Source: Clostridium sp. (GTDB taxonomy: Bacteria > Bacillota > Clostridia > Clostridiales > Clostridiaceae). From it: 64,000 nt of DNA. The position numbers and the translations under genes are program-made. Within the stretch, counting starts at the first letter, position 1. Each line of letters starts with the position of its first letter. Location: contig JARKVD010000011.1 of the NCBI GenBank assembly GCA_029851835.1, positions 1 to 64,000 on the forward strand, in the 5' to 3' direction. The notes beneath the pieces are model-generated. The model saw nothing but the letters and a program-made list of their open reading frames with translations, had not been told where the DNA came from and did not search any database. This document shows, piece after piece, positions 1-64,000 of this stretch.

Positions 1-221
1 GGGTGTTCTTGACATGCAAATTATTTACTATTATATTAAAATCAAGGCATGGGGTCACCTCATGACCTCCATGCCCTTTAAAATAATTATCATAGAAAGC
101 TATTTACAGAAATAATTTCACACTCTCCAAAAGAATGAAAAATGGTTTTATATTGATGAAAATGGTGATATTCTCTTTTAGTAATTAAGATAACAATCAA
201 TCACTGTTGCTAATTTCTATT
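1..221. other. intergenic stretch with one hairpin
   Basis: No gene is visible. Positions 46-75 form an inverted repeat (GGCATGG-GGTCA against TGACCTCCATGCC, one bulged base) with a 5-nt loop. It looks like the terminator of a gene lying left of the window, but no long T-run follows. The rest is AT-rich sequence with no recognised content. Confidence 0.4.
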
Positions 222-345
222 CACATTCTTGAAATAAATTAACAACCTGATCTTCCTTGCTTACATCAGCTTGAATAAACATAGCCGATCCACCATTATC
301 TATAATTTCATTTACAACTGCATTTCCTCTTTCCTCATTACGCCA
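222..345 (-). pseudogene. fragment of a short-chain dehydrogenase/reductase
   Basis: The minus strand reads about 40 codons, NEERGNAVVNEIIDNGG... followed by FIQADVSKEDQVVNLF and a stop. This is the segment of classical SDR enzymes after the Rossmann beta-2 strand: the helix and then the (A/C)DVS motif that contacts the cofactor adenine. The glycine-rich TGxxxGIG motif and the YxxxK catalytic residues are missing on both sides, and an in-frame stop lies just upstream. It is therefore a truncated remnant, sitting directly after the terminator of the ferredoxin-like gene. Family assignment is firm; the original substrate cannot be judged. Confidence 0.75.
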
Positions 346-351
346 TAATCT

Positions 352-392
352 AAAAAGAGACTAAACCACAATGTGTGATTTAGTCTCTTTTT
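352..392 (-). terminator. terminator of the ferredoxin-like gene
   Basis: Fourteen-bp stem AAAAAGAGACTAAA / TTTAGTCTCTTTTT immediately after the stop codon of the minus-strand gene, with T-runs on both strands. Confidence 0.85.
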
Positions 393-1160
393 TTACTGTA
401 TAATTTCTCCTGCTGTGCTTACAATAACTTCCTTATAGTTTACGATAACTCCTGATTTCAGCATTGCTCCCTTAACTGCTGTTACAATTCCGGAGCAGCA
501 TGGAACCTCCATACGAACTACAGTTATACTTTTTATTTCATTATTTCTTAAAATTTCAGCAAGTTTTTCCTCATAAAACTTATTGTCATCAAGTTTTGGA
601 CAGCCTATTACTGTTATTTTATCCTTCATAAATTCCTGATGGAAATTTCCATAGGCATAAGCAGTACAATCAGCAGCTATTAAAATATGTGCACCTTTTA
701 AATATGGTGCTGAAGTATTTATCAGCTTTAACTGCACTGGCCATTGCATTAATTCTGAAGGATTTTCATTTGAAACTTCTTCTTTAACTTTAGTTGTTTC
801 TTTAACCGTTAGATTAAGTAAACTTGTCTTTGGTCTCCCAATGGATTTTGCCATAGTCCCTGGACATCCACATGGCATTTTCTCTAAATCCTTTTTAGGA
901 GCAGCTACTTCTCCATTTTCTAATTCCTTTATTCTAGCTTGTACTGCATCGTCATCATATTCTTCTGCTTCTCTCTCAATCATTTCTATTGCACCTGTAG
1001 GACAATTAGGAAGACAGTCCCCCAATCCATCACAATATATATCACTTACAAGCTTTGCTTTACCATCAATTAATTCTATAGCTCTTTCATGGCAGGCTGT
1101 AACACATAATCCACATCCATTACACTTTTCTTCATGTATTTTTATAATATTTCTTTTCAT
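393..1160 (-). CDS. 4Fe-4S ferredoxin-like protein (FrdX/Hcp-associated type)
   Basis: 255-residue soluble iron-sulfur protein. The N-terminus carries a canonical cluster site CNGCGLCVTAC (C13, C16, C19, C23). A second site has C43, C49, C53 with Leu46 where the second Cys of CxxCxxC would be, so it has only three classical ligands. Further Cys pairs occur in MPCGCPG (about residue 97) and PCCSGI (about residue 222), which may supply other ligands. Proteins of this shape are known in anaerobes next to hcp or in nitrosative-stress regulons and probably carry electrons; here no hcp is adjacent. AAGGGGGAG precedes the ATG. A palindromic operator lies about 85 bp upstream, and a terminator directly follows the stop. 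The redox partner is unknown. Confidence 0.75.
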   Translation of the reverse strand: MKRNIIKIHEEKCNGCGLCVTACHERAIELIDGKAKLVSDIYCDGLGDCLPNCPTGAIEMIEREAEEYDDDAVQARIKELENGEVAAPKKDLEKMPCGCPGTMAKSIGRPKTSLLNLTVKETTKVKEEVSNENPSELMQWPVQLKLINTSAPYLKGAHILIAADCTAYAYGNFHQEFMKDKITVIGCPKLDDNKFYEEKLAEILRNNEIKSITVVRMEVPCCSGIVTAVKGAMLKSGVIVNYKEVIVSTAGEIIQ

Positions 1161-1243
1161 ACTTAAACTCTCCCCCTTAGCAATTAATAATTAACACTTC
1201 TTTATCTTTATTATAATTATATAAATATACATCTCAAAAGTAT

Positions 1244-1257
1244 GTAACATATGTTAC
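1244..1257. promoter_or_regulatory. palindromic operator, Crp/Fnr (HcpR-like) type
   Basis: Perfect 14-bp palindrome GTAACATATGTTAC, just upstream of a plausible minus-strand promoter (TTGAGA at 1237-1232, 16-bp spacer, TATAAT at 1215-1210) for the ferredoxin-like gene. Size and symmetry match Crp/Fnr-family sites. HcpR is suggested only because HcpR regulons typically include such ferredoxins. Confidence 0.6.
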
Positions 1258-1359
1258 CCACTCATATTTTTCTTTTTAATAAATTCTTCTATTTTATTTA
1301 CTTTATTACATACTAAATTATATAATATTTTTATTAGTGGATTTTAAGGAGTGTTAAAA

Positions 1360-1524
1360 ATGATACCAATAAATTATGTAGTTATATCTTTTGATGGAGA
1401 TTATGCAGTCCTAAAAGATGAAAACAACAATGAAAATAGAGTTGCCATTGCTTTACTTCCTGAAGGGATAAGAGTTGGAACTAAATTACTTTTTGAATGC
1501 TTTGAATATAGTATAGTTGAATAA
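1360..1524 (+). CDS. small DUF3006-family protein
   Basis: A 54-codon gene starting MIPINYVVISFDGDYAVL and ending FEYSIVE, with AAGGAGTG 8 nt before the ATG. The pattern 'x-FDGDYAVL-x-DE ... LPEG-x-x-x-G-x-x-L' is that of the DUF3006 family, small single-domain proteins of about 50-80 residues common in clostridia, with no known function; they resemble a small beta-barrel. No signal peptide or membrane segment is present, so it is predicted cytoplasmic. It stands alone between divergent and convergent genes and ends in its own terminator. Ribosome site, length and family pattern support a real gene. Confidence 0.8.
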   Translation: MIPINYVVISFDGDYAVLKDENNNENRVAIALLPEGIRVGTKLLFECFEYSIVE

Positions 1525-1526
1525 AC

Positions 1527-1561
1527 AAAATGGTCAGTAGCACTAAGCTTCTGTCCATTTT
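1527..1561. terminator. terminator after the DUF3006 gene
   Basis: Stem AAAATGGTCAG / CTGTCCATTTT (one mismatch) followed by T's. It is nearly the same as the MATE-gene terminator at 5409-5441, which is significant because the MATE tail is also duplicated here. Confidence 0.8.
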
Positions 1562-1566
1562 TTACT

Positions 1567-1640
1567 TTATATTTATATTAAAGCTCTATTTCTCCATGTT
1601 CCTTTTTTTCACCTTAATGCCAAAATACCACCCTCATGCT
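1567..1640 (-). pseudogene. decayed 3' end of a MATE efflux gene
   Basis: About 31 bases (around 1578-1608) are identical to the last codons and stop of the MATE gene ending at 5455, encoding KKGTWRNRALI plus stop. Further upstream on the minus strand the similarity continues weakly (codons resembling RAVIFYIRW) but is broken by a frameshift and a stop. The neighbouring terminator is also shared. It is therefore a remnant of a second copy of that gene's 3' end. A hairpin at 1628-1670 overlaps it. Confidence 0.7.
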
Positions 1641-1670
1641 AAATAACTAGATTTCTTAGCATAAGGATGG
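1628..1670. terminator. inverted repeat, probable terminator of the ABC operon
   Basis: CCACCCTCATGCTAA pairs with TTAGCATAAGGATGG (13 of 15) around a 13-nt loop. It lies 125 bp beyond the stop of the minus-strand ABC permease. The T-run is weak. Confidence 0.5.
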
Positions 1671-1794
1671 CTCTTAAAACCTCTTAAATATTTTATTAAG
1701 CATACGTTTATCTCTTATTTCCTATAACATCTATACGAATGTGTGGAAAGACATCTGAAAAATCGAATTATTCATATACTACTTTTACTATTAA

Positions 1795-4281
1795 TCATTC
1801 AACACTTCTAATAGAATCCACTATGGTTGATCTAAATAATTGTCTACCCGAAATCACAGATGATATAGTTGTAACTATAATAGTTATCGTACTTATAATT
1901 AATATCATTATACTAGGAAAAGTCCATGTTGAATTTTTTGATATTAAATCTATAAAGTAAGTTACTAAGGTTCCCAATGAACATCCTAAAATACTTGCTA
2001 GAACACCATATAAAATACCTTCAACTATAAGCATTTGTTTTACTTCATCATGACCAAAACCTATAGCTCTTAAAACTCCTATCTCTCTACTCCTCATTAT
2101 AACGTTCATCTTCATAATATTTATTAAATTAATCATACTTACAGTAGCTACTATAAATATGAAGCTATACAATATAAAACTTAGCTGAGTATTTTGACTT
2201 TTAATTTCTTTATACTCTTCATTAAAAGATTTTATATTGGCTTCTCTTATTTTTTTCAAATCTACTTTTAAGTTGCTATATGCTTCCTCATACTTCACAC
2301 CATCATCGATTGACATATCAATTAAGTTATATCCATTCATATCTAAATATTTAGTTGCTATCTCATCACTAATAATAACCGAAATGCTAATACGTCCATC
2401 TGGAATTTGAAATCTTGTATCATCAATCAATGCCCCTACCTTAAATTCTTGACTACTAGCACCTATTTTTTCACCATTCTCATCATATTTCTCAAAATAT
2501 ATCTCTATCTTATCACCTACTTTTACATTGGTATAATTATAGTTGTTTAAATTTTGAGCAATAGCTAATGTAGTTTCATTATTTAAGTTATCTAAACTTC
2601 CTTCAATCACTTTATTCTTAGTATTTTCTAAAGTACTTTTGTCATAGGCATAGAGCATAGTGTCAAAATTATATATTCCTTTTTCAAATTCATCTCTTTT
2701 AGTTTCACTTTCTTTACCTTTTGCCTTTAAATAACTTAAGCCATCTGAAGTTACCATTTCTTTATCTACATATACATTTACTATTTGAGATTTAACTTTT
2801 GAAATAATACTTACTCCCTCTACATCGCTTACTTTATCTATATCCTGTACGCTTAATCCTGCATTATTATTAGATGTAATTTTAAAATCGGCATCTCCAT
2901 AACTATTTTTAAATTTTACAGTTGGGTCTGCTTGTTTTATCAAATAACATGCCGATATAAGTAGCAATATTGTCATACTCAAAGATATTATTGAAGTTAT
3001 AAACTTCTTCTTATTTCTTCTTATATTTGTAACTGCAATTATGTTTGAAAATTTAACCTTTTTACTACCGATTTTAAAATTATCAATTGAAATCTTATCT
3101 TTCTTTAAATTTATATTATCATTTTCATTTATAGCTTCCATTGGAGATACCTTAGCTGCTTTCTTTGATGGAAAATAAGTTCCTATAATAACTGCAAACA
3201 ATCCTATAATAAATGAACCTATAACCCCTACTTTTGGCATAGCTAGCAAACTAGATAATTTCTCATAATTTAGGTATATCATCATTAATTTTATAACTGT
3301 ATTACCAATAATTATTCCTATGGGTATAAAAACCATACCAATAATTATTCCTTCTATCATCACTAAAGCCTTTATTTTGTTTGGTGATGCTCCTAGTGCC
3401 CTCAGAATTCCGAATTGCTTTTTTCTTTCCATCACAGATACTGCAAATATGTTATAAATATTTATACTTACAACCACTCCAAAAATAATAAATAAAATAT
3501 AACATACAAAATTTAGAGTTTTCACTCCTCTCAATAATATTATTTTCTCATTATTAGCTCTGAAGTGAATGTTAGAATATTTACTATTGTTATTTAAAAG
3601 TAAAGTTCCATCATTTATTGAATGCCGAGAGTTTAAATTTATAAATCCATCATATGTTACTTTTTTATTTTCCAATTGCTTCTCAGCAAATTCTCTAGTT
3701 ACCCATCCAATTGCCGATGGACTATTATCTGTTAAAAGTGAATTATATTCAAATATACCAACTAGTGTGAATTCATTCTCTACTTCCTCCGTTTCCTCTT
3801 TTGATATATATTCCAACTTATGTTTAAGCTTAATTTTATCTCCTATGTTATACTCCTTAGGAAGATAATCTAAGATCCATTGTTCTAAAGCTATTTCATT
3901 ATCCAAATTAGGTTTACGCCCTTCTTTAAACTTAACATTCATAAAGTTAGTAATATTATCATCATATCCCTTAATATCAATAGAATACTTTGTATTTTCT
4001 AGCTCCAAACTTCCAAGTGGTAATATTGCCGCCAAGTCACTTACAACTTCATCTTCTTTCAGTTTATCTAAATTTTTATTATCTGATGTATTAATTATGA
4101 TATCATAATATGCACCTAACCAATTCTTTTGATTCTGAATTAAAGCCTTAATAAAAGATTCCTTCATTATAGCTAATGACATAATTAAAGTTATAGACAA
4201 AATTATTCCTACTGCTATAGCCATAACTCTTTTCTTGTTTTTTATAATATACTTTGGTATTATTCCCCAAAAACTCCTCAC
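1795..4281 (-). CDS. ABC transporter permease, FtsX/MacB type, two FtsX domains
   Basis: 828-residue membrane protein. A first TM helix (about residues 19-40) is followed by a large extracytoplasmic domain, then three TM helices with the FtsX signature (FGILRALGASPNKIKALVMIEG). A second TM helix, second extracellular domain and second FtsX core (EIGVLRAIGFGHDEVKQMLIVEG) complete the protein, about 10 TM helices in all. Such permeases drive mechanotransmission or export of peptides, lipids or lipoproteins rather than classical import. The GTG start overlaps the stop of the ATPase gene (TAGTG), so the two are translationally coupled. The substrate is unknown; no adjacent sensor kinase marks it as a BceAB system. 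An AT-rich codon pattern matches its neighbours. Confidence 0.9.
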   Translation of the reverse strand: MRSFWGIIPKYIIKNKKRVMAIAVGIILSITLIMSLAIMKESFIKALIQNQKNWLGAYYDIIINTSDNKNLDKLKEDEVVSDLAAILPLGSLELENTKYSIDIKGYDDNITNFMNVKFKEGRKPNLDNEIALEQWILDYLPKEYNIGDKIKLKHKLEYISKEETEEVENEFTLVGIFEYNSLLTDNSPSAIGWVTREFAEKQLENKKVTYDGFINLNSRHSINDGTLLLNNNSKYSNIHFRANNEKIILLRGVKTLNFVCYILFIIFGVVVSINIYNIFAVSVMERKKQFGILRALGASPNKIKALVMIEGIIIGMVFIPIGIIIGNTVIKLMMIYLNYEKLSSLLAMPKVGVIGSFIIGLFAVIIGTYFPSKKAAKVSPMEAINENDNINLKKDKISIDNFKIGSKKVKFSNIIAVTNIRRNKKKFITSIISLSMTILLLISACYLIKQADPTVKFKNSYGDADFKITSNNNAGLSVQDIDKVSDVEGVSIISKVKSQIVNVYVDKEMVTSDGLSYLKAKGKESETKRDEFEKGIYNFDTMLYAYDKSTLENTKNKVIEGSLDNLNNETTLAIAQNLNNYNYTNVKVGDKIEIYFEKYDENGEKIGASSQEFKVGALIDDTRFQIPDGRISISVIISDEIATKYLDMNGYNLIDMSIDDGVKYEEAYSNLKVDLKKIREANIKSFNEEYKEIKSQNTQLSFILYSFIFIVATVSMINLINIMKMNVIMRSREIGVLRAIGFGHDEVKQMLIVEGILYGVLASILGCSLGTLVTYFIDLISKNSTWTFPSIMILIISTITIIVTTISSVISGRQLFRSTIVDSIRSVE

Positions 4282-4961
4282 TACTTCACCTTCTTGTCAT
4301 CAGTAATTATTCCATCTGAAATAGTTATAATTCTATCTGCCATAGCTGCTATACTATTATCATGTGTAATCATTATCAATGTTTGATTATAAATTTTTAT
4401 AGTTTTCTTTAAAAGTTCTAATACCTCTTTACTATTCTTACTATCTAAATTTCCTGTAGGCTCATCTGCAAATATTATTGTTGGTTTATTAGCCAAAGCT
4501 CTTGCTATTGATACTCTTTGCTGTTGGCCACCCGATAACTCACCTGGAAGATGTCTTCGTCTTTCATTTATATCAAGAACATCCATAAGTTCTGCTATAT
4601 ATTCTTCATCTACACTCCTTCCATCCATCAGTACAGGTAATTTTATATTCTCCTCTGCTGAAAGAATAGGTAGCAAGTTAAATGCTTGAAATATAAATCC
4701 TATATTTCTTCTTCTATATCTTGAAATTTCCTTTTCACTCATAGCATAAATATCTTTCTCCTTTATAAATACTTGTCCTGAAGATGGCTTATCAAGCCCA
4801 GCTAAAAGGTGAAGTAATGTACTCTTACCTGAACCGCTAGGTCCAACAATAGCTATAAACTCACCTTGTACCACTTCAATGTTAGTTGGCTTTAATGCTT
4901 TAACCAAAGTTTCTTTAGCACCATAATTTTTAGTTAAATTATTTGTTCTCAATAATATCAT
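4281..4961 (-). CDS. ABC transporter ATP-binding protein, MacB/LolD type
   Basis: 226-residue cytoplasmic ATPase that powers the FtsX-type permease downstream. Visible motifs are Walker A GPSGSGKST (residues 40-48), the Q-loop IFQAFNLLP, the signature LSGGQQQRVSIARAL, Walker B IIFADEPTGNLDS, and the H-loop MITHD. GNLDS after Walker B and the roughly 225-residue length are typical of the MacB/LolD/BceA subfamily. AGGAGAG lies 8 nt before the ATG. The gene is first in a two-gene operon and has a leader with a perfect 14-bp hairpin at 5013-5056. Confidence 0.93.
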   Translation of the reverse strand: MILLRTNNLTKNYGAKETLVKALKPTNIEVVQGEFIAIVGPSGSGKSTLLHLLAGLDKPSSGQVFIKEKDIYAMSEKEISRYRRRNIGFIFQAFNLLPILSAEENIKLPVLMDGRSVDEEYIAELMDVLDINERRRHLPGELSGGQQQRVSIARALANKPTIIFADEPTGNLDSKNSKEVLELLKKTIKIYNQTLIMITHDNSIAAMADRIITISDGIITDDKKVK

Positions 4962-5012
4962 ATTTATTTCTCTCCTACTAAACCCACTTTTAAAATTATT
5001 TATTATATAAAA

Positions 5013-5056
5013 ATAGTTGCAATAAAAATTCTATCCCGATCCTTTATTGCAACTAT
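5013..5056 (-). promoter_or_regulatory. leader hairpin upstream of the ABC operon
   Basis: Perfect 14-bp stem ATAGTTGCAATAAA / TTTATTGCAACTAT with a 16-nt loop. Read on the minus strand it is followed by TTTTTATATAA and lies about 50 nt before the ATPase start. It may be an attenuator in the leader, or the terminator of vanished upstream sequence. Confidence 0.5.
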
Positions 5057-5250
5057 ATTTTATATCAATTTAACAACTATTCCTAAAGATCTAATTTATT
5101 AACTAAACAGTACTAAGCCATTGTTTAATAATATAAGTATTCTATAACCGCTTTTATTTTCCTCTTTTTTCCATTGCCTAGTTTGAAGAATTTTATGTGT
5201 TTTATATTTATTACCTTAGACCCATGTGAAATAAATACTAAAAATTTGGA

Positions 5251-5275
5251 GACTATCAGAATGATGGTCTTTTTG
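5251..5275. terminator. terminator-like hairpin without an adjacent gene
   Basis: AGACTATC-AGAAT-GATGGTCT (7 of 8 paired) followed by T's on the plus strand. No gene feeds it on either strand. It lies in the 4962-5454 gap, which otherwise holds the ABC leader and the intron remnant. Confidence 0.4.
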
Positions 5276-5344
5276 TGATACAACTTTTCTATTCTAAAAT
5301 TATAATTATTTTTATCTTGACAAAACTTAGCATATCTTCTCTTA

Positions 5345-5402
5345 AACTACTATATCGTGTTAGTGGCTTTCACCCTTAAAATTACACCCATTCCGGGCGC
5401 AC
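5345..5402 (-). mobile_element. 5' fragment of a group IIC intron
   Basis: On the minus strand the sequence begins GTGCGCCCGGAATGGGTG at 5402 and continues with AGGGTGAAAGCCACTAAC. This matches position by position the start of bacterial class C group II introns (for example the Oceanobacillus intron, which begins GUGUGCCCGGCAUGGGUG and continues AGGGUGAGAGUCCCGAAC). Class C introns insert just after terminator hairpins, and this copy starts right after the hairpin and T-tract of the MATE gene. Domain V and the reverse transcriptase were not found, so only about 60 nt of domain I remain. Confidence 0.8.
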
Positions 5403-5408
5403 TAAACA

Positions 5409-5441
5409 AAATGGACAGTAAGCTTAAGCCACTGTCCATTT
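5409..5441 (-). terminator. terminator of the MATE gene
   Basis: Perfect 11-bp stem AAATGGACAGT / ACTGTCCATTT. On the minus strand it is followed by TGTTTA, where the group II intron sequence begins. Confidence 0.85.
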
Positions 5442-5454
5442 ATATTCTAATCCT

Positions 5455-6798
5455 TTAAATTAAAGCTCTATTTCTCCATGTTCCTTTTTTCCATCTAATA
5501 TAAAATATCACCGCTCTTATACATTCATCTAGCATCATAGCAATCCAAACTCCAGCAATACCCCAACCAAGGCCTATTCCAAAAATATAGGATAAAAAGG
5601 TTGCTATAATCCACATGGATAATATTCCAATTGAAATTGGAAACTTAATATCTCCCGCTGCCTGCATTCCTCTTACAAGAACCATATTAAATGCTCTTCC
5701 AATCTCTAAAAAGATATCAATAAATAATACTAGTTTACCTAACTGTAAAATTTCTTTATTAGATGTAAATATTCCTATTAAACTATCACTGAATAAAAAT
5801 AGCAATGCAGCTATTATTATTGAAGATATAACTGCAGGCTTTAAAGTATCTAAAACCATTTTAGAAGCTTCTTCCTCTTCACCGGCACCCATTAAATATC
5901 CTACTCTAATTTGATTTGCTTGTGATACTGCAGAAGCAAACATATATGTAAACCATGCAAGAATTGTTACATAAGACCTGACCTTTACAATATTTGTCCC
6001 CAGCATATTTACAAAGGTTAAAATAACCATTTGAGATGCATTATAAGAAATTGACTCTCCTCCTGCTGGAAGACCAATCATCATAAGTCTTCTAAATGTA
6101 GCTTTAGGAAATGGGAACATATACCTTAGTGATACATTTCCCTTAATCTTCTTTTTAAACATATATATAATTACCATAACACCAATGAGCCTGCTTGCCA
6201 CACTGGAAATAGCAGCCCCCGCGATTCCTAGCTTTGGAAGTCCAAACATTCCATATATTAAAATAAAATTACCAACAATATTAATCATATTAACTAAAGC
6301 TGAAATATACATTCCCTGCTTCATAAGTCCATTGCTTCTAAATATAGCTGCATAGGTCATAAAAATTCCTTGAAGAAATATTCCTCCACCTATAATGTTC
6401 ATATATAATTTTGCATCTACTAAAAGCTCCGCAGGAAGCTTTATTAAAGCAAATATACTATCACTAAATAAAAATAAAAAAATACTTATAATTATGCTAA
6501 AGGCTAAATTCGAAAATACTGCTACAGAATATATTTCTGAAACTTTATTATACCTCTGGGACCCTAAATACTGTGATACTAATATGGTAGCTGCCATAGT
6601 CACCACACTAAAAGTTATTACTAATACATTCATTATTTGATTTACATTTCCTATGGCTGCTACTGCATTTTCCGAAACCCTGCTAATCATTATCTGATCC
6701 ACATTATTTACAAGAATCTGTAGCACTAACTCTATAAAAATAGGCCATGTAAGCATAAATAAGGATGCTTTCTTGTTTATATTCATGGTTCCTTCCAT
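5455..6798 (-). CDS. MATE family efflux transporter
   Basis: 447-residue polytopic inner-membrane protein with about 12 hydrophobic helices in two homologous six-helix bundles, typical of Na+- or H+-coupled multidrug and toxin extrusion pumps. Family landmarks are the N-terminal FMLTWPIFIELVLQILVNNVDQIMISR and the second-half GLPAGGESISYNASQMV. An upstream in-frame ATG at 6852 would add 18 codons, but those codons lie inside the 74-bp tandem repeat, and GGGGGAT sits directly before the ATG at 6798, so the shorter start is chosen. Substrate is unknown. It is monocistronic, with a terminator just after the stop. A degenerate copy of its tail lies at 1567-1640. Confidence 0.9.
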   Translation of the reverse strand: MEGTMNINKKASLFMLTWPIFIELVLQILVNNVDQIMISRVSENAVAAIGNVNQIMNVLVITFSVVTMAATILVSQYLGSQRYNKVSEIYSVAVFSNLAFSIIISIFLFLFSDSIFALIKLPAELLVDAKLYMNIIGGGIFLQGIFMTYAAIFRSNGLMKQGMYISALVNMINIVGNFILIYGMFGLPKLGIAGAAISSVASRLIGVMVIIYMFKKKIKGNVSLRYMFPFPKATFRRLMMIGLPAGGESISYNASQMVILTFVNMLGTNIVKVRSYVTILAWFTYMFASAVSQANQIRVGYLMGAGEEEEASKMVLDTLKPAVISSIIIAALLFLFSDSLIGIFTSNKEILQLGKLVLFIDIFLEIGRAFNMVLVRGMQAAGDIKFPISIGILSMWIIATFLSYIFGIGLGWGIAGVWIAMMLDECIRAVIFYIRWKKGTWRNRALI

Positions 6799-6824
6799 TT
6801 TTTTATCCCCCTTTTTAATTTTAT

Positions 6825-7027
6825 AAGGAAACTCCTTTTCATATTCATTCAAAGGAGTAAGTTCGCTTTAACCAAATCAAAGATTTGGAATCTTACTTAA
6901 GGAAACTCCTTTTCATATTCATTCAAAGGAGTAAGTTCGCTTTAACCAAATCAAAGATTTGGAATCTCACTTAAGGAAACCCCTTTTCATATTCATTCAA
7001 AGGAGTAAGTTCGCTTTAACCAAATCA
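6825..7027. repeat. 74-bp tandem direct repeat, 2.7 copies
   Basis: Copies start at 6825, 6899 and 6973 (the last truncated after 55 bp) and differ at only a few bases. Each contains an ACTCCTTT ... AAAGGAGT hairpin and the segment AAATCAAAGATTTGGAATC. The same modules appear at 13821-13992, 33971-34140 and 58095-58148, so this is an amplified member of a dispersed family. It lies upstream of the MATE gene. Confidence 0.92.
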
Positions 7028-7028
7028 C

Positions 7029-7142
7029 ACGTCCCCTTGAGAACATAGGTTGGGATGTTCTCTTATAGGTTGTACATGATTAATCCCATAATAGATTAAG
7101 CTTATAGCTCTCTCATGTCAATACTTAGTTCAATGAGGACGT
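7029..7142. other. strongly folded 114-nt element, possible structured RNA or element end
   Basis: Nested inverted repeats: outer stem ACGTCC (7029-7034) with GGACGT (7137-7142); GAGAACAT/ATGTTCTC (7039-7046 with 7055-7062); ACATGA/TCATGT (7074-7079 with 7113-7118); and TTAATC/GATTAA (7080-7085 with 7094-7099). The loop TTGGG could pair with CCCA in the inner hairpin. It lies between divergent genes (MATE minus, DUF2935 plus), so it could be a leader of either or the relic of an inserted element. It matches no riboswitch class I can recall. Confidence 0.5.
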
Positions 7143-7249
7143 ATACAAATTTTTCTACTTATGTTTATAAATATTTTTTCTTCAATATAGCAATAAGTAA
7201 TGTAACTATGTCTCCCTAATATCAGATGAATATGATTTACATTTATAAC

Positions 7250-7278
7250 TTTGATAATACTAAGTAACATTTTTAAAT
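7250..7278 (+). promoter_or_regulatory. probable promoter of the DUF2935 gene
   Basis: TTGATA, a 17-bp spacer, then TAAATA, about 50 bp before the start codon, which is preceded by AGAGAGG. Confidence 0.5.
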
Positions 7279-7328
7279 ATAACTAATACAATGATAGTAA
7301 TAATTACTATATATAAGAGAGGTAATCG

Positions 7329-8255
7329 ATGCTATCTAGTGTACAATTTATAAGACAATCCTTAGAGCTGCATCTTTTTTTTGCTAGAATCATGAAGGAG
7401 CATTCATTTTTTTTACAAGTAGGATTTACACCAAAGAACTCAAAACTTATAGAACAAGCAGATAGGTTTAGAATGAGATTTGACAAGCTTCTATCTGAAG
7501 TTATTTCACTTTCTGATGGCGCTATTAGTCCTAGTGTATTAAAGTCTGGTGAAGTGGTAACACCATTTACATTAGATGCTGAAATAGCATCATCTTATTT
7601 TACAGGAGTAGATATTCCTACCAACTTAACTAAGTCAGAATACGACTTAATTGGCACTCCGCTAATAAACTGTAACAACAAACTAGAACATAGGGTGCGT
7701 AAGCTCAATGAAAATGCAATGGATCTGGTTAAAGGTTTAGCTCAATTTAAAACAAAATTATTAGCAGATGTTAGGGATTGCAAAGTATTTACAGTTAATT
7801 ATCCTTTACTTATTAAGCATATTTTAAGGGAAGCAAATTTCTATTTTAAGCTGATACAAAGATTGCAATGTGGTGAAGAAATAGATTTGGAACGAGAAGC
7901 TTATGAACAAGAATCTTTTTGGAATAGAATTATGGCTGAACATTCAAAGTTTATTCGTGGTCTCCTTGACCCAACTGAAGAGGAACTTATAATGACAGCA
8001 AATAACTTCGCAAATGAGTTTGATATATTGGTAATGGAATCAAAGGAAGCTATGGACAAGTCACTTCCACTCTCTGAAGTTACTAACGAAAGTCTTAATG
8101 CAACTATTGAAATCAGCAAATTTAAAGCACAAGGTACTCAAGGAATATTAGAATGTAATATTAAGTCCATAATAATCCCGCTGTTAGCAGATCATACTTT
8201 ACGTGAGGCTAATCACTATCTACGCTTATTAAGAACATTCAAAAAGGGCATGTAA
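7329..8255 (+). CDS. DUF2935 domain-containing protein
   Basis: 308-residue protein made of two homologous halves (about 1-150 and 165-300). Each begins with a helix carrying the repeated pattern W/F-x-x-I/R-MxEHS-x-F (FARIMKEHSFFLQVGF and WNRIMAEHSKFIRGLL), followed by ExAxxFxxxFDxL, and each ends in a second helix with LREANxYxxL. This duplicated all-helical arrangement, rich in His and Glu, is that of DUF2935, a clostridial and bacillar family that probably binds metal in a four-helix-bundle fold; function is unknown. No signal peptide or membrane helix is seen. It is monocistronic with its own terminator. Confidence 0.88.
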   Translation: MLSSVQFIRQSLELHLFFARIMKEHSFFLQVGFTPKNSKLIEQADRFRMRFDKLLSEVISLSDGAISPSVLKSGEVVTPFTLDAEIASSYFTGVDIPTNLTKSEYDLIGTPLINCNNKLEHRVRKLNENAMDLVKGLAQFKTKLLADVRDCKVFTVNYPLLIKHILREANFYFKLIQRLQCGEEIDLEREAYEQESFWNRIMAEHSKFIRGLLDPTEEELIMTANNFANEFDILVMESKEAMDKSLPLSEVTNESLNATIEISKFKAQGTQGILECNIKSIIIPLLADHTLREANHYLRLLRTFKKGM

Positions 8256-8280
8256 TATTTTGTTAATAAATAACTTAGCA

Positions 8281-8308
8281 AAAACCAGTTCTATTGAGCT
8301 GGTTTTTT
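8281..8308 (+). terminator. terminator of the DUF2935 gene
   Basis: AAAACCAG / CTGGTTTT stem followed by TT and AT-rich sequence. Confidence 0.85.
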
Positions 8309-8394
8309 ATATCCTTATATTATCACTATGTTTACTTTAATTATCCTTTGTGCTAAAATATTTAATTGTAAAGCTTATATAAATTGAATGTTTC

Positions 8395-8483
8395 TACCAA
8401 CTACCGCATCAGTTGATTATATATTTTCTCCCTATGTGGAGTCTATATATTTTTAATTTTTATGGTTAGTGGGTATTTTTTTT
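8395..8483 (+). promoter_or_regulatory. folded leader with terminator-like 3' arm before the HD gene
   Basis: TACCAACTACC (8395-8405) can pair with GGTTAGTGGGTA (8464-8475), which runs directly into a run of T's, and an inner hairpin has CTCC/GGAG flanked by ATATAT arms. This could be an attenuator in the leader of the gene at 8515. It fits no riboswitch class known to me. Confidence 0.35.
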
Positions 8484-8514
8484 ATAAAATTTTAAATTAT
8501 AAGGAGAGATTTTT

Positions 8515-9051
8515 ATGTCTAATAATATATTAACCTACTCAAAAATGAGTTTTAACCCCTTAAATCCTGATTCAGATAGTATTCTTATTAAAGATATTGC
8601 TCATGCTTTATCTCTAATGACTAGAGCCAATGGCCATTTTCATGAGTTTTATTCTGTAGCTCAACACTGTATCTTCTGCTGTGAAGAGGCTTTAGCAAGG
8701 GGCTACAGCAACAAGGTTGCCCTAGCCTGTCTCTTACACGACGCTAGTGAAGCCTATCTTGCAGATATCACAAGACCAGTAAAGAAGAATCTGCTTAACT
8801 ATCTAGATATAGAAGAAGTGCTTCAAAATGCAATTTATTCAAAGTTTATAGGACAAGCTCTATCCACTGAGGAACTAGCTCAAATCCATTCTGTAGACAA
8901 CTCCCTTTTATTTTCAGAGTTTATCCATTACATGGATGAAAAACTTGATATGGATGCAGAAAATCTAATAAGCCATCCTGATTTTAGATTTGTCCCTTTC
9001 AATGAAGTGGAAGAAAAATATATTAATTTATTTAATAAATTAACCTCCTAA
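8515..9051 (+). CDS. HD domain-containing phosphohydrolase (YfbR-like)
   Basis: 178-residue cytoplasmic protein of the HD superfamily. The metal-binding residues are visible: His in FYSVAQHC, the HD pair in LLHDASEAYLADI, and a late Asp in IHSVDNSLL. The sequence RPVK after EAYLADIT is typical of the YfbR-like/phage HD group, whose studied members hydrolyse deoxynucleoside 5'-monophosphates; that specificity is inferred here. AAGGAGAG lies 8 nt upstream of the ATG. It shares the bidirectional terminator at 9105-9140 with the convergent DUF6483 gene. Confidence 0.82.
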   Translation: MSNNILTYSKMSFNPLNPDSDSILIKDIAHALSLMTRANGHFHEFYSVAQHCIFCCEEALARGYSNKVALACLLHDASEAYLADITRPVKKNLLNYLDIEEVLQNAIYSKFIGQALSTEELAQIHSVDNSLLFSEFIHYMDEKLDMDAENLISHPDFRFVPFNEVEEKYINLFNKLTS

Positions 9052-9104
9052 ATTTTGGACTCCATAAGTCCATAAAATGGATACTTGTAAAATGAAAGAA
9101 GCAA

Positions 9105-9140
9105 AAATGAGGATGATTAATAATTCAATCATCCTCATTT
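9105..9140. terminator. bidirectional terminator
   Basis: Perfect 14-bp stem AAATGAGGATGATT / AATCATCCTCATTT between two convergent genes. Confidence 0.9.
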
Positions 9141-9151
9141 AATATCTATTT

Positions 9152-9508
9152 TTATTTTATAAGTTTTTCAAAATCCTTTAAGCCCTGTTCAATTTCAGCT
9201 CTTGAGAAATCACCTTCTGTAAGTTCCACCTCTGATTTTAAAGAAAGCTCTTTATAAAACCACTGTCCTACACTTTCTACATAATTATGCTTATTGTCTT
9301 CTGCAAATTGAAATAAAAGGTCTTCGCCTTCTGAATATCTCTTTTCTGCAATTAACTTCTTTAGGATGATAAGAATCTTATCCTTATCCGTTAAATTCTC
9401 CACTACAATTATTTCAGAATCATCACTATCATCATCTAGAATAAGCCTCATAAGACTTCTTCCTAAATCTTCTGCCATATCAATAAGTAGGTCATTTCTT
9501 CTTTCCAT
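9152..9508 (-). CDS. DUF6483-like small acidic protein
   Basis: 118-residue soluble, mostly helical and acidic protein (MERRNDLLIDMAEDLGRSLM at the N-terminus, a DDDSDDSE stretch near residue 27, and FEKLIK at the end). I recognise it loosely as the clostridial DUF6483 type, whose function is unknown; the C-terminal half looks like paired TPR-like helices. GGGAGA lies about 11 nt before the ATG. It is monocistronic. Confidence 0.65.
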   Translation of the reverse strand: MERRNDLLIDMAEDLGRSLMRLILDDDSDDSEIIVVENLTDKDKILIILKKLIAEKRYSEGEDLLFQFAEDNKHNYVESVGQWFYKELSLKSEVELTEGDFSRAEIEQGLKDFEKLIK

Positions 9509-9871
9509 AACAACATCGTCTCCCTAAGTAAAATTAGAAATATAACTAAAAATATAAGACATAAATTATATATTCCTATTGTATATCAAACTTCACTTGT
9601 TTGGAATTACTTCATACCAACACTTTTTCGTAATATTTCCATGAACTTTAGACTTCTCCATTTCAAGTACACAATAATAGACCTGACCCGTAAAATCTAC
9701 GGGTCAAGTCCAAACACTCATATATATTTATCATTTCCTACTTTCATATGAAAATCACTAGCCTTTGATAAATACGTAAGTTTTAATGTATACTACTAAG
9801 TGAAACTTCAAATAAGGGTTGAATTTTATTAATTATGAATATATGCTAAAATTAGAAAGTGATGTGATATT
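9509..9871. other. intergenic gap with a GC-rich hairpin and a promoter
   Basis: It contains the inverted repeat GACCCGTA-AAATC-TACGGGTC (9685-9705), extendable by TGAC/GTCA-like bases to about 13 of 14 paired. No T-run follows, so it could be an operator or an RNA hairpin rather than a terminator. A plausible promoter for the flavin reductase gene is TTGAAT (9819-9824), 17 bp, TATGCT (9842-9847). Nothing else is visible. Confidence 0.5.
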
Positions 9872-10660
9872 ATGGCTAAAACTACTTTTAAGGGTAGTAT
9901 TATGCTTAATCCAGTACCCGCGGTGCTGATAACCAGTAGAAATTTAGAAGGTAAGGATAACGTATTTACTGTAGGATGGGTTGGTACAGCATGTACAAAA
10001 CCACCTATGGTTACTGTGGCAATACGCCCTGAGCGTTTATCCTATGAATATATAAAAGAAGGTAATTCCTTTGTAGTCAATTTAGCTTCAACTAATCTTG
10101 TTAAAGCAGTAGATTACTGTGGGGTCCGTGGTGGAAGAACAACAGATAAGCTTAAAGATATGAATCTGACTTTAAGCGAAGGAGAGGAAATTAACTGCGG
10201 CATTATAAATGAATGTCCAGTTGCCTTTGAATGTGTTGTTAAATCTATTACTCCTCTAGGTAGCCATGATTTATTTTTAGCTGAAGTGGTTAAATGCCAT
10301 GTGGATGAGAAACTTATTGATGAAAAAGGAAAAATCCACTTTGATAAAGCAGACCTTTTAGCTTACTCACACGGAGAGTACTTCGGCATTAATCCAACGC
10401 CATTAGGATCCTTTGGTTATTCTGTTCGAAAGAAGCCTATAGTAAAAAGCTCTGCTGATTCCTTAGAAAAATCAGCTTCAAGTAATACTAAAAAAACAAA
10501 AACCCATTCTAGGTATAAAAAATCCGTTACTTCAAAAAATACTTCTAAGATGACAGATAAATCATCAGATAATAAAAGTAATAACTCAAAGAGAAAAAAT
10601 AACTCTTCAAAGATTACAAAAGCAAATAAATCAAAACCTAAAAAAAGAACTCGTATTTAA
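9872..10660 (+). CDS. flavin reductase family protein with basic tail
   Basis: 262 residues. The first about 190 form a flavin-reductase-like FMN-binding split barrel (MLNPVPAVLITSRN, FTVGWVGTACTKPPMVTVAIRPERLSYE, VVNLASTNLVKAVDYCG), a fold that binds FMN or carries electrons from NAD(P)H to flavin. Residues about 195-262 are a Lys/Ser/Asn-rich low-complexity tail absent from most family members; such tails often contact nucleic acid or the membrane, but that is conjecture. The Shine-Dalgarno is weak (AAAGTGATG). It is followed after 19 bp by nadE, so the two may be co-transcribed. Confidence 0.85.
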   Translation: MAKTTFKGSIMLNPVPAVLITSRNLEGKDNVFTVGWVGTACTKPPMVTVAIRPERLSYEYIKEGNSFVVNLASTNLVKAVDYCGVRGGRTTDKLKDMNLTLSEGEEINCGIINECPVAFECVVKSITPLGSHDLFLAEVVKCHVDEKLIDEKGKIHFDKADLLAYSHGEYFGINPTPLGSFGYSVRKKPIVKSSADSLEKSASSNTKKTKTHSRYKKSVTSKNTSKMTDKSSDNKSNNSKRKNNSSKITKANKSKPKKRTRI

Positions 10661-10679
10661 TATAAAGGAGTGAATTTTA

Positions 10680-12584
10680 ATGAATTTTGTAAAGGTCGGA
10701 GCTGCATGTCCTATAACCAATGTAGCTGATGTGGACTTTAATGTATCTGAAATAAAAAAATGTATTGATAAAGCAGTTGACCAGGACGTTAAAGTTTTAG
10801 TGTTCCCTGAACTTTCTATAACCTCTTATACCTGCGCAGATTTATTTTATCAACAAAGATTAATGAAAAAAACTGAAGCTGGAATAAAATCTATTTGTAC
10901 ATACTCTGAAAACAAAGATATTTTATTAGTTGTTGGAGCACCTTTTGAAGACAACGATATTTTATACAATGTTGCCTTTGTAATATTTAAGGGCAAAATC
11001 CTTGGAATAGTTCCAAAAAGCTATCTTCCAAATAACTCTGAGTTCTATGAAAAACGTTGGTTCTCCAGCGGAATTAATATCCACTCAAAACGTGTAAATC
11101 TATCTTTTGAGGAGAACATTCCTTTTGGAACAAACATAATGTTTAAAAGTGGAGAAGTTTGTGTGGGAGTTGAAATATGCGAAGACCTATGGGTAACAAT
11201 TCCTCCAAGCAGCTTTTTAGCCCTTGCTGGCTGTAATATTCTTTGTAATTTATCTGCTTCTAATGAATTGGTAAGTAAGGCAGATTACAGAAGAGATTTA
11301 ATTAAAAACCAAAGTGCACGCTGTCTTGCTTCATATATCTATGCTTCTGCTGGAGTATTTGAATCTTCAACAGATGTCCTTTGTGGTGGACACCTTTTAA
11401 TCAGTGAAAATGGTGGAGTTTTAGCTGAAAATGAAAGATTTAATCGTGAAAGCGAGGTTCTAACTGCAATTATAGATATATATAAGCTTAAATCTGAAAG
11501 ATTAAAGAACATAAGCTTTAGAGATAGTAAAGGCTTATTACCTGCTCCAATTGAGGTAATAAACTTTAAATTTGAAAGCACTGCAATAAGAACCTTTGAC
11601 AGATACATTGATAAGCATCCATTTGTACCTGGAAATCCTCTTGAAAGAGATAAACGTTCTAAAGAAATATTTAATATACAAACCGCAGCTCTTGCAAAAA
11701 GATTTGCTCATACAAACTTGAAGAAGGCTGTTATCGGAATTTCTGGAGGTCTTGACTCAACTCTTGCTCTCCTTGTGGTTGTCAAAACCTTTGACATGCT
11801 TAAAATGGATAGAAAAAACATTGTTACTATAACAATGCCTGGCTTTGGAACTACCGATAGAACCTATAATAATGCTCTAGATCTATGCAGACATTTAGAT
11901 ACAGACCTTAGAGAAATAAACATAGTTAAATCATCACTTCAGCATTTCGAAGATATCGGCCATCCTGTTGAACAGCATGATGTTACCTATGAAAATGTTC
12001 AGGCAAGAGAAAGAACTAAAATTCTAATGAACCTTGCTAACAAGGAAGGCGGACTTGTAATTGGTACTGGAGATCTTTCTGAGCTTGCTCTAGGATGGTG
12101 TACTTATAATGGAGATCACATGTCCATGTATTCTGTTAACTGTTCAATTCCTAAAACCTTAGTTAGATACTTAGTAGATTACGTTGCAGAGCATGAAAGC
12201 ACTAAAGAAATATCAAAAATACTTCTAGATATTCTTGATACTCCAGTGAGCCCTGAGCTTCTTCCAAAGGATAAAGACGGAAATATCGCCCAAAAGACAG
12301 AGGATATTGTTGGACCATACGAGCTTCATGATTTCTTCTTGTACCATTTCATGAAAAATGGCTCTTCAAAGGATAGAATCGAATTATTAGCTAGAGCTGC
12401 CTTCAAAGATATCTACTCTAATGAAGAAATCTCTAAATGGCTTAACAAATTCATTACTCGTTTCTTTACTCAACAATTTAAACGTTCAGCTCTTCCTGAT
12501 GGCCCTAAGGTTGGTTCAATAAGTCTTTCTCCTAGAGGAGACTTAAGAATGCCGTCTGACGCAAGCTATAACGGTTTCTTATAA
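10680..12584 (+). CDS. nadE: glutamine-dependent NAD+ synthetase
   Basis: 634-residue two-domain enzyme that amidates nicotinic acid adenine dinucleotide to NAD+ with ATP, using ammonia from glutamine. The N-terminal nitrilase-type glutaminase (about 1-280) shows the catalytic triad Glu in FPELSITSY, Lys in VPKSYLPN, and Cys in GVEICEDLW. The C-terminal synthetase (about 320-634) shows the P-loop GISGGLDSTLAL and TGDLSELALGWCTYNGDHM. Length fits the long bacterial form. AAGGAGTGA lies 7 nt before the ATG. A terminator follows. Confidence 0.96.
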   Translation: MNFVKVGAACPITNVADVDFNVSEIKKCIDKAVDQDVKVLVFPELSITSYTCADLFYQQRLMKKTEAGIKSICTYSENKDILLVVGAPFEDNDILYNVAFVIFKGKILGIVPKSYLPNNSEFYEKRWFSSGINIHSKRVNLSFEENIPFGTNIMFKSGEVCVGVEICEDLWVTIPPSSFLALAGCNILCNLSASNELVSKADYRRDLIKNQSARCLASYIYASAGVFESSTDVLCGGHLLISENGGVLAENERFNRESEVLTAIIDIYKLKSERLKNISFRDSKGLLPAPIEVINFKFESTAIRTFDRYIDKHPFVPGNPLERDKRSKEIFNIQTAALAKRFAHTNLKKAVIGISGGLDSTLALLVVVKTFDMLKMDRKNIVTITMPGFGTTDRTYNNALDLCRHLDTDLREINIVKSSLQHFEDIGHPVEQHDVTYENVQARERTKILMNLANKEGGLVIGTGDLSELALGWCTYNGDHMSMYSVNCSIPKTLVRYLVDYVAEHESTKEISKILLDILDTPVSPELLPKDKDGNIAQKTEDIVGPYELHDFFLYHFMKNGSSKDRIELLARAAFKDIYSNEEISKWLNKFITRFFTQQFKRSALPDGPKVGSISLSPRGDLRMPSDASYNGFL

Positions 12585-12595
12585 AATTAATAACT

Positions 12596-12623
12596 AACCA
12601 CTGATGGTAAAAAGTCAGTGGTT
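12596..12623 (+). terminator. nadE terminator
   Basis: AACCACTGA / TCAGTGGTT stem followed by TTAA; the next gene's ribosome binding site follows only 12 bp later. Confidence 0.8.
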
Positions 12624-12644
12624 TTAATACGAATTGGAGGATTT

Positions 12645-13184
12645 ATGAAAGAATTATTCAAAATGTTTTTAACCTTCTTTAAGATTGGCTCTTTCACCTT
12701 TGGTGGAGGGTATGCCATGATTCCACTCATCGAAAGAGAAGTTGTGGATAACAACAAATGGATTTCTAAAGATGAATTTATTGATATAATTGCCATCTCT
12801 CAAAGCTTTCCTGGCGCTCTTGCCGTCAATAGCTGTACCTTTATTGGATATAAAATTGGAGGTGTTGCAGGTGGAATTCTAGGCCTACTAGGTGTCGCCC
12901 TTCCATCCTTTCTTATTATTTTATTAATTGCCATGGCCTTTAGCAAATTTAGAGATATGTATATAGTTGAATTGATTTTTAATGGAATAAATGCAGCTGT
13001 TCCCCTATTAATACTTGTTGGAGTAAACAGCTTAGCTAAAGTTCTTCCTAAAACTGCAACAAATATAATAATAGTCATAATCACGATAATTTTAAATGCA
13101 TTTTTAGATGTAAATCCAGTTTATATAATTCTAATTGCAGCCATATACGGAATTATAATTAATCGAAAGGAGGCTGAAAAATAA
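12645..13184 (+). CDS. chromate transporter family protein, first half-unit
   Basis: 179-residue membrane protein with about five to six helices, equal to one domain of the CHR superfamily. It contains FGGGYAMIPLIEREVV and SQSFPGALAVNSCTFIGYK, the signature region of ChrA. Chromate transporters of this short type are encoded as adjacent pairs in Firmicutes and act as heterodimeric anion exporters; chromate itself is not proven as substrate. GGAGG lies before the ATG at 12645; the upstream in-frame codon at 12618 falls in the nadE terminator and is rejected. Its stop overlaps the start of the second half (TAATG). Confidence 0.88.
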   Translation: MKELFKMFLTFFKIGSFTFGGGYAMIPLIEREVVDNNKWISKDEFIDIIAISQSFPGALAVNSCTFIGYKIGGVAGGILGLLGVALPSFLIILLIAMAFSKFRDMYIVELIFNGINAAVPLLILVGVNSLAKVLPKTATNIIIVIITIILNAFLDVNPVYIILIAAIYGIIINRKEAEK

Positions 13185-13729
13185 TGCATCTATTATTAAA
13201 ACTTTATTTGGCCTTCTTAAAAATTGGTACATTTGGTTTTGGTGGAGGCTATGCTATGCTTCCTTTAATACAAAAGGAGATTGTTACTAATAACCACTGG
13301 CTTAATCAAAGCGAATTTATGGATATTATAGGAATATCCCAAATGACTCCAGGTCCAATTGCCATTAATTCTGCAACCTTTGTCGGCTTTAAAGCTTCTG
13401 GCTTTTGGGGGAGTGTTGTGGCAACCTTAGGCGTTATAACAACTTCATTTATTCTGGTTTCTTTAGCAAACTACTTTTTTGCCAAGTTTAAGAACTCAAA
13501 AATATTAGAGAATGCTTTAAAAGGAATGCGTCCTGCCTTAGTAGGATTAATTATTTCTGTGTTTTTAACTATGAGCTTCGATTCATATAGAGATTTTAAT
13601 AGTATTATAATTGGTGCAATAATTGGTTTCCTTTTATATAAAACTAAGCTTCACCCTATTTTAATTATTGTAATTGCAGCGCTATTAGGAATTGCCTTTT
13701 ATGGCATAGTTCCAGCTATTTTAGGCTAA
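13184..13729 (+). CDS. chromate transporter family protein, second half-unit
   Basis: 181-residue membrane protein homologous to its upstream partner (FGGGYAMLPLIQKEIV and SQMTPGPIAINSATFVGFK). It retains the TPGP motif typical of the second ChrA domain, where the partner has FPGA, so the two are distinct halves. The start codon overlaps the partner's stop, giving translational coupling and probably equal amounts for a heterodimer in the cytoplasmic membrane. AAGGAGG lies before the start. Confidence 0.88.
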   Translation: MHLLLKLYLAFLKIGTFGFGGGYAMLPLIQKEIVTNNHWLNQSEFMDIIGISQMTPGPIAINSATFVGFKASGFWGSVVATLGVITTSFILVSLANYFFAKFKNSKILENALKGMRPALVGLIISVFLTMSFDSYRDFNSIIIGAIIGFLLYKTKLHPILIIVIAALLGIAFYGIVPAILG

Positions 13730-13820
13730 TAATAACCATATTGCTCCTTCTTAACTTTTACCAAAAATTATTTTTAAAACCATATTGTTTAAATTAACTT
13801 TTAGGTATATAATTATATTT

Positions 13821-13992
13821 AAGGAATCTCCTTCTCATTTTATTCGAAGGAGTGCTTAAGGATTAAGTTCGAGTAGCTAAATCATAGACACACTCTATGG
13901 AAGTGCCATTTACAAAATCAAAGATTTTTAGTGTCACTTCTAGACTCTCACTTAACTTCACGTAATCTAAATCATAAATTTGGACATTCACC
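13821..13992. repeat. dispersed intergenic repeat, copy 2
   Basis: It contains CTCCTTC-loop-GAAGGAG (13828-13853), AAGTTCGAGTAGCTAAATCA, then CACACTCTATGGAAGTGCCA, AAATCAAAGATTTTTAGTGT and CACTTCTAGACTCTCACTT. The later modules match, in opposite orientation, the copy at 33971-34140. It lies directly before the Mn2+ riboswitch. Confidence 0.8.
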
Positions 13993-14002
13993 TAACATAC
14001 TT

Positions 14003-14101
14003 TATATGAGGGAGTAATTTCTAGAATTAATTTCTAGGTCAAGATCAACACCATGACTAGTACTAGTCTGGTCTTGAATTAAAAGATGAGACTCATATAT
14101 A
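14003..14101 (+). ncRNA. yybP-ykoY (Mn2+) riboswitch aptamer
   Basis: The class hallmarks are in order: P1 5' strand TATATGAG (14003-14010), then the conserved GGGAGTA, a short hairpin (CTAGAA...TTCTAG), GGTCAAGATCAACACCATG (compare the class pattern GUC-x-UCAACAUCAUG), a hairpin ACTAG-TACTAGT, and finally GATGAGA followed by the P1 3' strand CTCATATATA (14092-14101). The second L-loop GAGA lies just before P1, as in E. coli mntP/alx and B. subtilis yybP. Known members bind Mn2+ (with Mg2+) between the two L-loops. Confidence 0.88.
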
Positions 14102-14126
14102 GCTTGCAGCAGCTATATATGGGTCT
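14089..14126 (+). terminator. riboswitch-controlled terminator
   Basis: A 16-bp stem, AGACTCATATATAGCT with AGCTATATATGGGTCT (one G-T pair), followed by TTATTTT. Its 5' arm is the same sequence that closes aptamer stem P1, so aptamer and terminator exclude each other. Mn2+ stabilising P1 should therefore turn the gene on. Confidence 0.88.
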
Positions 14127-14215
14127 TTATTTTATATATATAACTTATTTCTTTGAAAAAAGGTTAAATAAGTTTCCGTTTTTATTTTTTCTACTAAAAT
14201 TAACGAGGTGATTTA

Positions 14216-16867
14216 ATGTTTTTTAATGACTCACGAGAAAATGTATTGACACACTTTAACACAAATGAAGCGACTGGTCTTACAACAGAACAAGTAAAGA
14301 ATCTCCAAGAAAAATACGGACTTAACAAACTAGCTGGGAAAAAAAGAAAAACTAAGCTGCAAATATTTCTTTCACAGTTACATGATATTTTAATTTATAT
14401 CTTAATTGTAGCTGCTTTACTTTCCATCTTTGTTGGTAAAGAATTTAATGATGCAATAATAATTGGTATTGTAATTATTATCAATGCAACGGTTGGAATG
14501 ATTCAAGAAGCAAAAGCTGAACAAGCTTTAGATGCCTTAAAACAAATGTCTACTCCTAAGGCAATCGTAAAACGAAATGGAGAGCTTGTAGAAATTCCAT
14601 CAGAAGAAATTGTTCCTGGTGATGTAGTAATAATCGATGCTGGAAGATTTATTCCATGTGATATTAGGTTAATTGACAGCGCAAACCTAAAGGTTGAAGA
14701 GTCAGCCCTAACTGGTGAATCTGTTCCTGTGGACAAGGATGCTACCTTAATAATAAAAGATGAAAAAGTATCTCTTGGTGATAAAAAAAATATGTTATTT
14801 ATGTCCACTCTAGCAACCTATGGAAGAGGTACTGGTATAGCTGTTGCAACTGGCATGAATACAGAAATTGGTAAAATCGCAAAAATGCTTGATGATGGTG
14901 AAAACGAACTAACTCCTCTTCAGAAAAAACTTGAAGAGCTTGGTAAGGTTCTTGGAATAATGGCTATAGGTATATGTGCGATTATGTTCATTGTCGGTAT
15001 CCTTCAAGGCCGTGAAATCACAGATATGTTTATGATTTCTATAAGTCTTGCAGTTGCAGCAATTCCTGAAGGTCTTGCAGCTATTGTAACAATTGTCCTT
15101 GCTCTTGGTGTGCAAAGAATGATTAAAAAGAATGCCATTATCAGAAAGCTTCCATCTGTTGAAACCCTTGGTTCAGTAAATATAATTTGTTCTGATAAAA
15201 CAGGAACTCTTACTCAAAATAAAATGACTGTAGTAAAATACTATGTTAATAATGAACTAAAAGCAGCAGAAAATCTAGATATTAATAACTCTGGCGAAAA
15301 ACTTCTTTTAGATAATATTGTACTTTGTAATGATGCAACTTCTACAGAAAAATCTAAAACTGGTGATCCAACAGAGATTGCTCTTCTCGACTTAGGTAAT
15401 ATGCATAAAATTTATAAAGAAGAATTAGAGAAAACCCATGCTAGAGCTAATGAGGTACCTTTTGATTCCGATAGAAAGCTTATGACCACAGTGAACAAAT
15501 ATGAAGACACTTATTATGTAATGACTAAGGGCGCTACTGATAATCTTCTAAATCTTTGTGAATCTGCTTATATAAACGGTGAAATAGTTCCTTTAACTGA
15601 AGAAATCAAAGATAAGTTTATGAATGCAGCTACTGAAATGTCTAACTTAGCCTTAAGAGTATTAGGGTCTGCTTATAAAATTATTAAAACCAGTGAAGGT
15701 GATATAGACACTTTTGAAAATAACCTTACCTTTATTGGATTAGTAGGTATGATAGATCCTCCTAGACTAGAGGTTAAAGACTCAATTAGCACTTGTAAAA
15801 CATCTGGTATTACAACAATAATGATTACTGGAGACCATAAAAATACTGCCTTTGCCATAGCAAAAGAATTATCTATTGCAACTGACATTAATCAGGTTAT
15901 CAGTGGTCCAGATCTAGATGAAATGTCTGATGCAGAGTTAGCTAGTAGCTGCGACTATCTTCGTGTATTTGCAAGGGTTTCTCCTGAGCATAAGGTTAGA
16001 ATTGTTAAAGCTTTTAAATCTAAAGGAAATATTGTTTCCATGACTGGTGATGGTGTAAATGATGCTCCATCATTAAAGGCCGCTGATATAGGTGTTGCTA
16101 TGGGTATCACTGGAACTGACGTTGCTAAAGGCGCTTCAGATATGGTTCTTACTGATGATAACTTCTCAACCATTGTTTCCGCTATAGAAGAAGGAAGAAA
16201 CATTTTCAGTAATATTAAGAAGGCCGTAGTATTCTTAATCTCTTGTAATGCCGGTGAGATAGTTACTTTATTCTTTGGTATTCTATTTGGTTGGGCTGCA
16301 CCATTAAATGCAACTCATATTCTTTGGGTTAACTTAATTACAGACTCCTTCCCAGCGCTTGCCTTAGGGGTAGATCCTGGTGATCCTGATGTAATGAAGA
16401 ATAAGCCAAGGAACCCAAAAGATAGTCTATTTAAGGGTTCTATATTCACCCTTGTATTTAATGGAGTTTTAATCGGTGTCCTAACCCTAATCGGTTTTAT
16501 CTATGGTGTAATGAAATATGGTGCTATAGGCGTAACTTTAACTAATGTAGTTAATAATCCTGAAGCTTTAATGCATGCTCAGACTATAGCATTTGTTGTT
16601 CTAAGTGGAACTCAATTGATCCATTCTCTAAATATGAGAAGTTCAACTAAATCAATCTTTAAGATTGGGTTATTCTCTAACATGTATTTAATAGGTGCTA
16701 TATTTCTAGGTTTCATTTTGCAGCTTGCAGTAATGTACATTCCACCAATTGCTAATCTGTTTAATGTAATCCCATTAACTCTTAGGGATTGGGGAATTGT
16801 TCTTTGCTTAAGCATAGTTCCACTAGTAGTTAATGAAATACGTAAACTGTTTATCCGAACAAAGTAA
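14216..16867 (+). CDS. P-type cation-transporting ATPase (Ca2+/Mn2+ exporter, type II)
   Basis: 883-residue P2-type ATPase. Visible motifs are TGES in the actuator domain (about residue 164), the TM4 site PEGL, the phosphorylation site DKTGTLT (about residue 327), MITGDHKNTA, and MTGDGVNDAPSLKAADIGVAMG in the P domain. About ten TM helices are present, with the usual C-terminal six-helix block. It is like SERCA/PMR1 enzymes, which move Ca2+ or Mn2+ out of the cytoplasm. Control by a Mn2+ riboswitch strongly favours Mn2+ efflux as a physiological role; sequence alone cannot separate Ca2+ from Mn2+. GAGGTGA precedes the ATG. Gene and riboswitch form a single unit ending in the terminator at 16927. 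Confidence 0.93.
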   Translation: MFFNDSRENVLTHFNTNEATGLTTEQVKNLQEKYGLNKLAGKKRKTKLQIFLSQLHDILIYILIVAALLSIFVGKEFNDAIIIGIVIIINATVGMIQEAKAEQALDALKQMSTPKAIVKRNGELVEIPSEEIVPGDVVIIDAGRFIPCDIRLIDSANLKVEESALTGESVPVDKDATLIIKDEKVSLGDKKNMLFMSTLATYGRGTGIAVATGMNTEIGKIAKMLDDGENELTPLQKKLEELGKVLGIMAIGICAIMFIVGILQGREITDMFMISISLAVAAIPEGLAAIVTIVLALGVQRMIKKNAIIRKLPSVETLGSVNIICSDKTGTLTQNKMTVVKYYVNNELKAAENLDINNSGEKLLLDNIVLCNDATSTEKSKTGDPTEIALLDLGNMHKIYKEELEKTHARANEVPFDSDRKLMTTVNKYEDTYYVMTKGATDNLLNLCESAYINGEIVPLTEEIKDKFMNAATEMSNLALRVLGSAYKIIKTSEGDIDTFENNLTFIGLVGMIDPPRLEVKDSISTCKTSGITTIMITGDHKNTAFAIAKELSIATDINQVISGPDLDEMSDAELASSCDYLRVFARVSPEHKVRIVKAFKSKGNIVSMTGDGVNDAPSLKAADIGVAMGITGTDVAKGASDMVLTDDNFSTIVSAIEEGRNIFSNIKKAVVFLISCNAGEIVTLFFGILFGWAAPLNATHILWVNLITDSFPALALGVDPGDPDVMKNKPRNPKDSLFKGSIFTLVFNGVLIGVLTLIGFIYGVMKYGAIGVTLTNVVNNPEALMHAQTIAFVVLSGTQLIHSLNMRSSTKSIFKIGLFSNMYLIGAIFLGFILQLAVMYIPPIANLFNVIPLTLRDWGIVLCLSIVPLVVNEIRKLFIRTK

Positions 16868-16926
16868 TACATTTTTATCTGATATAATATCCAAAATACT
16901 AATTAATTAAATTCTCCAAATAAACT

Positions 16927-16962
16927 AAAAGTAGATTAATTTATACAAATTAATCTACTTTT
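16927..16962. terminator. bidirectional terminator
   Basis: Perfect 16-bp stem AAAAGTAGATTAATTT / AAATTAATCTACTTTT with a 4-nt loop and T's on both strands, between the convergent ATPase and kinase genes. Confidence 0.92.
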
Positions 16963-16979
16963 ATTTTTCTTTTAATCTC

Positions 16980-17927
16980 TTAACTTTCAATCCATTGAAT
17001 TTCATTTAAATATTGCTCTACAACATCGCAACACATCTCTGGATAAATTGTATCCTCATGAGATATTGTAACTACAGACATAGCTATAGCATATTTAAGA
17101 GTATCTTTTATACTTAATTTATTCATATATCCATATCCAAGGCCAGCAACACAAGAGTCTCCAGCACCTGTTACGTTAACGACCTGAACATCTGGAGCTT
17201 TTATAATTCCTTCATCAACTCCATCATTGTAGTACATACCTTCAGCATCCAAGCTGATAAATACATGCTTTATACCTAAGTCTAAGAAATATTTCCCTGC
17301 TTTTTTTACATCATCATGGTTTTCTATCTTAAATCCACATAAACACTCTGCCTCATGCCTATTAGGCTTAATAGTGTGGAATCTATTTATCAGATGTTTT
17401 ACCTGCTGAACCTTTGCTGCAGATACAGGATCTAGGATGAATTTAGTGCATCCTTCATACTTAGTTAATATATATTCTAATATAACAGGGTTATCAGAAT
17501 CTAAAACCATATACTCTGCATTTTTTATTATTTCAGCTTTCGAATCAATAAATTCTTCTGTGATTTTATCAGTTATATTCATATCAACTATGGCAGATTC
17601 CATTTCACCATGTTCATTAAGGATTGCCATATAAGTTGGAGTAGACTCACCCGGTAATACTAAAGAGTCAGTCATGTCAAGTCCAACTGTATCTGCATGC
17701 TTTAATATGCTTCTTCCCTTTTCATCATCTCCTACAATAGAAATTAATTTAGTATTAATCCCTAACTTAGCCATGTTTTCTGCTATGTTTCTGCAAACCC
17801 CACCAAAAGATACTTTTACACATCCTGGGTTAGAATCATGAGCTTTGTAATTATTATATGTAAATCCAAAAATATCATAAACTGATGCACCTAAAACTAA
17901 TATATATGGTTCATTTTTATTAATCAT
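16980..17927 (-). CDS. PfkB-family carbohydrate kinase (pseudouridine-kinase-like)
   Basis: 315-residue ribokinase-family enzyme that phosphorylates a sugar or nucleoside with ATP. Family signature 1 is FGGVCRNIAENMAKLG (about residues 41-56), and signature 2 with the catalytic base is VTGAGDSCVAGLGYGY (about residues 253-268). The opening VLGASVYDIFG, the DPVSAAK segment and the PNRHEAE motif resemble PsuK/YeiC pseudouridine kinases, but no psuG glycosidase lies beside it, so that assignment is tentative. No neighbouring transporter or regulator is evident. It is monocistronic. Confidence 0.8.
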   Translation of the reverse strand: MINKNEPYILVLGASVYDIFGFTYNNYKAHDSNPGCVKVSFGGVCRNIAENMAKLGINTKLISIVGDDEKGRSILKHADTVGLDMTDSLVLPGESTPTYMAILNEHGEMESAIVDMNITDKITEEFIDSKAEIIKNAEYMVLDSDNPVILEYILTKYEGCTKFILDPVSAAKVQQVKHLINRFHTIKPNRHEAECLCGFKIENHDDVKKAGKYFLDLGIKHVFISLDAEGMYYNDGVDEGIIKAPDVQVVNVTGAGDSCVAGLGYGYMNKLSIKDTLKYAIAMSVVTISHEDTIYPEMCCDVVEQYLNEIQWIES

Positions 17928-18622
17928 CTGTTCCTAGTTCTCCCTACTATATTCTTATTTCTTTATTATACAACTATATAACTATATATTATTTTGTCCA
18001 ATTTTTCAACATAGTTATTTATGCAAATTTTATATCATCATTCTTTTTAGTGTAAATTATGGAGTAGTTAAAAATCCAGCAAAAAAATTTATATATTCAT
18101 ATCAAGATATATTTTTTACTTTGTTATTATATTATCTCTTTTTATTTTACTTTTTATTATCATAGGACTTTTAGTTAAATTATATGCTACTTACCTATAC
18201 TGTATATAGATTCAAAAACGATTAAAAGCAAAGAAAAAAGCGCCCCATCCTGCAAAGAGTAGCACTTTTTCTTAATTAATATTCAATTAATTTCATCCAA
18301 TAGCCCTAAAACAAAATAATTATTCATCACATTTTTCAGCCTTTTTACTTGGTATAACCCAAATCATTGTAATTATTAAACATCCTAAAATCACTAAAAT
18401 AGGCCTTATAAATGCTAAAAAATTAATTATTATACTTAATATTATAGAAATAGTCATTTTTTTATTTTTATAATATACATCATAAATTTTAGAATTCTTT
18501 TTTCTATTATATTTTTTAACATAAAAGAAAAAGTCACTTTATAGATTTCCTAAATTTAATCCCATATTGTACTATATTTAAATGCAAATATCAAATTGTA
18601 ATACGGTTCACTTTTTCCTATT
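17928..18622. other. 695-bp gap, mostly AT-rich
   Basis: It holds a weak terminator-like inverted repeat (AAAAAGCGC around 18234 with GCACTTTTT around 18270) and one possible small membrane ORF at 18320-18457, listed separately. The rest shows no gene, RNA or repeat I can recognise. Confidence 0.5.
18320..18457 (-). CDS. possible small membrane protein
   Basis: 45 codons, starting MTISIILSIIINFLAFI and ending SKKAEKCDE: one long hydrophobic stretch that could span the membrane twice, then a short charged tail. There is no Shine-Dalgarno before the ATG. The frame stays open 27 codons further upstream without a start, so this may be the 3' end of a decayed gene. I do not recognise it. Confidence 0.3.
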   Translation of the reverse strand: MTISIILSIIINFLAFIRPILVILGCLIITMIWVIPSKKAEKCDE

Positions 18623-19669
<1,047 letters not shown>

Positions 19670-19784
19670 CTAATTTATTTCCCTTTTACTGATAACCTTT
19701 TATCTCTTACCTTTTACTTTTACACTATAATATTTTAAATTATCTCATATTGTTTTATATTCTCTTATACTGCTTGTGTTCTAT

Positions 19785-20831
19785 CTATTCTTCCACATAA
19801 AACCTAAATATAGTTTTTGCTTCATACTTTTCACCTGGTCTTAAAATAGACATCTCTGCAAACTCATTATTGAATCCGATTGGAGGTGCTTGAGTTTCGA
19901 AGCAGCATGCCATTCTAGGACTAGCTTTCTTACCACAGCTCAATATCTCTCCCTCTGCAAAATTCATGGTGTAACATACCACACACTGTGCATCAGTCTC
20001 TATATCCATGGCTCTCCCCGATTCAGGATCTTTAAAGGTGATTGCAATCTTTCTATCTTTATTTAGCATCCACATATGATCATAGCCACACCCCTTGGCA
20101 ATCTGATCATTGGTTATGTCATCTATATCTTGTCCTAATGATTTTTCTACCCTAAAATCAAAGGGTGTTCCCTCTACTTCAAGGAGTCTTCCAGTAACTA
20201 TTGAACCTTCTCCCATCTCACAAATTTTATCACTATTAATTTGAAGAGTATGAGTTTCTATTCTTCTTTCTCCATCTCCTGATAGATTGTAATAATTATG
20301 ATTCGTAAGATTAAGCAGAGTAGTTTCATCTGTTGTTCCGCTGTACTCCATAAACAACCCATTTTCATTATCTAACTTATATATAACCTGAATTTCAACG
20401 TTGCCTGGATAACCCTCTTCTCCATCCGAGGATTTTAAATTAAGCTTTACCCCAACAAAATTATTTTCCTTAAGAGGCTCACTGTTCCAAACCTTTTTAC
20501 TAAAACCAAACTTTCCTCCATGAAGGGTTGAACCATTACTATTTTTAGTTAGATCATACTTCTTACCTTCAATGGTAACTACTCCTCCACCGATTCTGCC
20601 TGCAGTTCTTCCTACTATAGCTCCTCTATATGCATCATTAACATAGTAGTCTTCAGTTTTTTCAAGTTCTAAAACTACATTCTTAAAATTTCCTTCTTTA
20701 TCCGGTGTAAGAATTTTAGTAATAACTCCACCTAAAGATAAAATTTCAACAGTAACCCCATTGTCATTTACCAAGTTATATATTTCAAATGACTTATCAC
20801 CATTTTCAAATCTTTTATTTATTATCTCCAT
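19785..20831 (-). CDS. galM: aldose 1-epimerase (galactose mutarotase)
   Basis: 348-residue cytoplasmic enzyme interconverting beta- and alpha-galactose ahead of galactokinase. Family motifs are present: GRTAGRIGGG, NGSTLHGGKFGFSKK, LTNHNYYNLSG with the catalytic His, GYDHMW, and the C-terminal Glu base in ACCFETQAPP. AGGGGGA precedes the ATG. It is transcribed divergently from galK across a 228-bp region with paired operators and is separated from the regulator gene by 169 bp. Confidence 0.93.
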   Translation of the reverse strand: MEIINKRFENGDKSFEIYNLVNDNGVTVEILSLGGVITKILTPDKEGNFKNVVLELEKTEDYYVNDAYRGAIVGRTAGRIGGGVVTIEGKKYDLTKNSNGSTLHGGKFGFSKKVWNSEPLKENNFVGVKLNLKSSDGEEGYPGNVEIQVIYKLDNENGLFMEYSGTTDETTLLNLTNHNYYNLSGDGERRIETHTLQINSDKICEMGEGSIVTGRLLEVEGTPFDFRVEKSLGQDIDDITNDQIAKGCGYDHMWMLNKDRKIAITFKDPESGRAMDIETDAQCVVCYTMNFAEGEILSCGKKASPRMACCFETQAPPIGFNNEFAEMSILRPGEKYEAKTIFRFYVEE

Positions 20832-20917
20832 GAAAAATTCCCCCTAAAATCAATATTACCACTCTCCAAATTATATATATATTTTACCATTTACAATACA
20901 TAAATCAAAGAATTTTA

Positions 20918-20950
20918 TTTTAGTAAAATTATTGATTATTTTTACTAAAA
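20918..20950. promoter_or_regulatory. twin palindromic operators between galM and galK
   Basis: Two 11-bp palindromes, TTTTAGTAAAA (20918-20928) and TTTTACTAAAA (20940-20950), have centres exactly 22 bp apart, two helical turns. This suits a LacI-family repressor acting on both divergent promoters. The assignment to the adjacent regulator is inferred. Confidence 0.7.
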
Positions 20951-21059
20951 TATTATAATTGTATTATAGGGGTATATGTATAATATATTGCTATTTTTCT
21001 AAGAACTTATAGTATATAGCTACATATAACAATATAATAATGTATGGGGTGAATTTAAT

Positions 21060-22223
21060 ATGATAAATAAAATGCTTTCTAAATTTCAAGAAATTTTTGA
21101 AACTAATGATGCTAAAGTATTTTTCAGTCCTGGAAGAGTAAACCTAATAGGTGAGCATGTGGATTATAATGGAGGTTTAGTTTTTCCTTGTGCCATAAGC
21201 CTTGGAACCTATGGTGCTGTTATCTTTAATAATACCAACACCATCAGAGCCTACTCTTTAAATTTTGAGGACCTAGGCCTAATTGAAATTTCTCTAGATG
21301 CTTTAACATATAACAAAGATGATAATTGGACTAACTATGTTAAAGGTGTAGTTAAATTTATGAAGGAAGCTGGTCATGAAATTAACTCTGGCTTTGACCT
21401 TTTAGTATATGGAAATCTACCGAATGGAGCTGGACTTTCTTCTTCTGCTTCTTTAGAAATGTTAGTAGGGAAAATCCTTATAGATTTATTTAAGCTTAAT
21501 ATCAGCAACGTTGAATTAGCCCTTCTTGGGAAGCGTGTTGAAAATGAATTTATCGGTGTTAACAGCGGCATTATGGATCAGTTTGCAATATCCCTTGGTA
21601 AGAAGGATAATGCAACTCTATTAGATTGTAATACTTTAGATTACAAATATGCTCCTGTAAACTTTAAAAATGAAAGTATTATAATAATGAATACTAATAA
21701 AAGAAGAGAGCTTGCAGATTCTAAATATAACGAAAGACGTACTGAATGTGAAGCTGCTCTTGCTCAGCTTAAAACTATAAAAAATATTACTGCTCTTTGT
21801 GAGCTTTCTACCGAAGAATTTAATGAAATATCTTCAGTTATAAATAACCCTATCGAAAGAAAAAGAGCTTATCATGCTGTAACTGAAAATGAAAGAGTTA
21901 AATCAGCTATGACCGCCTTAAATAATGACGACTTAAATATGTTCGGACAACTTATGACAAGCTCTCATAATTCTTTAAGGGATGATTATGAAGTAACGGG
22001 AATTGAACTTGATACCTTAGTTTCATCTGCATTAAAGCAGCCAGGAGTTCTTGGTGCACGCATGACAGGCGCTGGTTTTGGTGGATGCGCTATAGCTTTA
22101 GTTGAAAATCAATATATCGAAGAGTTTATACAAAATGTAGGTAATGAATATAAAGCTTTAATAGGATATGAAGCTTCCTTCTATATAGCTTCGACTTCAG
22201 ATGGTCCAAATAAAATTAACTAA
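21060..22223 (+). CDS. galK: galactokinase
   Basis: 387-residue GHMP-family kinase that phosphorylates alpha-D-galactose at C1. Motif 1 [15 protein letters not shown] (galactokinase signature), motif 2 [15 protein letters not shown] (ATP-binding), and motif 3 [16 protein letters not shown] are all intact, and the catalytic Asp lies in [18 protein letters not shown] lies upstream of the ATG. It forms a Leloir operon with galT, 23 bp downstream; no galE is in the window. Confidence 0.96.
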
Positions 22224-22246
22224 ATTCAAAAGTATGGAGGTACGAC

Positions 22247-23743
22247 ATGAATTCACTATATGCTTTAATAGATAGATTAATTGAAATTTCCATAGAGAAT
22301 AGGCTTATAGATACCCTTGATACAATCTATGTTAGAAATAGACTTTTAAGCTTATTTAAGATCGCAAATTATGAGGAAACTGAAAAGATATCCACAGAAT
22401 TTTCAAAAACTTTAGAGGAATTAACAGCTATAGCTGTGGAAAAAGGAATTATTGAGGATTATTTATATGCAAAAGATATATTTAGCAGTAATTTAATGAA
22501 CTGTTTTATAGATAAACCTTCTGTTATTAATAAAACTTTCTTTGACTTATATAATGAGTCTCCACAAGCTGCAACTGACTACTTCTATAATTTAAGTAAA
22601 AGTTCAAACTACATTAGAATGGATAGAATCGCTAAAAATATTTTTTATAAGGTACCGTCCGTTTATGGAGATATTGACATAACAATAAATTTATCAAAGC
22701 CTGAAAAAGACCCAAAGCAAATTGCTCTTTCCAAACATAACGTAAGCACTAATTATCCTAAGTGCCTGCTATGTGTTGAAAATGAAGGTTATAACGGTAC
22801 TGTTACTCACCCTGACAGGGCAAACCACAGAACAATTGCTTTAAATATAAATAATAAAAAATGGAGAATGCAATACTCTCCTTATGTTTACTATAATGAA
22901 CATTGCATCGTTCTTCTTGAAGAGCATGAACCAATGTTTGTTAGCAAGGAAACCTTCAAGAGATTATCTTCTTTTGTCGAGATTTTTCCTCACTACTTCC
23001 TTGGTTCCAATGCTGGACTTCCAATTGTAGGTGGTTCAATCCTTGCCCACGAGCACTATCAAGGTGGAAATTATATATTCCCTATGAATAGAGCTGAAGC
23101 TTTATTTAAATTTAAAATAGATAAATTCAATGATGTAGTTGTTGAAGGCTTAAAATGGCCTCTTGCTACTCTAAGAATTAAAGCTAAAAATGTAGAAGAC
23201 TTAGTTGAATGTGGCGGATATATCTATGACAACTGGCTAAACTATGCTGATGAAGAGCGTGGAATATTTAAAGAAACCAATGGTACTCCACATAATGCAA
23301 TTACTCCAATCTGCCGTAAAGAAGGAGACCTATTTGTTCTAGACTTAGCTTTAAGAAACAATAGAACCTCTGAAGAATTCCCTGATGGAATCTTCCACCC
23401 ACATCCTGATGTACAGCACATCAAGAAGGAAAACATAGGTCTTATAGAAGTTATGGGACTTGCCATCCTTCCAGGAAGACTTAAAAATGAGCTTGAAGCC
23501 GTTAAAACCTTCCTTCTTGGTAGTGAAGCTGACATTTCAAAGGTTGAAGAATATCATAGACCTTGGGCTGTGGAGCTTAAAGAAAAATACACTTCTAATT
23601 TAGATATAGACCGATTCATTGAAATAGAAGTTGGAAATAAATTCGTTAGAGTTCTTGAAGATGCTGGAGTGTTTAAACAAACTCCAGATGGCATTGCTGG
23701 CTTCAAAAAGTTTGCTGAAAGCTTAGGAATACAATATATTTAA
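22247..23743 (+). CDS. galT: galactose-1-phosphate uridylyltransferase, type 2
   Basis: 498-residue transferase exchanging UMP between UDP-glucose and galactose-1-phosphate. It belongs to the longer Firmicute class (about 490-500 residues) rather than the 350-residue HIT-type enzyme of E. coli. Visible motifs are [12 protein letters not shown], the HxHxxY-like AHEHYQGG, and [32 protein letters not shown] is 6 nt before the ATG. It is second in the galKT operon and ends at a strong terminator. Confidence 0.94.
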
Positions 23744-23773
23744 TAAGTTTTTTCATTAACTCCCTTTATATAG

Positions 23774-23817
23774 TAGGTGCTACCCAGCAATATTGCTGGT
23801 AGCACCCACTTTTTATT
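23774..23817 (+). terminator. galKT terminator
   Basis: Near-perfect hairpin GGTGCTACC-CAGCA / TGCTG-GTAGCACC followed by CTTTTTATTT. Confidence 0.92.
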
Positions 23818-23827
23818 TAAGCTTCCA

Positions 23828-23905
23828 TTTCACTTTCACTTTCACTTTTACTTTCACTTTTACTTTTACTTTTACTTTTACTTTTACTTTTACCTTTACC
23901 TTTAA
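23828..23905. repeat. hexanucleotide microsatellite (TTTTAC/TTTCAC), 13 units
   Basis: Thirteen consecutive 6-bp units, mainly TTTTAC with TTTCAC and CTTTAC variants, between galT and cbiX. It is noncoding and likely prone to slippage. Confidence 0.95.
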
Positions 23906-23925
23906 GCTTTAAACAATAAAATAAA

Positions 23926-23953
23926 AAGGACTATTGTATAAACAACAATCCTT
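23926..23953 (-). terminator. terminator of the tetrapyrrole operon
   Basis: AAGGACTATTG / CAACAATCCTT (9 of 11 paired), just beyond the cbiX stop on the minus strand and followed by TTTTTATTTT. Confidence 0.75.
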
Positions 23954-23959
23954 GCTTTC

Positions 23960-24322
23960 TCATAATACGTCCCTGATTCTGTCTGCTAAAATATCAGCAA
24001 GTCTTGGATCAGCTCCTAGTGTATTTCCCATAGTAATTTTTACATTTGGTTTATTAGCTAAGTATTCTTCTATTGCTCTAGGAATACCTTCTCTTATATG
24101 AACTCCTGAAAACAAGAAGTATGGAATAACCTTTATTTCTGTAACATTTTTTTCTATTAACTTATCCAAGCCTCTTTCTAAATTTACATCTGAAAATTGA
24201 AGATAAGCAGTTTCTATTATTACATCCTTAAGTCTTTCCTGAGTCATTTTAATTATTTGCGCAAGTATTAATTCTGTTTCCTTTTCCCTGCTACCATGTG
24301 CTAAAACTAAAATTCCCTTCAC
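23960..24322 (-). CDS. cbiX: sirohydrochlorin chelatase, short CbiX type
   Basis: 120-residue small class II chelatase that inserts Co2+ (or Fe2+/Ni2+ in some relatives) into sirohydrochlorin. It has the N-terminal LVLAHGSREKE with the metal-binding His and the second His in PYFLFSGVHIREGIP. This is the homodimer-forming short form. The GTG start lies 1 nt after the hemL stop with GAGGAAG upstream. It is last in the operon, where it would use the sirohydrochlorin made by the preceding genes. Metal choice cannot be read from the sequence. Confidence 0.85.
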   Translation of the reverse strand: MKGILVLAHGSREKETELILAQIIKMTQERLKDVIIETAYLQFSDVNLERGLDKLIEKNVTEIKVIPYFLFSGVHIREGIPRAIEEYLANKPNVKITMGNTLGADPRLADILADRIRDVL

Positions 24323-24323
24323 T

Positions 24324-25622
24324 TTAAACTTCCTCTACCATGTCTTTTATCGTTTCTTCCGCTGCCTTTAAAGTTTTATCTATATCCTCTTCTGTATGAG
24401 CAAAGCTTACAAACATTGCTTCAAATTGAGCTGGTGCAAGGTATATTCCTTTCTCTTCCATCTTAATGAAGTACTTGGCATAAGCTGCAGTATCACTACT
24501 CTTAGCCTTTGTATAATTAGTAACTTCTCCTTCTGTAAAGAAAACACATACTAATGAGCCAACAACATTTATACTTATAGGTGCCTTGTATTTTGCACCA
24601 ATTTCTCTTAAACCGTCAGCTAGCTTCTTTGCAAGATTATTTATGGTTTCATATATTTCTGGCTTTTCATTTAACATTTTAAGCTGAGCAAATCCAGCAG
24701 CCATAGCAACGGGATTTCCTGAAAGAGTTCCAGCTTGATATACTCCTCCTAATGGTGAAACACAGCTCATTATCTCTTTTCTTCCGCCATAAGCTCCAAC
24801 AGGCATTCCTCCACCAATTATTTTTCCATAGGTAACCAAATCTGCTTCTATGCCAAAGAACTCCTGAGCTCCACCTTTTGCTAAACGGAAACCTGTGATA
24901 ACTTCATCAAAGATTAATAAGGCTCCATTTTTAGTACATAACTCTCTTAACTCCTTTAAGAATGTGCCCTGCGGTTCTATAACTCCCATATTAGCAGCTA
25001 CTGGCTCTACTATTACAGCTGCAATTTCACCCTTATTTTCTTCAAACAGCTTTTCTACAGATGTAATATCGTTATATTGAGCTGTAAGAGTATCTTCAGC
25101 AGCATTTTTAGGTACTCCTAAGCTGTCTGGTACTCCTTCAGTTAATAGTCCTGAACCAGCTTTAACTAATAAGCTATCACTATGTCCATGATAACAGCCT
25201 TCAAATTTTACTATCTTATTTCTATTTGTGTATCCTCTAGCAACACGAATAGCACTCATAACCGCTTCTGTTCCGCTGTTTACCATTCTCACCATTTCTA
25301 TATTGGGTACCATCTTGTTGATAAGCTCTGCAATTTCAACTTCTCCTGCTGTAGGTGCTCCATAGCTTAACCCTTTTTGAATTGCTTCAGATACGCTTTT
25401 TAGAATTTCAGGATGATTATGTCCTAATATCATTGGTCCCCAAGAACATACATAATCAATGTACTCATGTCCATCTACATCATAGATTCTTGAACCACTT
25501 GCTTTTTCTATAAAAAGAGGATTAGCCCCAACTGATCTAAATGCTCTTACTGGGCTATTAACTCCTCCTGGAATTACCTTCTTCGCTCTTTCAAAAAGAG
25601 TTTCACTTGTTTTATTATTCAT
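24324..25622 (-). CDS. hemL: glutamate-1-semialdehyde 2,1-aminomutase
   Basis: 432-residue PLP enzyme that makes 5-aminolevulinate from glutamate-1-semialdehyde. Visible are VNSGTEAVMSAIRVARG, YHGHSD, FDEVITGFR, and the PLP-binding Lys in TYGKIIGGGMPVGAYGG. It completes the C5 pathway begun by hemA in the same operon. There is no Shine-Dalgarno next to the ATG; a GGGAGG (25673-25678) sits 50 nt away, separated by a perfect hairpin described separately. N-terminal alignment to the family (SETLFERAKKVIPGGVNSPVRAF) supports this ATG. Confidence 0.96.
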   Translation of the reverse strand: MNNKTSETLFERAKKVIPGGVNSPVRAFRSVGANPLFIEKASGSRIYDVDGHEYIDYVCSWGPMILGHNHPEILKSVSEAIQKGLSYGAPTAGEVEIAELINKMVPNIEMVRMVNSGTEAVMSAIRVARGYTNRNKIVKFEGCYHGHSDSLLVKAGSGLLTEGVPDSLGVPKNAAEDTLTAQYNDITSVEKLFEENKGEIAAVIVEPVAANMGVIEPQGTFLKELRELCTKNGALLIFDEVITGFRLAKGGAQEFFGIEADLVTYGKIIGGGMPVGAYGGRKEIMSCVSPLGGVYQAGTLSGNPVAMAAGFAQLKMLNEKPEIYETINNLAKKLADGLREIGAKYKAPISINVVGSLVCVFFTEGEVTNYTKAKSSDTAAYAKYFIKMEEKGIYLAPAQFEAMFVSFAHTEEDIDKTLKAAEETIKDMVEEV

Positions 25623-25678
25623 CTGTTATATTTAGTGGTCTCTTAGGTTTATTTCCAAAACTGCCACTAAAACCTCCC
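25623..25678 (-). promoter_or_regulatory. hemL ribosome binding site separated from start by a hairpin
   Basis: On the minus strand the order is GGGAGG (25678-25673), 1 nt, TTTAGTGG (25671-25664), 25-nt loop, CCACTAAA (25638-25631), 8 nt, ATG. The 8-bp stem is perfect. Folding it would leave about 9 nt between Shine-Dalgarno and start, the usual optimum. Confidence 0.7.
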
Positions 25679-25693
25679 TTCATATATATCAAA

Positions 25694-26686
25694 TTAGCCT
25701 ATATCACCTTTTTTAATGGCTTGTGCAAGCTCCTTTGCATAATAGCTGATTAATATATCTGCTCCTGCACGGAAAATACTCACTGCACTTTCACACATTA
25801 CACCATACTCATCAATTAAACCTTGAGCTGCTGCCGCTTTAATCATTGCATATTCTCCACTTACGCTATAAGCAGCTAGTGGCAGATTAGTATTCTCTTT
25901 AACTTCTTTAATTACATCTAAGTAAGAAAGTGCTGGCTTAACCATTAATATATCAGCACCCTCTTGTGCATCTATAAGAGCTTCCTTTAATGCCTCTCTT
26001 TTATTATGGTAATCCATTTGATATGCCTTTCTATTTCCAAAGGAAGGTGCTGAACCAGCAGCTTCTCTAAATGGACCATAGAATGAAGATGCATATTTAA
26101 CTGCATAAGACATTATTGGAGTATTAATATGTCCATTTTTATCTAATAAAGTTCTGATGGCATGGATTCTTCCATCCATCATATCTGATGGTGCTACCAT
26201 ATCTGCCCCTGCTTCTACATGAGAAAGCGCAATTCTTGCAAGATAATCAAGGGTTGTATCATTATCCACACCACAGTTATTTAAAATTCCACAGTGTCCA
26301 TGGGAAGTATATTCACACATACATACATCTGTTATAATCTGCACTTCTGGATATTGTTCCTTTATCTTTCTGATACCTTGCTGAACTATTCCTTCTTCAG
26401 CATAAGACTCTGAACCAATTTCATCCTTATGGTTTGGTATCCCAAATAAAAGTACTGAACGTACATCATTTTTTAAAGCTTCCTCTACAGCTTCTCCAAC
26501 TCTGTCTGGGCTGTAGTGAAAATTATTTGGAAGAGATGAAATCTCAGATTTTATATTGTTTCCCTCTTTTAAAAATAGAGGATATATTAATGATTTAGGT
26601 GACAATCTTACCTCTCTTACCATATCTCTTAAAACTTCACTACTTCGAAGTCTTCTTGGTCTTACATTATCATTGATGAATGACAT
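25694..26686 (-). CDS. hemB: porphobilinogen synthase (delta-aminolevulinate dehydratase)
   Basis: 330-residue enzyme condensing two 5-aminolevulinates to porphobilinogen. The Schiff-base Lys lies in ADILMVKPALSYLD; the other active-site Lys in MSYAVKYASSFYGPFR; and the zinc-site cysteines in DVCMCEYTSHGHCG, so this is the Zn-dependent form. GGAAAG lies before the ATG. It sits between cobA/hemD and hemL in the operon, with hemL beginning 71 bp later. Confidence 0.96.
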   Translation of the reverse strand: MSFINDNVRPRRLRSSEVLRDMVREVRLSPKSLIYPLFLKEGNNIKSEISSLPNNFHYSPDRVGEAVEEALKNDVRSVLLFGIPNHKDEIGSESYAEEGIVQQGIRKIKEQYPEVQIITDVCMCEYTSHGHCGILNNCGVDNDTTLDYLARIALSHVEAGADMVAPSDMMDGRIHAIRTLLDKNGHINTPIMSYAVKYASSFYGPFREAAGSAPSFGNRKAYQMDYHNKREALKEALIDAQEGADILMVKPALSYLDVIKEVKENTNLPLAAYSVSGEYAMIKAAAAQGLIDEYGVMCESAVSIFRAGADILISYYAKELAQAIKKGDIG

Positions 26687-26704
26687 ACTAATATCTTCCT
26701 TTCC

Positions 26705-28189
26705 TTAACCTTTTAATACCTCTACTAATTTATCCAGCATAGAATCTATGGTTGCTTTTTCAGAAACCTCACATTGAAATCCATATTCCTTAGCAGTTTT
26801 TAAAGTCTGCTCTCCTATGCATATAGCTTTTATTTTATTTGTATTCAATCCTTCTATAGACTTCACAAAACCCTGAACAGTAGATGCACTGGTGAACATT
26901 ACCCAGTTCACTTCATTACTTTCAATTTGTGATTTTACTTCCTCACTATCTGGATTTGTATAAACTGTATCATACAGTGGTACTACCTTAAAGTTTACCT
27001 CTGCTGACTGAAGGACCGCTTCTAATTCTCCATTAGTTTTTAAAGCGTTAAAAACTAATACCTTTTTATTATTTCCTAAGGAATCAGTAACTAGCATCCC
27101 TAAGTGTGCCCCATCAAATATCCGAGGTACAAAATCTGCTATTATTCCATACTTTTTAAGCGCTGCAGCTGTCTGAGTGCCTACGGCTCCAATCTTTATA
27201 TTTCCCAAAGCCCTGACATCTTTTCCACCTTCAAATAATCTATTGAAAAAAATCTCAACCGATGTTTTGCTTGAAAAAGTAATCACATCAAAATCTTTAA
27301 TCTCTGGAATTTCACTATCTATTGCCACAGTTTCAATACATGGGTACTCTATTACATCAGCTCCAAGTTCTTTTAATCTATCTGTAAGAGTCCCTGCTGA
27401 ATTTTTAGGACGTGTAACTATAACTCTTTGACCAAATAGTGGTCTATCCATAAACCAATCAAAGGAATCTGAAAGTGAGCAAACCTCACCCACCGCTATT
27501 ATCGCTGGCGAATGGATTTTTTCTTTTGCAGCTTCTTCTACTAAAGTTGAAATGGTAGCTACTATTTTTCGTTGATTTGGACGAGTTCCATTTTCAACAA
27601 CGGCAGCCTTTGTTTCTGGGTTCATGCCAGCTTTTAATAACCCTTCCATCAAAAATGGCATTGATGATACACCCATTAAGAAAACTAGAGTTCCACGTAA
27701 CCTTACTAACTCTTCAAAAGGAATATTTAAATTTCTACCTTCTCTTGCATGACCAGTTATGATATGAAGAGATGAACAAAAATCTCTATGAGTAATTGGA
27801 ATACCTGCATAGGCAAGGGCTGAAATCCCAGAAGTTATTCCTGGCACTACCTCGAATTCCACCTTATTTTCAGCAAGAAGCTCTAATTCTTCTCCACCTC
27901 GTCCAAATACGAATGGGTCTCCCCCTTTAAGACGAACAACATATTTTCCTTCTTGCGCCTGCTTCAATAATATCTTATTTATATCCTCCTGCTTAACCAA
28001 ATGGTGGCTGCTTTCCTTACCTACATTTATCATTTCTGCAGTTTCTGGAATCAGATTTAAAACATCTTTAGATACTAATCTATCGTATACAACAACATCT
28101 GCTCTTTGTAAAAGTTCAGCTCCTCTTAAGGTTAAAAGTCCCTTATTTCCTGGACCTGCTCCAACTAAGGCCACAAAGCCTTTATTCAT
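26705..28189 (-). CDS. uroporphyrinogen-III C-methyltransferase / uroporphyrinogen-III synthase fusion
   Basis: 494-residue fusion. The N-terminal SUMT domain (about 1-245) carries VALVGAGPGNKGLLTLRG and the SAM-binding GDPFVFGRGGEE. It methylates uroporphyrinogen III at C2 and C7 to give precorrin-2. The C-terminal HemD domain (about 250-494) closes and flips hydroxymethylbilane; VIVTRPKNSAGTL and VMFTSASTVQGFVKS are typical. CobA-HemD fusions are common in clostridia. The ATG at 28189 is preferred (AGAGGTG upstream), leaving 2 nt after the hemC stop; a GTG three codons earlier would overlap hemC. Confidence 0.93.
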   Translation of the reverse strand: MNKGFVALVGAGPGNKGLLTLRGAELLQRADVVVYDRLVSKDVLNLIPETAEMINVGKESSHHLVKQEDINKILLKQAQEGKYVVRLKGGDPFVFGRGGEELELLAENKVEFEVVPGITSGISALAYAGIPITHRDFCSSLHIITGHAREGRNLNIPFEELVRLRGTLVFLMGVSSMPFLMEGLLKAGMNPETKAAVVENGTRPNQRKIVATISTLVEEAAKEKIHSPAIIAVGEVCSLSDSFDWFMDRPLFGQRVIVTRPKNSAGTLTDRLKELGADVIEYPCIETVAIDSEIPEIKDFDVITFSSKTSVEIFFNRLFEGGKDVRALGNIKIGAVGTQTAAALKKYGIIADFVPRIFDGAHLGMLVTDSLGNNKKVLVFNALKTNGELEAVLQSAEVNFKVVPLYDTVYTNPDSEEVKSQIESNEVNWVMFTSASTVQGFVKSIEGLNTNKIKAICIGEQTLKTAKEYGFQCEVSEKATIDSMLDKLVEVLKG

Positions 28190-28191
28190 CC

Positions 28192-29064
28192 TTAACACCT
28201 CTTTATTCTAGTAGCTAACTCCATACCTAATTCTTCAGCCTTAGCTATTTCACCTTGAATTGATTGTTTAATGATTTCTCCAGTTTTCTCATTGACGTAC
28301 ATTCCCTTTAGAAGCACTTCATTACCTTCAACCGTTGCAAAGGCTGCTATTGGTGAACTACAGCCTCCATCCAGCTTCTTTACAAAGCCACGCTCAGCAG
28401 CTGCTACTATATGAGACTCTGCACAATCAAAAGCTTTAAGATAATCATAATCTTCACCTTTTCTACCTTGAACTGCAATGATTCCCTGACATGCTGAAGG
28501 AAGGATCTCATCTACTTCAAAGTATCTATTAATCCTCTCATCAAGCTCAAGTCTTTTAACTCCTGCTGCCGCAAGAACTAAAGCTGAATACTCTCCCCTA
28601 TCAAGCTTCTCAAGTCTTGTAATTACATTACCACGGATTGGAGCAAATTCTTTTTCTGGAAAAAGCTCCTTAAGCTGAAGGACTCTTCTTTTACTACCTG
28701 ACCCTATAGGTGCACCTTCATTAACCTGTCCCTTGGGAAGAATATAAACGTCTCTGTAATCAGCTCTCTTTGAAAGAGCCACAATTGGAAGTTCTTCACT
28801 TACATCCATTGGCATATCTTTAAAGCTATGAACTGTAAAATCAACTTCTCCATTTATAAGAGCCTCATCAAGCTCTTTTACAAAGAGACCTTTACCACCT
28901 ATTTTATCTAAAGTTCTATCTAGAATCTTATCTCCTGTAGTCTTTAAAGCTACTATTTCAATGTCTATGTCAGGATGATTCTCCTTTATTGAATCTATAA
29001 CCATATAGGTCTGAATCATAGCCAGCTTACTATCTCTAGTTCCAACCTTAATCTTTCTTTTCAT
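28192..29064 (-). CDS. hemC: hydroxymethylbilane synthase (porphobilinogen deaminase)
   Basis: 290-residue enzyme polymerising four porphobilinogens into hydroxymethylbilane. Visible are GTRDSKLAMIQT at the N-terminus, the catalytic region VHSFKDMPMD, and LDGGCSSPIAA, whose Cys anchors the dipyrromethane cofactor. Its start overlaps the 3' end of the preceding gene by 17 bp with AAGGG upstream, implying translational coupling. It sits directly ahead of cobA/hemD, which consumes its product. Confidence 0.95.
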   Translation of the reverse strand: MKRKIKVGTRDSKLAMIQTYMVIDSIKENHPDIDIEIVALKTTGDKILDRTLDKIGGKGLFVKELDEALINGEVDFTVHSFKDMPMDVSEELPIVALSKRADYRDVYILPKGQVNEGAPIGSGSKRRVLQLKELFPEKEFAPIRGNVITRLEKLDRGEYSALVLAAAGVKRLELDERINRYFEVDEILPSACQGIIAVQGRKGEDYDYLKAFDCAESHIVAAAERGFVKKLDGGCSSPIAAFATVEGNEVLLKGMYVNEKTGEIIKQSIQGEIAKAEELGMELATRIKRC

Positions 29065-29572
29065 CTTTTCCCTTCTCCTCCTTTAGCAAGCACTTTCTTA
29101 TTTCCTCAGCCCTTCTTCTTACCAATGAATGATTACTTCCACCTTTTGAAATAAGGCCTCCCACCACTCCTTCATCTTCAAAAATAGCTGGAAAATAAAA
29201 ATTACTTTCTTCCTTACAGTCTGCAACACTGACAAAGGCACCTGACCTTTTAGCATCTGCCCCTACAAGGCAATTTACATGACGCTTATTCGTGGCCGCA
29301 ACCACTAAATAGCATCCATCTATATCATGAGAACAATAATCTCTGCTTATAACCTCAATTAAATTCTTATCCTTAAGACCTTTAAGATCTTCATTAATTT
29401 CTGGTGCAATAACTCTCACCCTTACACCAAATTTAAGGAGTGTATTGACTCTTCTTGCAGCAATTTTTCCACCACCTACTACCAATACAAGTTTATCCTT
29501 TATATCAATAAATAGAGGAAAAAATTTAGATCCATTGCACTGTTTTTCTTCTCCATTATTTTTCAAAACCAT
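29048..29572 (-). CDS. precorrin-2 dehydrogenase / sirohydrochlorin ferrochelatase-like protein
   Basis: 174-residue Rossmann-fold protein like the N-terminal half of CysG (Met8/SirC family), which oxidises precorrin-2 to sirohydrochlorin with NAD+. The motif LVLVVGGGKIAARRVNTLLKFG is the NAD-binding loop; VVAATNKRHVN and FYFPAIFEDEGVVGGLISKGG match the family. Residues needed for chelatase activity cannot be judged, so chelation may fall to CbiX at the operon end. GGGGGA is 5 nt before the ATG, and the gene starts 9 bp after hemA. Confidence 0.88.
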   Translation of the reverse strand: MVLKNNGEEKQCNGSKFFPLFIDIKDKLVLVVGGGKIAARRVNTLLKFGVRVRVIAPEINEDLKGLKDKNLIEVISRDYCSHDIDGCYLVVAATNKRHVNCLVGADAKRSGAFVSVADCKEESNFYFPAIFEDEGVVGGLISKGGSNHSLVRRRAEEIRKCLLKEEKGKDEKKD

Positions 29573-29581
29573 GTTTTCCCC

Positions 29582-30766
29582 CTATTTTTTACTCATATGC
29601 ATCTGCATTGTTTCTAGAAATTCTGGTGATAGTTCATTATTCATAGAACGAAGGCATATATCCACAGTCTTATGAATAGCTTTTTCTATAATCCTTCCAT
29701 AGACTTCATCATCATAATCTATATCTAAACCACCACTGACACGCTGAGCTACAACCTTCTTTATAGCTTTTATCTTATCTTGACATAAATGGTTTTTGTA
29801 CCATCTATAATACTCTTCTTTGTGATCTTCAATTATTTCTCTTATCTTTTCAATAGCCACATCATTATCTAAATCTTCATGATGGGCTAAACTATCAATA
29901 TTAAAGCATTCTATTACTTCAGTATTTTTAATTGCTGGATCTATATCACGCGGAAGTGCTAAATCAACAAGCTTTAACTCTGTGTTTCTTCCATCTACCA
30001 TTTCCTTTGTAATAGTGTAATGTGGACTTGCTGTTGCACTGATAACCACATCTGCTTTTTGTAAAAACTCTGCTCTTTTATCATAGGCAATGGTGTCACA
30101 ACCTGATGGTACCACTGTAATATTATGCTTATAGGTACGAAGGGTAATGGTTACATTGGCTCCCTTTTCAACAAGTTTAGAAGAACATATTCTTCCCATC
30201 TCTCCATTTCCAATAACTAAGATATTCCTATCTTTAAGCCCATACTTATTCTCTAGCATACATACGGCCTTCTCTGCCACTGATGTTGGCACTGCTCTAA
30301 CCTTTATGTTAGTTTTCGCCTTTTTAGCACAGGTTACTGCTAATCTAAATAAAGTTTCCAATAAAGAATCCATGGTTTTTACTTCTCTTGCAATAACTGC
30401 TGCATTTTTCACTTGAGTGATTATCTGGTCCTCACATAAAATCATGGACCTTAAACCACAAGCAACCTCCATCAAGTGACTTATAGCGTTCTCATTATTC
30501 TTCACTCTAAACACATGAAGCATATCTGCTGGATTTACTTCTGCTTCCTTACATAAAATATCTACAGCATCAATGTGACAATCATCTTTACAAGACAAAT
30601 ACAATTCTGTACGATTACACGTGCAAATTAATACTGCTCCACTTACTAAGGGATTACTTTTTATATTTATTAATGCTTCCTTTACTCCACTTACGGTAAA
30701 GCTAAGCTTTTCTCTTGACTCTATATCCGCAGATTTATGATCAACGGAAACCATAACTATATTCAA
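29582..30766 (-). CDS. hemA: glutamyl-tRNA reductase
   Basis: 394-residue NADPH enzyme reducing glutamyl-tRNA(Glu) to glutamate-1-semialdehyde, the committed step of the C5 route. The catalytic Cys lies in ICTCNRTELYLS, the NADP-binding motif is ILVIGNGEMG, and the C-terminal dimerisation helices are present. The start is taken as TTG at 30766: it lies 8 nt after GGAGG and gives the family N-terminus MNIVMVSVDHKSADIE. The upstream GTG at 30775 overlaps the Shine-Dalgarno. It is first gene of a seven-gene operon; no cobalamin riboswitch is visible upstream. Confidence 0.95.
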   Translation of the reverse strand: MNIVMVSVDHKSADIESREKLSFTVSGVKEALINIKSNPLVSGAVLICTCNRTELYLSCKDDCHIDAVDILCKEAEVNPADMLHVFRVKNNENAISHLMEVACGLRSMILCEDQIITQVKNAAVIAREVKTMDSLLETLFRLAVTCAKKAKTNIKVRAVPTSVAEKAVCMLENKYGLKDRNILVIGNGEMGRICSSKLVEKGANVTITLRTYKHNITVVPSGCDTIAYDKRAEFLQKADVVISATASPHYTITKEMVDGRNTELKLVDLALPRDIDPAIKNTEVIECFNIDSLAHHEDLDNDVAIEKIREIIEDHKEEYYRWYKNHLCQDKIKAIKKVVAQRVSGGLDIDYDDEVYGRIIEKAIHKTVDICLRSMNNELSPEFLETMQMHMSKK

Positions 30767-30828
30767 AACCTGCACCTCCAGTTAATTTTTGAAATAGCTG
30801 CTGTTACATCGAAATATTTTGTATTTTT

Positions 30829-30981
30829 TTAAACATTGCTTAACACTTATTCAATTTTATCACTAGATGCATTTTTTCTGCACCCAATACCTAGTATATA
30901 TTCTTTAGACACTAAGTTCAAAGTTTTCTTAAAAGTCTTCCTATATACGTCACTAGATATACCTATTACCGTATTATAATT
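30829..30981 (-). pseudogene. decayed 3' fragment of cbiG (cobalt-precorrin 5A hydrolase)
   Basis: The minus strand reads TLNLVSKEYILGIGCRKNAS then SDKIE-stop-VLSNV-stop. 'LGIGCRKxxSSxKI' is the signature of the CbiG C-terminal domain of anaerobic cobalamin synthesis. Only about 50 codons remain of a gene normally about 350 long, and stops interrupt even these. A second short open stretch in another frame (30982-31075, GFHKDIQGFICDYLVEGG) is unrecognised. The fragment lies just before the tetrapyrrole operon, in the same orientation. Confidence 0.75.
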
Positions 30982-31489
30982 CACTGCCATATTCAAGTCC
31001 TGTTAGAAGTCCACCTTCCACTAGATAATCACAGATAAATCCTTGAATATCTTTATGAAAACCCTTCTTTGTAAATTAAGTAAAAGAGGTGATCCTGCAA
31101 TAACAACTTCTAATAATAAAAGTAAATTCCACTAATATAACTTCATAAATTAGAGCCTTTACTTCAATGAAGTAAAGGCTCTAATTATGCATATTTAAAA
31201 CATAATAAATCTAAGCATTTAAACCATCCATTGATGTCTAATACTTAATTTTACCGTAGAATGTACAACCAATATCCAAATACTATATTAAATTGTTATT
31301 TTTTCTCACTATCTTTTTATCATAGCACTATATAAAACTCTTTTCAATATTCCTACGAAATTCAAAATAACCTTTCAAATCCATTATTTTCAATTCTATA
31401 TACTTGCAATTGACCATAGATATTTTTGAGTTTTGTCAAAATCCTTTAATGAATATCTTCTACCTAATAATACAAATCCCAAGGATATT
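30982..31489. other. intergenic remainder with a long hairpin
   Basis: Apart from the unrecognised open stretch near 30982-31075 and the hairpin at 31148-31186, no gene, RNA or repeat is seen. Sequence near 31082-31094 (AAAAGAGGTGATC) resembles an orphan ribosome binding site without an ORF, consistent with decay. Confidence 0.45.
31148..31186. terminator. near-perfect 19-bp hairpin, probable terminator
   Basis: AATTAGAGCCTTTACTTCA and its exact complement are separated by a single base, so the practical loop is about 5 nt. The nearest gene is the DUF2975 gene ending at 31490. Confidence 0.6.
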
Positions 31490-31978
31490 TTATATAGTTA
31501 AGTCATTATCTTCTTTTATCTTTATAGCTTTATCAAATACCTCTGCCATCACAAAGCACATTAGTGCAGCTATTATACCAATAATCATTATTGGTGATAA
31601 AGCTCCTTTTCCATTTGAGAAGATTTGAATACTTGCATATTTACTTGCACCATATCCCATAAAACATTCAAAAGCTACATTGATGGTTAAACACCATGCC
31701 ATCACCTTAAACCTTTTAACATTTTTAACTATAAAAGGTGTTTCCCATGTACTTTTTATAATTCCAATCAGCATTTTTACAACTAATAGATAATTTACTA
31801 AATAAACTAATTGAGCTACTATATTTAGTACACTCATTACCTCTATATTTGATGTCCTAAGAGCATCAATTAAACTCCCTGGTATAGATAAACTCATAAA
31901 AAATAAACCCAATAAGAAAAAATATAATATGATTAATATAACCATTTTTAAAATATTACTACTCATTTTCATTCCCAT
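31490..31978 (-). CDS. DUF2975 family membrane protein (second copy)
   Basis: 162-residue protein with four hydrophobic helices (about 10-35, 45-70, 95-120, 130-150), matching the four-helix DUF2975 family (B. subtilis YoaS type; function unknown). It ends in EDNDLTI, nearly the same tail (xDxDLTI) as the DUF2975 paralogue at 32317, though the rest of the two proteins differs. GGGGATT precedes the ATG. It is third in a run DUF2975-HTH-DUF2975. Confidence 0.75.
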   Translation of the reverse strand: MGMKMSSNILKMVILIILYFFLLGLFFMSLSIPGSLIDALRTSNIEVMSVLNIVAQLVYLVNYLLVVKMLIGIIKSTWETPFIVKNVKRFKVMAWCLTINVAFECFMGYGASKYASIQIFSNGKGALSPIMIIGIIAALMCFVMAEVFDKAIKIKEDNDLTI

Positions 31979-32094
31979 TTTAAATCCCCTTTCTATTTTT
32001 AATCCCTATTTTTCTACTTCAACATAAAGTTTACCATTTTTATCTCCATTGAAATCCCTTATAAAACACCTTAAATATTTCGATTATTTAACTT

Positions 32095-32304
32095 CTACTC
32101 CTCATCTTTTCTATACTCTAAAATATCTCCAGGCTGGCAATCTAAAGCTTCACATATAGCTTCTAAAGTAGTAAAACGAATTGCCTTTGCCTTGTTATTT
32201 TTTAGTATGGATAAGTTTGCCATGGTTATTCCAAGCTTCTCTGAAAGTTCAGTAGAGGACATCTTTCTCTTGGCCATCATTACATCTAAATTTACAACTA
32301 TCAT
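32095..32304 (-). CDS. XRE/YozG-like helix-turn-helix regulator
   Basis: 69-residue DNA-binding protein consisting only of a Cro/C1-type HTH (KRKMSSTELSEKLGITMANL then SILKNNKAKAIRFTTLEAIC, ending in CQPGDILEY). This compact form is the one usually paired with DUF2975 genes in Firmicutes. It starts 12 bp after the upstream DUF2975 gene with GGAGGGG, so they are co-transcribed. A natural candidate to bind the palindrome at 32829-32849 in the promoter of its own operon (inference). Confidence 0.88.
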   Translation of the reverse strand: MIVVNLDVMMAKRKMSSTELSEKLGITMANLSILKNNKAKAIRFTTLEAICEALDCQPGDILEYRKDEE

Positions 32305-32316
32305 TTATGTCCCCTC

Positions 32317-32775
32317 CTATATTGTTAAATCAACATCCTGTTGAAGCTCAATTCCATTTCCAATGAGCTCTCTTACAACAGATGAAATTATAAATACCAT
32401 TAAAGCCCCCATCATTACAGCTAAACAAAGTAAATTTTTATAAATAAAAAATCCACCTACAAAAAATATTGAAAAATCAACTAATGCACAAATATTAATT
32501 ACCTTAAGCTCCTTCATGCTACTTTTATAAAACACCTTTCCAGTAATAAGTCTTTTGCTTAGCTTCACAACTGATATTCCTATAAATAAAAATGGTACTG
32601 CTGATATATATAAGAATGTAATTACTCCAACTTTACTTAGGTTTCCTATGTCATTTAATATATTAATAAAATACCAATCTACTACCTTTGGAAGTAAAAG
32701 CATTGCTATAACTACTAGTACTACACAAATTACTGATGCTATGTAAAGAACTTTTCTAAACAAATTATTTTTCAC
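32317..32775 (-). CDS. DUF2975 family membrane protein (first copy)
   Basis: 152-residue protein with four predicted helices and a C-terminal cytoplasmic tail QQDVDLTI, DUF2975 family. The start is GTG with AAGGAG 8 nt upstream; a good promoter (TTGACA, 16 bp, TAAAAT) lies just before it. Together with the HTH gene it is the conserved two-gene unit of this family. Whether the membrane protein controls the regulator is not known. Confidence 0.75.
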   Translation of the reverse strand: MKNNLFRKVLYIASVICVVLVVIAMLLLPKVVDWYFINILNDIGNLSKVGVITFLYISAVPFLFIGISVVKLSKRLITGKVFYKSSMKELKVINICALVDFSIFFVGGFFIYKNLLCLAVMMGALMVFIISSVVRELIGNGIELQQDVDLTI

Positions 32776-32787
32776 CTATATCACTCC

Positions 32788-32849
32788 TTAATTATATTTT
32801 ACCATGCACATATCTTATGTCAATATATTTTTATCGCAAAACGATAAAA
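32788..32849 (-). promoter_or_regulatory. promoter and palindromic operator of the DUF2975-HTH operon
   Basis: Minus-strand TTGACA, 16-bp spacer, TAAAAT lies upstream of the GTG. Immediately upstream of the -35 sits the palindrome TTTTATCG-TTTTG-CGATAAAA (32829-32849). Confidence 0.7.
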
Positions 32850-32926
32850 CATTGTTGTTGCTTAATATAAATAAATATAAAATACTTTTGATTTGCAACT
32901 GAGGAAGACTTTTGAAATCATAAATT

Positions 32927-32998
32927 AAAAGCACTCTTCTCCTGGAAGAGCACCTATCTACTTGACAGAGGCCCCTTACCTTGGAAATGAGTGCTTTT
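32927..32998 (-). terminator. folded terminator region after the phosphoesterase gene
   Basis: Perfect 10-bp outer stem AAAAGCACTC / GAGTGCTTTT encloses about 52 nt that can form further helices (for example CTCTTC-TCCTG-GAAGAG). The length and GC-rich interior are unusual for a plain terminator. It matches no RNA class known to me. Confidence 0.5.
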
Positions 32999-33018
32999 TC
33001 TATAACCATTATTCTTTT

Positions 33019-33879
33019 CTATTTATGTTCATTTTGTAAGACAACAACTGAAATCTCTGGCCTATTAAGTACCCTTGGTAAAAGTGGTTTGCTACCAAGG
33101 CCTCGATTTACTATAAGTTTACTTCCCTCAATGTCATATTGGCCTTCACTATACTTTGGAAAGAACCTTCTTTCTGGTGAAAGGAGCCCGCCTACTCCAG
33201 GAATTCTGATTACCCCACCATGGACATGCCCTGATAAAGCTAAATCTGCTCCCCATTTTACATAGGTATCAAAATAAAGAGGGTTATGGGCTAAAAGGAT
33301 ATTAAATTTCTTCCTATCACAATATCCTAAAGCTTTCTCTATATTATTCCTTTGAAAATAAGTATCTTTTCTATAATCACTTTTTATCTCCTTGTAATAG
33401 CAAAGGTCACACCATAAACCATAAATATTTATAACATTTTCCTCTCTTACAATGGTAATCTTGCTATTACGAAGGATTTTTATACCTACTTCCCTCATGG
33501 CCTTCATAAGTTCTATATTTTTCTCTTTAGGAAGTTTTGTTTCATTATTTCCCTCCACAAAGTAAACCTTATAACTTTTAAGTTTTTCAGCTAAATCTAA
33601 AAAGCTATGAAATTCATTGTCATAGGAATTTACCATATCCCCTGTCATTACAATGATGTCTGGCTTTTCTTTGTCTATAATTTCTATTAATTTTCTATTG
33701 TCAATTCCAAAACTTTTGGAATGTAGATCTGATAATTGTAATATTTTATAGCCATTAAAGGCTTTGGGTATCCTTGATGATGAAATATTATATGTTGAAA
33801 TCTCTATATGATTATTTCCATAATATAGACCTGCTCCAACCACTGCTACACCGGCTATGGGTATTATTGCGCTTATCAT
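33019..33879 (-). CDS. membrane-anchored metallophosphoesterase (YkuE-like)
   Basis: 286 residues. An N-terminal hydrophobic segment (about 2-20, IPIAGVAVVGAGLYYG) likely anchors it. The calcineurin-like fold follows with metal ligands in LQLSDLHSKSFG, MTGDMVNS, VEGNNE (Asn-Asn where most relatives have GNHE), LLAHNP and LSGHVHGGVIR. B. subtilis YkuE, a relative, is a cell-wall metallophosphoesterase. Substrate unknown. The GNNE variant still keeps the ligand Asn. Confidence 0.85.
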   Translation of the reverse strand: MISAIIPIAGVAVVGAGLYYGNNHIEISTYNISSSRIPKAFNGYKILQLSDLHSKSFGIDNRKLIEIIDKEKPDIIVMTGDMVNSYDNEFHSFLDLAEKLKSYKVYFVEGNNETKLPKEKNIELMKAMREVGIKILRNSKITIVREENVINIYGLWCDLCYYKEIKSDYRKDTYFQRNNIEKALGYCDRKKFNILLAHNPLYFDTYVKWGADLALSGHVHGGVIRIPGVGGLLSPERRFFPKYSEGQYDIEGSKLIVNRGLGSKPLLPRVLNRPEISVVVLQNEHK

Positions 33880-33970
33880 TTAGTTTTTTCCCTACCTCCT
33901 GTATTCCATAAACTTATTATCATTATACTTTAAATAAAAAATCATTATTGTTACAATTACATTAATTTTT

Positions 33971-34140
33971 AAGTGAGCATCCAGAAGTGACACTCCAAAT
34001 CTTCATTTGATTAGTGGAACTTCCACAGAGTGCATCTATGATTTGGTTAATGCAAACTTAAGTGAGAGTCTAAATTTTTAATTTAGTTACTCTAACTTAC
34101 TCTTTGAGTACTCCTTAGAGTGACTACGAGAAGAAGTTTC
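33971..34140. repeat. dispersed intergenic repeat, copy 3 (inverted)
   Basis: Read on the minus strand it contains AAATCATAGATGCACTCTGT, GGAAGTTCCA, GAAGATTTGGAGTGTCACTT and CTCACTTAAGTTTGC, matching module by module the plus-strand copy at 13821-13992, plus TCTAAGGAGT. It lies between the phosphoesterase and sigma-factor genes. Confidence 0.8.
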
Positions 34141-34226
34141 GTCTAAAATCATTATCTTATATTTATTTTTATATTAGCCATAAAAATCATATTTTAAAAA
34201 CGTATATAGTAAGAGAGGTGAAGAAA

Positions 34227-34751
34227 ATGACTAATAAAGAATTTGAAGCTAGCATCAAATTAATTATGAACAATGATAAAAAGGGATTGGAAACTATTTA
34301 TAAAGCATATATAACTTCAATATACTCTCTTATTTTTTCTATTGTTAAAAATAAAGAGAATGCTGAAGATATTACCGCTGACTTTTTTATAAAACTATGG
34401 AGTAAAGCCCATACCTATAACTTTAAGGGTCACCACAAAAGATGGCTTATGACTCTGGCACATAATTTGTCCATAGATTTTTTAAGACGAGATGGTAAGG
34501 AGTTGTTAGTTGATAACTTCATTCCTGAATCCTTATCCTACAACTCCATGGAAAGTGAAGTTCAAGGTAAATTATTGATGGATTCCTTACTTTCTAATCT
34601 TAAAGTCTCAGAGAGAGAAATTATCATTCTTCATCTTGTAAATGATCTTACTTTTAAAGATATAAGTAAAATTCTAAATAAACCTCTCGGCTCAGTAACC
34701 TGGCAGTATAACTCTGCCCTAAAAAAATTAAGGAGGTTTCACCATGAGTGA
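34227..34751 (+). CDS. ECF-type RNA polymerase sigma factor
   Basis: 174-residue sigma-70 family factor with only regions 2 and 4: DITADFFIKLWSKAHTY and WLMTLAHNLSIDFLRRDGK in region 2, and the region 4 helix-turn-helix LVNDLTFKDISKILNKPLGS. It directs polymerase to a small regulon, usually under its anti-sigma partner. The ATG at 34227 is preferred over the in-frame GTG at 34218 because AGAGAGG lies 8 nt before it. Its stop overlaps the start of the next gene, an arrangement typical of a sigma/anti-sigma pair. Confidence 0.9.
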   Translation: MTNKEFEASIKLIMNNDKKGLETIYKAYITSIYSLIFSIVKNKENAEDITADFFIKLWSKAHTYNFKGHHKRWLMTLAHNLSIDFLRRDGKELLVDNFIPESLSYNSMESEVQGKLLMDSLLSNLKVSEREIIILHLVNDLTFKDISKILNKPLGSVTWQYNSALKKLRRFHHE

Positions 34752-36041
34752 TTTTAATGAAGATAAATTAAAGGAAATATTATTGCAGGAGGCAAAGAAC
34801 AACACTCCTGATTTATGGAACAAAATTGAAGCCACCCTTCCTACTAAAAAAGCAGAACCTTTAAATAAAAATAGTAACAAACCTAAATATATTAAAGCTT
34901 TTTCTAGCATTTCGCTGCCCTTGCTTTAGTCATTGGTATTTCTATTTTTATAAAGGAACAAAATACTTCATCAGATATTGCCTCAAATGGTGATGAATTT
35001 TCGAATGCGGAACTTTTAGATATAGAAAAATATCCTTCTTCTGAAGATACAGCTCTTAATAAAGAACCTGTTAATTATGGAACCTTAAACTTTGCCGACG
35101 GTATAACACCTGCAGAAAAATATAATCAATCTGGTGGTAGTGCCTCAGCTTCTCTTAACATTATTCCATTTTCTGAAGAGCTTTTAAGTCATATGACTTG
35201 GATGGGTAAGGTTACAATCCTTAATGCTTATTATAAGGATTATAAATATGATACCTTTAGTGATAAGTTCGAACCCAATGGAAGACTTCATAACTGGCTA
35301 AAAACCATTGTATATGAAGTAAAGGTGGATGAAATATATCTTGATGATGGAAAAATTAAAGCAGGAGATATCTTTAAAGTAGAGCAGAATTCCTATAATG
35401 GATGCTCTCTCACAGACTCTGCACTATTTGACCTAAAAATTAACCATCAATATATTCTGCCTTTATTCTATGCTGGTGAAAAAATTCTTTATGAAGGCTC
35501 CTTAGACTCACAAAACTATGCTGATGGAGATATTACTCGAGACGGTTATTACTCTATTGTATATCCTTTTGCTCCTCAAATTGAAGTCACCTTGGATAAT
35601 GAATATATTTTCCATGATGAATGGTTGAGCTTAATAAATGATAAAACTGTAGATGTTATTATGCCTTATGAAAATGATGACAAAAAAGATATTTACCCTT
35701 TTGCTTCCAATGAAGAAGTTATTCAAGAAGCAGATTTTAATGATAGTAATTTAATTATAATGATTAATGATGATATTTATAAACCAATGCCTGTTAATAT
35801 GAAAATTTATTTTGATGAGAAGTTATGCCTTCATAGTAATTCAAAAAGAAAAAATGAAGCTACTATTAGCTCTAGTCTTAATATTACTAAAACTAACCAT
35901 GTTATTACAGTTACTATTAATGATAAAATAAATTCTTCTTTAATCATTGAAGCTAAAGAAGAAAAACAATGGGTTATAATTGAATATAGTAACCCTGGCG
36001 CACTCTATAGCATTTCTAATGAGCCACCTATGTTTGACTAG
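34744..36041 (+). pseudogene. anti-sigma factor-like membrane protein, frameshifted
   Basis: The first frame gives a cytoplasmic N-terminus (MSDFNEDKLKEILLQEAKNN, TPDLWNKIEATLP) and ends at a stop at 34927. From about 34910 another frame continues without break to 36041: a TM segment FAALALVIGISIFI, then about 370 extracytoplasmic residues without a known domain. One missing base around 34907-34913 explains everything; repaired, the protein has about 432 residues. It overlaps the sigma gene by 8 bp and has AAGGAGG. This could be a true mutation freeing the sigma factor, or a sequencing error. Confidence 0.85.
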
Positions 36042-36077
36042 CGATATGTCAATATTATAACTCTATAAATAAAACAT

Positions 36078-36117
36078 AACCGTCACACTGCTTTTAAAAA
36101 CAGTATGACGGTTTATT
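36078..36117 (+). terminator. terminator of the sigma/anti-sigma operon
   Basis: AACCGTCACACTG / CAGTATGACGGTT (12 of 13 paired) followed by TATTTTT. Confidence 0.88.
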
Positions 36118-36167
36118 TTTAATCTATTAAATGAAACCTAGTGAATTCTTAAAATTTACTATAAAAA

Positions 36168-36199
36168 ACAGTTAAGCATATATTTTTATGCTTAACTGT
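36168..36199 (-). terminator. cvfB terminator
   Basis: ACAGTTAAGCATA / TATGCTTAACTGT perfect 13-bp stem with T's on both sides, adjoining the cvfB stop codon. Confidence 0.9.
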
Positions 36200-36203
36200 T
36201 TTT

Positions 36204-37040
36204 TTATTTAAGTCTTGTTCCTGTTATATCCTGCTCTATAAGGCCTTTTTTCATCAATGCTCCTAAAGATCTCTTAAAGGTATTTTTACTACACTTAAAG
36301 TATTTCTTAATATCATCTGGGTTTGTTTTATCATTGAAAGTCATAGATCCACCATTTTTCTTAAGGTAGTTCATTATTACCTCTTCCGTTTCACCCATTT
36401 CATCAAGACGAGGTTTTCTAGCTGTAACTTCAACCTTTCCATCATCAAAGTACTTCTTAACTCTTACTTTAATGACATCTCCCATTTCAATATTTCCAAA
36501 GTATTCATTCTTTAACATGATTCCTCTAAATGTATTTTCAAGGGCTATAAGAAGATTTCCATTGTGGTGCTTTCCGTAAACAGTTCCCTCAATTTCTTCT
36601 CCTACATTGTAATGAGTAGTGTCATGAAGATATTTATCAACTCTTGTTGTAGCAGCTATTCTATTAGTTTTATCTACGTATAGACATAATAAATATTTCT
36701 TGCCTACTTCTAGATCATAAGCAGCTTCCTTAAATGGTACTAGAACATCTCTTTCTAAACCTATTCCAACAAAAGAACCTATATGAGACTTATCTACTAC
36801 CTCTAGATAAGCTGGCTCTCCAACCTGTGCAAGGACTGGCTTCATTGTTGCCACTGGTCTATCCATTGAATCCTTATAAATAAATACTTCTACTTCATCA
36901 TCAATTTCAATTTCTCCAATTATATTACCATTTGGTATTAAAATATCCTCAGAAGTATTTTTTCCCTGTGCATCTAGATAATATCCAAAGTCACAGCTTC
37001 TTGCTACCCTAAGGGTATTAATTTTTCCTAATTCTATCAT
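36204..37040 (-). CDS. cvfB: CvfB-like S1 RNA-binding protein
   Basis: 278 residues, matching the CvfB/YitL family: three S1-like OB-fold modules (about 1-60, 65-130, 140-215) followed by a winged-helix at the C-terminus (about 225-278, MNYLKKNGGSMTFNDKTN and FKRSLGALMKKGLIEQD). CvfB of Staphylococcus binds RNA and affects virulence gene expression; the role in clostridia is not established. AGGAGAA precedes the ATG. No partner is evident; it is followed by its own terminator. Confidence 0.9.
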   Translation of the reverse strand: MIELGKINTLRVARSCDFGYYLDAQGKNTSEDILIPNGNIIGEIEIDDEVEVFIYKDSMDRPVATMKPVLAQVGEPAYLEVVDKSHIGSFVGIGLERDVLVPFKEAAYDLEVGKKYLLCLYVDKTNRIAATTRVDKYLHDTTHYNVGEEIEGTVYGKHHNGNLLIALENTFRGIMLKNEYFGNIEMGDVIKVRVKKYFDDGKVEVTARKPRLDEMGETEEVIMNYLKKNGGSMTFNDKTNPDDIKKYFKCSKNTFKRSLGALMKKGLIEQDITGTRLK

Positions 37041-37118
37041 TCATTATTCTCCTATCTAAACTAAGAATTTTCCATAAGCATATTTATTATCTTATCCTAA
37101 ATTCCCAGTTCTTAAAAC

Positions 37119-37616
37119 CTATAACTGAGTCCAATCTATGTACTTATTAAGCTTTTCCACAAACTTAACAAGGTACTCCTCTTCAAGCTCTGAAAAATTA
37201 TTAAACTCAAAGCTGTCTATATCAAGTACCCCATAAACCTCTCCATCCTTTATGATTGGGATAACAATTTCAGAATTGCTCGCTCCATCGCAGGCAATAT
37301 GCCCTGGAAACTCATGAACATTAGCAATTCTTTGAACAGTTCTTTCAGCCGCAGCCGTACCGCATACCCCTTTACCTACTTCAATTCTGTTACATGCCGG
37401 CTTTCCTTGGAATGGACCTAAAACCAGCTGCCCCTCTCTCATAAAGTAGAATCCGCTCCAATTTACATTATCCATTATAGCATAAATTATTGCTGATGCA
37501 TTAGAAAGATTAGCATAAATATTTTTTTCAGAACTTAGCTGACCTTCTAAAAGAAGAATCATATACTTATATCTATTTTCAATGGGCAGATTTTTAGCTG
37601 CATCAATGTTTATCAT
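37119..37616 (-). CDS. msrC: free methionine-(R)-sulfoxide reductase, GAF domain
   Basis: 165-residue GAF-fold enzyme that reduces free Met-R-sulfoxide. The three conserved Cys are visible: CNRIEVGKGVCG (two) and HIACDGASNSEIV. NVNWSGFYFMREGQLVLGPFQG is typical of the family. Start overlaps the stop of the gamma carbonic anhydrase gene (TAATG) with AGGAGAG, so the two are translationally coupled. Members act with thioredoxin, which is not present here. Confidence 0.92.
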   Translation of the reverse strand: MINIDAAKNLPIENRYKYMILLLEGQLSSEKNIYANLSNASAIIYAIMDNVNWSGFYFMREGQLVLGPFQGKPACNRIEVGKGVCGTAAAERTVQRIANVHEFPGHIACDGASNSEIVIPIIKDGEVYGVLDIDSFEFNNFSELEEEYLVKFVEKLNKYIDWTQL

Positions 37617-38128
37617 TATTTCTGACTCTCCTTATATATTTCTCCCAAATGCACATAATTTTTAGCAGAAATCTTTATTGACTCTATCTCTTCTTCTGTA
37701 AGCTCTCTTACAACCTTTGCAGGTACTCCCATACAAAGAACTCCACTTGGAATCTTTTTATTTTGAGTAATAAGACTACCAGCACCAATTATAGTATTTT
37801 CACCTATCTCAGCTCCATTTAAAATTGTTGAACCCATTCCAACTAATACGTTATTTCCAACTGTACAACCATGAATTATGCAATTATGACCTATGGTAAC
37901 ATCATCACCAATAGTAGTTGCAAATTCATGATCTATGTGTACCGTTGAGTTCTCTTGAATATTAGTATTCTTGCCTATTACTGTTGGCTGATCTTCACTT
38001 CTTATTACAGCACTATACCAAATATTACTGTTTGCACCTATGATAACATCCCCAATTATGGTTGCATTTTCTGCCACAAAACAAGTTTCATGAACAATTG
38101 GTGTTTTTCCCATTATTGTTTTTATCAT
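37616..38128 (-). CDS. gamma-class carbonic anhydrase-like hexapeptide protein
   Basis: 170 residues forming a left-handed beta-helix of hexapeptide repeats (ATIIGD, VIIGAN, TIIGAG). The three zinc-binding His of gamma carbonic anhydrases are kept in STVHIDHEF, TIGHNC and IIHGC. Trimeric enzyme; in this YrdA/PaaY-like group carbonic anhydrase activity is often weak. AAGGAGG lies before the ATG at 38128; a longer frame adds 7 codons without its own ribosome site. Confidence 0.85.
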   Translation of the reverse strand: MIKTIMGKTPIVHETCFVAENATIIGDVIIGANSNIWYSAVIRSEDQPTVIGKNTNIQENSTVHIDHEFATTIGDDVTIGHNCIIHGCTVGNNVLVGMGSTILNGAEIGENTIIGAGSLITQNKKIPSGVLCMGVPAKVVRELTEEEIESIKISAKNYVHLGEIYKESQK

Positions 38129-38149
38129 TTTAACTTCCTCCTTTACCAC

Positions 38150-38470
38150 CTATTTTTATTTCTTCTCTTAATAAATTCAAATTTATATTTTTAGCGTTGT
38201 TTAAATTTTACATAACATAATAATATCATAAATACAACCTATATTCTCCAATGGATACTAAAATATTTTTCTATTTTGTTTTCTACATTTTTTTACTTAT
38301 TACGATTTTATATGATATTTATATAAGACTTTGGATAAAATATTATGTATGATTTTATAACAAATTTAATTCACACTTTATTTATTTAAAAATATAGTAA
38401 TATTTTACATATTTCTATCACATTTCTTTTCAAATTTCAATACTTGAATGTGAATTTTTTTTATACTAGA
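38150..38470. other. AT-rich gap before the NrdR boxes
   Basis: Very AT-rich, with no ORF, repeat or recognised RNA. In particular no cobalamin riboswitch B12 box is visible, though the next gene depends on B12. Confidence 0.5.
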
Positions 38471-38518
38471 ATACAATATATAGTATTCAATTTCAATTTC
38501 AAACACAATATATAGTAC
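38471..38518 (+). promoter_or_regulatory. two tandem NrdR boxes
   Basis: ATACAATATATAGTAT (38471-38486) and ACACAATATATAGTAC (38503-38518), each close to the 16-bp NrdR consensus (ACACxATATATxGTGT). They start exactly 32 bp apart, three turns of the helix, the spacing typical of NrdR control of ribonucleotide reductase genes. Confidence 0.88.
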
Positions 38519-38528
38519 TACAACCGTT

Positions 38529-38573
38529 AGGGGGTGAATTGCTAATCATACACTTATATGATTAGCTTTTATA
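38529..38573 (+). promoter_or_regulatory. nrdJ ribosome binding site with interposed hairpin
   Basis: AGGGGGTG (38529-38536), 4 nt, perfect 9-bp hairpin GCTAATCAT/ATGATTAGC (38541-38549 with 38558-38566), 7 nt, ATG. A linear spacer of 37 nt is too long; folding brings it to about 11. A nine-codon frame including the stop, beginning TTG at 38539, overlaps the hairpin. Confidence 0.7.
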
Positions 38574-41500
38574 ATGAATAATAACAATAAAATGATTAAA
38601 AGATTTTATACAAAGGCGTTAGAGAAAAATAAAACTTTAACTGTATATGATTTATTTAAGTGGAAAAAGGTTGATGTAGTTTTAAAGGACTATAAAAAGG
38701 GAACTGTCCTTGTGGATATGCGTGACCTAGAATTTCCTATCCACTATTCACAAAATGCCTGCGATATTATTGCATCAAAATATTTTAAAAGAGCATTGAT
38801 TCCAAATGAAGTTGGGTATGAAAACAGCTTGAAAATGGTAGCTCATAGATTGGTTAACTTCTGGTGTGAATCCTTAAAGGATGAAGGATTAATTGAGACT
38901 GAAGAAGACTTTAAAATTCTTTATGATGAATTAGTATACTGCTTCTTAAATCAAATGTATGCTCCAAACTCACCACAGTGGTTTAATACTGGCTTGAAAC
39001 TTTCTTATGATATTGGTGGAGAGCATCAAGGGCACTTCTATTATGATGAAAATTTGAAGAAGGTAGTTGAAAGCGTTGATAACTACACTCGAACTCAAGC
39101 TTCAGCTTGTTTTATAGTTTCTATAGAAGATAAACTACTTGGACCACACTCAATCTCTGAACAGTATGTAACAGAGACAAAACTATTTAAAGGTGGTTCT
39201 GGTTCAGGAACAAACTATTCTACTTTAAGAGCTAAGGATGAACACTTATCAGCAGGTGGACGTTCTTCTGGAGTTATGAGCTTCTTAAAGGGCTTTGACA
39301 GAAACGCTGGTACAATAAAATCTGGTGGAACTACAAGACGTGCTGCTAAAATGGTATGTCTAGACATAGATCATCCTGAAATTACTGAGTTTATAAAATG
39401 GAAGGCTACTGAGGAAGATAAAGTTAGAGCTTTAGGTAAAATGGGCTATGATGCTTCCTTCGAAGGTGAGGCCTATGAAACTGTTTCTGGTCAAAACGGA
39501 AACAACTCCATAAGATTCAGTGATGAGTTCATGGAGAAAGTTGCTGATCTTCCTAAAAATCCTGATGCAACTATTACTTTAAAGGGAAGAGTTGATCAAG
39601 GAATTAACCGAGAAGTACGCGTAGATGAGCTTTGGGATGATTTCAACAAAGCTGCTTGGCAGTGTGCTGACCCAGCTCCTCAATTTGACGATACCTTCAA
39701 CGCATGGCATACATGCCCAGGCGGAGAAGATGGCCAGTTTGGTGCAAAGCATAACAGATTAAACTCTACTAACCCATGTGGAGAATATGCTTTCCTAGAT
39801 GATACTTCTTGTAACCTAGCTTCAATTAACATATATAAGTTCTATGATAAAGATAATAAGGTATTTGATTTAGATGGGTATGTACATCTTATATCTTTAT
39901 TACAGCTTATGCTTGAATCTTCTGTTCACTGGGGTCAATTCCCTACAGAGGACATTGCAAGAAAAACATACTTATTTAGAACTACAGGACTTGGAATAGC
40001 AAACCTTGCTTCCCTTCTAATGGTTATGGGATATGCTTATGATTCAGAAGAAGCAAGAAGCCTTACTGCTGCCCTTGTAGGTATCCTTACTGGTGCTTCT
40101 TATACAGCTTCAGCTCGTATGGCTGAAAAGGTTGGTCCTTTTGAAAAGTATGAAATTAATAAGAATGCTATGCTAAGAGTTATAAGGAACCACGGAAGAG
40201 TGGCTGGTGCTTTAAATGATGATTTTGAAGAACTTCATTATGAACCAATTAAGGTTAACCACAGACTTCTAAAATCAATGGGTGCTGTAGAGATGTCAGA
40301 TATGCTAAAAAAAGTTTGGAAGGATGCCCTAACCCTTGGTGAAAAATTTGGATATAGAAATGCTCAGGTTTCCGTTGTAGCACCAACAGGAACTATCTCC
40401 TTTGCAATGGACTGCGGTGCAACTTCTATTGAGCCATACTTCTCTCACTTTATCTACAAGAAACTTTCAGGTGGTGGATTTATGACCATCGTAAATCCAA
40501 TAATAGAGGATGCTCTAAAAAATCTAGGTTACACTGACGAGGAAATTAAAGATATCGTGGATTATATCTTAAGAAAAGAAAAAGTTAATGATAATGGATA
40601 TGAGTATGAAAAAATAGTAGATGGAAAAATCGAGGGTGCTCCACACCTTAAAGAAGAACACCTTCATATCTTTGATACAGCAAATAAATGTGGTAGTGGA
40701 GAAAGATATATTCTACCAATGGGCCACGTACTTATGATGGCCGCTATTACTCCTCTTATCTCTGGTTCTGTTTCTAAGACAGTAAACCTTCCTAAGGATG
40801 CTACTGTAGAAGACTTCAAAAATGTTGTTTTAGATTCTTGGAGACTTGGAGTTAAAGGAATTTCCTTATACAGAGATGGATGTAAAGCAAGCCAGCCTTT
40901 AAATACTGTTTTAGAGGAACAAGGTGAAGCAGAGCTTGAGCAGCTTACTTATGCAGAGCTTCTTGCAAAAGCTAAAGAACTTCAAGCAAAATCTAATAAA
41001 CCTTCTTATAAATCAGTTAGAGAAAAACCAATTGGCATCAGGGTTGGCACTACTCATCCTGCTCAAATAGATGACGTAAAAATATATACTACAGTAAATA
41101 GAAGACCAAACGGTGAAATATCCGAAATATATATAACTACAGACAGAGAAGGAACAATAATAACTGGACTTTTAAATTCTCTTTCAAAATCAATTTCAGT
41201 TATGCTTCAATACCATGTTCCTGCTGCTGACATAGCTAAAATGCTTAGAGGTCAAAAATACGAACCTTACGGTTTCGTACAAAAACACCCATACATTAAG
41301 CATGTAAGCTCAATCTCTGACCTAGTAAGTAAAATAATAGACATAGAGCTTGGTGACTACTCTCGCTGCCAAATCAAGCCTGATTCAGAAGAAGCTGTAA
41401 CCTATACGGACTACAGCCCTGCAGCTCCAAAGGCTTCAAGCTCAACTCAACAAAAGGATTATTCAAAACTTGAAGGAGAACGTATCTATTCAGAGACATG

Positions 41501-41585
41501 TTCAACCTGTTCAAGCACAAACCTAGTTAGAAACGGTACTTGCAAAGTTTGTAGAGACTGCGGAACAACTACTGGATGCAGCTAA
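38574..41585 (+). CDS. nrdJ: vitamin B12-dependent (class II) ribonucleotide reductase
   Basis: 1003-residue enzyme converting ribonucleotides to deoxyribonucleotides with adenosylcobalamin as radical source. The active-site loop NPCGEYAFLDDTSCNLAS, the partner-Cys region QASACFIVS, and VVAPTGTISFAMDCGATSIEP are visible, followed by a C-terminal extension ending in a Cys-rich CSTCSSTN...CKVCRDCG module that feeds the active-site disulfide. Length suits the long clostridial form. The unusual leader hairpin and NrdR boxes upstream are described separately. Alone in its operon. Confidence 0.96.
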   Translation: MNNNNKMIKRFYTKALEKNKTLTVYDLFKWKKVDVVLKDYKKGTVLVDMRDLEFPIHYSQNACDIIASKYFKRALIPNEVGYENSLKMVAHRLVNFWCESLKDEGLIETEEDFKILYDELVYCFLNQMYAPNSPQWFNTGLKLSYDIGGEHQGHFYYDENLKKVVESVDNYTRTQASACFIVSIEDKLLGPHSISEQYVTETKLFKGGSGSGTNYSTLRAKDEHLSAGGRSSGVMSFLKGFDRNAGTIKSGGTTRRAAKMVCLDIDHPEITEFIKWKATEEDKVRALGKMGYDASFEGEAYETVSGQNGNNSIRFSDEFMEKVADLPKNPDATITLKGRVDQGINREVRVDELWDDFNKAAWQCADPAPQFDDTFNAWHTCPGGEDGQFGAKHNRLNSTNPCGEYAFLDDTSCNLASINIYKFYDKDNKVFDLDGYVHLISLLQLMLESSVHWGQFPTEDIARKTYLFRTTGLGIANLASLLMVMGYAYDSEEARSLTAALVGILTGASYTASARMAEKVGPFEKYEINKNAMLRVIRNHGRVAGALNDDFEELHYEPIKVNHRLLKSMGAVEMSDMLKKVWKDALTLGEKFGYRNAQVSVVAPTGTISFAMDCGATSIEPYFSHFIYKKLSGGGFMTIVNPIIEDALKNLGYTDEEIKDIVDYILRKEKVNDNGYEYEKIVDGKIEGAPHLKEEHLHIFDTANKCGSGERYILPMGHVLMMAAITPLISGSVSKTVNLPKDATVEDFKNVVLDSWRLGVKGISLYRDGCKASQPLNTVLEEQGEAELEQLTYAELLAKAKELQAKSNKPSYKSVREKPIGIRVGTTHPAQIDDVKIYTTVNRRPNGEISEIYITTDREGTIITGLLNSLSKSISVMLQYHVPAADIAKMLRGQKYEPYGFVQKHPYIKHVSSISDLVSKIIDIELGDYSRCQIKPDSEEAVTYTDYSPAAPKASSSTQQKDYSKLEGERIYSETCSTCSSTNLVRNGTCKVCRDCGTTTGCS

Positions 41586-41620
41586 TTTAAATGTGGTATG
41601 TATCATAATTAAAAATTTTT

Positions 41621-41650
41621 AATTAGGGCTGTTTTTATGCAGCTCTAATT
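41621..41650 (+). terminator. nrdJ terminator
   Basis: AATTAGGGCTG / CAGCTCTAATT stem (one G-T pair) followed by TAGTTT; preceded by the palindrome ATTAAAAATTTTTAAT. Confidence 0.75.
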
Positions 41651-41717
41651 TAGTTTCATTAAATTATATGGTATAATATACCTGTATTTATTTTATTTGT
41701 TATATAGGAGTTTAATT

Positions 41718-42464
41718 ATGAAGAAATTTAAATTTATAATACCACTCATCCTATTATTAGTAATAGTTACACCTACGGCATTTGCGAGACCTGGTGGCGG
41801 TGGCTCAAGTGGAGGTGGAGGTTCTAGCGGTGGCAGTAGTTCCTCTGGCGGGTCCGGTGGATATAGTAGTTCTCGTTATTATGGCGGTTCTAGTCATTAT
41901 AGAAACCCTGTTTCAAATGCAATCAATACAATAGTTTTTTTCGGAGTTACTACACTAATTATTTTTGGTAAAAGCCTTGGTACAACCTATGTGGTAAGAA
42001 AACAACACTCTCATTGTAAAAAACAACTTCGAAATTTAAGTAAATTAGATAAAAGATGGAGATTACATACAATAAATAAGGATGTACATGATGCATTTTA
42101 CTCTATGTCTGAAGCATGGACAAAAATGGACCAAGATATAGCGATAACCCATTGTACGGAAAAACTTTATAATAATCATAAAAGTAAACTTCAATGGATG
42201 GAAATAAGAAATGAAGTAAATGTTATCAAATCTCCTAAACTACTATCTAATAAAGTAGTATTGGTAAAAGATAATCTAGCTGATGAAGATACTATAATAG
42301 TTTATATAAAAGCTTCTATGATAGATTATATTGAAAAAGATGGCTATGTTACTAGTGGTAGTCGCCATGTTCGTACAAGCTATATAGAGTATTGGAAATT
42401 TGATTATATTAATGGAACTTGGATGCTAGATGAAATAATCCAACCTGAAGATTATAATGTGTAA
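41718..42464 (+). CDS. secreted/membrane protein with Tim44-like domain
   Basis: 248 residues. A signal peptide (MKKFKFIIPLILLLVIVTPT then AFA) is followed by a Gly/Ser-rich stretch (about 24-65), a TM helix (about 72-92) and a Tim44-like domain (about 110-245). Supporting stretches are AFYSMSEAWTKMDQDIA, LYNNHKSKLQWMEIR, VYIKASMIDYIEKDG and IEYWKFDYINGTWMLDEI. In mitochondria the fold binds membranes and import partners; bacterial members are poorly known. AGGAG lies before the ATG, making it preferable to the upstream TTG frame. Confidence 0.82.
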   Translation: MKKFKFIIPLILLLVIVTPTAFARPGGGGSSGGGGSSGGSSSSGGSGGYSSSRYYGGSSHYRNPVSNAINTIVFFGVTTLIIFGKSLGTTYVVRKQHSHCKKQLRNLSKLDKRWRLHTINKDVHDAFYSMSEAWTKMDQDIAITHCTEKLYNNHKSKLQWMEIRNEVNVIKSPKLLSNKVVLVKDNLADEDTIIVYIKASMIDYIEKDGYVTSGSRHVRTSYIEYWKFDYINGTWMLDEIIQPEDYNV

Positions 42465-42468
42465 ATAT

Positions 42469-42515
42469 AAAAATTAAGGTAGCACTACTTGCCAAATAAT
42501 GCTACCTTAATTTTT
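42469..42515. terminator. bidirectional terminator
   Basis: AAAATTAAGGTAGCA / TGCTACCTTAATTTT perfect 15-bp stem between convergent genes. Confidence 0.92.
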
Positions 42516-42524
42516 ACTTTATAA

Positions 42525-43862
42525 TTATAAATATTTATATTTATTTCTATATGCAATAATAAAATATATACACATAACCATAGCTAAAAGTTCTGCTGCT
42601 GGTACAGACAACCATATTCCTGGCACATGGAATATAGATGGTAATATGGTAAGCCCTGCAATAATAAATACAAAGGTTCGTAGAAAAGATATTATAGCTG
42701 ATACCTTACCATTGGATAGTGCTGTAAATAAAGATGATGCAAATATATTTATTCCAACGAATAAAAAGCTAATACTGAAAAGTGGGAATCCAGACATTGC
42801 AATTTCATATACATTACTTCCGACTGGTGTGAAAATCTCCATCATATAAGGAGATATCCACAGTGCTATAACAAATATTAAAATTGAACTTACGCTAATA
42901 AAACCAATACATATTTTGAATATCCTTTTTAATTGGATGTGATTTTCTGCTCCATGATTGTAGCTAATAACTGGAGCTACCCCCATAGAGAAGCCCATGA
43001 ACAATGCATTAAGCAAGAATTGTGCATACAGCATAATTGTTATTGCAGCAACCCCATCTTCTCCTAAATATTTCATTAATATAATATTATACAGGAAGGT
43101 TATTATAGCCATAGCAATATTAGATACCATTTCAGAAGAACCATTAAAACAGCTTTCACCCAACATTTTAAAGTCTAGAACTGGCTTTTCAAAATATAGA
43201 TTACTTTTATTTTTGAATAAGTAAATTAATCCACCAATGGCTCCTATTGAATATCCTATACCCGTTGCAATAGCAGCTCCTGCAATGCCCATATTTAAAG
43301 GAACGATAAAAATATAGTCTAATATTATGTTAGCTATACCAGATATAATACTTAGGGTTAATCCAAAGTTAGGATTTCCAGCTACAACTATAAAACTTTG
43401 TCCAAATATCTGTATCACTAAAGCCGGTGCAAACAGAAGCATAATTATTAAATACTGCTTACTAAGATCAAATAAAACTTCTGTAGCTCCAAGTCCATGT
43501 ATTAGAGGTTTTATAAATAACATACATGCAGCAACAGAAATTACGCTTAATATAAATCCTGTTACATAGATAAGTGATAAATTTTGTCTTGCTTCCTTTT
43601 CATCACCACTTCCAAGCTTTCTTGCAATAACTGCACTTCCTCCTGTTGAAAACATTATAGCTATTGCCATAAGCACATTAATTACAGGATATATAATATT
43701 AATTGCTGATAAGCCATTAGTTCCAACGTACCTTGATACAAAAATGGAATCAATTATTGTATATAATGCAGTTATTATCATCATAACCACTGTTGGTGTT
43801 GCAAACTTTAGAAGTGAAAAGAAATGAAACTCTTTACTAATCGAATTTTCTACATTCTCCAT
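42525..43862 (-). CDS. MATE family efflux transporter, MerR-regulated
   Basis: 445-residue MATE pump with about 12 TM helices. FATPTVVMMIITALYTIIDS and KLGSGDEKEARQNLS match the DinF/NorM-like MATE group. It is transcribed divergently from a MerR-family regulator whose operator contains the pump's promoter (19-bp spacer), so it is probably induced by the compound it exports. The substrate is not known. GAGGAGA lies before the ATG. Confidence 0.92.
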   Translation of the reverse strand: MENVENSISKEFHFFSLLKFATPTVVMMIITALYTIIDSIFVSRYVGTNGLSAINIIYPVINVLMAIAIMFSTGGSAVIARKLGSGDEKEARQNLSLIYVTGFILSVISVAACMLFIKPLIHGLGATEVLFDLSKQYLIIMLLFAPALVIQIFGQSFIVVAGNPNFGLTLSIISGIANIILDYIFIVPLNMGIAGAAIATGIGYSIGAIGGLIYLFKNKSNLYFEKPVLDFKMLGESCFNGSSEMVSNIAMAIITFLYNIILMKYLGEDGVAAITIMLYAQFLLNALFMGFSMGVAPVISYNHGAENHIQLKRIFKICIGFISVSSILIFVIALWISPYMMEIFTPVGSNVYEIAMSGFPLFSISFLFVGINIFASSLFTALSNGKVSAIISFLRTFVFIIAGLTILPSIFHVPGIWLSVPAAELLAMVMCIYFIIAYRNKYKYL

Positions 43863-43901
43863 TTTAACTTTCTCCTCTTGATGATTTTTTCTCTATGAAC
43901 T

Positions 43902-43932
43902 ACAATAAGGTATACGGTAACACTATAGTCAA
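43902..43932 (-). promoter_or_regulatory. MerR-type promoter of the MATE gene
   Basis: Minus-strand TTGACT (43932-43927), a 19-bp spacer, and TATTGT (43907-43902). The stretched 19-bp spacer, with a partial dyad (ACTAT...ATTGTAGT) over it, is the hallmark of promoters activated by MerR-family regulators that twist DNA. Confidence 0.75.
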
Positions 43933-43947
43933 GAGGAGGCTATAATT

Positions 43948-44772
43948 ATGAATATTAATTTACAAAATTACTTTACAACAGGTGAATTTGCAAAGCTTGT
44001 TGGAGTCACAAAACACACCCTGTTTCATTATGATGACATCGGAATTTTCTCTCCAGAAATAAAGGATGAACATGAATATAGATATTATTCTGTTTTTCAG
44101 CTTGAAGCTTTTTATGTAATTTACACCTTAAAGGAACTTGGTATGCCTTTAAAGGAAATAAAGGTTTATCTTGATAACAAAAGTCCTCAAGGTTTAATTG
44201 AACTCTTGAATAAAGAGGAAAAACAGATAGATCGACAAATTGAAAAGCTTAAACAAATGAAGGATTTAATTTCCTTAAAATCAAAAATTACCGAAAGTAT
44301 ATTTAATATTGATACTGATAAAATTTCTATAATCCATGAAGATGAAGAGCTTCTGCTATTAACTAAAACTCTACCTGCTACCGACAATAGAAGCATGGCT
44401 GTTTCAATTGCCAACCATGCAAGGTATTGTACTGAAAATGGAATAGCCTTTCCTGGCTACACTGGAGAAATGATTTCCATTGAGAATATACTTAATGAAG
44501 ATTACATAGCCTATAATTACTTTTTCACTAAAATTATTAATCCTAAAAATGATGCAGATATTTTTATAAAAAAAGCAGGCAGCTATTTAACTGCCTACCA
44601 TACTGAGGGCTATTATTCCATTGATAAAGCCTATAAAAGAATTCTTGCTTATGCTGAAGAAAATAGCCTTAATCTTAAGGGTTACTTTTTTGAAGATGCC
44701 ATCCTAGATGAGCTTTCCGTTCGTGGTTATGATAATTTTGTAATAAAAATCTCCATCTTGGTAGATATCTAA
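43948..44772 (+). CDS. MerR-family multidrug-sensing regulator (BmrR-like)
   Basis: 274 residues. N-terminal MerR winged helix ([20 protein letters not shown] then GIFSP), a dimerising coiled-coil (about 80-115), and a C-terminal GyrI/BmrR-like effector domain (about 120-270, e.g. [33 protein letters not shown]). No Cys-based metal site is present, so it senses small molecules, not metals. It is divergent from the MATE gene, its evident target. GAGGAGG precedes the ATG. Confidence 0.9.
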
Positions 44773-44776
44773 AAAC

Positions 44777-44802
44777 TCAAGGATATCTATCTTACTCCTT
44801 GA
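44777..44802. terminator. short hairpin between convergent genes
   Basis: TCAAGGA / TCCTTGA 7-bp stem overlapping the end of the DUF6241 gene. It is a weak terminator at best. Confidence 0.4.
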
Positions 44803-45295
44803 CTCCAATAGCTCTTCCTATAGTTCCCCCAAGCTTTGTCCAAAAATAATTATGCTCCTTGTCTGCCTGTGAGAAATCTCCATTCTCCCACCTGTTTATT
44901 ACCTCTAAAAGATACTCTCTATCTTCATAATTTATTTCACTGACTAAATCCTTTATATCTCCTAAGGAATCACTATCGATAGGGAGCTCTCCCCATATCT
45001 TATTATCTTCTGCAATGATTTTAGTATTTGACATTCTATGCATAATATCATAAAGCTTTTGCTCTGGATAATATTCCGGTGATTTTAGCTCAGCAGTTTC
45101 CTCCTTTTCATCAGATTCATCCTTCTCTTTATTTATGTCATCAACTATATTTTCTATTTCCTCTTGGTTCTTTTTTGCTTCAATCTTTCCTGATTTATAG
45201 TTCATATAGTAGTTATATCCAAATAAGCCTCCCCCTAGCACTATAACAATAACTATAATCCATATTAATATCTTTTTTAATGTATTTTCCTCCAT
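44792..45295 (-). CDS. DUF6241 family membrane-anchored protein
   Basis: 167 residues with one N-terminal TM helix (about 9-30, ILIWIIVIVIVLGGGLFGYN), a highly charged Lys/Glu linker (about 35-70), then an extracytoplasmic domain ending in REYLLEVINRWENGDFSQAD and KEHNYFWTKLGGTIGRAIG. The final block is the DUF6241 pattern; function unknown. GGGGGAA lies before the ATG. It is monocistronic and lies next to the Asp-box gene. Confidence 0.72.
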   Translation of the reverse strand: MEENTLKKILIWIIVIVIVLGGGLFGYNYYMNYKSGKIEAKKNQEEIENIVDDINKEKDESDEKEETAELKSPEYYPEQKLYDIMHRMSNTKIIAEDNKIWGELPIDSDSLGDIKDLVSEINYEDREYLLEVINRWENGDFSQADKEHNYFWTKLGGTIGRAIGVKE

Positions 45296-45366
45296 GAAAT
45301 TCCCCCCTAAACTTATTTCATTATTTTGAATTGCTTCATAGTTTTACCATATACCCTGAAATAAAA

Positions 45367-45390
45367 ACAACCTTAATTAATTAAAGTTGT
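45367..45390 (-). terminator. terminator of the Asp-box gene
   Basis: Perfect palindromic core TTAATTAATTAA flanked by ACAAC/GTTGT; on the minus strand followed by TTTTTAT. Confidence 0.8.
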
Positions 45391-45406
45391 CTTTATCCAA
45401 TGCTTT

Positions 45407-46717
45407 TTATCCCTCATTAGGATTTGGTGCTGGTTTTACTTGATCTATATAAGTCCATGTTTTCCCTAAATCATAGGATTCATACCTAGCCATTAAATTA
45501 CCACCCTTGTAATCGCCATCAGCTCCTTGAGTAACTAGCAAGGTCATTACACCATCATTTAACTCTGGAACATTTGCTTCTTTATATACCTTACTCCATT
45601 CCAATCCAATATCACTATTTAACTCCTGTGGTTCTAATATAACTGGTTCAAATGTTCTTCCACCATCCTCTGTTCTATACAGATTTGTTTCATTTCCCTC
45701 TACATACGGATAGCTGAAAAATCCTAACCCATCATCATAAAATTTAGATGACTTTAAAAGACTTCCCCTTGGACCTGATCCAACATGTTCCCATGTTTTA
45801 CCACCATCTGTGGTTGATAATATAGCTGATGCCTCTTGGCTCATAGTCTTATCAAAAGTTATAACACTATATCCTATATCCTTATTTTCAAAATGAATAT
45901 AACTGTACCTGGGGTATATTACATCTAATAACGGTACCTTAGCCCAAGTTGCTCCTTCATCATCTGAATATAAAACAGATAAGGGCACTTCATTAGTTCC
46001 ACCAAATAAAAATGAAGTTTTCTCTGGTTTTATTTCATAGCTTCCATCAGGCAACTGATTTCTATATGCCCTTCCAGCCATAAGCTCCTCAAAATTTATT
46101 GGTACTTCGCTCCAATTATTCCCCTTATTATAGCTTATGAAAAGTTTTTCCCCTTCAATTTTATATGTATATTGGGTTTTCTCAAAGGGCTTTTCTTGAA
46201 TAAACTCATTGTAATGTTCTTCTTCCTCTCTCTTTCCACTTATGTCATATATCATTAATTGATAAGCAGCAGGAGACATCCTATTCTCTAGATAACACAT
46301 TCCACTATCGTATAATTCAAAATCCAAAACCCATTGACATTTTATCAAATTTCCATCCTTAACTCCCCAAGCAGAAAAATAATCAGTATCAATCTTTTTA
46401 GGTTCAACAACAAAATCTATCTGTACAATGAATTCTTCCTCATCTAATACCTCTATAACATCGGTTTCAATATTTAATATCTTCTTTTTTCTAGATAAAT
46501 ACTTTTGTTGAAATTGATCTGTATATCCCCTCAACCACTGCTGTGCAATGTCACTTTTATGAGTATCTGTTTCTACTAATATTGTAAAATCTTTTTCCTT
46601 TAAAATAATAATTTTACTGCGTTGAACAAATATAAATCCCATATATCCTATACCAATAATTAATACTGATATAGCTATAATTAAAAGTAACTTATTCCTT
46701 TTACTAATCCTCTTCAC
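45407..46717 (-). CDS. membrane-anchored Asp-box (BNR/sialidase-type) propeller protein
   Basis: 436 residues. An N-terminal TM anchor (about 10-30) precedes an extracytoplasmic beta-propeller with five Asp-box turns: NKGNNWSEV, DDEGATWAKV, TTDGGKTWEHV, TEDGGRTFEPV and YDLGKTWTYI. Asp boxes occur in sialidases, YCF48/HCF136 and Vps10-like proteins, but the catalytic Arg triad of sialidase is not evident, so an enzyme role is unlikely. It follows a MATE gene by 50 bp and could share its transcript. Start is taken as GTG; an ATT two codons downstream is better spaced from GGGAGG. Confidence 0.75.
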   Translation of the reverse strand: MKRISKRNKLLLIIAISVLIIGIGYMGFIFVQRSKIIILKEKDFTILVETDTHKSDIAQQWLRGYTDQFQQKYLSRKKKILNIETDVIEVLDEEEFIVQIDFVVEPKKIDTDYFSAWGVKDGNLIKCQWVLDFELYDSGMCYLENRMSPAAYQLMIYDISGKREEEEHYNEFIQEKPFEKTQYTYKIEGEKLFISYNKGNNWSEVPINFEELMAGRAYRNQLPDGSYEIKPEKTSFLFGGTNEVPLSVLYSDDEGATWAKVPLLDVIYPRYSYIHFENKDIGYSVITFDKTMSQEASAILSTTDGGKTWEHVGSGPRGSLLKSSKFYDDGLGFFSYPYVEGNETNLYRTEDGGRTFEPVILEPQELNSDIGLEWSKVYKEANVPELNDGVMTLLVTQGADGDYKGGNLMARYESYDLGKTWTYIDQVKPAPNPNEG

Positions 46718-46767
46718 CTCCCTCGCTTCCTTTTAAGTAAGCATTTTCCTTAATTGTAATTCACCAT

Positions 46768-48141
46768 TTATACTATATCAGCTATTGTTCTTTCAATGGT
46801 ATCTTCATAGCTAAAAAGACTTTCCCTTTTAAACATTAGATATCCAAATCCAATAATATCCGCTAACAACCATCCAATTGGTATAGACCACCATATTCCT
46901 AAAAGTCCTATTGATTGTATAGGTGCTAAAGCATAGGCCAAAACTACTCTACTTCCAAGTGATATTACGGTAAGCACAATTGACATTTGTGCCTTTCCAA
47001 GACCTCTGTAAAATGCATATAATAAAAATAAGCCTCCAATTCCAATATAACACATACCCTCAATTCTTAGGTACTGGATACCAATTGAAATAACTTCAAC
47101 TTCACTTGGCTGAATAAACATGAGCATCAATTCTTTTGCAAATATATATACAGCAACAGATACTATTAAACAAAACACACCTGATATCTTAACTGCTTCT
47201 TTTATTCCAGTTTTAATCCTCTCTGTTTTTCTTGCTCCATAGTTTTGAGCTATATAGGTTGCAAATGCATTTCCAAAATCCTGTGCTGGCATATATGCAA
47301 AGGAATCAATTTTAACTACTGCGGCAAAAGCTGCCATAGCATGAACTCCAAAGCTGTTAACTAAGCCCTGAATCATTAAAATTCCAAAATTCATGATAGA
47401 TTGTTGAATACTATTTAGAATTGAATTACTCATTATCAATTTCAATAACCCTTTATCATAATACATATTTTCCCTTCCTGGGCAAAGCTGTGGAGCCTTC
47501 TTAAGAAAATAAATCATAATTGCTACCGCAGATACTCCCTGGGAAATAATTGTTGCAATAGCAGCGCCTCCAACTCCCATATTCAACGGAAGTATAAATA
47601 CTATATCTAACACTACATTTAACACTGATGAAATTGCTAAGAATATTAAAGGCATAACTGAATTACCTATACTTCGCAATATTGATGAAATAAAGTTATA
47701 TATAAAAGTAAATCCTATTCCCATAAAAATTATATTAAGATATGTTCTAGTATCCTTCAAAACTTCTATAGGAATATTCATCCATAGAAGTAACTTATCT
47801 AATAGTAAAAATGATAATATATTAATAAAAATAGTTATTATCGCAGTAAATACAAAAGAATTCCATATGCTTGTTTTTAAATCCTTTATTCTCTTAGCTC
47901 CAAATAATTGCGAAAAAACTATTCCACTTCCCATGCATAATCCTAAAATAATTGAAGTAAGCAGAACCATAAGTGAATAAGCTGAACCAACAGCTCCTAA
48001 AGCATTTGTCCCTAAAACTCTTCCAACTATTAATGTATCGGCAACATTATAAAGTTGCTGAATCAAATTCCCAAGTATCATTGGTATACTAAAAAATATT
48101 AAAGCTTTTCTCTCATTTCCATGAGTCATATCCTTTATCAT
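46768..48141 (-). CDS. MATE family efflux transporter
   Basis: 457-residue pump with about 12 TM helices and the family motif around IPMILGNLIQQLYNVADTLI. It is the third MATE protein of the window and not close to the other two in sequence. A promoter with TATAAT about 20 bp before the start suggests a very short leader; the Shine-Dalgarno is weak (GTTGGGT). It may be co-transcribed with the Asp-box propeller gene 50 bp downstream. Confidence 0.9.
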   Translation of the reverse strand: MIKDMTHGNERKALIFFSIPMILGNLIQQLYNVADTLIVGRVLGTNALGAVGSAYSLMVLLTSIILGLCMGSGIVFSQLFGAKRIKDLKTSIWNSFVFTAIITIFINILSFLLLDKLLLWMNIPIEVLKDTRTYLNIIFMGIGFTFIYNFISSILRSIGNSVMPLIFLAISSVLNVVLDIVFILPLNMGVGGAAIATIISQGVSAVAIMIYFLKKAPQLCPGRENMYYDKGLLKLIMSNSILNSIQQSIMNFGILMIQGLVNSFGVHAMAAFAAVVKIDSFAYMPAQDFGNAFATYIAQNYGARKTERIKTGIKEAVKISGVFCLIVSVAVYIFAKELMLMFIQPSEVEVISIGIQYLRIEGMCYIGIGGLFLLYAFYRGLGKAQMSIVLTVISLGSRVVLAYALAPIQSIGLLGIWWSIPIGWLLADIIGFGYLMFKRESLFSYEDTIERTIADIV

Positions 48142-48373
48142 TCAAACCCAACTTTCACATATTATTATACTCTAACACCTAAAATGGTAACATTTAAAAG
48201 CCTCCTAGTCAAATTTTACCTTTTATGTATTTACATTCTTTTAAATGTATTTTGTAAATATTATTCCCTTTTATTTTATTAAGCATATTATTTATAATGC
48301 ACATTTTAGATACAACTATTAAGGGGTCAAGAATCTTAAATTAAATCCTCTTATTAAACATGATATATAAAAT
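48142..48373. other. intergenic gap, mostly featureless
   Basis: Minus-strand TATAAT near 48163 with a TGTTAC-like -35 serves the MATE gene. An AGGAGG near 48203 is upstream of that promoter and has no ORF. Nothing else is recognised. Confidence 0.4.
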
Positions 48374-48416
48374 ATATAAAAGGAGATAACTTTATTTTGT
48401 TATCTCCTTTTATATA
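48374..48416 (-). terminator. terminator of the two-component operon
   Basis: AAAAGGAGATAAC / GTTATCTCCTTTT perfect stem, extended by TATAT arms. Confidence 0.88.
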
Positions 48417-48458
48417 TCCTGTGCTCGCTTGTATACTGACTTAATTTATTAAAATTTA

Positions 48459-49910
48459 CTATTTACTTTTTAATCCCCTAACCTGCTCACTCCAATATCC
48501 TACATAATCACCCTCAGCCCATTCTGACATTACAATACTTTCTTTTTCTTTTAAAGGTACAACTATTTCAGATTCTTTGTCTAAATTATTATTTACTATT
48601 TTATAAATATATAACTTTGATTTTGTTTTTATCACAGCTAGGTTTCTATTAGGCGAAGATATTGCATCAACTGCTGATGGTACTTGTTTCTGAATTCCCT
48701 GCCAAGGAATAAATATCTCATCATGTCTAGCAATCTTTTCTGATACCCTTAAAGTAATGTCTACTTTTTCATGTTCAAATCCACTACTTGTAAATTCTTC
48801 ACCACTACTCATACCACCAACTTCACTATTAGAAAACTTCTTTGGATTCAAAGTATAAAAACTCCATCTCCCCTGCTTTCTACTTATAGCAAAATTCGTA
48901 AAGGTGTTTATATCATTATTTTTAAAAATATTGTTCTTATCTGCAGATAAAATTACATTGCTCATATCAGTACTATCAGTCAAAGCCCCCAATGGAATAG
49001 ACTTATTAAACCCTAAAGTATTTAAATCTAATACATACGTACTTAAAACTTCATCATAGCTACTTTCATTATATATATATGTTCTTATACTCATATAATC
49101 ATTTCCTATGAATGTTATTCCTCTATCAATATTAGCATCTTCCATTTGCGCCATTAAGACATCATTATGAAACTCAACACTTCTTCCATTCATATCTTCA
49201 AAAACAATTATATCTTTAAAATAATTTTTCTCATTATATTCTCTTTTATCTGTCACCTTATAGAAACCAGTCCTTCTTGGAAACAGTAAATACGGAAGTT
49301 CTTCAACGCTCAGTTCTCCCTTTTCATTGCTCACCCATATGGTTCTATACTGATTTCCATCTTCACCTTGGCTTCTCAAGCCTATTAAAACGCCACTATC
49401 CATCTTATAGTAACTATCATCATTTTTATCATTAATAGAATTATGTATAGACTGAAGAGGTTCCTTATCAACCTGAATCAATTCATATAAACTACCATCT
49501 TCTATCATATACACCTTATCTTCAATAAACATAATATCTTTAATAAATGTATTGTTTGAACTAATAGTTAAAACTTTTATATCTTCACCATGGGTATTTA
49601 TATTTTCTGGAATATATCCCATTACCTCATATAGATATGCATCCATATTAACCACTTTAGCCTTATAGCTTATATTTTCATAAACCTTTCCCCAAAGAAG
49701 AACTTCTTGGTTACTAAAACTTACCATGGTTACTTCCGTTGCATCTTCACTTGCTTCTGAAGTATTAGATATATTAACTTTTTCTACTCTCCATTGTCCT
49801 TCAATAAGAGTTTTGACCTCCGGATTTGATACTCTTAAATCAAAGGTACCGCAGCCTGTGAAAATAAAGGCATTTATTACTATTAAAATTAAAACTATCA
49901 ACCTTTTCAC
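48459..49910 (-). CDS. lipoprotein of a two-component operon, function unknown
   Basis: 483 residues. A lipoprotein signal peptide (KRLIVLILIVINAFIFTGC, lipobox FTGC) predicts anchoring to the outer face of the membrane. The rest is a soluble beta-rich domain without recognisable motifs; the C-terminal third alternates short strands as in a propeller. The GTG start lies 1 nt after the kinase stop with AAGGAGG, so it is translationally coupled to the histidine kinase and may act as its accessory sensor (inference). Confidence 0.75.
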   Translation of the reverse strand: MKRLIVLILIVINAFIFTGCGTFDLRVSNPEVKTLIEGQWRVEKVNISNTSEASEDATEVTMVSFSNQEVLLWGKVYENISYKAKVVNMDAYLYEVMGYIPENINTHGEDIKVLTISSNNTFIKDIMFIEDKVYMIEDGSLYELIQVDKEPLQSIHNSINDKNDDSYYKMDSGVLIGLRSQGEDGNQYRTIWVSNEKGELSVEELPYLLFPRRTGFYKVTDKREYNEKNYFKDIIVFEDMNGRSVEFHNDVLMAQMEDANIDRGITFIGNDYMSIRTYIYNESSYDEVLSTYVLDLNTLGFNKSIPLGALTDSTDMSNVILSADKNNIFKNNDINTFTNFAISRKQGRWSFYTLNPKKFSNSEVGGMSSGEEFTSSGFEHEKVDITLRVSEKIARHDEIFIPWQGIQKQVPSAVDAISSPNRNLAVIKTKSKLYIYKIVNNNLDKESEIVVPLKEKESIVMSEWAEGDYVGYWSEQVRGLKSK

Positions 49911-49911
49911 T

Positions 49912-51303
49912 TTAGTTCCTCCTTGGAAGGCTTATTGTGACTTTAGTTCCTTCGCCTAACTCGCTTTCAATCCTAAAATGCCCTCCGTGCAATCCTATTA
50001 TTTCATCACAAATGGAAAGTCCTATTCCATTGCTAGAGTTTACATTTCTCCCCTTATAAAACTTTTCTTTTACATGTGGTAAATCCTGCTTTGAAATACC
50101 ATATCCCTCATCTTCTATTATAAGCTTAATCCACTCTTGTTCTTCCGTTAAATCAAACTTAACTCTAGATTTCTTTGGTGAAAATTTTATGGAGTTATCT
50201 AAAATATTAATTAAAACCTGCTTCATTCTATTTCTATCAAGTTCTATTGTATGTGATGTATTAGAGTTAAAACTTGTTTCAATAAATTTACTTTCAAACC
50301 TCGGTTCTAGCTGTCTTAAAATTCCTTGACAGAATTCATCAATATTGGTTGCTTCCTTTGAAAGTGTTATCTTTCCAGAACTAAGCTTTGAGAAATCCAG
50401 AAGCTCCTCTACAAGGTAAGTTAATCTTCCAACTTCTTCTTCTATAATTTTCAGTCCTTCTCTAACCTCATCTTTATCTTTTAAATCTGAAGATTCTAGA
50501 ACAATAGCCCATCCTTTTATGGATGTTAATGGAGTTCTTAATTCATGAGAAATAGATGATATGAACTCATTCTTTAATCTTTCATTTTTCTGTATTTCTT
50601 CCGACATGAAATTTAGTGTTTCAGCTAGCTTTCCAACTTCATCCTTCGAGTACTTTGGTATTGCTTCCTTAAAATTTCCTCTTGCCATTTTTTCAGCACC
50701 TCTACACACTAAGTTCAATGGTTTCATTAAACTATTAGCAATAAATAGACTAACGGTAGAAGCAATGGATATAACAAGAACTCCAAAGCCAATAATCATA
50801 TATGTAAATCTTCTTATAACCAACTCTACAGGGCTAGTTGATGCTGAAAATCTAAGGACTCCCCCCACTGAAGTATCATAATAAAGGGGAGTTGCTGCAT
50901 TCATAGTTCCCTCTTTAAACTCAGTGTTTATATAAATCTTATTATGAATTGATGTAAAATTTTTTAAAGCATCAATAACTTCAGTTGTCATTACTGGTTT
51001 ATTGTCAATATACCCTGCAGAATCCATAATAACTCTTCCATCTAGATCTATTACCTGAACACGGCAAGTAGTATTACTCCAAAACATATCTCTATTATTA
51101 AAAATATTTTCCTTTAAACTATCACCTGATAAATATGTATTATAAAAATCTGATGATATTTTTATCTGTCCTTCAATAGATTCTTCTAAATTCTTATAAT
51201 AATAGCTTCTTATCATTCCGTATAAAATAATTTGGATTATTATTACAGTTACAGTGATGATAATAATATAGCTGCTAGATATTTTTTTTCTAATAGAACT
51301 CAC
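49912..51303 (-). CDS. sensor histidine kinase, HAMP-containing
   Basis: 463-residue membrane kinase. Two TM helices (about 12-32 and 163-185) enclose an extracytoplasmic sensor of about 130 residues. They are followed by HAMP (about 185-240), HisKA with the phospho-acceptor His in SSISHELRTPLTS, and the HATPase domain (NILDNSIKFSP, DEGYGISKQDL, GIGLSICDEIIGLHGG). It is of the PhoR/WalK/ResE class. GTG start directly after the regulator stop. Signal unknown. Confidence 0.94.
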   Translation of the reverse strand: MSSIRKKISSSYIIIITVTVIIIQIILYGMIRSYYYKNLEESIEGQIKISSDFYNTYLSGDSLKENIFNNRDMFWSNTTCRVQVIDLDGRVIMDSAGYIDNKPVMTTEVIDALKNFTSIHNKIYINTEFKEGTMNAATPLYYDTSVGGVLRFSASTSPVELVIRRFTYMIIGFGVLVISIASTVSLFIANSLMKPLNLVCRGAEKMARGNFKEAIPKYSKDEVGKLAETLNFMSEEIQKNERLKNEFISSISHELRTPLTSIKGWAIVLESSDLKDKDEVREGLKIIEEEVGRLTYLVEELLDFSKLSSGKITLSKEATNIDEFCQGILRQLEPRFESKFIETSFNSNTSHTIELDRNRMKQVLINILDNSIKFSPKKSRVKFDLTEEQEWIKLIIEDEGYGISKQDLPHVKEKFYKGRNVNSSNGIGLSICDEIIGLHGGHFRIESELGEGTKVTISLPRRN

Positions 51304-51990
51304 TTAGTTCTCCCTCCATTTATAGCCAGTTCCCCAGACAGTTTCAATATATCTAGGCTTAGAAGGATTTGCTTCTATCTTGCTTCTCATCCTTCTAATA
51401 TTAACATCTATAATCTTATTTTCTCCAATATAATTATATCCCCATACCATATCAAGAAGCTCATCTCTTGTAAATGCCTTGCTTGGATTCTCCATAAACA
51501 GCTTCATTAGTAAATACTCCTTTGGTGTTAGCTCAATCTCATCATCATTTTTATATAAAGTCTTGCTATTCAAATCAAGCTTGAACTCACCAGAAATAAG
51601 CTCTTTACTTCTTATATTATCACCTATGCACATTCTCCTTAAAAGTGATTTTATTATTGCAATGAGCTCTAACGGATTAAATGGCTTTACAATATAATGA
51701 TCTGCACCATTCTCTAACCCTTCAATTTTATCTCTATCCTGTGCTCTAGCTGTAAGCATAACAATTCCCATCTCAGGATAGTTTTTCTTCAGAAATTTAC
51801 ATACTTCATAACCATCAATTCCAGGAAGCATTATATCTAATATAACAATATCAGGACTCTCTTTTCCGGCTTCTTCAATGCCCTTTTCTCCACTATCAGC
51901 TTCAATAACCTGAAAACCCTCTCGTTTTAGACTTATATTTACAAACTTTCTTATATGTGATTCATCCTCAATTAATAATATCTTATACAT
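51304..51990 (-). CDS. OmpR/PhoB-family response regulator
   Basis: 228 residues: receiver domain (about 1-120; ILLIEDESHIRK, phospho-Asp in VILDIMLPGIDGYEV, Lys in HYIVKPFNPLEL) and winged-helix DNA-binding domain (about 135-228; ELTPKEYLLMKLFMENPSKA, RYIETVWGTGYKW). GGGGGAA lies before the ATG at 51990; a longer frame lacks a ribosome site. It is first in the operon with the kinase and lipoprotein. The target is not known; PhoB-class regulators bind 11-bp direct repeats, like those near 59900, but no link is shown. Confidence 0.94.
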   Translation of the reverse strand: MYKILLIEDESHIRKFVNISLKREGFQVIEADSGEKGIEEAGKESPDIVILDIMLPGIDGYEVCKFLKKNYPEMGIVMLTARAQDRDKIEGLENGADHYIVKPFNPLELIAIIKSLLRRMCIGDNIRSKELISGEFKLDLNSKTLYKNDDEIELTPKEYLLMKLFMENPSKAFTRDELLDMVWGYNYIGENKIIDVNIRRMRSKIEANPSKPRYIETVWGTGYKWREN

Positions 51991-52018
51991 GCTATTCCCC
52001 CATTTCTTTTCAAACAAA

Positions 52019-52050
52019 TGCACCTATAATAAAAAATTATTAAAGGTGCA
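52019..52050 (-). terminator. terminator of the small membrane protein gene
   Basis: TGCACCTATAATA / TATTA-AGGTGCA-type stem around A/T loop, followed on the minus strand by TTTGTTTG. Confidence 0.7.
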
Positions 52051-52077
52051 GCATAGTTTACGTTATATTATAAAATT

Positions 52078-52437
52078 TTATTTATTTTCATCATCAATGT
52101 GCGCTTCTTCAAATTCTACGTCAACAGCATTAATCGTATTAAAGTCATCATCTGGTTCTTCATAGGTACTACTATTAGTAGTATCAACAGTATCTTCCTT
52201 TTCACCATAGGTAAAAGAATAGAACCCATTTTCGCTCTTTTTAGCCTTATGCTTAAGGTACATAATACTTAAAGTTATTATTAAAACTATGGCAATTATA
52301 AACCATAATATAATCTTTGCAATAATTCCAAATATGCTAAATATAAGTGGAGAGAATAGGAATAAAATAACACATCCTAATGCAATCTTTATCAACGTCT
52401 GCATATCTACATTTTTCATATTCTTAATTCCTTTCAT
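52078..52437 (-). CDS. small membrane protein with acidic tail
   Basis: 119 residues with two adjacent TM helices (about 18-36 and 38-60, IKIALGCVILFLFSPLIFSI...) followed by a cytoplasmic tail rich in Asp/Glu/Thr (about 70-119). No known family. Two starts are possible: 52437 (AAGGAAC 8 nt upstream) and an internal ATG at 52419 (AAAGGA 9 nt upstream). Monocistronic. Confidence 0.65.
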   Translation of the reverse strand: MKGIKNMKNVDMQTLIKIALGCVILFLFSPLIFSIFGIIAKIILWFIIAIVLIITLSIMYLKHKAKKSENGFYSFTYGEKEDTVDTTNSSTYEEPDDDFNTINAVDVEFEEAHIDDENK

Positions 52438-52550
52438 TTCAATATGTTCCTTGAGCCATAATTATATCAAATTTTTTAATGTAAGTCATTTTTCTACACC
52501 TTAAAATCATCATATTTCATATAAATTTTACTTTTATTTTGTAGTCTCAC

Positions 52551-53288
52551 TTAGAACCCGCCATTAACATTTAATATTTCTCCCGTGATGTAACTACTTT
52601 CTTCACAAGCTAAAAATACAGCAGTTCTTCCAATTTCCGAAGAATATCCAAATCTCCCCATTGGGATTTCTTCATTTAAAGCTTCTCTTTCTTCCTCACT
52701 CATCCAGCGATTCATTTTTGTATCAATAACACCTGGAGCTATTCCATTTACCCTTACTCCATTTGGAGCTACTTCTTTTCCCAATGCTTTAGTGAATGAA
52801 TTCATAGCTCCCTTAGATGCAGAATAAAGAACTTCGCAAGATGCACCTATATTCCCCCAAACTGAAGAAATATTTATTATTGAACCTTCTCTTCTAGAAA
52901 GCATATGACCTATTACACAATTGCAAGTATTAAATACAGATTTAAAGTTAATATCCATTATCTCATTATAAGATTCTTCAGTTTCATCCATAAATAATCC
53001 AACTCTAGATAGGGCAGCATTATTAACTAAAATATCTACCTTTCCTAATGTATTTATAGTATCTGCAATTAATCCTTTTGTATAAGTATAATTACTTATG
53101 TTGCCCTTTGATAAAATGCAGCTTCCTCCAATTCCCTCAATTTCCTTTAAGGTTTCATTTGCACTATTATCATCGCTTAAATAATTTAAAACTACGGTTG
53201 CACCTTCCTTTACAAACTCTAAAGCTATTCCTTTTCCAATACCTCTTGTTCCACCAGTTATTATTGCTACTTTTCCTTTAAGTTTCAT
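52551..53288 (-). CDS. ymfI: SDR oxidoreductase, likely elongation factor P 5-aminopentanone reductase
   Basis: 245-residue classical SDR. Cofactor motif ITGGTRGIGKGIA, catalytic Ser/Tyr/Lys in INISSVWGNIG and YSASKGAMNSFTKAL. SSVWGNIGASCEVLYSASKG resembles the FabG paralogue YmfI of Firmicutes, which reduces the 5-aminopentanonyl group on EF-P Lys; a plain FabG role is the alternative. ATG at 53288 is preferred over TTG two codons earlier. The intact enzyme is not similar enough to be the parent of the fragment at 222-345. Confidence 0.78.
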   Translation of the reverse strand: MKLKGKVAIITGGTRGIGKGIALEFVKEGATVVLNYLSDDNSANETLKEIEGIGGSCILSKGNISNYTYTKGLIADTINTLGKVDILVNNAALSRVGLFMDETEESYNEIMDINFKSVFNTCNCVIGHMLSRREGSIINISSVWGNIGASCEVLYSASKGAMNSFTKALGKEVAPNGVRVNGIAPGVIDTKMNRWMSEEEREALNEEIPMGRFGYSSEIGRTAVFLACEESSYITGEILNVNGGF

Positions 53289-53513
53289 TATCAATTCATT
53301 CCTATCAAATTTATATTATTCAAATAATCAAGCTCCATCTTGATTTACTATTTTTCATTAGGTTTCCACATCTTATATTCATTATCAAATAATACTATAT
53401 AAATTAAAAGCTTTCTTACAACTTGTTCACTTTTTCATGTAAGATACCTCTTTATTATTATAACATAATGTGATATGATAAACATGATTTTATAGTAAAG
53501 GGGGGTCTTTTTC

Positions 53514-53684
53514 ATGGCTTATAAAATAGCAGATACTTGTATCTCTTGTGGTGCTTGCGAAGCTGAATGTCCAGTTAGCTGCATATCTGCAGGAGACGGA
53601 ATATATGTTATAGATGCAGATTCTTGCATCGAATGTGGTGCTTGCGCTAGCGTTTGCCCAGTAGGAGCTCCAGATCAAGAATAA
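53514..53684 (+). CDS. clostridial 2[4Fe-4S] ferredoxin
   Basis: 56-residue electron carrier. Two cluster-binding sites [12 protein letters not shown] and [12 protein letters not shown] are typical of the 55-56-residue clostridial ferredoxins that carry electrons for pyruvate:ferredoxin oxidoreductase and hydrogenase. Sequence starts [17 protein letters not shown] lies about 8 nt before the ATG. It is monocistronic with a perfect terminator downstream. A reading frame on the opposite strand is only its shadow. Confidence 0.96.
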
Positions 53685-53696
53685 TTTTGATCATTT

Positions 53697-53725
53697 AAAT
53701 AGGTGTACAAACTGTACACCTATTT
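53697..53725. terminator. bidirectional terminator
   Basis: AAATAGGTGTACA / TGTACACCTATTT perfect 13-bp stem, 3-nt loop, between the convergent ferredoxin and YitT genes. Confidence 0.93.
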
Positions 53726-53741
53726 TTATTATTTTCTTTAA

Positions 53742-54593
53742 TTATTCGATTATACTATTAAACCCTTCGCCTAAAACTTCATGAACATTATGGGTAATTA
53801 TAAATGCACTAGGATCATTCTCTTTTAAAAAGGCCCTTAATTTCATAAATTCCTTTTTTCCCATAACTGTTACAATAACATCCTTTTCATTTTGGTCATA
53901 AGCTCCAACTGCCCTATATATGGTGGCACTTCTTTCAAGCTCATTTATGATAAAGTGTTGAACTTCTGTGGATTTTCTACTTATAATTTCAATTCTCTTT
54001 ATGATATTAAATCCATCAATTATAAAGTCAATAACATATCCATTCATTATTACTCCTAAAATTGCATAAAGCCCTGTAGTTGCACCAAAGGCAATTAATG
54101 CCATCATAGTAACTATAAAATCAATAATAAGAAGACCTTTCCCAATTTCAATATGAGCATATTTATTTAGTATTTTGGCTGGTATATCAGTTCCACCAGT
54201 AGCTGCCCCATGGTTAAAAACAATTGCCATTCCAAATGCTGAAAGAAGTATTCCAAAAATCAAACTTATAAGTATATCTTGAGAAATAGGTTCAGCTAAT
54301 GGAACAAACCATTGCAATATTGATATAGTTGTTGAAAGCATCAGGCTTGAGTAAACAGTCTTAACTCCAAAGGATTTTCCAATGAAAACAAATCCCATAA
54401 TGAAAAAGAATATATCCCCTATAATCATAATTATACCAACATTTAACGCAGGTACATAATGATTAATTACCATGGCTAATCCGGATAGACCTCCCGCTGC
54501 AAGATTATGGGGAACTAAGAAGAAGTTAATTCCACAGGCAATGAACCACACCCCTAAAGTTATAATAAAATATTCTTTAACTACCTTTTTCAA
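53742..54593 (-). CDS. YitT family membrane protein (DUF161/DUF2179)
   Basis: 283 residues. Five to six TM helices (GVWFIACGINFFLVPHNLAAGG starts the DUF161 region) and a C-terminal cytoplasmic DUF2179 domain of about 80 residues (QNEKDVIVTVMGKKEFMKL). Function is unknown; the family is universal in Firmicutes. The start is placed at TTG 54593 because AGGAGG lies exactly 7 nt upstream; the ATGs further upstream lack ribosome sites. Confidence 0.85.
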   Translation of the reverse strand: MKKVVKEYFIITLGVWFIACGINFFLVPHNLAAGGLSGLAMVINHYVPALNVGIIMIIGDIFFFIMGFVFIGKSFGVKTVYSSLMLSTTISILQWFVPLAEPISQDILISLIFGILLSAFGMAIVFNHGAATGGTDIPAKILNKYAHIEIGKGLLIIDFIVTMMALIAFGATTGLYAILGVIMNGYVIDFIIDGFNIIKRIEIISRKSTEVQHFIINELERSATIYRAVGAYDQNEKDVIVTVMGKKEFMKLRAFLKENDPSAFIITHNVHEVLGEGFNSIIE

Positions 54594-54712
54594 ATCAATT
54601 CCTCCTGCCTTTATCATTCTAAACAGCATTTTTTATCTTAATGAGCTCATATGCATATTTTAACATATAAATAATATTTTTATAATTAAGTTAATCATAA
54701 TTTTATAAAAAA

Positions 54713-54739
54713 GCCATCTCGATTTCTTAACGAGATGGC
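54713..54739 (-). terminator. terminator of the DUF1540 gene
   Basis: GCCATCTCG / CGAGATGGC, T-run on the minus strand. Confidence 0.85.
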
Positions 54740-54758
54740 CTCTTAATCCTTTTAATCC

Positions 54759-55070
54759 TTATTTACAACGGAATGTTGAACACTGAGTTTCTTGCGAGTT
54801 GCATGCGTAGTCTCCACAAATAGAAACTTCATCAGCTCGACATGTGCAGCTATGATTATGAACACAGTTTATAGCCTCACACCCTATATCCATACTAGGT
54901 ACAGGGTCTTGAGCATAATTTGTCATTGCTCCATCATTCTCTACAAAGCTAATACAACAAGTTGAACTGTCCTTTGTAGCAGATTTTCCCCCTACTGCAA
55001 TTCCATTTAAGCAGCAATAATAATCTTTATTATATGAGCAAGTACATGCGTCACACTTTAAATTAGGCAT
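54759..55070 (-). CDS. DUF1540 protein, two Cys-rich repeats
   Basis: 103 residues, 14 of them Cys. Two copies of the DUF1540 module, LKCDACTCSYNKDYYCCLN (about 4-40) and GCEAINCVHNHSCTCRADE (about 61-100). The module looks like a small metal-binding knuckle, and is widespread in clostridia, some linked to sporulation; role unknown. AAAGGAGG lies before the ATG. It lies divergent from splB. Confidence 0.88.
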   Translation of the reverse strand: MPNLKCDACTCSYNKDYYCCLNGIAVGGKSATKDSSTCCISFVENDGAMTNYAQDPVPSMDIGCEAINCVHNHSCTCRADEVSICGDYACNSQETQCSTFRCK

Positions 55071-55210
55071 AAACTTTCCTCCTTTAAGCTTCGCTTCAAA
55101 TTACTTTACTCACATATTGTTTGTATTCCTTTAATTTTTATTCTTTATACTAAATGATTCCTTTGGTATATTTTAAATTTTCAAAGTAAAAATAATACTA
55201 ACGAATTATC

Positions 55211-55284
55211 AAAGGAGGTGAAAGTTAGTAAGAACTACTTTAGACCTTTAAATTTCCTCAAAAAAGTTCTTACTGAACTATTTA
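55211..55284 (+). promoter_or_regulatory. splB ribosome binding site with interposed hairpin
   Basis: Near-perfect Shine-Dalgarno AAAGGAGGTG (55211-55220), then AGTAAGAACT (55227-55236), a 28-nt loop, AGTTCTTACT (55265-55274), and ATG at 55285. The 10-bp stem is perfect and can gain two more pairs. Folding reduces 64 nt to about 12-16. No start codon is suitably placed near the Shine-Dalgarno, and an in-frame stop lies in the loop. Confidence 0.75.
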
Positions 55285-56307
55285 ATGTTTATTCCCAAGA
55301 GAATAATTTTTGAAAAAGGTGCTTTAGATTATCCAATAGCTAAAAATATCTACAACACCTTTAAGAACAACGAATCTATACAGATTATAATACTTACTTC
55401 TAATAAAATTAAAGACAAAATTCCTGGTGATAATTTATATGAATTTTATAGAGAAGGAAAAAACACTTTAGTGGTTGGTACAAAAAAGACTGGTAAATTT
55501 CAATCCTGCAAGCCTTCTGCTAACTGGCAGCTGCCATTGCTATCAGGCTGTATTGGACACTGTCAATACTGTTATCTCAATACTAATTTAGGAGATAAAC
55601 CTTATATTAAAGTTAATGTAAATGAAGGTGATATTCTTAAGCAGGCGCAAAATTATATTAATGAAAGACTCCCTGATATAACAGTCTTTGAAGGATCTGC
55701 AACCTGTGACCCTATTCCTGTAGAACCTTATACCAATAGTCTTAGAACTGCCATTGAATTCTTTGGCAACAGTGAAAAGGGACGTTTCCGTTTTGTCACA
55801 AAATACACTGATGTTGATTCGCTCCTTGATGCAGCTCACAATGGACACACTGAAATTCGCTTTACAATCAATACCACTCATGTAATAAATAACTTTGAAA
55901 ACCGCACTGCATCAAGAGATATGAGAATTGATGCTTCTGCAAAGGTTGCTGCTGCAGGATATCCCTTAGGCTTTTTAATTGCGCCAGTATTTTTTTATGA
56001 TAATTGGAAAGAAGATTATAAAGCTCTTCTTATTTCTTTAAAGGAAAAGCTTCCTGATAATCTAGTTCGACCTATTACCTTTGAGGTGATTTCTCACAGG
56101 TACACCAGCAGAGCTAAATCCATCATCGATGAAGTCTTTCCTGAAAATACTCTTCCAATGAAGGATGAGGAAAGAAAATTTAAATACGGTCAATTTGGCT
56201 ATGGTAAGTTTGTTTATAGCAAGGAGCAGCTAGCTGAAATGAAAGAATTCTTCATCCAGACAATTGAAGAAATCCTTCCCGATGCTGGAATAAAATATAT
56301 AATTTAA
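55285..56307 (+). CDS. splB: spore photoproduct lyase
   Basis: 340-residue radical-SAM enzyme that repairs the spore photoproduct (5-thyminyl-5,6-dihydrothymine) on germination. The cluster-binding site is GCIGHCQYCYL (CxxxCxxC form); the N-terminal sequence FIPKRIIFEKGALDYP aligns with B. subtilis SplB, which supports the ATG despite its distance from the ribosome site. The SplB C-terminal part (KYGQFGYGKFVY) is present. It ends in a terminator overlapping the stop. Expect forespore-specific expression. Confidence 0.94.
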   Translation: MFIPKRIIFEKGALDYPIAKNIYNTFKNNESIQIIILTSNKIKDKIPGDNLYEFYREGKNTLVVGTKKTGKFQSCKPSANWQLPLLSGCIGHCQYCYLNTNLGDKPYIKVNVNEGDILKQAQNYINERLPDITVFEGSATCDPIPVEPYTNSLRTAIEFFGNSEKGRFRFVTKYTDVDSLLDAAHNGHTEIRFTINTTHVINNFENRTASRDMRIDASAKVAAAGYPLGFLIAPVFFYDNWKEDYKALLISLKEKLPDNLVRPITFEVISHRYTSRAKSIIDEVFPENTLPMKDEERKFKYGQFGYGKFVYSKEQLAEMKEFFIQTIEEILPDAGIKYII

Positions 56308-56386
56308 AAAACATCACTTGATAATAATTTAAACTTTTTCTTGTTAATTCCAAGATAAGTTAATTATTAGACCAAGTGATGTTTTT
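56307..56386 (+). terminator. splB terminator, long-stem
   Basis: AAAACATCACTTG pairs with CAAGTGATGTTTT across about 52 nt that themselves pair in part (AATAATT/AATTATT). Confidence 0.8.
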
Positions 56387-56433
56387 ATTTCATTATTTTT
56401 TAATTAAACAAGGCTGATACCTTTTTATATTGC

Positions 56434-57060
56434 TTAATAATCAAAGATTACATTATTCCATCCTTGAAAGAAAAGACTCATTCCTAAAGCTCCTGGATCA
56501 ATGTAACCAACAGCCTCTTCTCCGTATCTGCCCGCCTTTCCAAATTTAGCTGGATAGCTTTTGGTTTCTTCAGCACCCCTTACTGCTGAAGCTTCAATTG
56601 CTTCTAACACTTCCTCCATTGATCCTAAACAAGATCTAGAGCCATTAACAACAGGTATTAAGACATCCATCATTGTTTTATCCCCCAGCCTCGCTGGAGT
56701 AATCATCTGCATATTGATTAAAGCTGCTAGTAGCATATCCTTCAATAAGTTCTCATCTATTTCTTCTTGATTCTCCATAGCTTCAGATAACCCTTGGAAA
56801 AAGCTTCCCCATAGGACACCTGCTGCTCCGTCATTGTCTTCAATTACTTCCAACCCGATTGTTTCAAGCATCTGCCTTAAGCCACCTTCTGGCCATCCAC
56901 CAACAATAGACCTTATTGTTTTCGTTATTTTGACCATGGTAATTCCGTGATCTCCATCCCCAAACTTAGAATCAATTTCTGAGAGAGATTCTAAGTTTTC
57001 TTCTAAAATATCACAAGAACTTAAAAGCATCATCTTAAAGTAATATACATCTAAAACCAT
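56434..57060 (-). CDS. DhaL-like dihydroxyacetone kinase subunit
   Basis: 208 residues of the DhaL/DAK2 fold: the Mg-ADP-binding Asp in IDSKFGDGDHGITM, then GAAGVLWGSFFQG, and DPGALGMSLFFQGW near the end. In Dha systems DhaL carries ADP and works with DhaK and the PTS protein DhaM; neither is encoded nearby, so it is an orphan. Start at 57060 (AGGGGTG then AGGAA) is preferred over the ATG five codons earlier. Substrate uncertain. Confidence 0.8.
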   Translation of the reverse strand: MVLDVYYFKMMLLSSCDILEENLESLSEIDSKFGDGDHGITMVKITKTIRSIVGGWPEGGLRQMLETIGLEVIEDNDGAAGVLWGSFFQGLSEAMENQEEIDENLLKDMLLAALINMQMITPARLGDKTMMDVLIPVVNGSRSCLGSMEEVLEAIEASAVRGAEETKSYPAKFGKAGRYGEEAVGYIDPGALGMSLFFQGWNNVIFDY

Positions 57061-57189
57061 TTCCTCACCCCTCATTTTACTTAGAAATTTAATTCTCTAT
57101 ATATTAATTTTACTTCTTTATTTAATTTGTGTAAATATTTACCATAACCAATTTCTTATGCCTTTCCACCTAAGAATAAGCAAAATAAT

Positions 57190-57230
57190 AAACATCTAGT
57201 CAATTAAATTCATTACTTGCCTAGATGTTT
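57190..57230 (-). terminator. terminator of the VanY-like gene
   Basis: AAACATCTAG / CTAGATGTTT stem with T's beyond on both strands. Confidence 0.75.
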
Positions 57231-57239
57231 GTTTCTTTT

Positions 57240-57968
57240 CTATTTCTCAGCATATTCTTCTAAAGTTAAGCTATCCTCATATATTCTCTTTGCTGTCTGT
57301 TCCCCAACATATCTTACATGCCATGGTTCATAATTATAGCCTGTAATCTCCTCTTTTCCACTTTCATACCGTACAATAAAACCATATTTATGAGCATTTG
57401 TATCTATCCATTGAGCTTCAGGACATCCTTCTGTTATCCAACCAAATTGTGTAGCTAAGTCCATAGCTTCACCGAGCTGATGTTCACTTCCCCCAGGAGG
57501 TGCAACATATTTATCTGCATAACTTTGACCATTAACTTCAACATTATAATTATATAAGCTTCTTTGGGTTTCATAAGATCTATATCCTGATAACCCAGTA
57601 AGTATTACTCCATCCTTTGCAGCTCCATTTACTAATTTCTTTAGAGCCCTTGCAGCCTCTCTAGTCATATATCGCTCTTCCTCCGTTGCCTCTGGAAGAA
57701 AATCAACATCAACCCTTACCAAATCTTCTGGCACATACCCATGCTCCAGACGATAAGTCTTATTAACCAACATTACACCTATATCCTCAATTCTATTTCC
57801 CCCAATAATGACTTCCTTAGAATTTCTAAATATATAGAACCCTGCTGTAAAAATAATTAAAACAGCTATCATCATTCTCACTCTTCTTATTCTTTTTCTT
57901 TTAAGCTTTTGTCTTTTAGCTAATATAGCTTTGTTTTGCTTAGCACGCTGACCTTGTATTTCACTCAT
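57240..57968 (-). CDS. VanY-type D-alanyl-D-alanine carboxypeptidase
   Basis: 242-residue membrane-anchored peptidase (N-terminal TM about 28-48 after a basic stretch). The M15 family motif SEHQLGEAMDL gives two zinc ligands (SxHxxGxxxD) and EPWHVRYVG the third; catalytic Glu in the same EPWH motif. It trims the D-Ala-D-Ala end of peptidoglycan stems. No van genes surround it, so a housekeeping cell-wall role is likely. AGGAGAGG precedes the ATG. Confidence 0.9.
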   Translation of the reverse strand: MSEIQGQRAKQNKAILAKRQKLKRKRIRRVRMMIAVLIIFTAGFYIFRNSKEVIIGGNRIEDIGVMLVNKTYRLEHGYVPEDLVRVDVDFLPEATEEERYMTREAARALKKLVNGAAKDGVILTGLSGYRSYETQRSLYNYNVEVNGQSYADKYVAPPGGSEHQLGEAMDLATQFGWITEGCPEAQWIDTNAHKYGFIVRYESGKEEITGYNYEPWHVRYVGEQTAKRIYEDSLTLEEYAEK

Positions 57969-58094
57969 AAAATCCTCTCCTTATCTTTAAATTTATTTTA
58001 TCAAACCTTCAGATTGAATTTATTACTTTCTTCTTACGATTAAATTACATAAATTATTGCGCTATACTCTAGAGACATAGGTAGACATCTTAAT

Positions 58095-58148
58095 CGATGA
58101 TTTGGTTAATGGAATCCAACTCCTTCGAATAAATATACGAAGGAGTGT
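58095..58148. repeat. dispersed intergenic repeat, copy 4 (short)
   Basis: CGATGATTTGGTTAATGGAA followed by the hairpin ACTCCTTCG-loop-CGAAGGAGT, both modules seen in the copies at 6825, 13821 and 33971. Confidence 0.75.
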
Positions 58149-58277
58149 CCTTATTATTAATTGCCAATATTTCATTTTTGAAACTTTTCTTTCAAAAAAT
58201 ATTTTAAATGAATCTATGGCATTATGAATTGTTCATGATATAATTTACTTATATGGAATACTATGGAGGTAATTATT

Positions 58278-59126
58278 GTGATAAGAGATTTTTCTAATAA
58301 TGATTTAAATTCCCTTATAAACTTATTACAGCAAGGATATCTCATAAGCACAGAAGAAGCTAAATCAGAATTTACTGGTGAAAACCGTAAAATTTACATA
58401 TATGATGATGGAATAATTAAAGGCTTTGCACTTGTAATTTTAGCTAATAAAGAAACTCGATTCTGTAACATTAGAGTTTATGTTGGTAAATCCTATAGAC
58501 ATCATGGTATTGGTAGAAAACTTCATGATGAAGTCTTAAAGTATGCTAAGGAGTTTTGGAAAGCTAAGACTGTTTCTGTTGGATTCATTGTGGGTAAAGA
58601 TAATCCAATTAACTTCTTCCAAAATTTAAATTATGAAAAATGGTTCATATACCATGACATGACCTATACAGGAGGTCCCCAATCTGAACATGACTTAAAC
58701 TTTATAAACTATGAAGATAAATATTTTGAAAAATATATAACCCTAGAAGGTGAAGCCTTCTATAACCTAAGACAAGCAAATGATATAAAGCCTTATAACT
58801 GCAGTAATTTCAGTGAAGAGTCTAGAAAATACTGCATTGATAATAAGGACAATATATATCTTTTATTAGATGCTGAAGATGAAATAATCTCCACTATCTA
58901 TGTGAAAAATGGAGTTCTTGATGAAATTATGGTAAGCAAAAAATATGAAGGTCAGGGTTACGGATGTAAAACAACTCAATTTGGAATAAACAAAGCTTTA
59001 AGTCAAGGCTCAAAGACTATTGGGCTTTGTGCCCTTGATTGGAATAAGCGTGCTATTTACATTTACGAAGCTCTAGGATTTAAAGTTGTTCAAACCGTCC
59101 ATAACTACAGACGATTTTTCCGATAA
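58278..59126 (+). CDS. tandem GNAT acetyltransferase
   Basis: 282 residues with two GNAT folds. The first (about 1-140) has the acetyl-CoA motif SYRHHGIGRKLHDEVL; the second (about 150-282) has KKYEGQGYGCKTTQFGINKAL and ends with NKRAIYIYEALGFKVVQT. Substrate is unknown. The start is GTG at 58278 (GGAGG 8 nt upstream); the ATG at 58263 overlaps that site. A single gene without neighbours in its operon. Confidence 0.85.
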   Translation: MIRDFSNNDLNSLINLLQQGYLISTEEAKSEFTGENRKIYIYDDGIIKGFALVILANKETRFCNIRVYVGKSYRHHGIGRKLHDEVLKYAKEFWKAKTVSVGFIVGKDNPINFFQNLNYEKWFIYHDMTYTGGPQSEHDLNFINYEDKYFEKYITLEGEAFYNLRQANDIKPYNCSNFSEESRKYCIDNKDNIYLLLDAEDEIISTIYVKNGVLDEIMVSKKYEGQGYGCKTTQFGINKALSQGSKTIGLCALDWNKRAIYIYEALGFKVVQTVHNYRRFFR

Positions 59127-59186
59127 AGTAGCAATTAGCAACTTAATCTAGTTAATGGAACAATTTATCTCTAAAATTACACAAGC

Positions 59187-59774
59187 TTAATTTCTAGCCT
59201 TTAAAGCTCTCTGAAGCTTTTCAAAGGCTAGATCTTTTCTTTTTATTACCGTATTATAATTGATCTCTCTTTCTCTAGCATATTCCTTAAAACTCCCCTT
59301 TTCATCTATATACACATAATTTATAATATCCTGCAACTTAAAAGGAAGCCCATAAATGGCTTCCCTCAACACTTTAACTAACTCCTCATTAATATAATCT
59401 GCTTCCACATTCACCTTCTCATCCTTCAAAATATCACTCAAACTAAACCCTTCTCCTAAATCAGCATCAATACTTCCCACAGCATTTTCCTTAGCCTTAT
59501 TTCTTATTAAACATCTAAAATTATTTGTAATTGCTAAGGTAACATAACTCACGAAATTACTTCTGCTCACATGGTATTTTTCAACTGCATTCATCACTGT
59601 CATAAATCCAATCTGCATCAAATCCTCATGGTCATAGCCTGAAATATAAACATTCATGGCGCTTTTATAGATATAATTTTCAAAGGCCTTCATAAGTTCT
59701 TCCATGGACTGTTTGTCCCCTAATTGTGCCTTTCTAACTAACTGTTCAACCTTCTCCCAAGAATTCTTTTTCAT
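59187..59774 (-). CDS. sigma-70 family RNA polymerase sigma factor
   Basis: 195 residues with region 2 (MEELMKAFENYIYKSAMN, DHEDLMQIGFMTVMNAVEKY) and region 4 (YGLPFKLQDIINYVYIDEKG, INYNTVIKRKDLAFEKLQRAL). No region 3 is present. Length and layout are like group IV/V clostridial factors (BotR/TcdR/UviA-like), but no toxin gene lies close. GGGGGTA lies before the ATG. Upstream lies an 11-bp-phased repeat array. A stem at 59195-59232 (CTAGCCTTT/AAAGGCTAG) overlaps the last codons and may end transcription. Confidence 0.85.
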   Translation of the reverse strand: MKKNSWEKVEQLVRKAQLGDKQSMEELMKAFENYIYKSAMNVYISGYDHEDLMQIGFMTVMNAVEKYHVSRSNFVSYVTLAITNNFRCLIRNKAKENAVGSIDADLGEGFSLSDILKDEKVNVEADYINEELVKVLREAIYGLPFKLQDIINYVYIDEKGSFKEYAREREINYNTVIKRKDLAFEKLQRALKARN

Positions 59775-59871
59775 GATTATACCCCCTATAAAATTAAATG
59801 CCCTAAGGATTCTTTTCCCTAGAGCATTCTTATTTTTATCTTTTTTTACTCTTCAAGTATAACAGAAAAAT

Positions 59872-59944
59872 ACTATCATAAAACTATCAACTTACTATCA
59901 CAAAACTATCATCAAACTATCATGTCAAGTTCAACTTACTATCA
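59872..59944. promoter_or_regulatory. 11-bp-phased array of ACTATCA (TGATAGT) sites
   Basis: ACTATCA occurs at 59872, 59883, 59894, 59905, 59916 and 59938: exact 11-bp steps with one slot (59927) degenerate. It lies about 98-170 bp upstream of the sigma-factor start, ending near a TTATACT -10-like element on the minus strand. Seven conserved bases plus four A/T-rich ones per 11 bp is the geometry of PhoB/OmpR-type binding sites. Confidence 0.85.
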
Positions 59945-59971
59945 ACTTTTCGACAAAATTTCAGAAAAAAA

Positions 59972-61564
59972 TCAATTAACCTTCACTATTTTATCTTTAA
60001 GTTTTTGCGGCATAAGTTCATATATCTTAGGTGAAACTGTATCTAATTCATATTTAGTAATTCCCCCGATTAGAAGTAATACTGCAAAATATACTGCTGC
60101 ACCTACAATTATTAGAATAAATATCACTATTCCTGCGCTCATTCTTGTGTAATTCTCCATAAAGAAACTATTCACTATAATATACTTTAAACCTAATAAA
60201 ACAACACTCATAATCACCCCTGAAATTATTGAAGTTTTGCTTTGTTTTACTATTGGAATTTTAACATCAAAGGCCTTTTGCAATTTCCTATGATTAACCA
60301 CTGTAGCTATCATAAGCGATACTATAGTGCCAATAACCGCCCCCATAATATTTATGCTGTCTATTCTTATAAGAATAACGTTTATCAGAGTTTTTAGCAT
60401 TATTGTAATTATACCTAAATTTATAATGAATTTAAATTTATTCATTCCTTGAAGAACTATATTTTGAATTGATGTAAGTGCCATAAATAATAACGCCACA
60501 GCTCCCATTAACAGCACCTCATATCCAAAGGCTCTCCCAAATACAAAGTGGAAAATTTCTTTACTTAAAATCATAAGTCCACACACTGCTGGTATAGTAA
60601 TGATATAAATTAATTTATAAAAGTATGACGTTTGAATCATTAGTTCCCTTTTATTTTTTTCTATATACCCTTTAATTATCTTTGGAAAAATTCCAACTCC
60701 TAAAGAGGTTACAATAACAAGAGGTACATTTATTATGGTTGTATAGTATTTTAATGTGGCTGTTTTTATATTAACCTCATTTTCAATTAAATTTCTTATG
60801 GTTATTCCATCTATTACATTTGAAACATTTTGTATTGCAGCTATTAATATAAATGGTACCGCATATGTAAATAAAGTTTTTAATATCTCATTTTTCTTTG
60901 CTTTAGTCAGGGCTTGCTTACTTAGATCAGCTTTATTTATGTATTTTTTATTCATTATATACTTTATATATATAATTGCTCCAACAGCTCCTAAAGTTGT
61001 TCCAACAGTTCCTCCTGTACTTCCCCACCTTACAGAAAACTGCATCAGCTGAACCGCAAAAATCAAGCTGAATACTACATTCAACACCTGCTCAATGATA
61101 TTTGAAACACTAAGAGATATCATATCATTACACCCTTGGAAATACCCCCTGTAGGCAGTTAAAATTGATGCAATTAAAACTGCTGGTGATAAAAACACAA
61201 ACACCCACACAGACTGCTCACTATTAAGAAGAATAGACAGGGGCTTTGCCATCACAGCAAATAATAAACTGACTCCCCCACCGTATATACATAAAATATT
61301 TCTTGATACCTTCAGCGCATGGAGATCACTTTTATCTGATGCTTCCCGATATTCTGCTACTACCTTTGTTATGGCAGGCTGAAATCCTAGACTTGTTAGT
61401 GCAAACAAGAACACAAACACATCATATCCTACAGTATATATAGCAACACCTTCGTCTGTTAATATATGTGATAAAATCGGCATATATAAGGCAGATAACA
61501 ACTTTAATATAATGCTTGATATAGATAAAATTATAACTCCACGTCCAATTGATTTTTCTTCCAT
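59972..61564 (-). CDS. MOP-superfamily flippase, SpoVB-like
   Basis: 530-residue integral membrane protein with about 14 TM helices, matching the polysaccharide biosynthesis/SpoVB/MurJ group that flips lipid-linked glycans. Family segments are GRGVIILSISSIILKLLSAL, YRGYFQGCNDMISLSVSNI and IVNVPLVIVTSLGVGIFPK. SpoVB acts in spore cortex synthesis. ATG at 61564 has AGGTGA 7 nt upstream; a longer frame adds ten codons without one. Downstream is the 11-bp repeat region. Confidence 0.87.
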   Translation of the reverse strand: MEEKSIGRGVIILSISSIILKLLSALYMPILSHILTDEGVAIYTVGYDVFVFLFALTSLGFQPAITKVVAEYREASDKSDLHALKVSRNILCIYGGGVSLLFAVMAKPLSILLNSEQSVWVFVFLSPAVLIASILTAYRGYFQGCNDMISLSVSNIIEQVLNVVFSLIFAVQLMQFSVRWGSTGGTVGTTLGAVGAIIYIKYIMNKKYINKADLSKQALTKAKKNEILKTLFTYAVPFILIAAIQNVSNVIDGITIRNLIENEVNIKTATLKYYTTIINVPLVIVTSLGVGIFPKIIKGYIEKNKRELMIQTSYFYKLIYIITIPAVCGLMILSKEIFHFVFGRAFGYEVLLMGAVALLFMALTSIQNIVLQGMNKFKFIINLGIITIMLKTLINVILIRIDSINIMGAVIGTIVSLMIATVVNHRKLQKAFDVKIPIVKQSKTSIISGVIMSVVLLGLKYIIVNSFFMENYTRMSAGIVIFILIIVGAAVYFAVLLLIGGITKYELDTVSPKIYELMPQKLKDKIVKVN

Positions 61565-61713
61565 ATGATAATCACCTAAATTCTTTTCTTTCATAGGCTT
61601 AATGTGGCCTACCTTCAGTAATAACTATTATATAATTAATTTTTACCATTACATTAATTATACACAAAGGCTGTGGATTATTAAATAAAATTACAATATA
61701 TACTAATAAACAT

Positions 61714-61738
61714 AAAAAGGACCCCATAATTGGAGTCC
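61714..61738 (-). terminator. terminator of the M23 peptidase gene
   Basis: Minus-strand GGACTCC-AATTAT-GGGGTCC followed by TTTTTAT (one G-T pair). Confidence 0.85.
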
Positions 61739-61836
61739 CTCAAGGCTTCACCATAATCATGTTTCAAATCACAGATTTTCCAAATAAAATTATGAAAATC
61801 AACAATAATTATAATTCTACATATAGTTATTCAATA

Positions 61837-63006
61837 TTAATAAATATAATATGGAGCTGGGTCAACTTTAACTCCATTTATTATTACCTCAAAGTGAATA
61901 TGTGGTCCTGTAGAGTTTCCTGTAGAACCAACTGAAGCAATTCTTTGTCCACCTGAAACCTGCTCACCTGGACTTACATTAAGAACAGAGTTATGTGCAT
62001 ATAAAGTGCTCATATCTCCATGGTTTATAACAACTACATTTCCGTATCCACTCATCCAGCCTGCGTATGCTACTGTTCCTGCTTTTAATGCAAAAACTCC
62101 TGCACCATGTGGTGCTCCTAAATCAAGTGCTCCGTGAGATTCCCATACACCAGTTATTGGGTTCGGTCTTGGATCAAAAGTTGAAGTAATTGGATATGCC
62201 ATTCCCCCTGTAATAGAGAAAATATCTCCATTACCTGCTGTTGTTGAACCTGCATCACCTCTGCTTGGTCTTTCATTTTCAACAGCTTCTGCTTCCATTG
62301 CATTGATTGCCCTAAGAAGCTCATCAAATTCAGCTTCCATTTGAGCTATTTTTGCTTCTTCAGCTGCAATATCTGATTCTAGCTCCGCAGCTAAAGCATT
62401 TTTAGTAGCTGTCTTAGCATTCAACTCATTAGTTTTTGCTTCAACAACCAACTTATCATCCTCAAGTTTAGCCTTTTCAGCTTCAGCTTCTTTAGTTAAA
62501 TTTGATAACTCTCTTTGATTTTTCTCAAACTCTTCCATGACCTCTTTGTCAAATTTAACCATTCTTTTTAGGGAGTCTATTCTTTTTAATAAATCAGTTA
62601 TGCTTTCTGATTCTAATATGATCTGAATATAGCTTTGACCTTGACTCTTATATAAAGTTCTCATTCTTTCACTTACAATATGCTGATTATCTTCAATAGC
62701 TTTTATAAGTTCCTCTGTCTTAATATTTAATTCATCTAATTTTTTATTTGCTGTGTCAATTTCTATATTTAAATCACTAATCTCTTGGTTAAGGACCTCT
62801 GCCTCTTTATTTAATGCCTCAATTTCTCTAGTAACGATGTCTTTCTTGCTTTCTAGTTCATTTACCCTAGCTTTCCCTGCACCTATTTCAGCCTCCATAT
62901 CAGATGATTGCTGTTTTTTATCTTCTAAATTATCTGCAAAAACTGTAGCTGAAAAAAGGCTTGTACACATTAAACATGTTATTAATATTTTTACTCGCCT
63001 ATTCAT
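61837..63006 (-). CDS. secreted M23 peptidoglycan hydrolase with coiled coil
   Basis: 389 residues. Signal peptide MNRRVKILITCLMCTSLFSA ends at VFA-D. A long coiled coil (about 28-250, EnvC/PcsB-like) precedes a LytM/M23 domain (about 285-389): SHGALDLGAPHG and STLYAHNS, GNSTGPHIHFEVIINGVKVDP. The zinc ligands His/Asp/His are present, so it is predicted active, unlike degenerate EnvC. Such proteins split the septum or open the wall. ATG at 63006 preceded by GAGGAGGGG; the longer frame is rejected. Confidence 0.93.
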   Translation of the reverse strand: MNRRVKILITCLMCTSLFSATVFADNLEDKKQQSSDMEAEIGAGKARVNELESKKDIVTREIEALNKEAEVLNQEISDLNIEIDTANKKLDELNIKTEELIKAIEDNQHIVSERMRTLYKSQGQSYIQIILESESITDLLKRIDSLKRMVKFDKEVMEEFEKNQRELSNLTKEAEAEKAKLEDDKLVVEAKTNELNAKTATKNALAAELESDIAAEEAKIAQMEAEFDELLRAINAMEAEAVENERPSRGDAGSTTAGNGDIFSITGGMAYPITSTFDPRPNPITGVWESHGALDLGAPHGAGVFALKAGTVAYAGWMSGYGNVVVINHGDMSTLYAHNSVLNVSPGEQVSGGQRIASVGSTGNSTGPHIHFEVIINGVKVDPAPYYIY

Positions 63007-63193
63007 TTTTCCCCTCCTCGTAAGTTTATTAGGATAAAAACTCCCTTTTATCATATTAGACCCTCCCCCATGCTCTGTCAACCTCACTGAAATAATTCTA
63101 AATATTCATCCTGTATTTTTACTTTTATTGATACCTTGTTTTCGTATTTTTGGATTATATTATACATATTGGTATTAAGTTTAATAAAAAAAT

Positions 63194-63221
63194 AAAAGGA
63201 GTTGCAGCTGCAACTCCTTTT
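63194..63221 (-). terminator. terminator of the P1B ATPase gene
   Basis: AAAAGGAGTTGCA / TGCAACTCCTTTT perfect 13-bp stem. Confidence 0.9.
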
Positions 63222-63230
63222 ATTAAATTA

Positions 63231-63270
63231 TATTTTAAAGTTTTTCAACCTATTTTAAAGTTTTTCAACC
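63231..63270. repeat. 20-bp tandem duplication across a stop codon
   Basis: TATTTTAAAGTTTTTCAACC occurs twice, at 63231-63250 and 63251-63270. The second copy encodes the last codons and stop of the P1B ATPase (VEKL-stop); the first is the same sequence just after the stop. Confidence 0.95.
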
Positions 63271-64000
63271 TTCATTACTCTCATTGCATTTAATATAGCT
63301 ATTACTGAAACTCCAACATCAGCAAATACAGCTTCCCACATAGTTGCAATTCCAAAAGCTCCAAGGATTAAGAAAATACCTTTTACTCCTAATGCAAAAA
63401 TAATATTTTGCCAAACTATAGTTTTAGTTCTCTTTGCAATTTTAATTGCGTCAGCTATTTTAGATGGTTCATCAGTCATAATAACTATATCAGCAGCCTC
63501 AATAGCAGCATCTGAACCTAAGCCACCCATTGCAATTCCAATATCTGCTCTAGCAAGAACTGGGGCATCATTTATTCCATCCCCAACAAACACAAGCTTT
63601 CCTTTTGAAGACTTCTGCTTATCTAAAGCTTCAAGTTTCTCAACCTTATCAGTAGGTAGTAACTCCGCATAAACCTGATCTAATCCAAGCTCTTTTCCAA
63701 CTTTTTCTCCAACCGCCTTAGCATCTCCTGTAAGCATCACAGTTTTCTTAACGCCAAGTGCTTTTAGACTTTGGATTGCTTTTACTGAGTCTTCCTTAAC
63801 TTCATCAGATATTACAATATATCCTGCATATTGCTTATCAACAGCTAAATGAACTACAGTACCAACTGATGACACCTGATCATAGCTTATATTTTCCTTT
63901 TTCATCAGCTTAGCATTTCCTGCTAATACTTCTTTTCCTTTTTTCATTAGCTTAAGCATTCCGCCTGAAACTTGTTCACCTTGAATTACTACTTTAGTTC
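63255..64000 (-). CDS. heavy-metal-translocating P1B-type ATPase, C-terminal part
   Basis: Partial: about 248 codons, open past the right edge (upstream of the first Met the frame continues TKVVIQGEQVSGG). It shows the late P-domain motifs VMLTGDAKAVGE and FVGDGINDAPVLARADIGIA and two C-terminal TM helices. MGGLGSDAAIEAADIVIM is typical of the CadA/ZntA (Zn2+/Cd2+/Pb2+ export) branch, but the ion-selecting CPC motif lies outside the window, so the metal stays inferred. Last codons are tandemly duplicated. Confidence 0.9.
   Translation of the reverse strand, partial: TKVVIQGEQVSGGMLKLMKKGKEVLAGNAKLMKKENISYDQVSSVGTVVHLAVDKQYAGYIVISDEVKEDSVKAIQSLKALGVKKTVMLTGDAKAVGEKVGKELGLDQVYAELLPTDKVEKLEALDKQKSSKGKLVFVGDGINDAPVLARADIGIAMGGLGSDAAIEAADIVIMTDEPSKIADAIKIAKRTKTIVWQNIIFALGVKGIFLILGAFGIATMWEAVFADVGVSVIAILNAMRVMKVEKL

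Follow-up and report, generated by a model that had tools for sequence, protein, structure and literature searches.

The leader of hemL raises the question of how a start codon can be served by a Shine-Dalgarno (SD) sequence that lies too far upstream, with a perfect inverted repeat between the two. The gene lies in a window of 64,000 nucleotides from Clostridium sp. (contig JARKVD010000011.1, positions 1 to 64,000), and an earlier note on this DNA, made from the sequence alone, had proposed that a folded mRNA restores the distance between the SD and the start codon.

Hairpin-bridged leaders in the window

Direct reading of the hemL leader (minus strand) revealed the order GGGAGG, a single T, the 5′ arm of the stem, a 25-nt loop, the 3′ arm, 8 nt and the ATG (Table 1), with gaps of 0–1 nt on the 5′ side of the stem and 8 nt on the 3′ side; the SD, the 8-bp stem and the spacings described earlier proved exact. 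The same succession of SD, perfect stem and start codon, also reported for nrdJ and splB, was found in both. In the nrdJ leader the stem has 10 bp and encloses a loop of 6 nt, with gaps of 3 (5′) and 7 nt (3′), and the stem of splB consists of 10 Watson-Crick pairs (12 if one G-U pair and one more pair are included) with gaps of 3 and 8 nt. When the spacers were shuffled, the probability of obtaining such a hairpin by chance was 0.011 for hemL taken alone, 0.001 for nrdJ and 0.003 for splB.

The starts of the three genes are well supported by in-frame stop codons just upstream and by N-termini that match those of homologues. The stop is located 15 nt upstream of the start in nrdJ and 36 nt upstream in splB. 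For hemL, a TAA occurs 6 nt before the ATG, within the stem-to-start gap, and therefore no in-frame start 5′ of this codon can serve the gene. Stops placed within or directly 3′ of the hairpin likewise exclude upstream starts for lonC (genome G000) and cinA, two genes described below.

Upstream of nrdJ (window positions 38472–38518) we also noted a pair of sequences resembling NrdR boxes, TACAATATATAGTATT and ACACAATATATAGTAC, at a distance of 31 nt from each other, which indicates that the promoter region of this gene is probably regulated. Sites resembling these boxes also precede nrdJ in relatives.

Table 1. Positions of the leader elements and genes discussed in the text (window coordinates, unless a locus is given)
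Feature	Position	Strand	Basis
hemL SD, GGGAGG	25673..25678	-	sequence; SD score 23.5; longer duplex GAAGGGAGGT
hemL bridging stem, 5′ arm TTTAGTGG	25664..25671	-	sequence, fold
hemL bridging stem, 3′ arm CCACTAAA	25631..25638	-	sequence, fold
hemL stem-to-start gap, 8 nt, TATAACAG; includes in-frame TAA	25623..25630	-	sequence
hemL, glutamate-1-semialdehyde 2,1-aminomutase	24324..25622, ATG at 25622	-	NCBIfam TIGR00713
nrdJ SD, AGGGGGTGA	38529..38537	+	sequence, scan
nrdJ bridging stem, 5′ arm GCTAATCATA	38541..38550	+	sequence, covariation
nrdJ bridging stem, 3′ arm TATGATTAGC	38557..38566	+	sequence, covariation
nrdJ, B12-dependent ribonucleotide reductase	38574..41585, ATG at 38574	+	NCBIfam NF005122
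splB SD, AAAGGAGGTGA	55211..55221	+	sequence, scan
splB bridging stem, 5′ arm TTAGTAAGAACT	55225..55236	+	sequence, scan
splB bridging stem, 3′ arm AGTTCTTACTGA	55265..55276	+	sequence, scan
splB, spore photoproduct lyase	55285..56307, ATG at 55285	+	NCBIfam TIGR04070
lonC-type Lon-family protease gene, 12-bp stem	L179:8549		scan outside window; TIGR02903
cinA, 15-bp stem	L177:10902		scan outside window
Stand-alone ATP-cone gene, 10-bp stem, exact start ambiguous	L116:3206-3472 (G000 contig C2)		scan outside window; PF03477

Frequency of bridged starts

Three such leaders in about 60 genes had looked too many for chance. The local density is high, and the excess was also evident on a larger scale, in a scan of 825 kb of the 2.19-Mb genome (an 83%-complete MAG with predicted gene starts; 714 genes). 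Genes were called by codon usage and kept if they had no SD at the normal distance; a match was defined as a strong SD 22–75 nt upstream of the start together with a stem leaving 3–14 nt of single strand. A proximal SD was missing from 41 of the 714 genes, nine of which had a distal SD, and in six of these nine a stem of at least 8 bp bridged the SD and the start. Dinucleotide shuffling of the spacer, a control which assumes that spacer composition provides the right null, predicted 0.42 such genes in the first scan and 0.36 over 1000 shuffles (maximum 3). With the window left out, a bridging stem was present in three of six genes (p 0.002), and when five genomes were pooled (2086 genes) the count was 11/32, compared with 0.99 expected and a maximum of 5 in 1000 shuffles. 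The class of bridged starts thus exceeds chance.

About 0.5–1% of genes in the lineage use a start of this kind, namely lonC, nrdJ, cinA, splB, hemL, pcp and the ATP-cone gene. The last of these encodes a protein of 89 aa, with its own hairpin-bridged start, which may be a regulatory domain of ribonucleotide reductase that has become separated from the enzyme. A slightly looser filter identified bridged starts of lonC, pcp and splB in the relative G005, of nrdJ and lonC in G003, and of a DUF1540-type gene (named from its N-terminus) in Clostridium cadaveris (G013). The C. cadaveris leader (L306:12813) is composed of AAGGAGG, a 10-bp stem with a 3-nt loop, and an ATG 10 nt later; this bridged start comes from a genus other than that of the window, and the genome of the species is complete.

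Among the distal-SD genes there was no independent stem in a non-bridging position, all eight matches of this type (8/8) being sub-stems or later starts of bridged leaders. When the requirement for the absence of a proximal SD was dropped, a loose scan returned nine matches against 5.4 expected, the signal being swamped by false SD-start pairs. In 530 kb from other phyla no convincing bridged start was detected (0.55 matches were expected, and the one obtained was weak, its gene having an alternative SD that is usable), and 50 kb of Escherichia coli DNA contained zero testable SD-start pairs. A mobile or repeated hairpin element was also considered and rejected, as the hairpins of hemL, nrdJ, splB, cinA and lonC each occur unrepeated across the 825 kb.

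Spacing in the bridged leaders

In all matches without another usable SD, the gap is 0–4 nt on the 5′ side of the stem and 6–10 nt (mostly 7–8) on the 3′ side. The raw SD-start spacing in these leaders, which have no proximal SD, is 33–66 nt; with the hairpin removed it falls to 9–15 nt, whereas ordinary genes peak at 7 nt. The bridge therefore gives a spacing that is usable, yet systematically longer than normal, and the extra nucleotides might serve to pass the base of the helix.

Conservation and covariation of the stems

The lonC hairpin was present in all seven genus members examined, between GAGGGGAGG or GAAGGGAGG and a TTG start, and nearly all genomes outside the genus have an ordinary SD at this gene. 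The stems (11–16 bp) differ in sequence (AGCATAGAAGAAG, GCATTAGAAGG, CGCTTTAGTGAG, CGCTTTGATAGCTTTT and others). Since MAFFT alignments of the leaders failed to align the arms, these were laid out by hand, and in pairs counted on this basis, from species that within a genus are not independent, we found (i) for lonC (seven species), 86 of 86 cells paired, with double-sided changes at 10 of 13 shared pairs, and (ii) for nrdJ (six species of three genera), 52 of 52 cells paired, with changes on both sides at all nine shared pairs. Both sets of stems include G-U pairs, as expected for RNA. In G001 and G004 an internal loop or bulge breaks the nrdJ hairpin, as read by eye, and the scores of a strict search are weak or nil. 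On this comparative evidence, the orthologues settle the stem structure for lonC and nrdJ, and the layout of both leaders is conserved among relatives. In the case of cinA, the hairpin is kept in G006, and G002 and G003 have an ordinary SD; the splB hairpin is kept in G005 and perhaps in G018.

Compensatory changes in homologues, which the earlier note had named as a check, were found for lonC and nrdJ. For hemL there were none: no covariation was detected among its orthologues, and none of those examined has the hairpin. It is also absent from the leader of the only close (and nearest) orthologue, that of C. cadaveris (77% identity), in which AAAGGAG lies 8 nt before the ATG. Of the three genes in the window, hemL is the weakest in evolutionary evidence; it has no informative orthologue, and the case for it therefore rests on geometry and membership of the class. 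The hemL product is only about 50–53% identical to those of members of its own genus, compared with 85–87% for nrdJ within the genus. The hem operon may possibly have been horizontally transferred, or lost and replaced in relatives, as judged from these sequences.

The hairpin of hemL (and of this gene only) might be a product of chance, with translation coupled to hemB, which ends approx. 70 nt upstream, or to a short ORF, MKGGFSGSFGNKPKRPLNITDE, of 22 codons (ATG at 25683) which ends just past the hemL start and overlaps it. The p value for this hairpin alone leaves some room for such an explanation, but we consider it unlikely: the short ORF lacks an SD at the normal distance and has no counterpart in the nearest relative, and the gaps in the hemL leader (0/8) match those of the covarying cases.

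Are the hairpins regulatory or DNA elements?

Control by temperature, protein or ligand had been suggested for these starts, and regulation is conceivable in principle where a start depends on folding; the hairpin would then act as a switch (responding to one of these signals or to a small RNA), its folding state turning the gene on or off. No support was found for this suggestion. From gene to gene the stems and loops show no relation in sequence, and among orthologues their sequences change freely; for this reason a site for a common ligand or protein is not apparent, nor do the bridged genes form an obvious common regulon. Searches with Rfam covariance models gave zero matches at the gathering score in the window, and zero for either the hemL or the nrdJ leader at E values of up to 1, which argues against a known riboswitch or other Rfam family. 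The behavior of an RNA thermometer was not seen in the fold model of the hemL leader, the one modeled over temperature, in which the stem is predicted to stay paired throughout the range 10–55 °C and the SD to be mostly free of pairing.

The leader of splB is predicted to differ in this respect. Its loop (window positions 55243–55259) contains GACCTTT and TTTCCTC, which are complementary to the SD of the same gene, and fold prediction (for the genome of the window) gave ambiguous results, with SD-sequestering alternatives of similar energy. According to these models, splB is the only leader in the window with a competing fold of this type, and it would be the place to look for regulation. We regard it as improbable that folding acts as an on/off switch in these leaders, and give an equally low chance to regulation of the class as a whole, by a hairpin opened or stabilized by a helicase, a cold-shock protein, an antisense RNA or, in splB, the SD-complementary loop. 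If this were true, the cell would set the SD-start distance through the hairpin and so switch a set of genes.

A role of the inverted repeats as operators in the DNA, or as terminators of transcription, that lie by chance between the SD and the start is very improbable: a TTTT tract directly 3′ of the nrdJ stem and the NrdR-like boxes upstream of that gene would fit, but a T run at the end of the stem is found only in nrdJ (it is absent in lonC, hemL and splB, which does not suit a terminator or attenuator), the G-U pairs preserve RNA pairing and not DNA symmetry, the position of the stem is fixed relative to the SD as well as to the start, and operator sites would keep their sequence across orthologues, which the bridging stems do not.

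Proposed mode of initiation

It is thus probable, in our view, that the bridged starts are accommodated (split) ribosome binding sites in which the hairpin is a constitutive structural spacer. The hairpin between the SD and the start would fold and stay folded, cutting the single-stranded path from 33–66 nt to about 9–15 nt. The 30S subunit would pair with the SD and, with the hairpin protruding as a loop next to the mRNA exit, would place the start codon in the P site. The sequence of the hairpin should be irrelevant, provided that its arms pair. That ribosomes start across the hairpin in its folded state, and that the hairpin is constitutive, are our inferences. Support for the idea that folding of the mRNA restores the SD-start distance comes from the genome scan, from the covariation in lonC and nrdJ, and from the matching geometry of phage T4 genes 25 and 38.

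If this is correct, chromosomal genes of a bacterial lineage would repeatedly use, and selection would keep, a layout that has been demonstrated in two genes of phage T4. Several natural leaders that follow a tight rule (0–4 nt before and 6–10 nt after the stem) would be available for studying how the 30S subunit holds a folded spacer. A scanner whose search for an SD ends about 15 nt from the start codon would class these genes as lacking an SD, or may place their starts wrongly.

Comparison with known systems

In the open-access literature we found no earlier example of a bridged start in a cellular gene. The thrS gene of E. coli is autoregulated. Its split ribosome binding site contains a long hairpin which the ribosome is reported to accommodate without unfolding (PMC3936740). 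The accommodation of a long, folded hairpin resembles what we propose for the clostridial leaders; however, the thrS hairpin is assigned in that work to upstream standby modules and is not regarded as a bridge between the SD and the start (PMC3936740).

The closest parallels are the split or accommodated ribosome binding sites of phage T4, first among them that of gene 25 (Nivinskas 1999; Malys and Nivinskas 2009; reviewed in PMC3014915). According to the review, RNA structure shortens the spacing from 22 to 5 nt in gene 38 and from 27 to 11 nt in gene 25, mutations that destabilize the structure lower initiation in both, and the structure in gene 25 was confirmed by DMS probing (PMC3014915). 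Our reading of the T4 leaders gave gaps of 0/6 nt for gene 38 and 1/8 nt for gene 25, the same range as in the clostridial leaders. Gene 38 shares with these the order of SD, hairpin and start, but it is a single gene with a short GC-rich stem and a UUCG loop. Gene 25 is similar in that its SD is too distant, with a perfect stem between it and the start, and in being conserved in close relatives only. In contrast to this phage gene, with its 7-bp stem and 4-nt loop, the clostridial starts are chromosomal, have stems of 7–18 bp and loops of up to 28 nt, and occur in several unrelated genes of one genome, with stems that covary.

Follow-up and report, generated by a model that had tools for sequence, protein, structure and literature searches.

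A phased TGATAGT array upstream of a clostridial sigma-factor gene resembles phage late promoters

The window, the whole 64,000-nucleotide stretch of Clostridium sp. DNA that was analysed, contains seven heptamer slots in strict 11-bp phase upstream of the gene for a small sigma-70 family factor. Judged from sequence comparison, it is probable (about 0.58) that this array serves as an activator-dependent operator-promoter like those of late genes in Firmicutes phages, here driving the sigma gene with its activator supplied in trans. The array stands in register with a −10 and is followed by a leader hairpin, and the same architecture is found beside phage activator genes elsewhere. We infer a binder of the RinA/ArpU/Alt class that acts in trans, with the sigma gene as its target.

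Phage late operator-promoters of this kind combine several 11-bp direct repeats separated by variable spacers, a −10 in fixed helical phase without a −35, an activator gene directly upstream, and terS, packaging or other late phage genes under their control. The window has the repeats and the phased −10 (identified by eye), but a flippase gene lies upstream and a host-like sigma factor downstream. The array would work like one of these operator-promoters, but because it lacks two defining features, the adjacent activator and the late phage genes, it is a variant and not a member of the phage late class.

Array sequence and position

The array occupies positions 59872 to 59944. The sigma gene is encoded on the minus strand, and in that reading direction the motif is TGATAGT. 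On the forward strand, ACTATCA occurs exactly at 59872, 59883, 59894, 59905, 59916 and 59938, while the slot at 59927-59933 is AAGTTCA (TGAACTT on the minus strand), with three mismatches. Along the minus strand the order is TGATAGT, TGAACTT and five more copies of TGATAGT, separated in turn by aagt, gaca, ttga, tttg, aagt and ttta, with a period of exactly 11 bp in all seven slots. The array is real and far beyond chance. One 7-mer fills six of the seven slots; when the entire window was re-drawn 30 times from a first-order Markov model and all periods of 8-30 were considered, no 7-mer filled more than three. The strictly phased six exact copies and one degenerate slot described in the earlier note were confirmed by reading and by re-drawing. 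Constant heptamers set among differing spacers have the look of repeated, putative protein sites.

A genome search for TGATAGT at 11-bp multiples, as had been proposed, returned the array as the only exact two-unit site (2.19 Mb, 83% complete; pattern search). Many of the two-unit matches with mismatches are chance, and the “control” counts of TGATAGT pattern searches are uninformative because this heptamer is identical when read backwards.

The array lies 27 bp beyond the stop of a SpoVB/MurJ-like flippase gene (59972-61594, minus strand), which is not a phage activator, and 98-170 bp upstream of the sigma gene ATG (59774, minus strand). This supports the earlier view of a phased multi-site operator in the sole intergenic region upstream of the small sigma-factor gene.

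Promoter, leader and sigma-factor gene

Ten bp past the last array unit, a candidate −10 can be read from the sequence (TATACT, 59856-59861, minus strand; TATACTT when extended), and no −35 is recognisable at canonical spacing, where GTTTTA is found. Next comes the leader stretch AAAAAAGATAAAAAT (59832-59846, minus strand; coordinates read by eye and accurate to within a few bases), which the late promoter of Streptococcus phage Javan55 shares exactly. Folding then places a 14-bp hairpin with a weak U-rich tract behind it at 59796-59829 on the minus strand (−20.2 kcal/mol, z −4.7 against shuffles). It is terminator-like, and such an element after a late promoter may hint at antitermination or attenuation. 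No Rfam family matched the region.

The likely target gene (59187-59774, minus strand; RBS AGGGGGT) encodes a sigma-70 family factor of 195 aa, a member of a solitary, mostly chromosomal factor family. Its region 4 aligns with phage activators and matches phrog_36 weakly (E 1e-4). No phage genes adjoin the sigma gene, and searches with the protein in phages, plasmids and viral contigs gave distant matches or none. None of the sigma homologues, the nearest found being 47% identical, has an array upstream, and synteny with the flippase is absent among these homologues at ≤47% identity.

LexA-type boxes lie upstream of 5 of 30 sigma homologues (shuffled mean 0.4, maximum 2), namely L017, with an exact CGAACATATGTTCG, L004, L005, L013 and L016. 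From these boxes, the sigma family seems to be linked to DNA damage in relatives by another route.

Related arrays in prophages and viral contigs

Arrays of TGA(C/T)A(G/C)T in 11-bp phase with varied spacers were found at the 3' end of RinA/ArpU/Alt-type activator genes, both in prophages of the bacterial family and in viral contigs. Among the TGATAGT arrays of 207 genomes of the family, those that clearly had variable spacers were in prophages, which have the heptamer itself in common with the window. The array overlaps the 3' end of a RinA/ArpU-type regulator gene or directly follows it in G208, in G229 and at two sites in G210, where the prophage activator is encoded at L139:3906-4442; in G074 (L144) the regulator gene is about one gene away on the upstream side. 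Viral contigs with the array behind an activator gene comprise L156/157, L159, L166, L180, L185, L194 and L197; L166, with eight units in which TGATAGT and TGACAGT are mixed, is closest to the window array. The remaining viral TGATAGT arrays are minisatellite-like or lack a RinA/ArpU-type gene beside them. Exact TGATAGT arrays are rare in the class, which speaks against the phage-type reading. A blastn search of the array against phages gave weak matches only (E 1 or above). Among the array-adjoining regulators, 10 of 12 matched phrog_248 and 10 of 12 matched phrog_36, and RinA, ArpU and Alt-like models match them as well.

The phage-type arrays span 3 to 10 units, a range that includes the seven slots of the window, which had earlier been taken as unusually many. 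They too have a −10 without a −35 in helical phase, often with a leader hairpin; roughly nine of the 16 other promoters carry one clearly stronger than shuffles. In the 16 promoters compared, with −10 boxes picked by eye, the distance between the final unit and the −10 was 8-12 modulo 11; in the window it is 10, as in G229. When phrog_248-type genes were taken family-wide regardless of motif, a strong 11-bp repeat was present in the 200 bases downstream of 8 of 29, as against 0 of 87 upstream control stretches.

Late promoters of TP901-1 (Alt), phi13 (Ltr), phi11 (RinA) and Javan-type Streptococcus phages have a −10 without a −35, with phase and orientation as in the window. The TP901-1 operator on which Alt acts is known experimentally and consists of four imperfect direct repeats located at −76 to −32, and for phi13 Ltr the repeats upstream of the TATA box are required (PMC13123087). 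Direct repeats recur every 11 bp in TP901-1, whose record has this period after alt, and in Javan55, as in the window, whereas those of phi13 Ltr are 18 bp.

In Streptococcus phage Javan55, five units (TTCGAAC, one degenerate) stand behind an ArpU-like gene and are followed by TATACTTAAGATGTCAAAAAAGATAAAAAT, the window counterpart of which is TATACTTGAAGAGTAAAAAAAGATAAAAAT. A −10/leader pattern taken from the window and Javan55 was found in 16 viral contigs, every one of which combines this promoter with an 11-bp array and an ArpU-like gene. Their arrays use one of two other heptamers, and heptamers therefore vary while the −10 and leader stay. As the pattern was derived from the window-Javan55 alignment and is A-rich, its matches are supporting and not independent, and some of the identity between the two leaders could be due to chance.

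One prophage locus (L141:3321-3440 and 3684-4229) parallels the window, in that a ten-unit array drives a gene with a sigma-region-4-like end.

Candidate activators in the genome

The genome, at 83% completeness, contains at least three activator-like genes (L148, L149 and L150; candidate activators at C2:35443-35940, C19:18919-19353 and C17:81731-82078), and none of the three has a TGATAGT operator, a point against the phage-type reading. L149 has a AAAGAAAC-type 11-bp repeat, L150 a 10-bp repeat, and L148, with no array nearby, is the most open candidate activator. At this level of completeness, the true partner may be missing from the sequence.

At L149 (G000:C19, L149:1474-1992), a RinA-like gene precedes the AAAGAAAC-type repeat and a −10 of sequence GCTATAATGG; the layout is the same and the heptamer differs. 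A phage-like or satellite-like element (G000:C17:80000-93400; L199, L200) lies 20 kb beyond the array on the same contig. Besides genes for an integrase, a repressor and a DnaB-like helicase, it contains one that is sigma-like and one that is ArpU-like, the latter with a 10-bp TTTAACTTAA repeat behind it; apart from those of the two regulators, the names were assigned by eye.

Proposed mechanism and implications

According to the preferred reading, small, sigma-region-4-like DNA-binding activators of the RinA/ArpU/Alt type would bind next to one another along a single face of the DNA, with each TGATAGT taking one molecule, and would recruit RNA polymerase to the −10 (TATACTT) without a −35. 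Transcription would then pass through the leader hairpin and into the sigma gene. Since many sites need filling, a switch-like response is expected. It is possible, and proposed here tentatively, that a solitary host sigma gene has come under a phage-late-type promoter and that its regulon is switched on, once phage induction is at its late stage, by the late activator of a prophage or by a domesticated one.

If so, a phage late-gene switch has been reused for a bacterial sigma factor, and a host regulon is tied to prophage induction. The 11-bp arrays behind RinA/ArpU-type genes would also constitute an operator class that is widespread, recognisable and open to exchange of its heptamers, so that targets of these poorly characterised activators could be predicted from sequence.

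Alternative explanations

The array might instead be bound by an OmpR/PhoB-family response regulator that recognises 11-bp head-to-tail repeats and activates the sigma gene, for example the one encoded 8 kb away at 51304-52023 on the minus strand (earlier given as 51304-51990). PhoB boxes follow one another head to tail every 11 bp, have A/T-rich spacers and lie about 10 bp before a −10. Like the window array, PhoB/OmpR boxes are direct repeats of 7+4 bp in 11-bp phase just upstream of the −10, and ACTATCA is similar to their consensus, CTGTCAT. To this extent the PhoB/OmpR likeness drawn in the earlier note holds; it fails as the nearest likeness, since phage late promoters are the nearest in sequence and CTGTCA/CTATCA repeats are missing from the genome's own pstS promoter. 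Such boxes usually number two to four and have several targets per genome, whereas the array is without a second target, which is unusual for a two-component regulator. No motif common to regulon targets (pst, the regulator's own operon) was found, nor a second array near the response-regulator operon in the window. The PhoB/OmpR label is thus possible, yet we regard control by such a regulator as rather unlikely. Sites of Streptomyces SARP activators are likewise heptameric direct repeats every 11 bp near the −10, but their motif is GC-rich and the proteins are actinobacterial.

Autoregulation, in which the sigma factor binds its own array through region 4, could draw on the resemblance of that region to phage activators and phrog_36, but the distance from repeat hexamer to −10 is 12 or 23 bp and not 17, a holoenzyme requires one −35 and not seven, and the homologues are without the array. 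We therefore give this explanation little credence. It is similarly improbable that the array is a relic late promoter from a lost prophage, now unused. The lack of an activator gene beside it and the phage-like remnants at 80-93 kb on the contig would suit a relic, but six heptamers have been kept exact despite differing spacers, and the −10, hairpin and RBS are intact before an intact sigma gene.

A functionless tandem-repeat accident is very improbable: of the 49 stretches with three exact TGATAGT units in a scan of one genome per species, most are minisatellites with identical spacers, but the window array has varying spacers and a set position and phase relative to the −10, and an ordinary minisatellite was rejected as the entire 11-bp unit is not repeated.

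Other repeats

In an element at the Parabacteroides loci L064, L067, L092 and L106, present in several copies per genome, three TGATAGT spaced at 11 bp precede an inverted ACTATCAT; this layout differs from that of the window in having motif copies in inverted orientation, and the arrays have no phage activator next to them. Elsewhere in the window, a 74-bp tandem repeat (6824-7027) is present in 2.8 copies at 98% identity, and a TTTTAC hexamer is repeated 12.8 times at 23828-23904.
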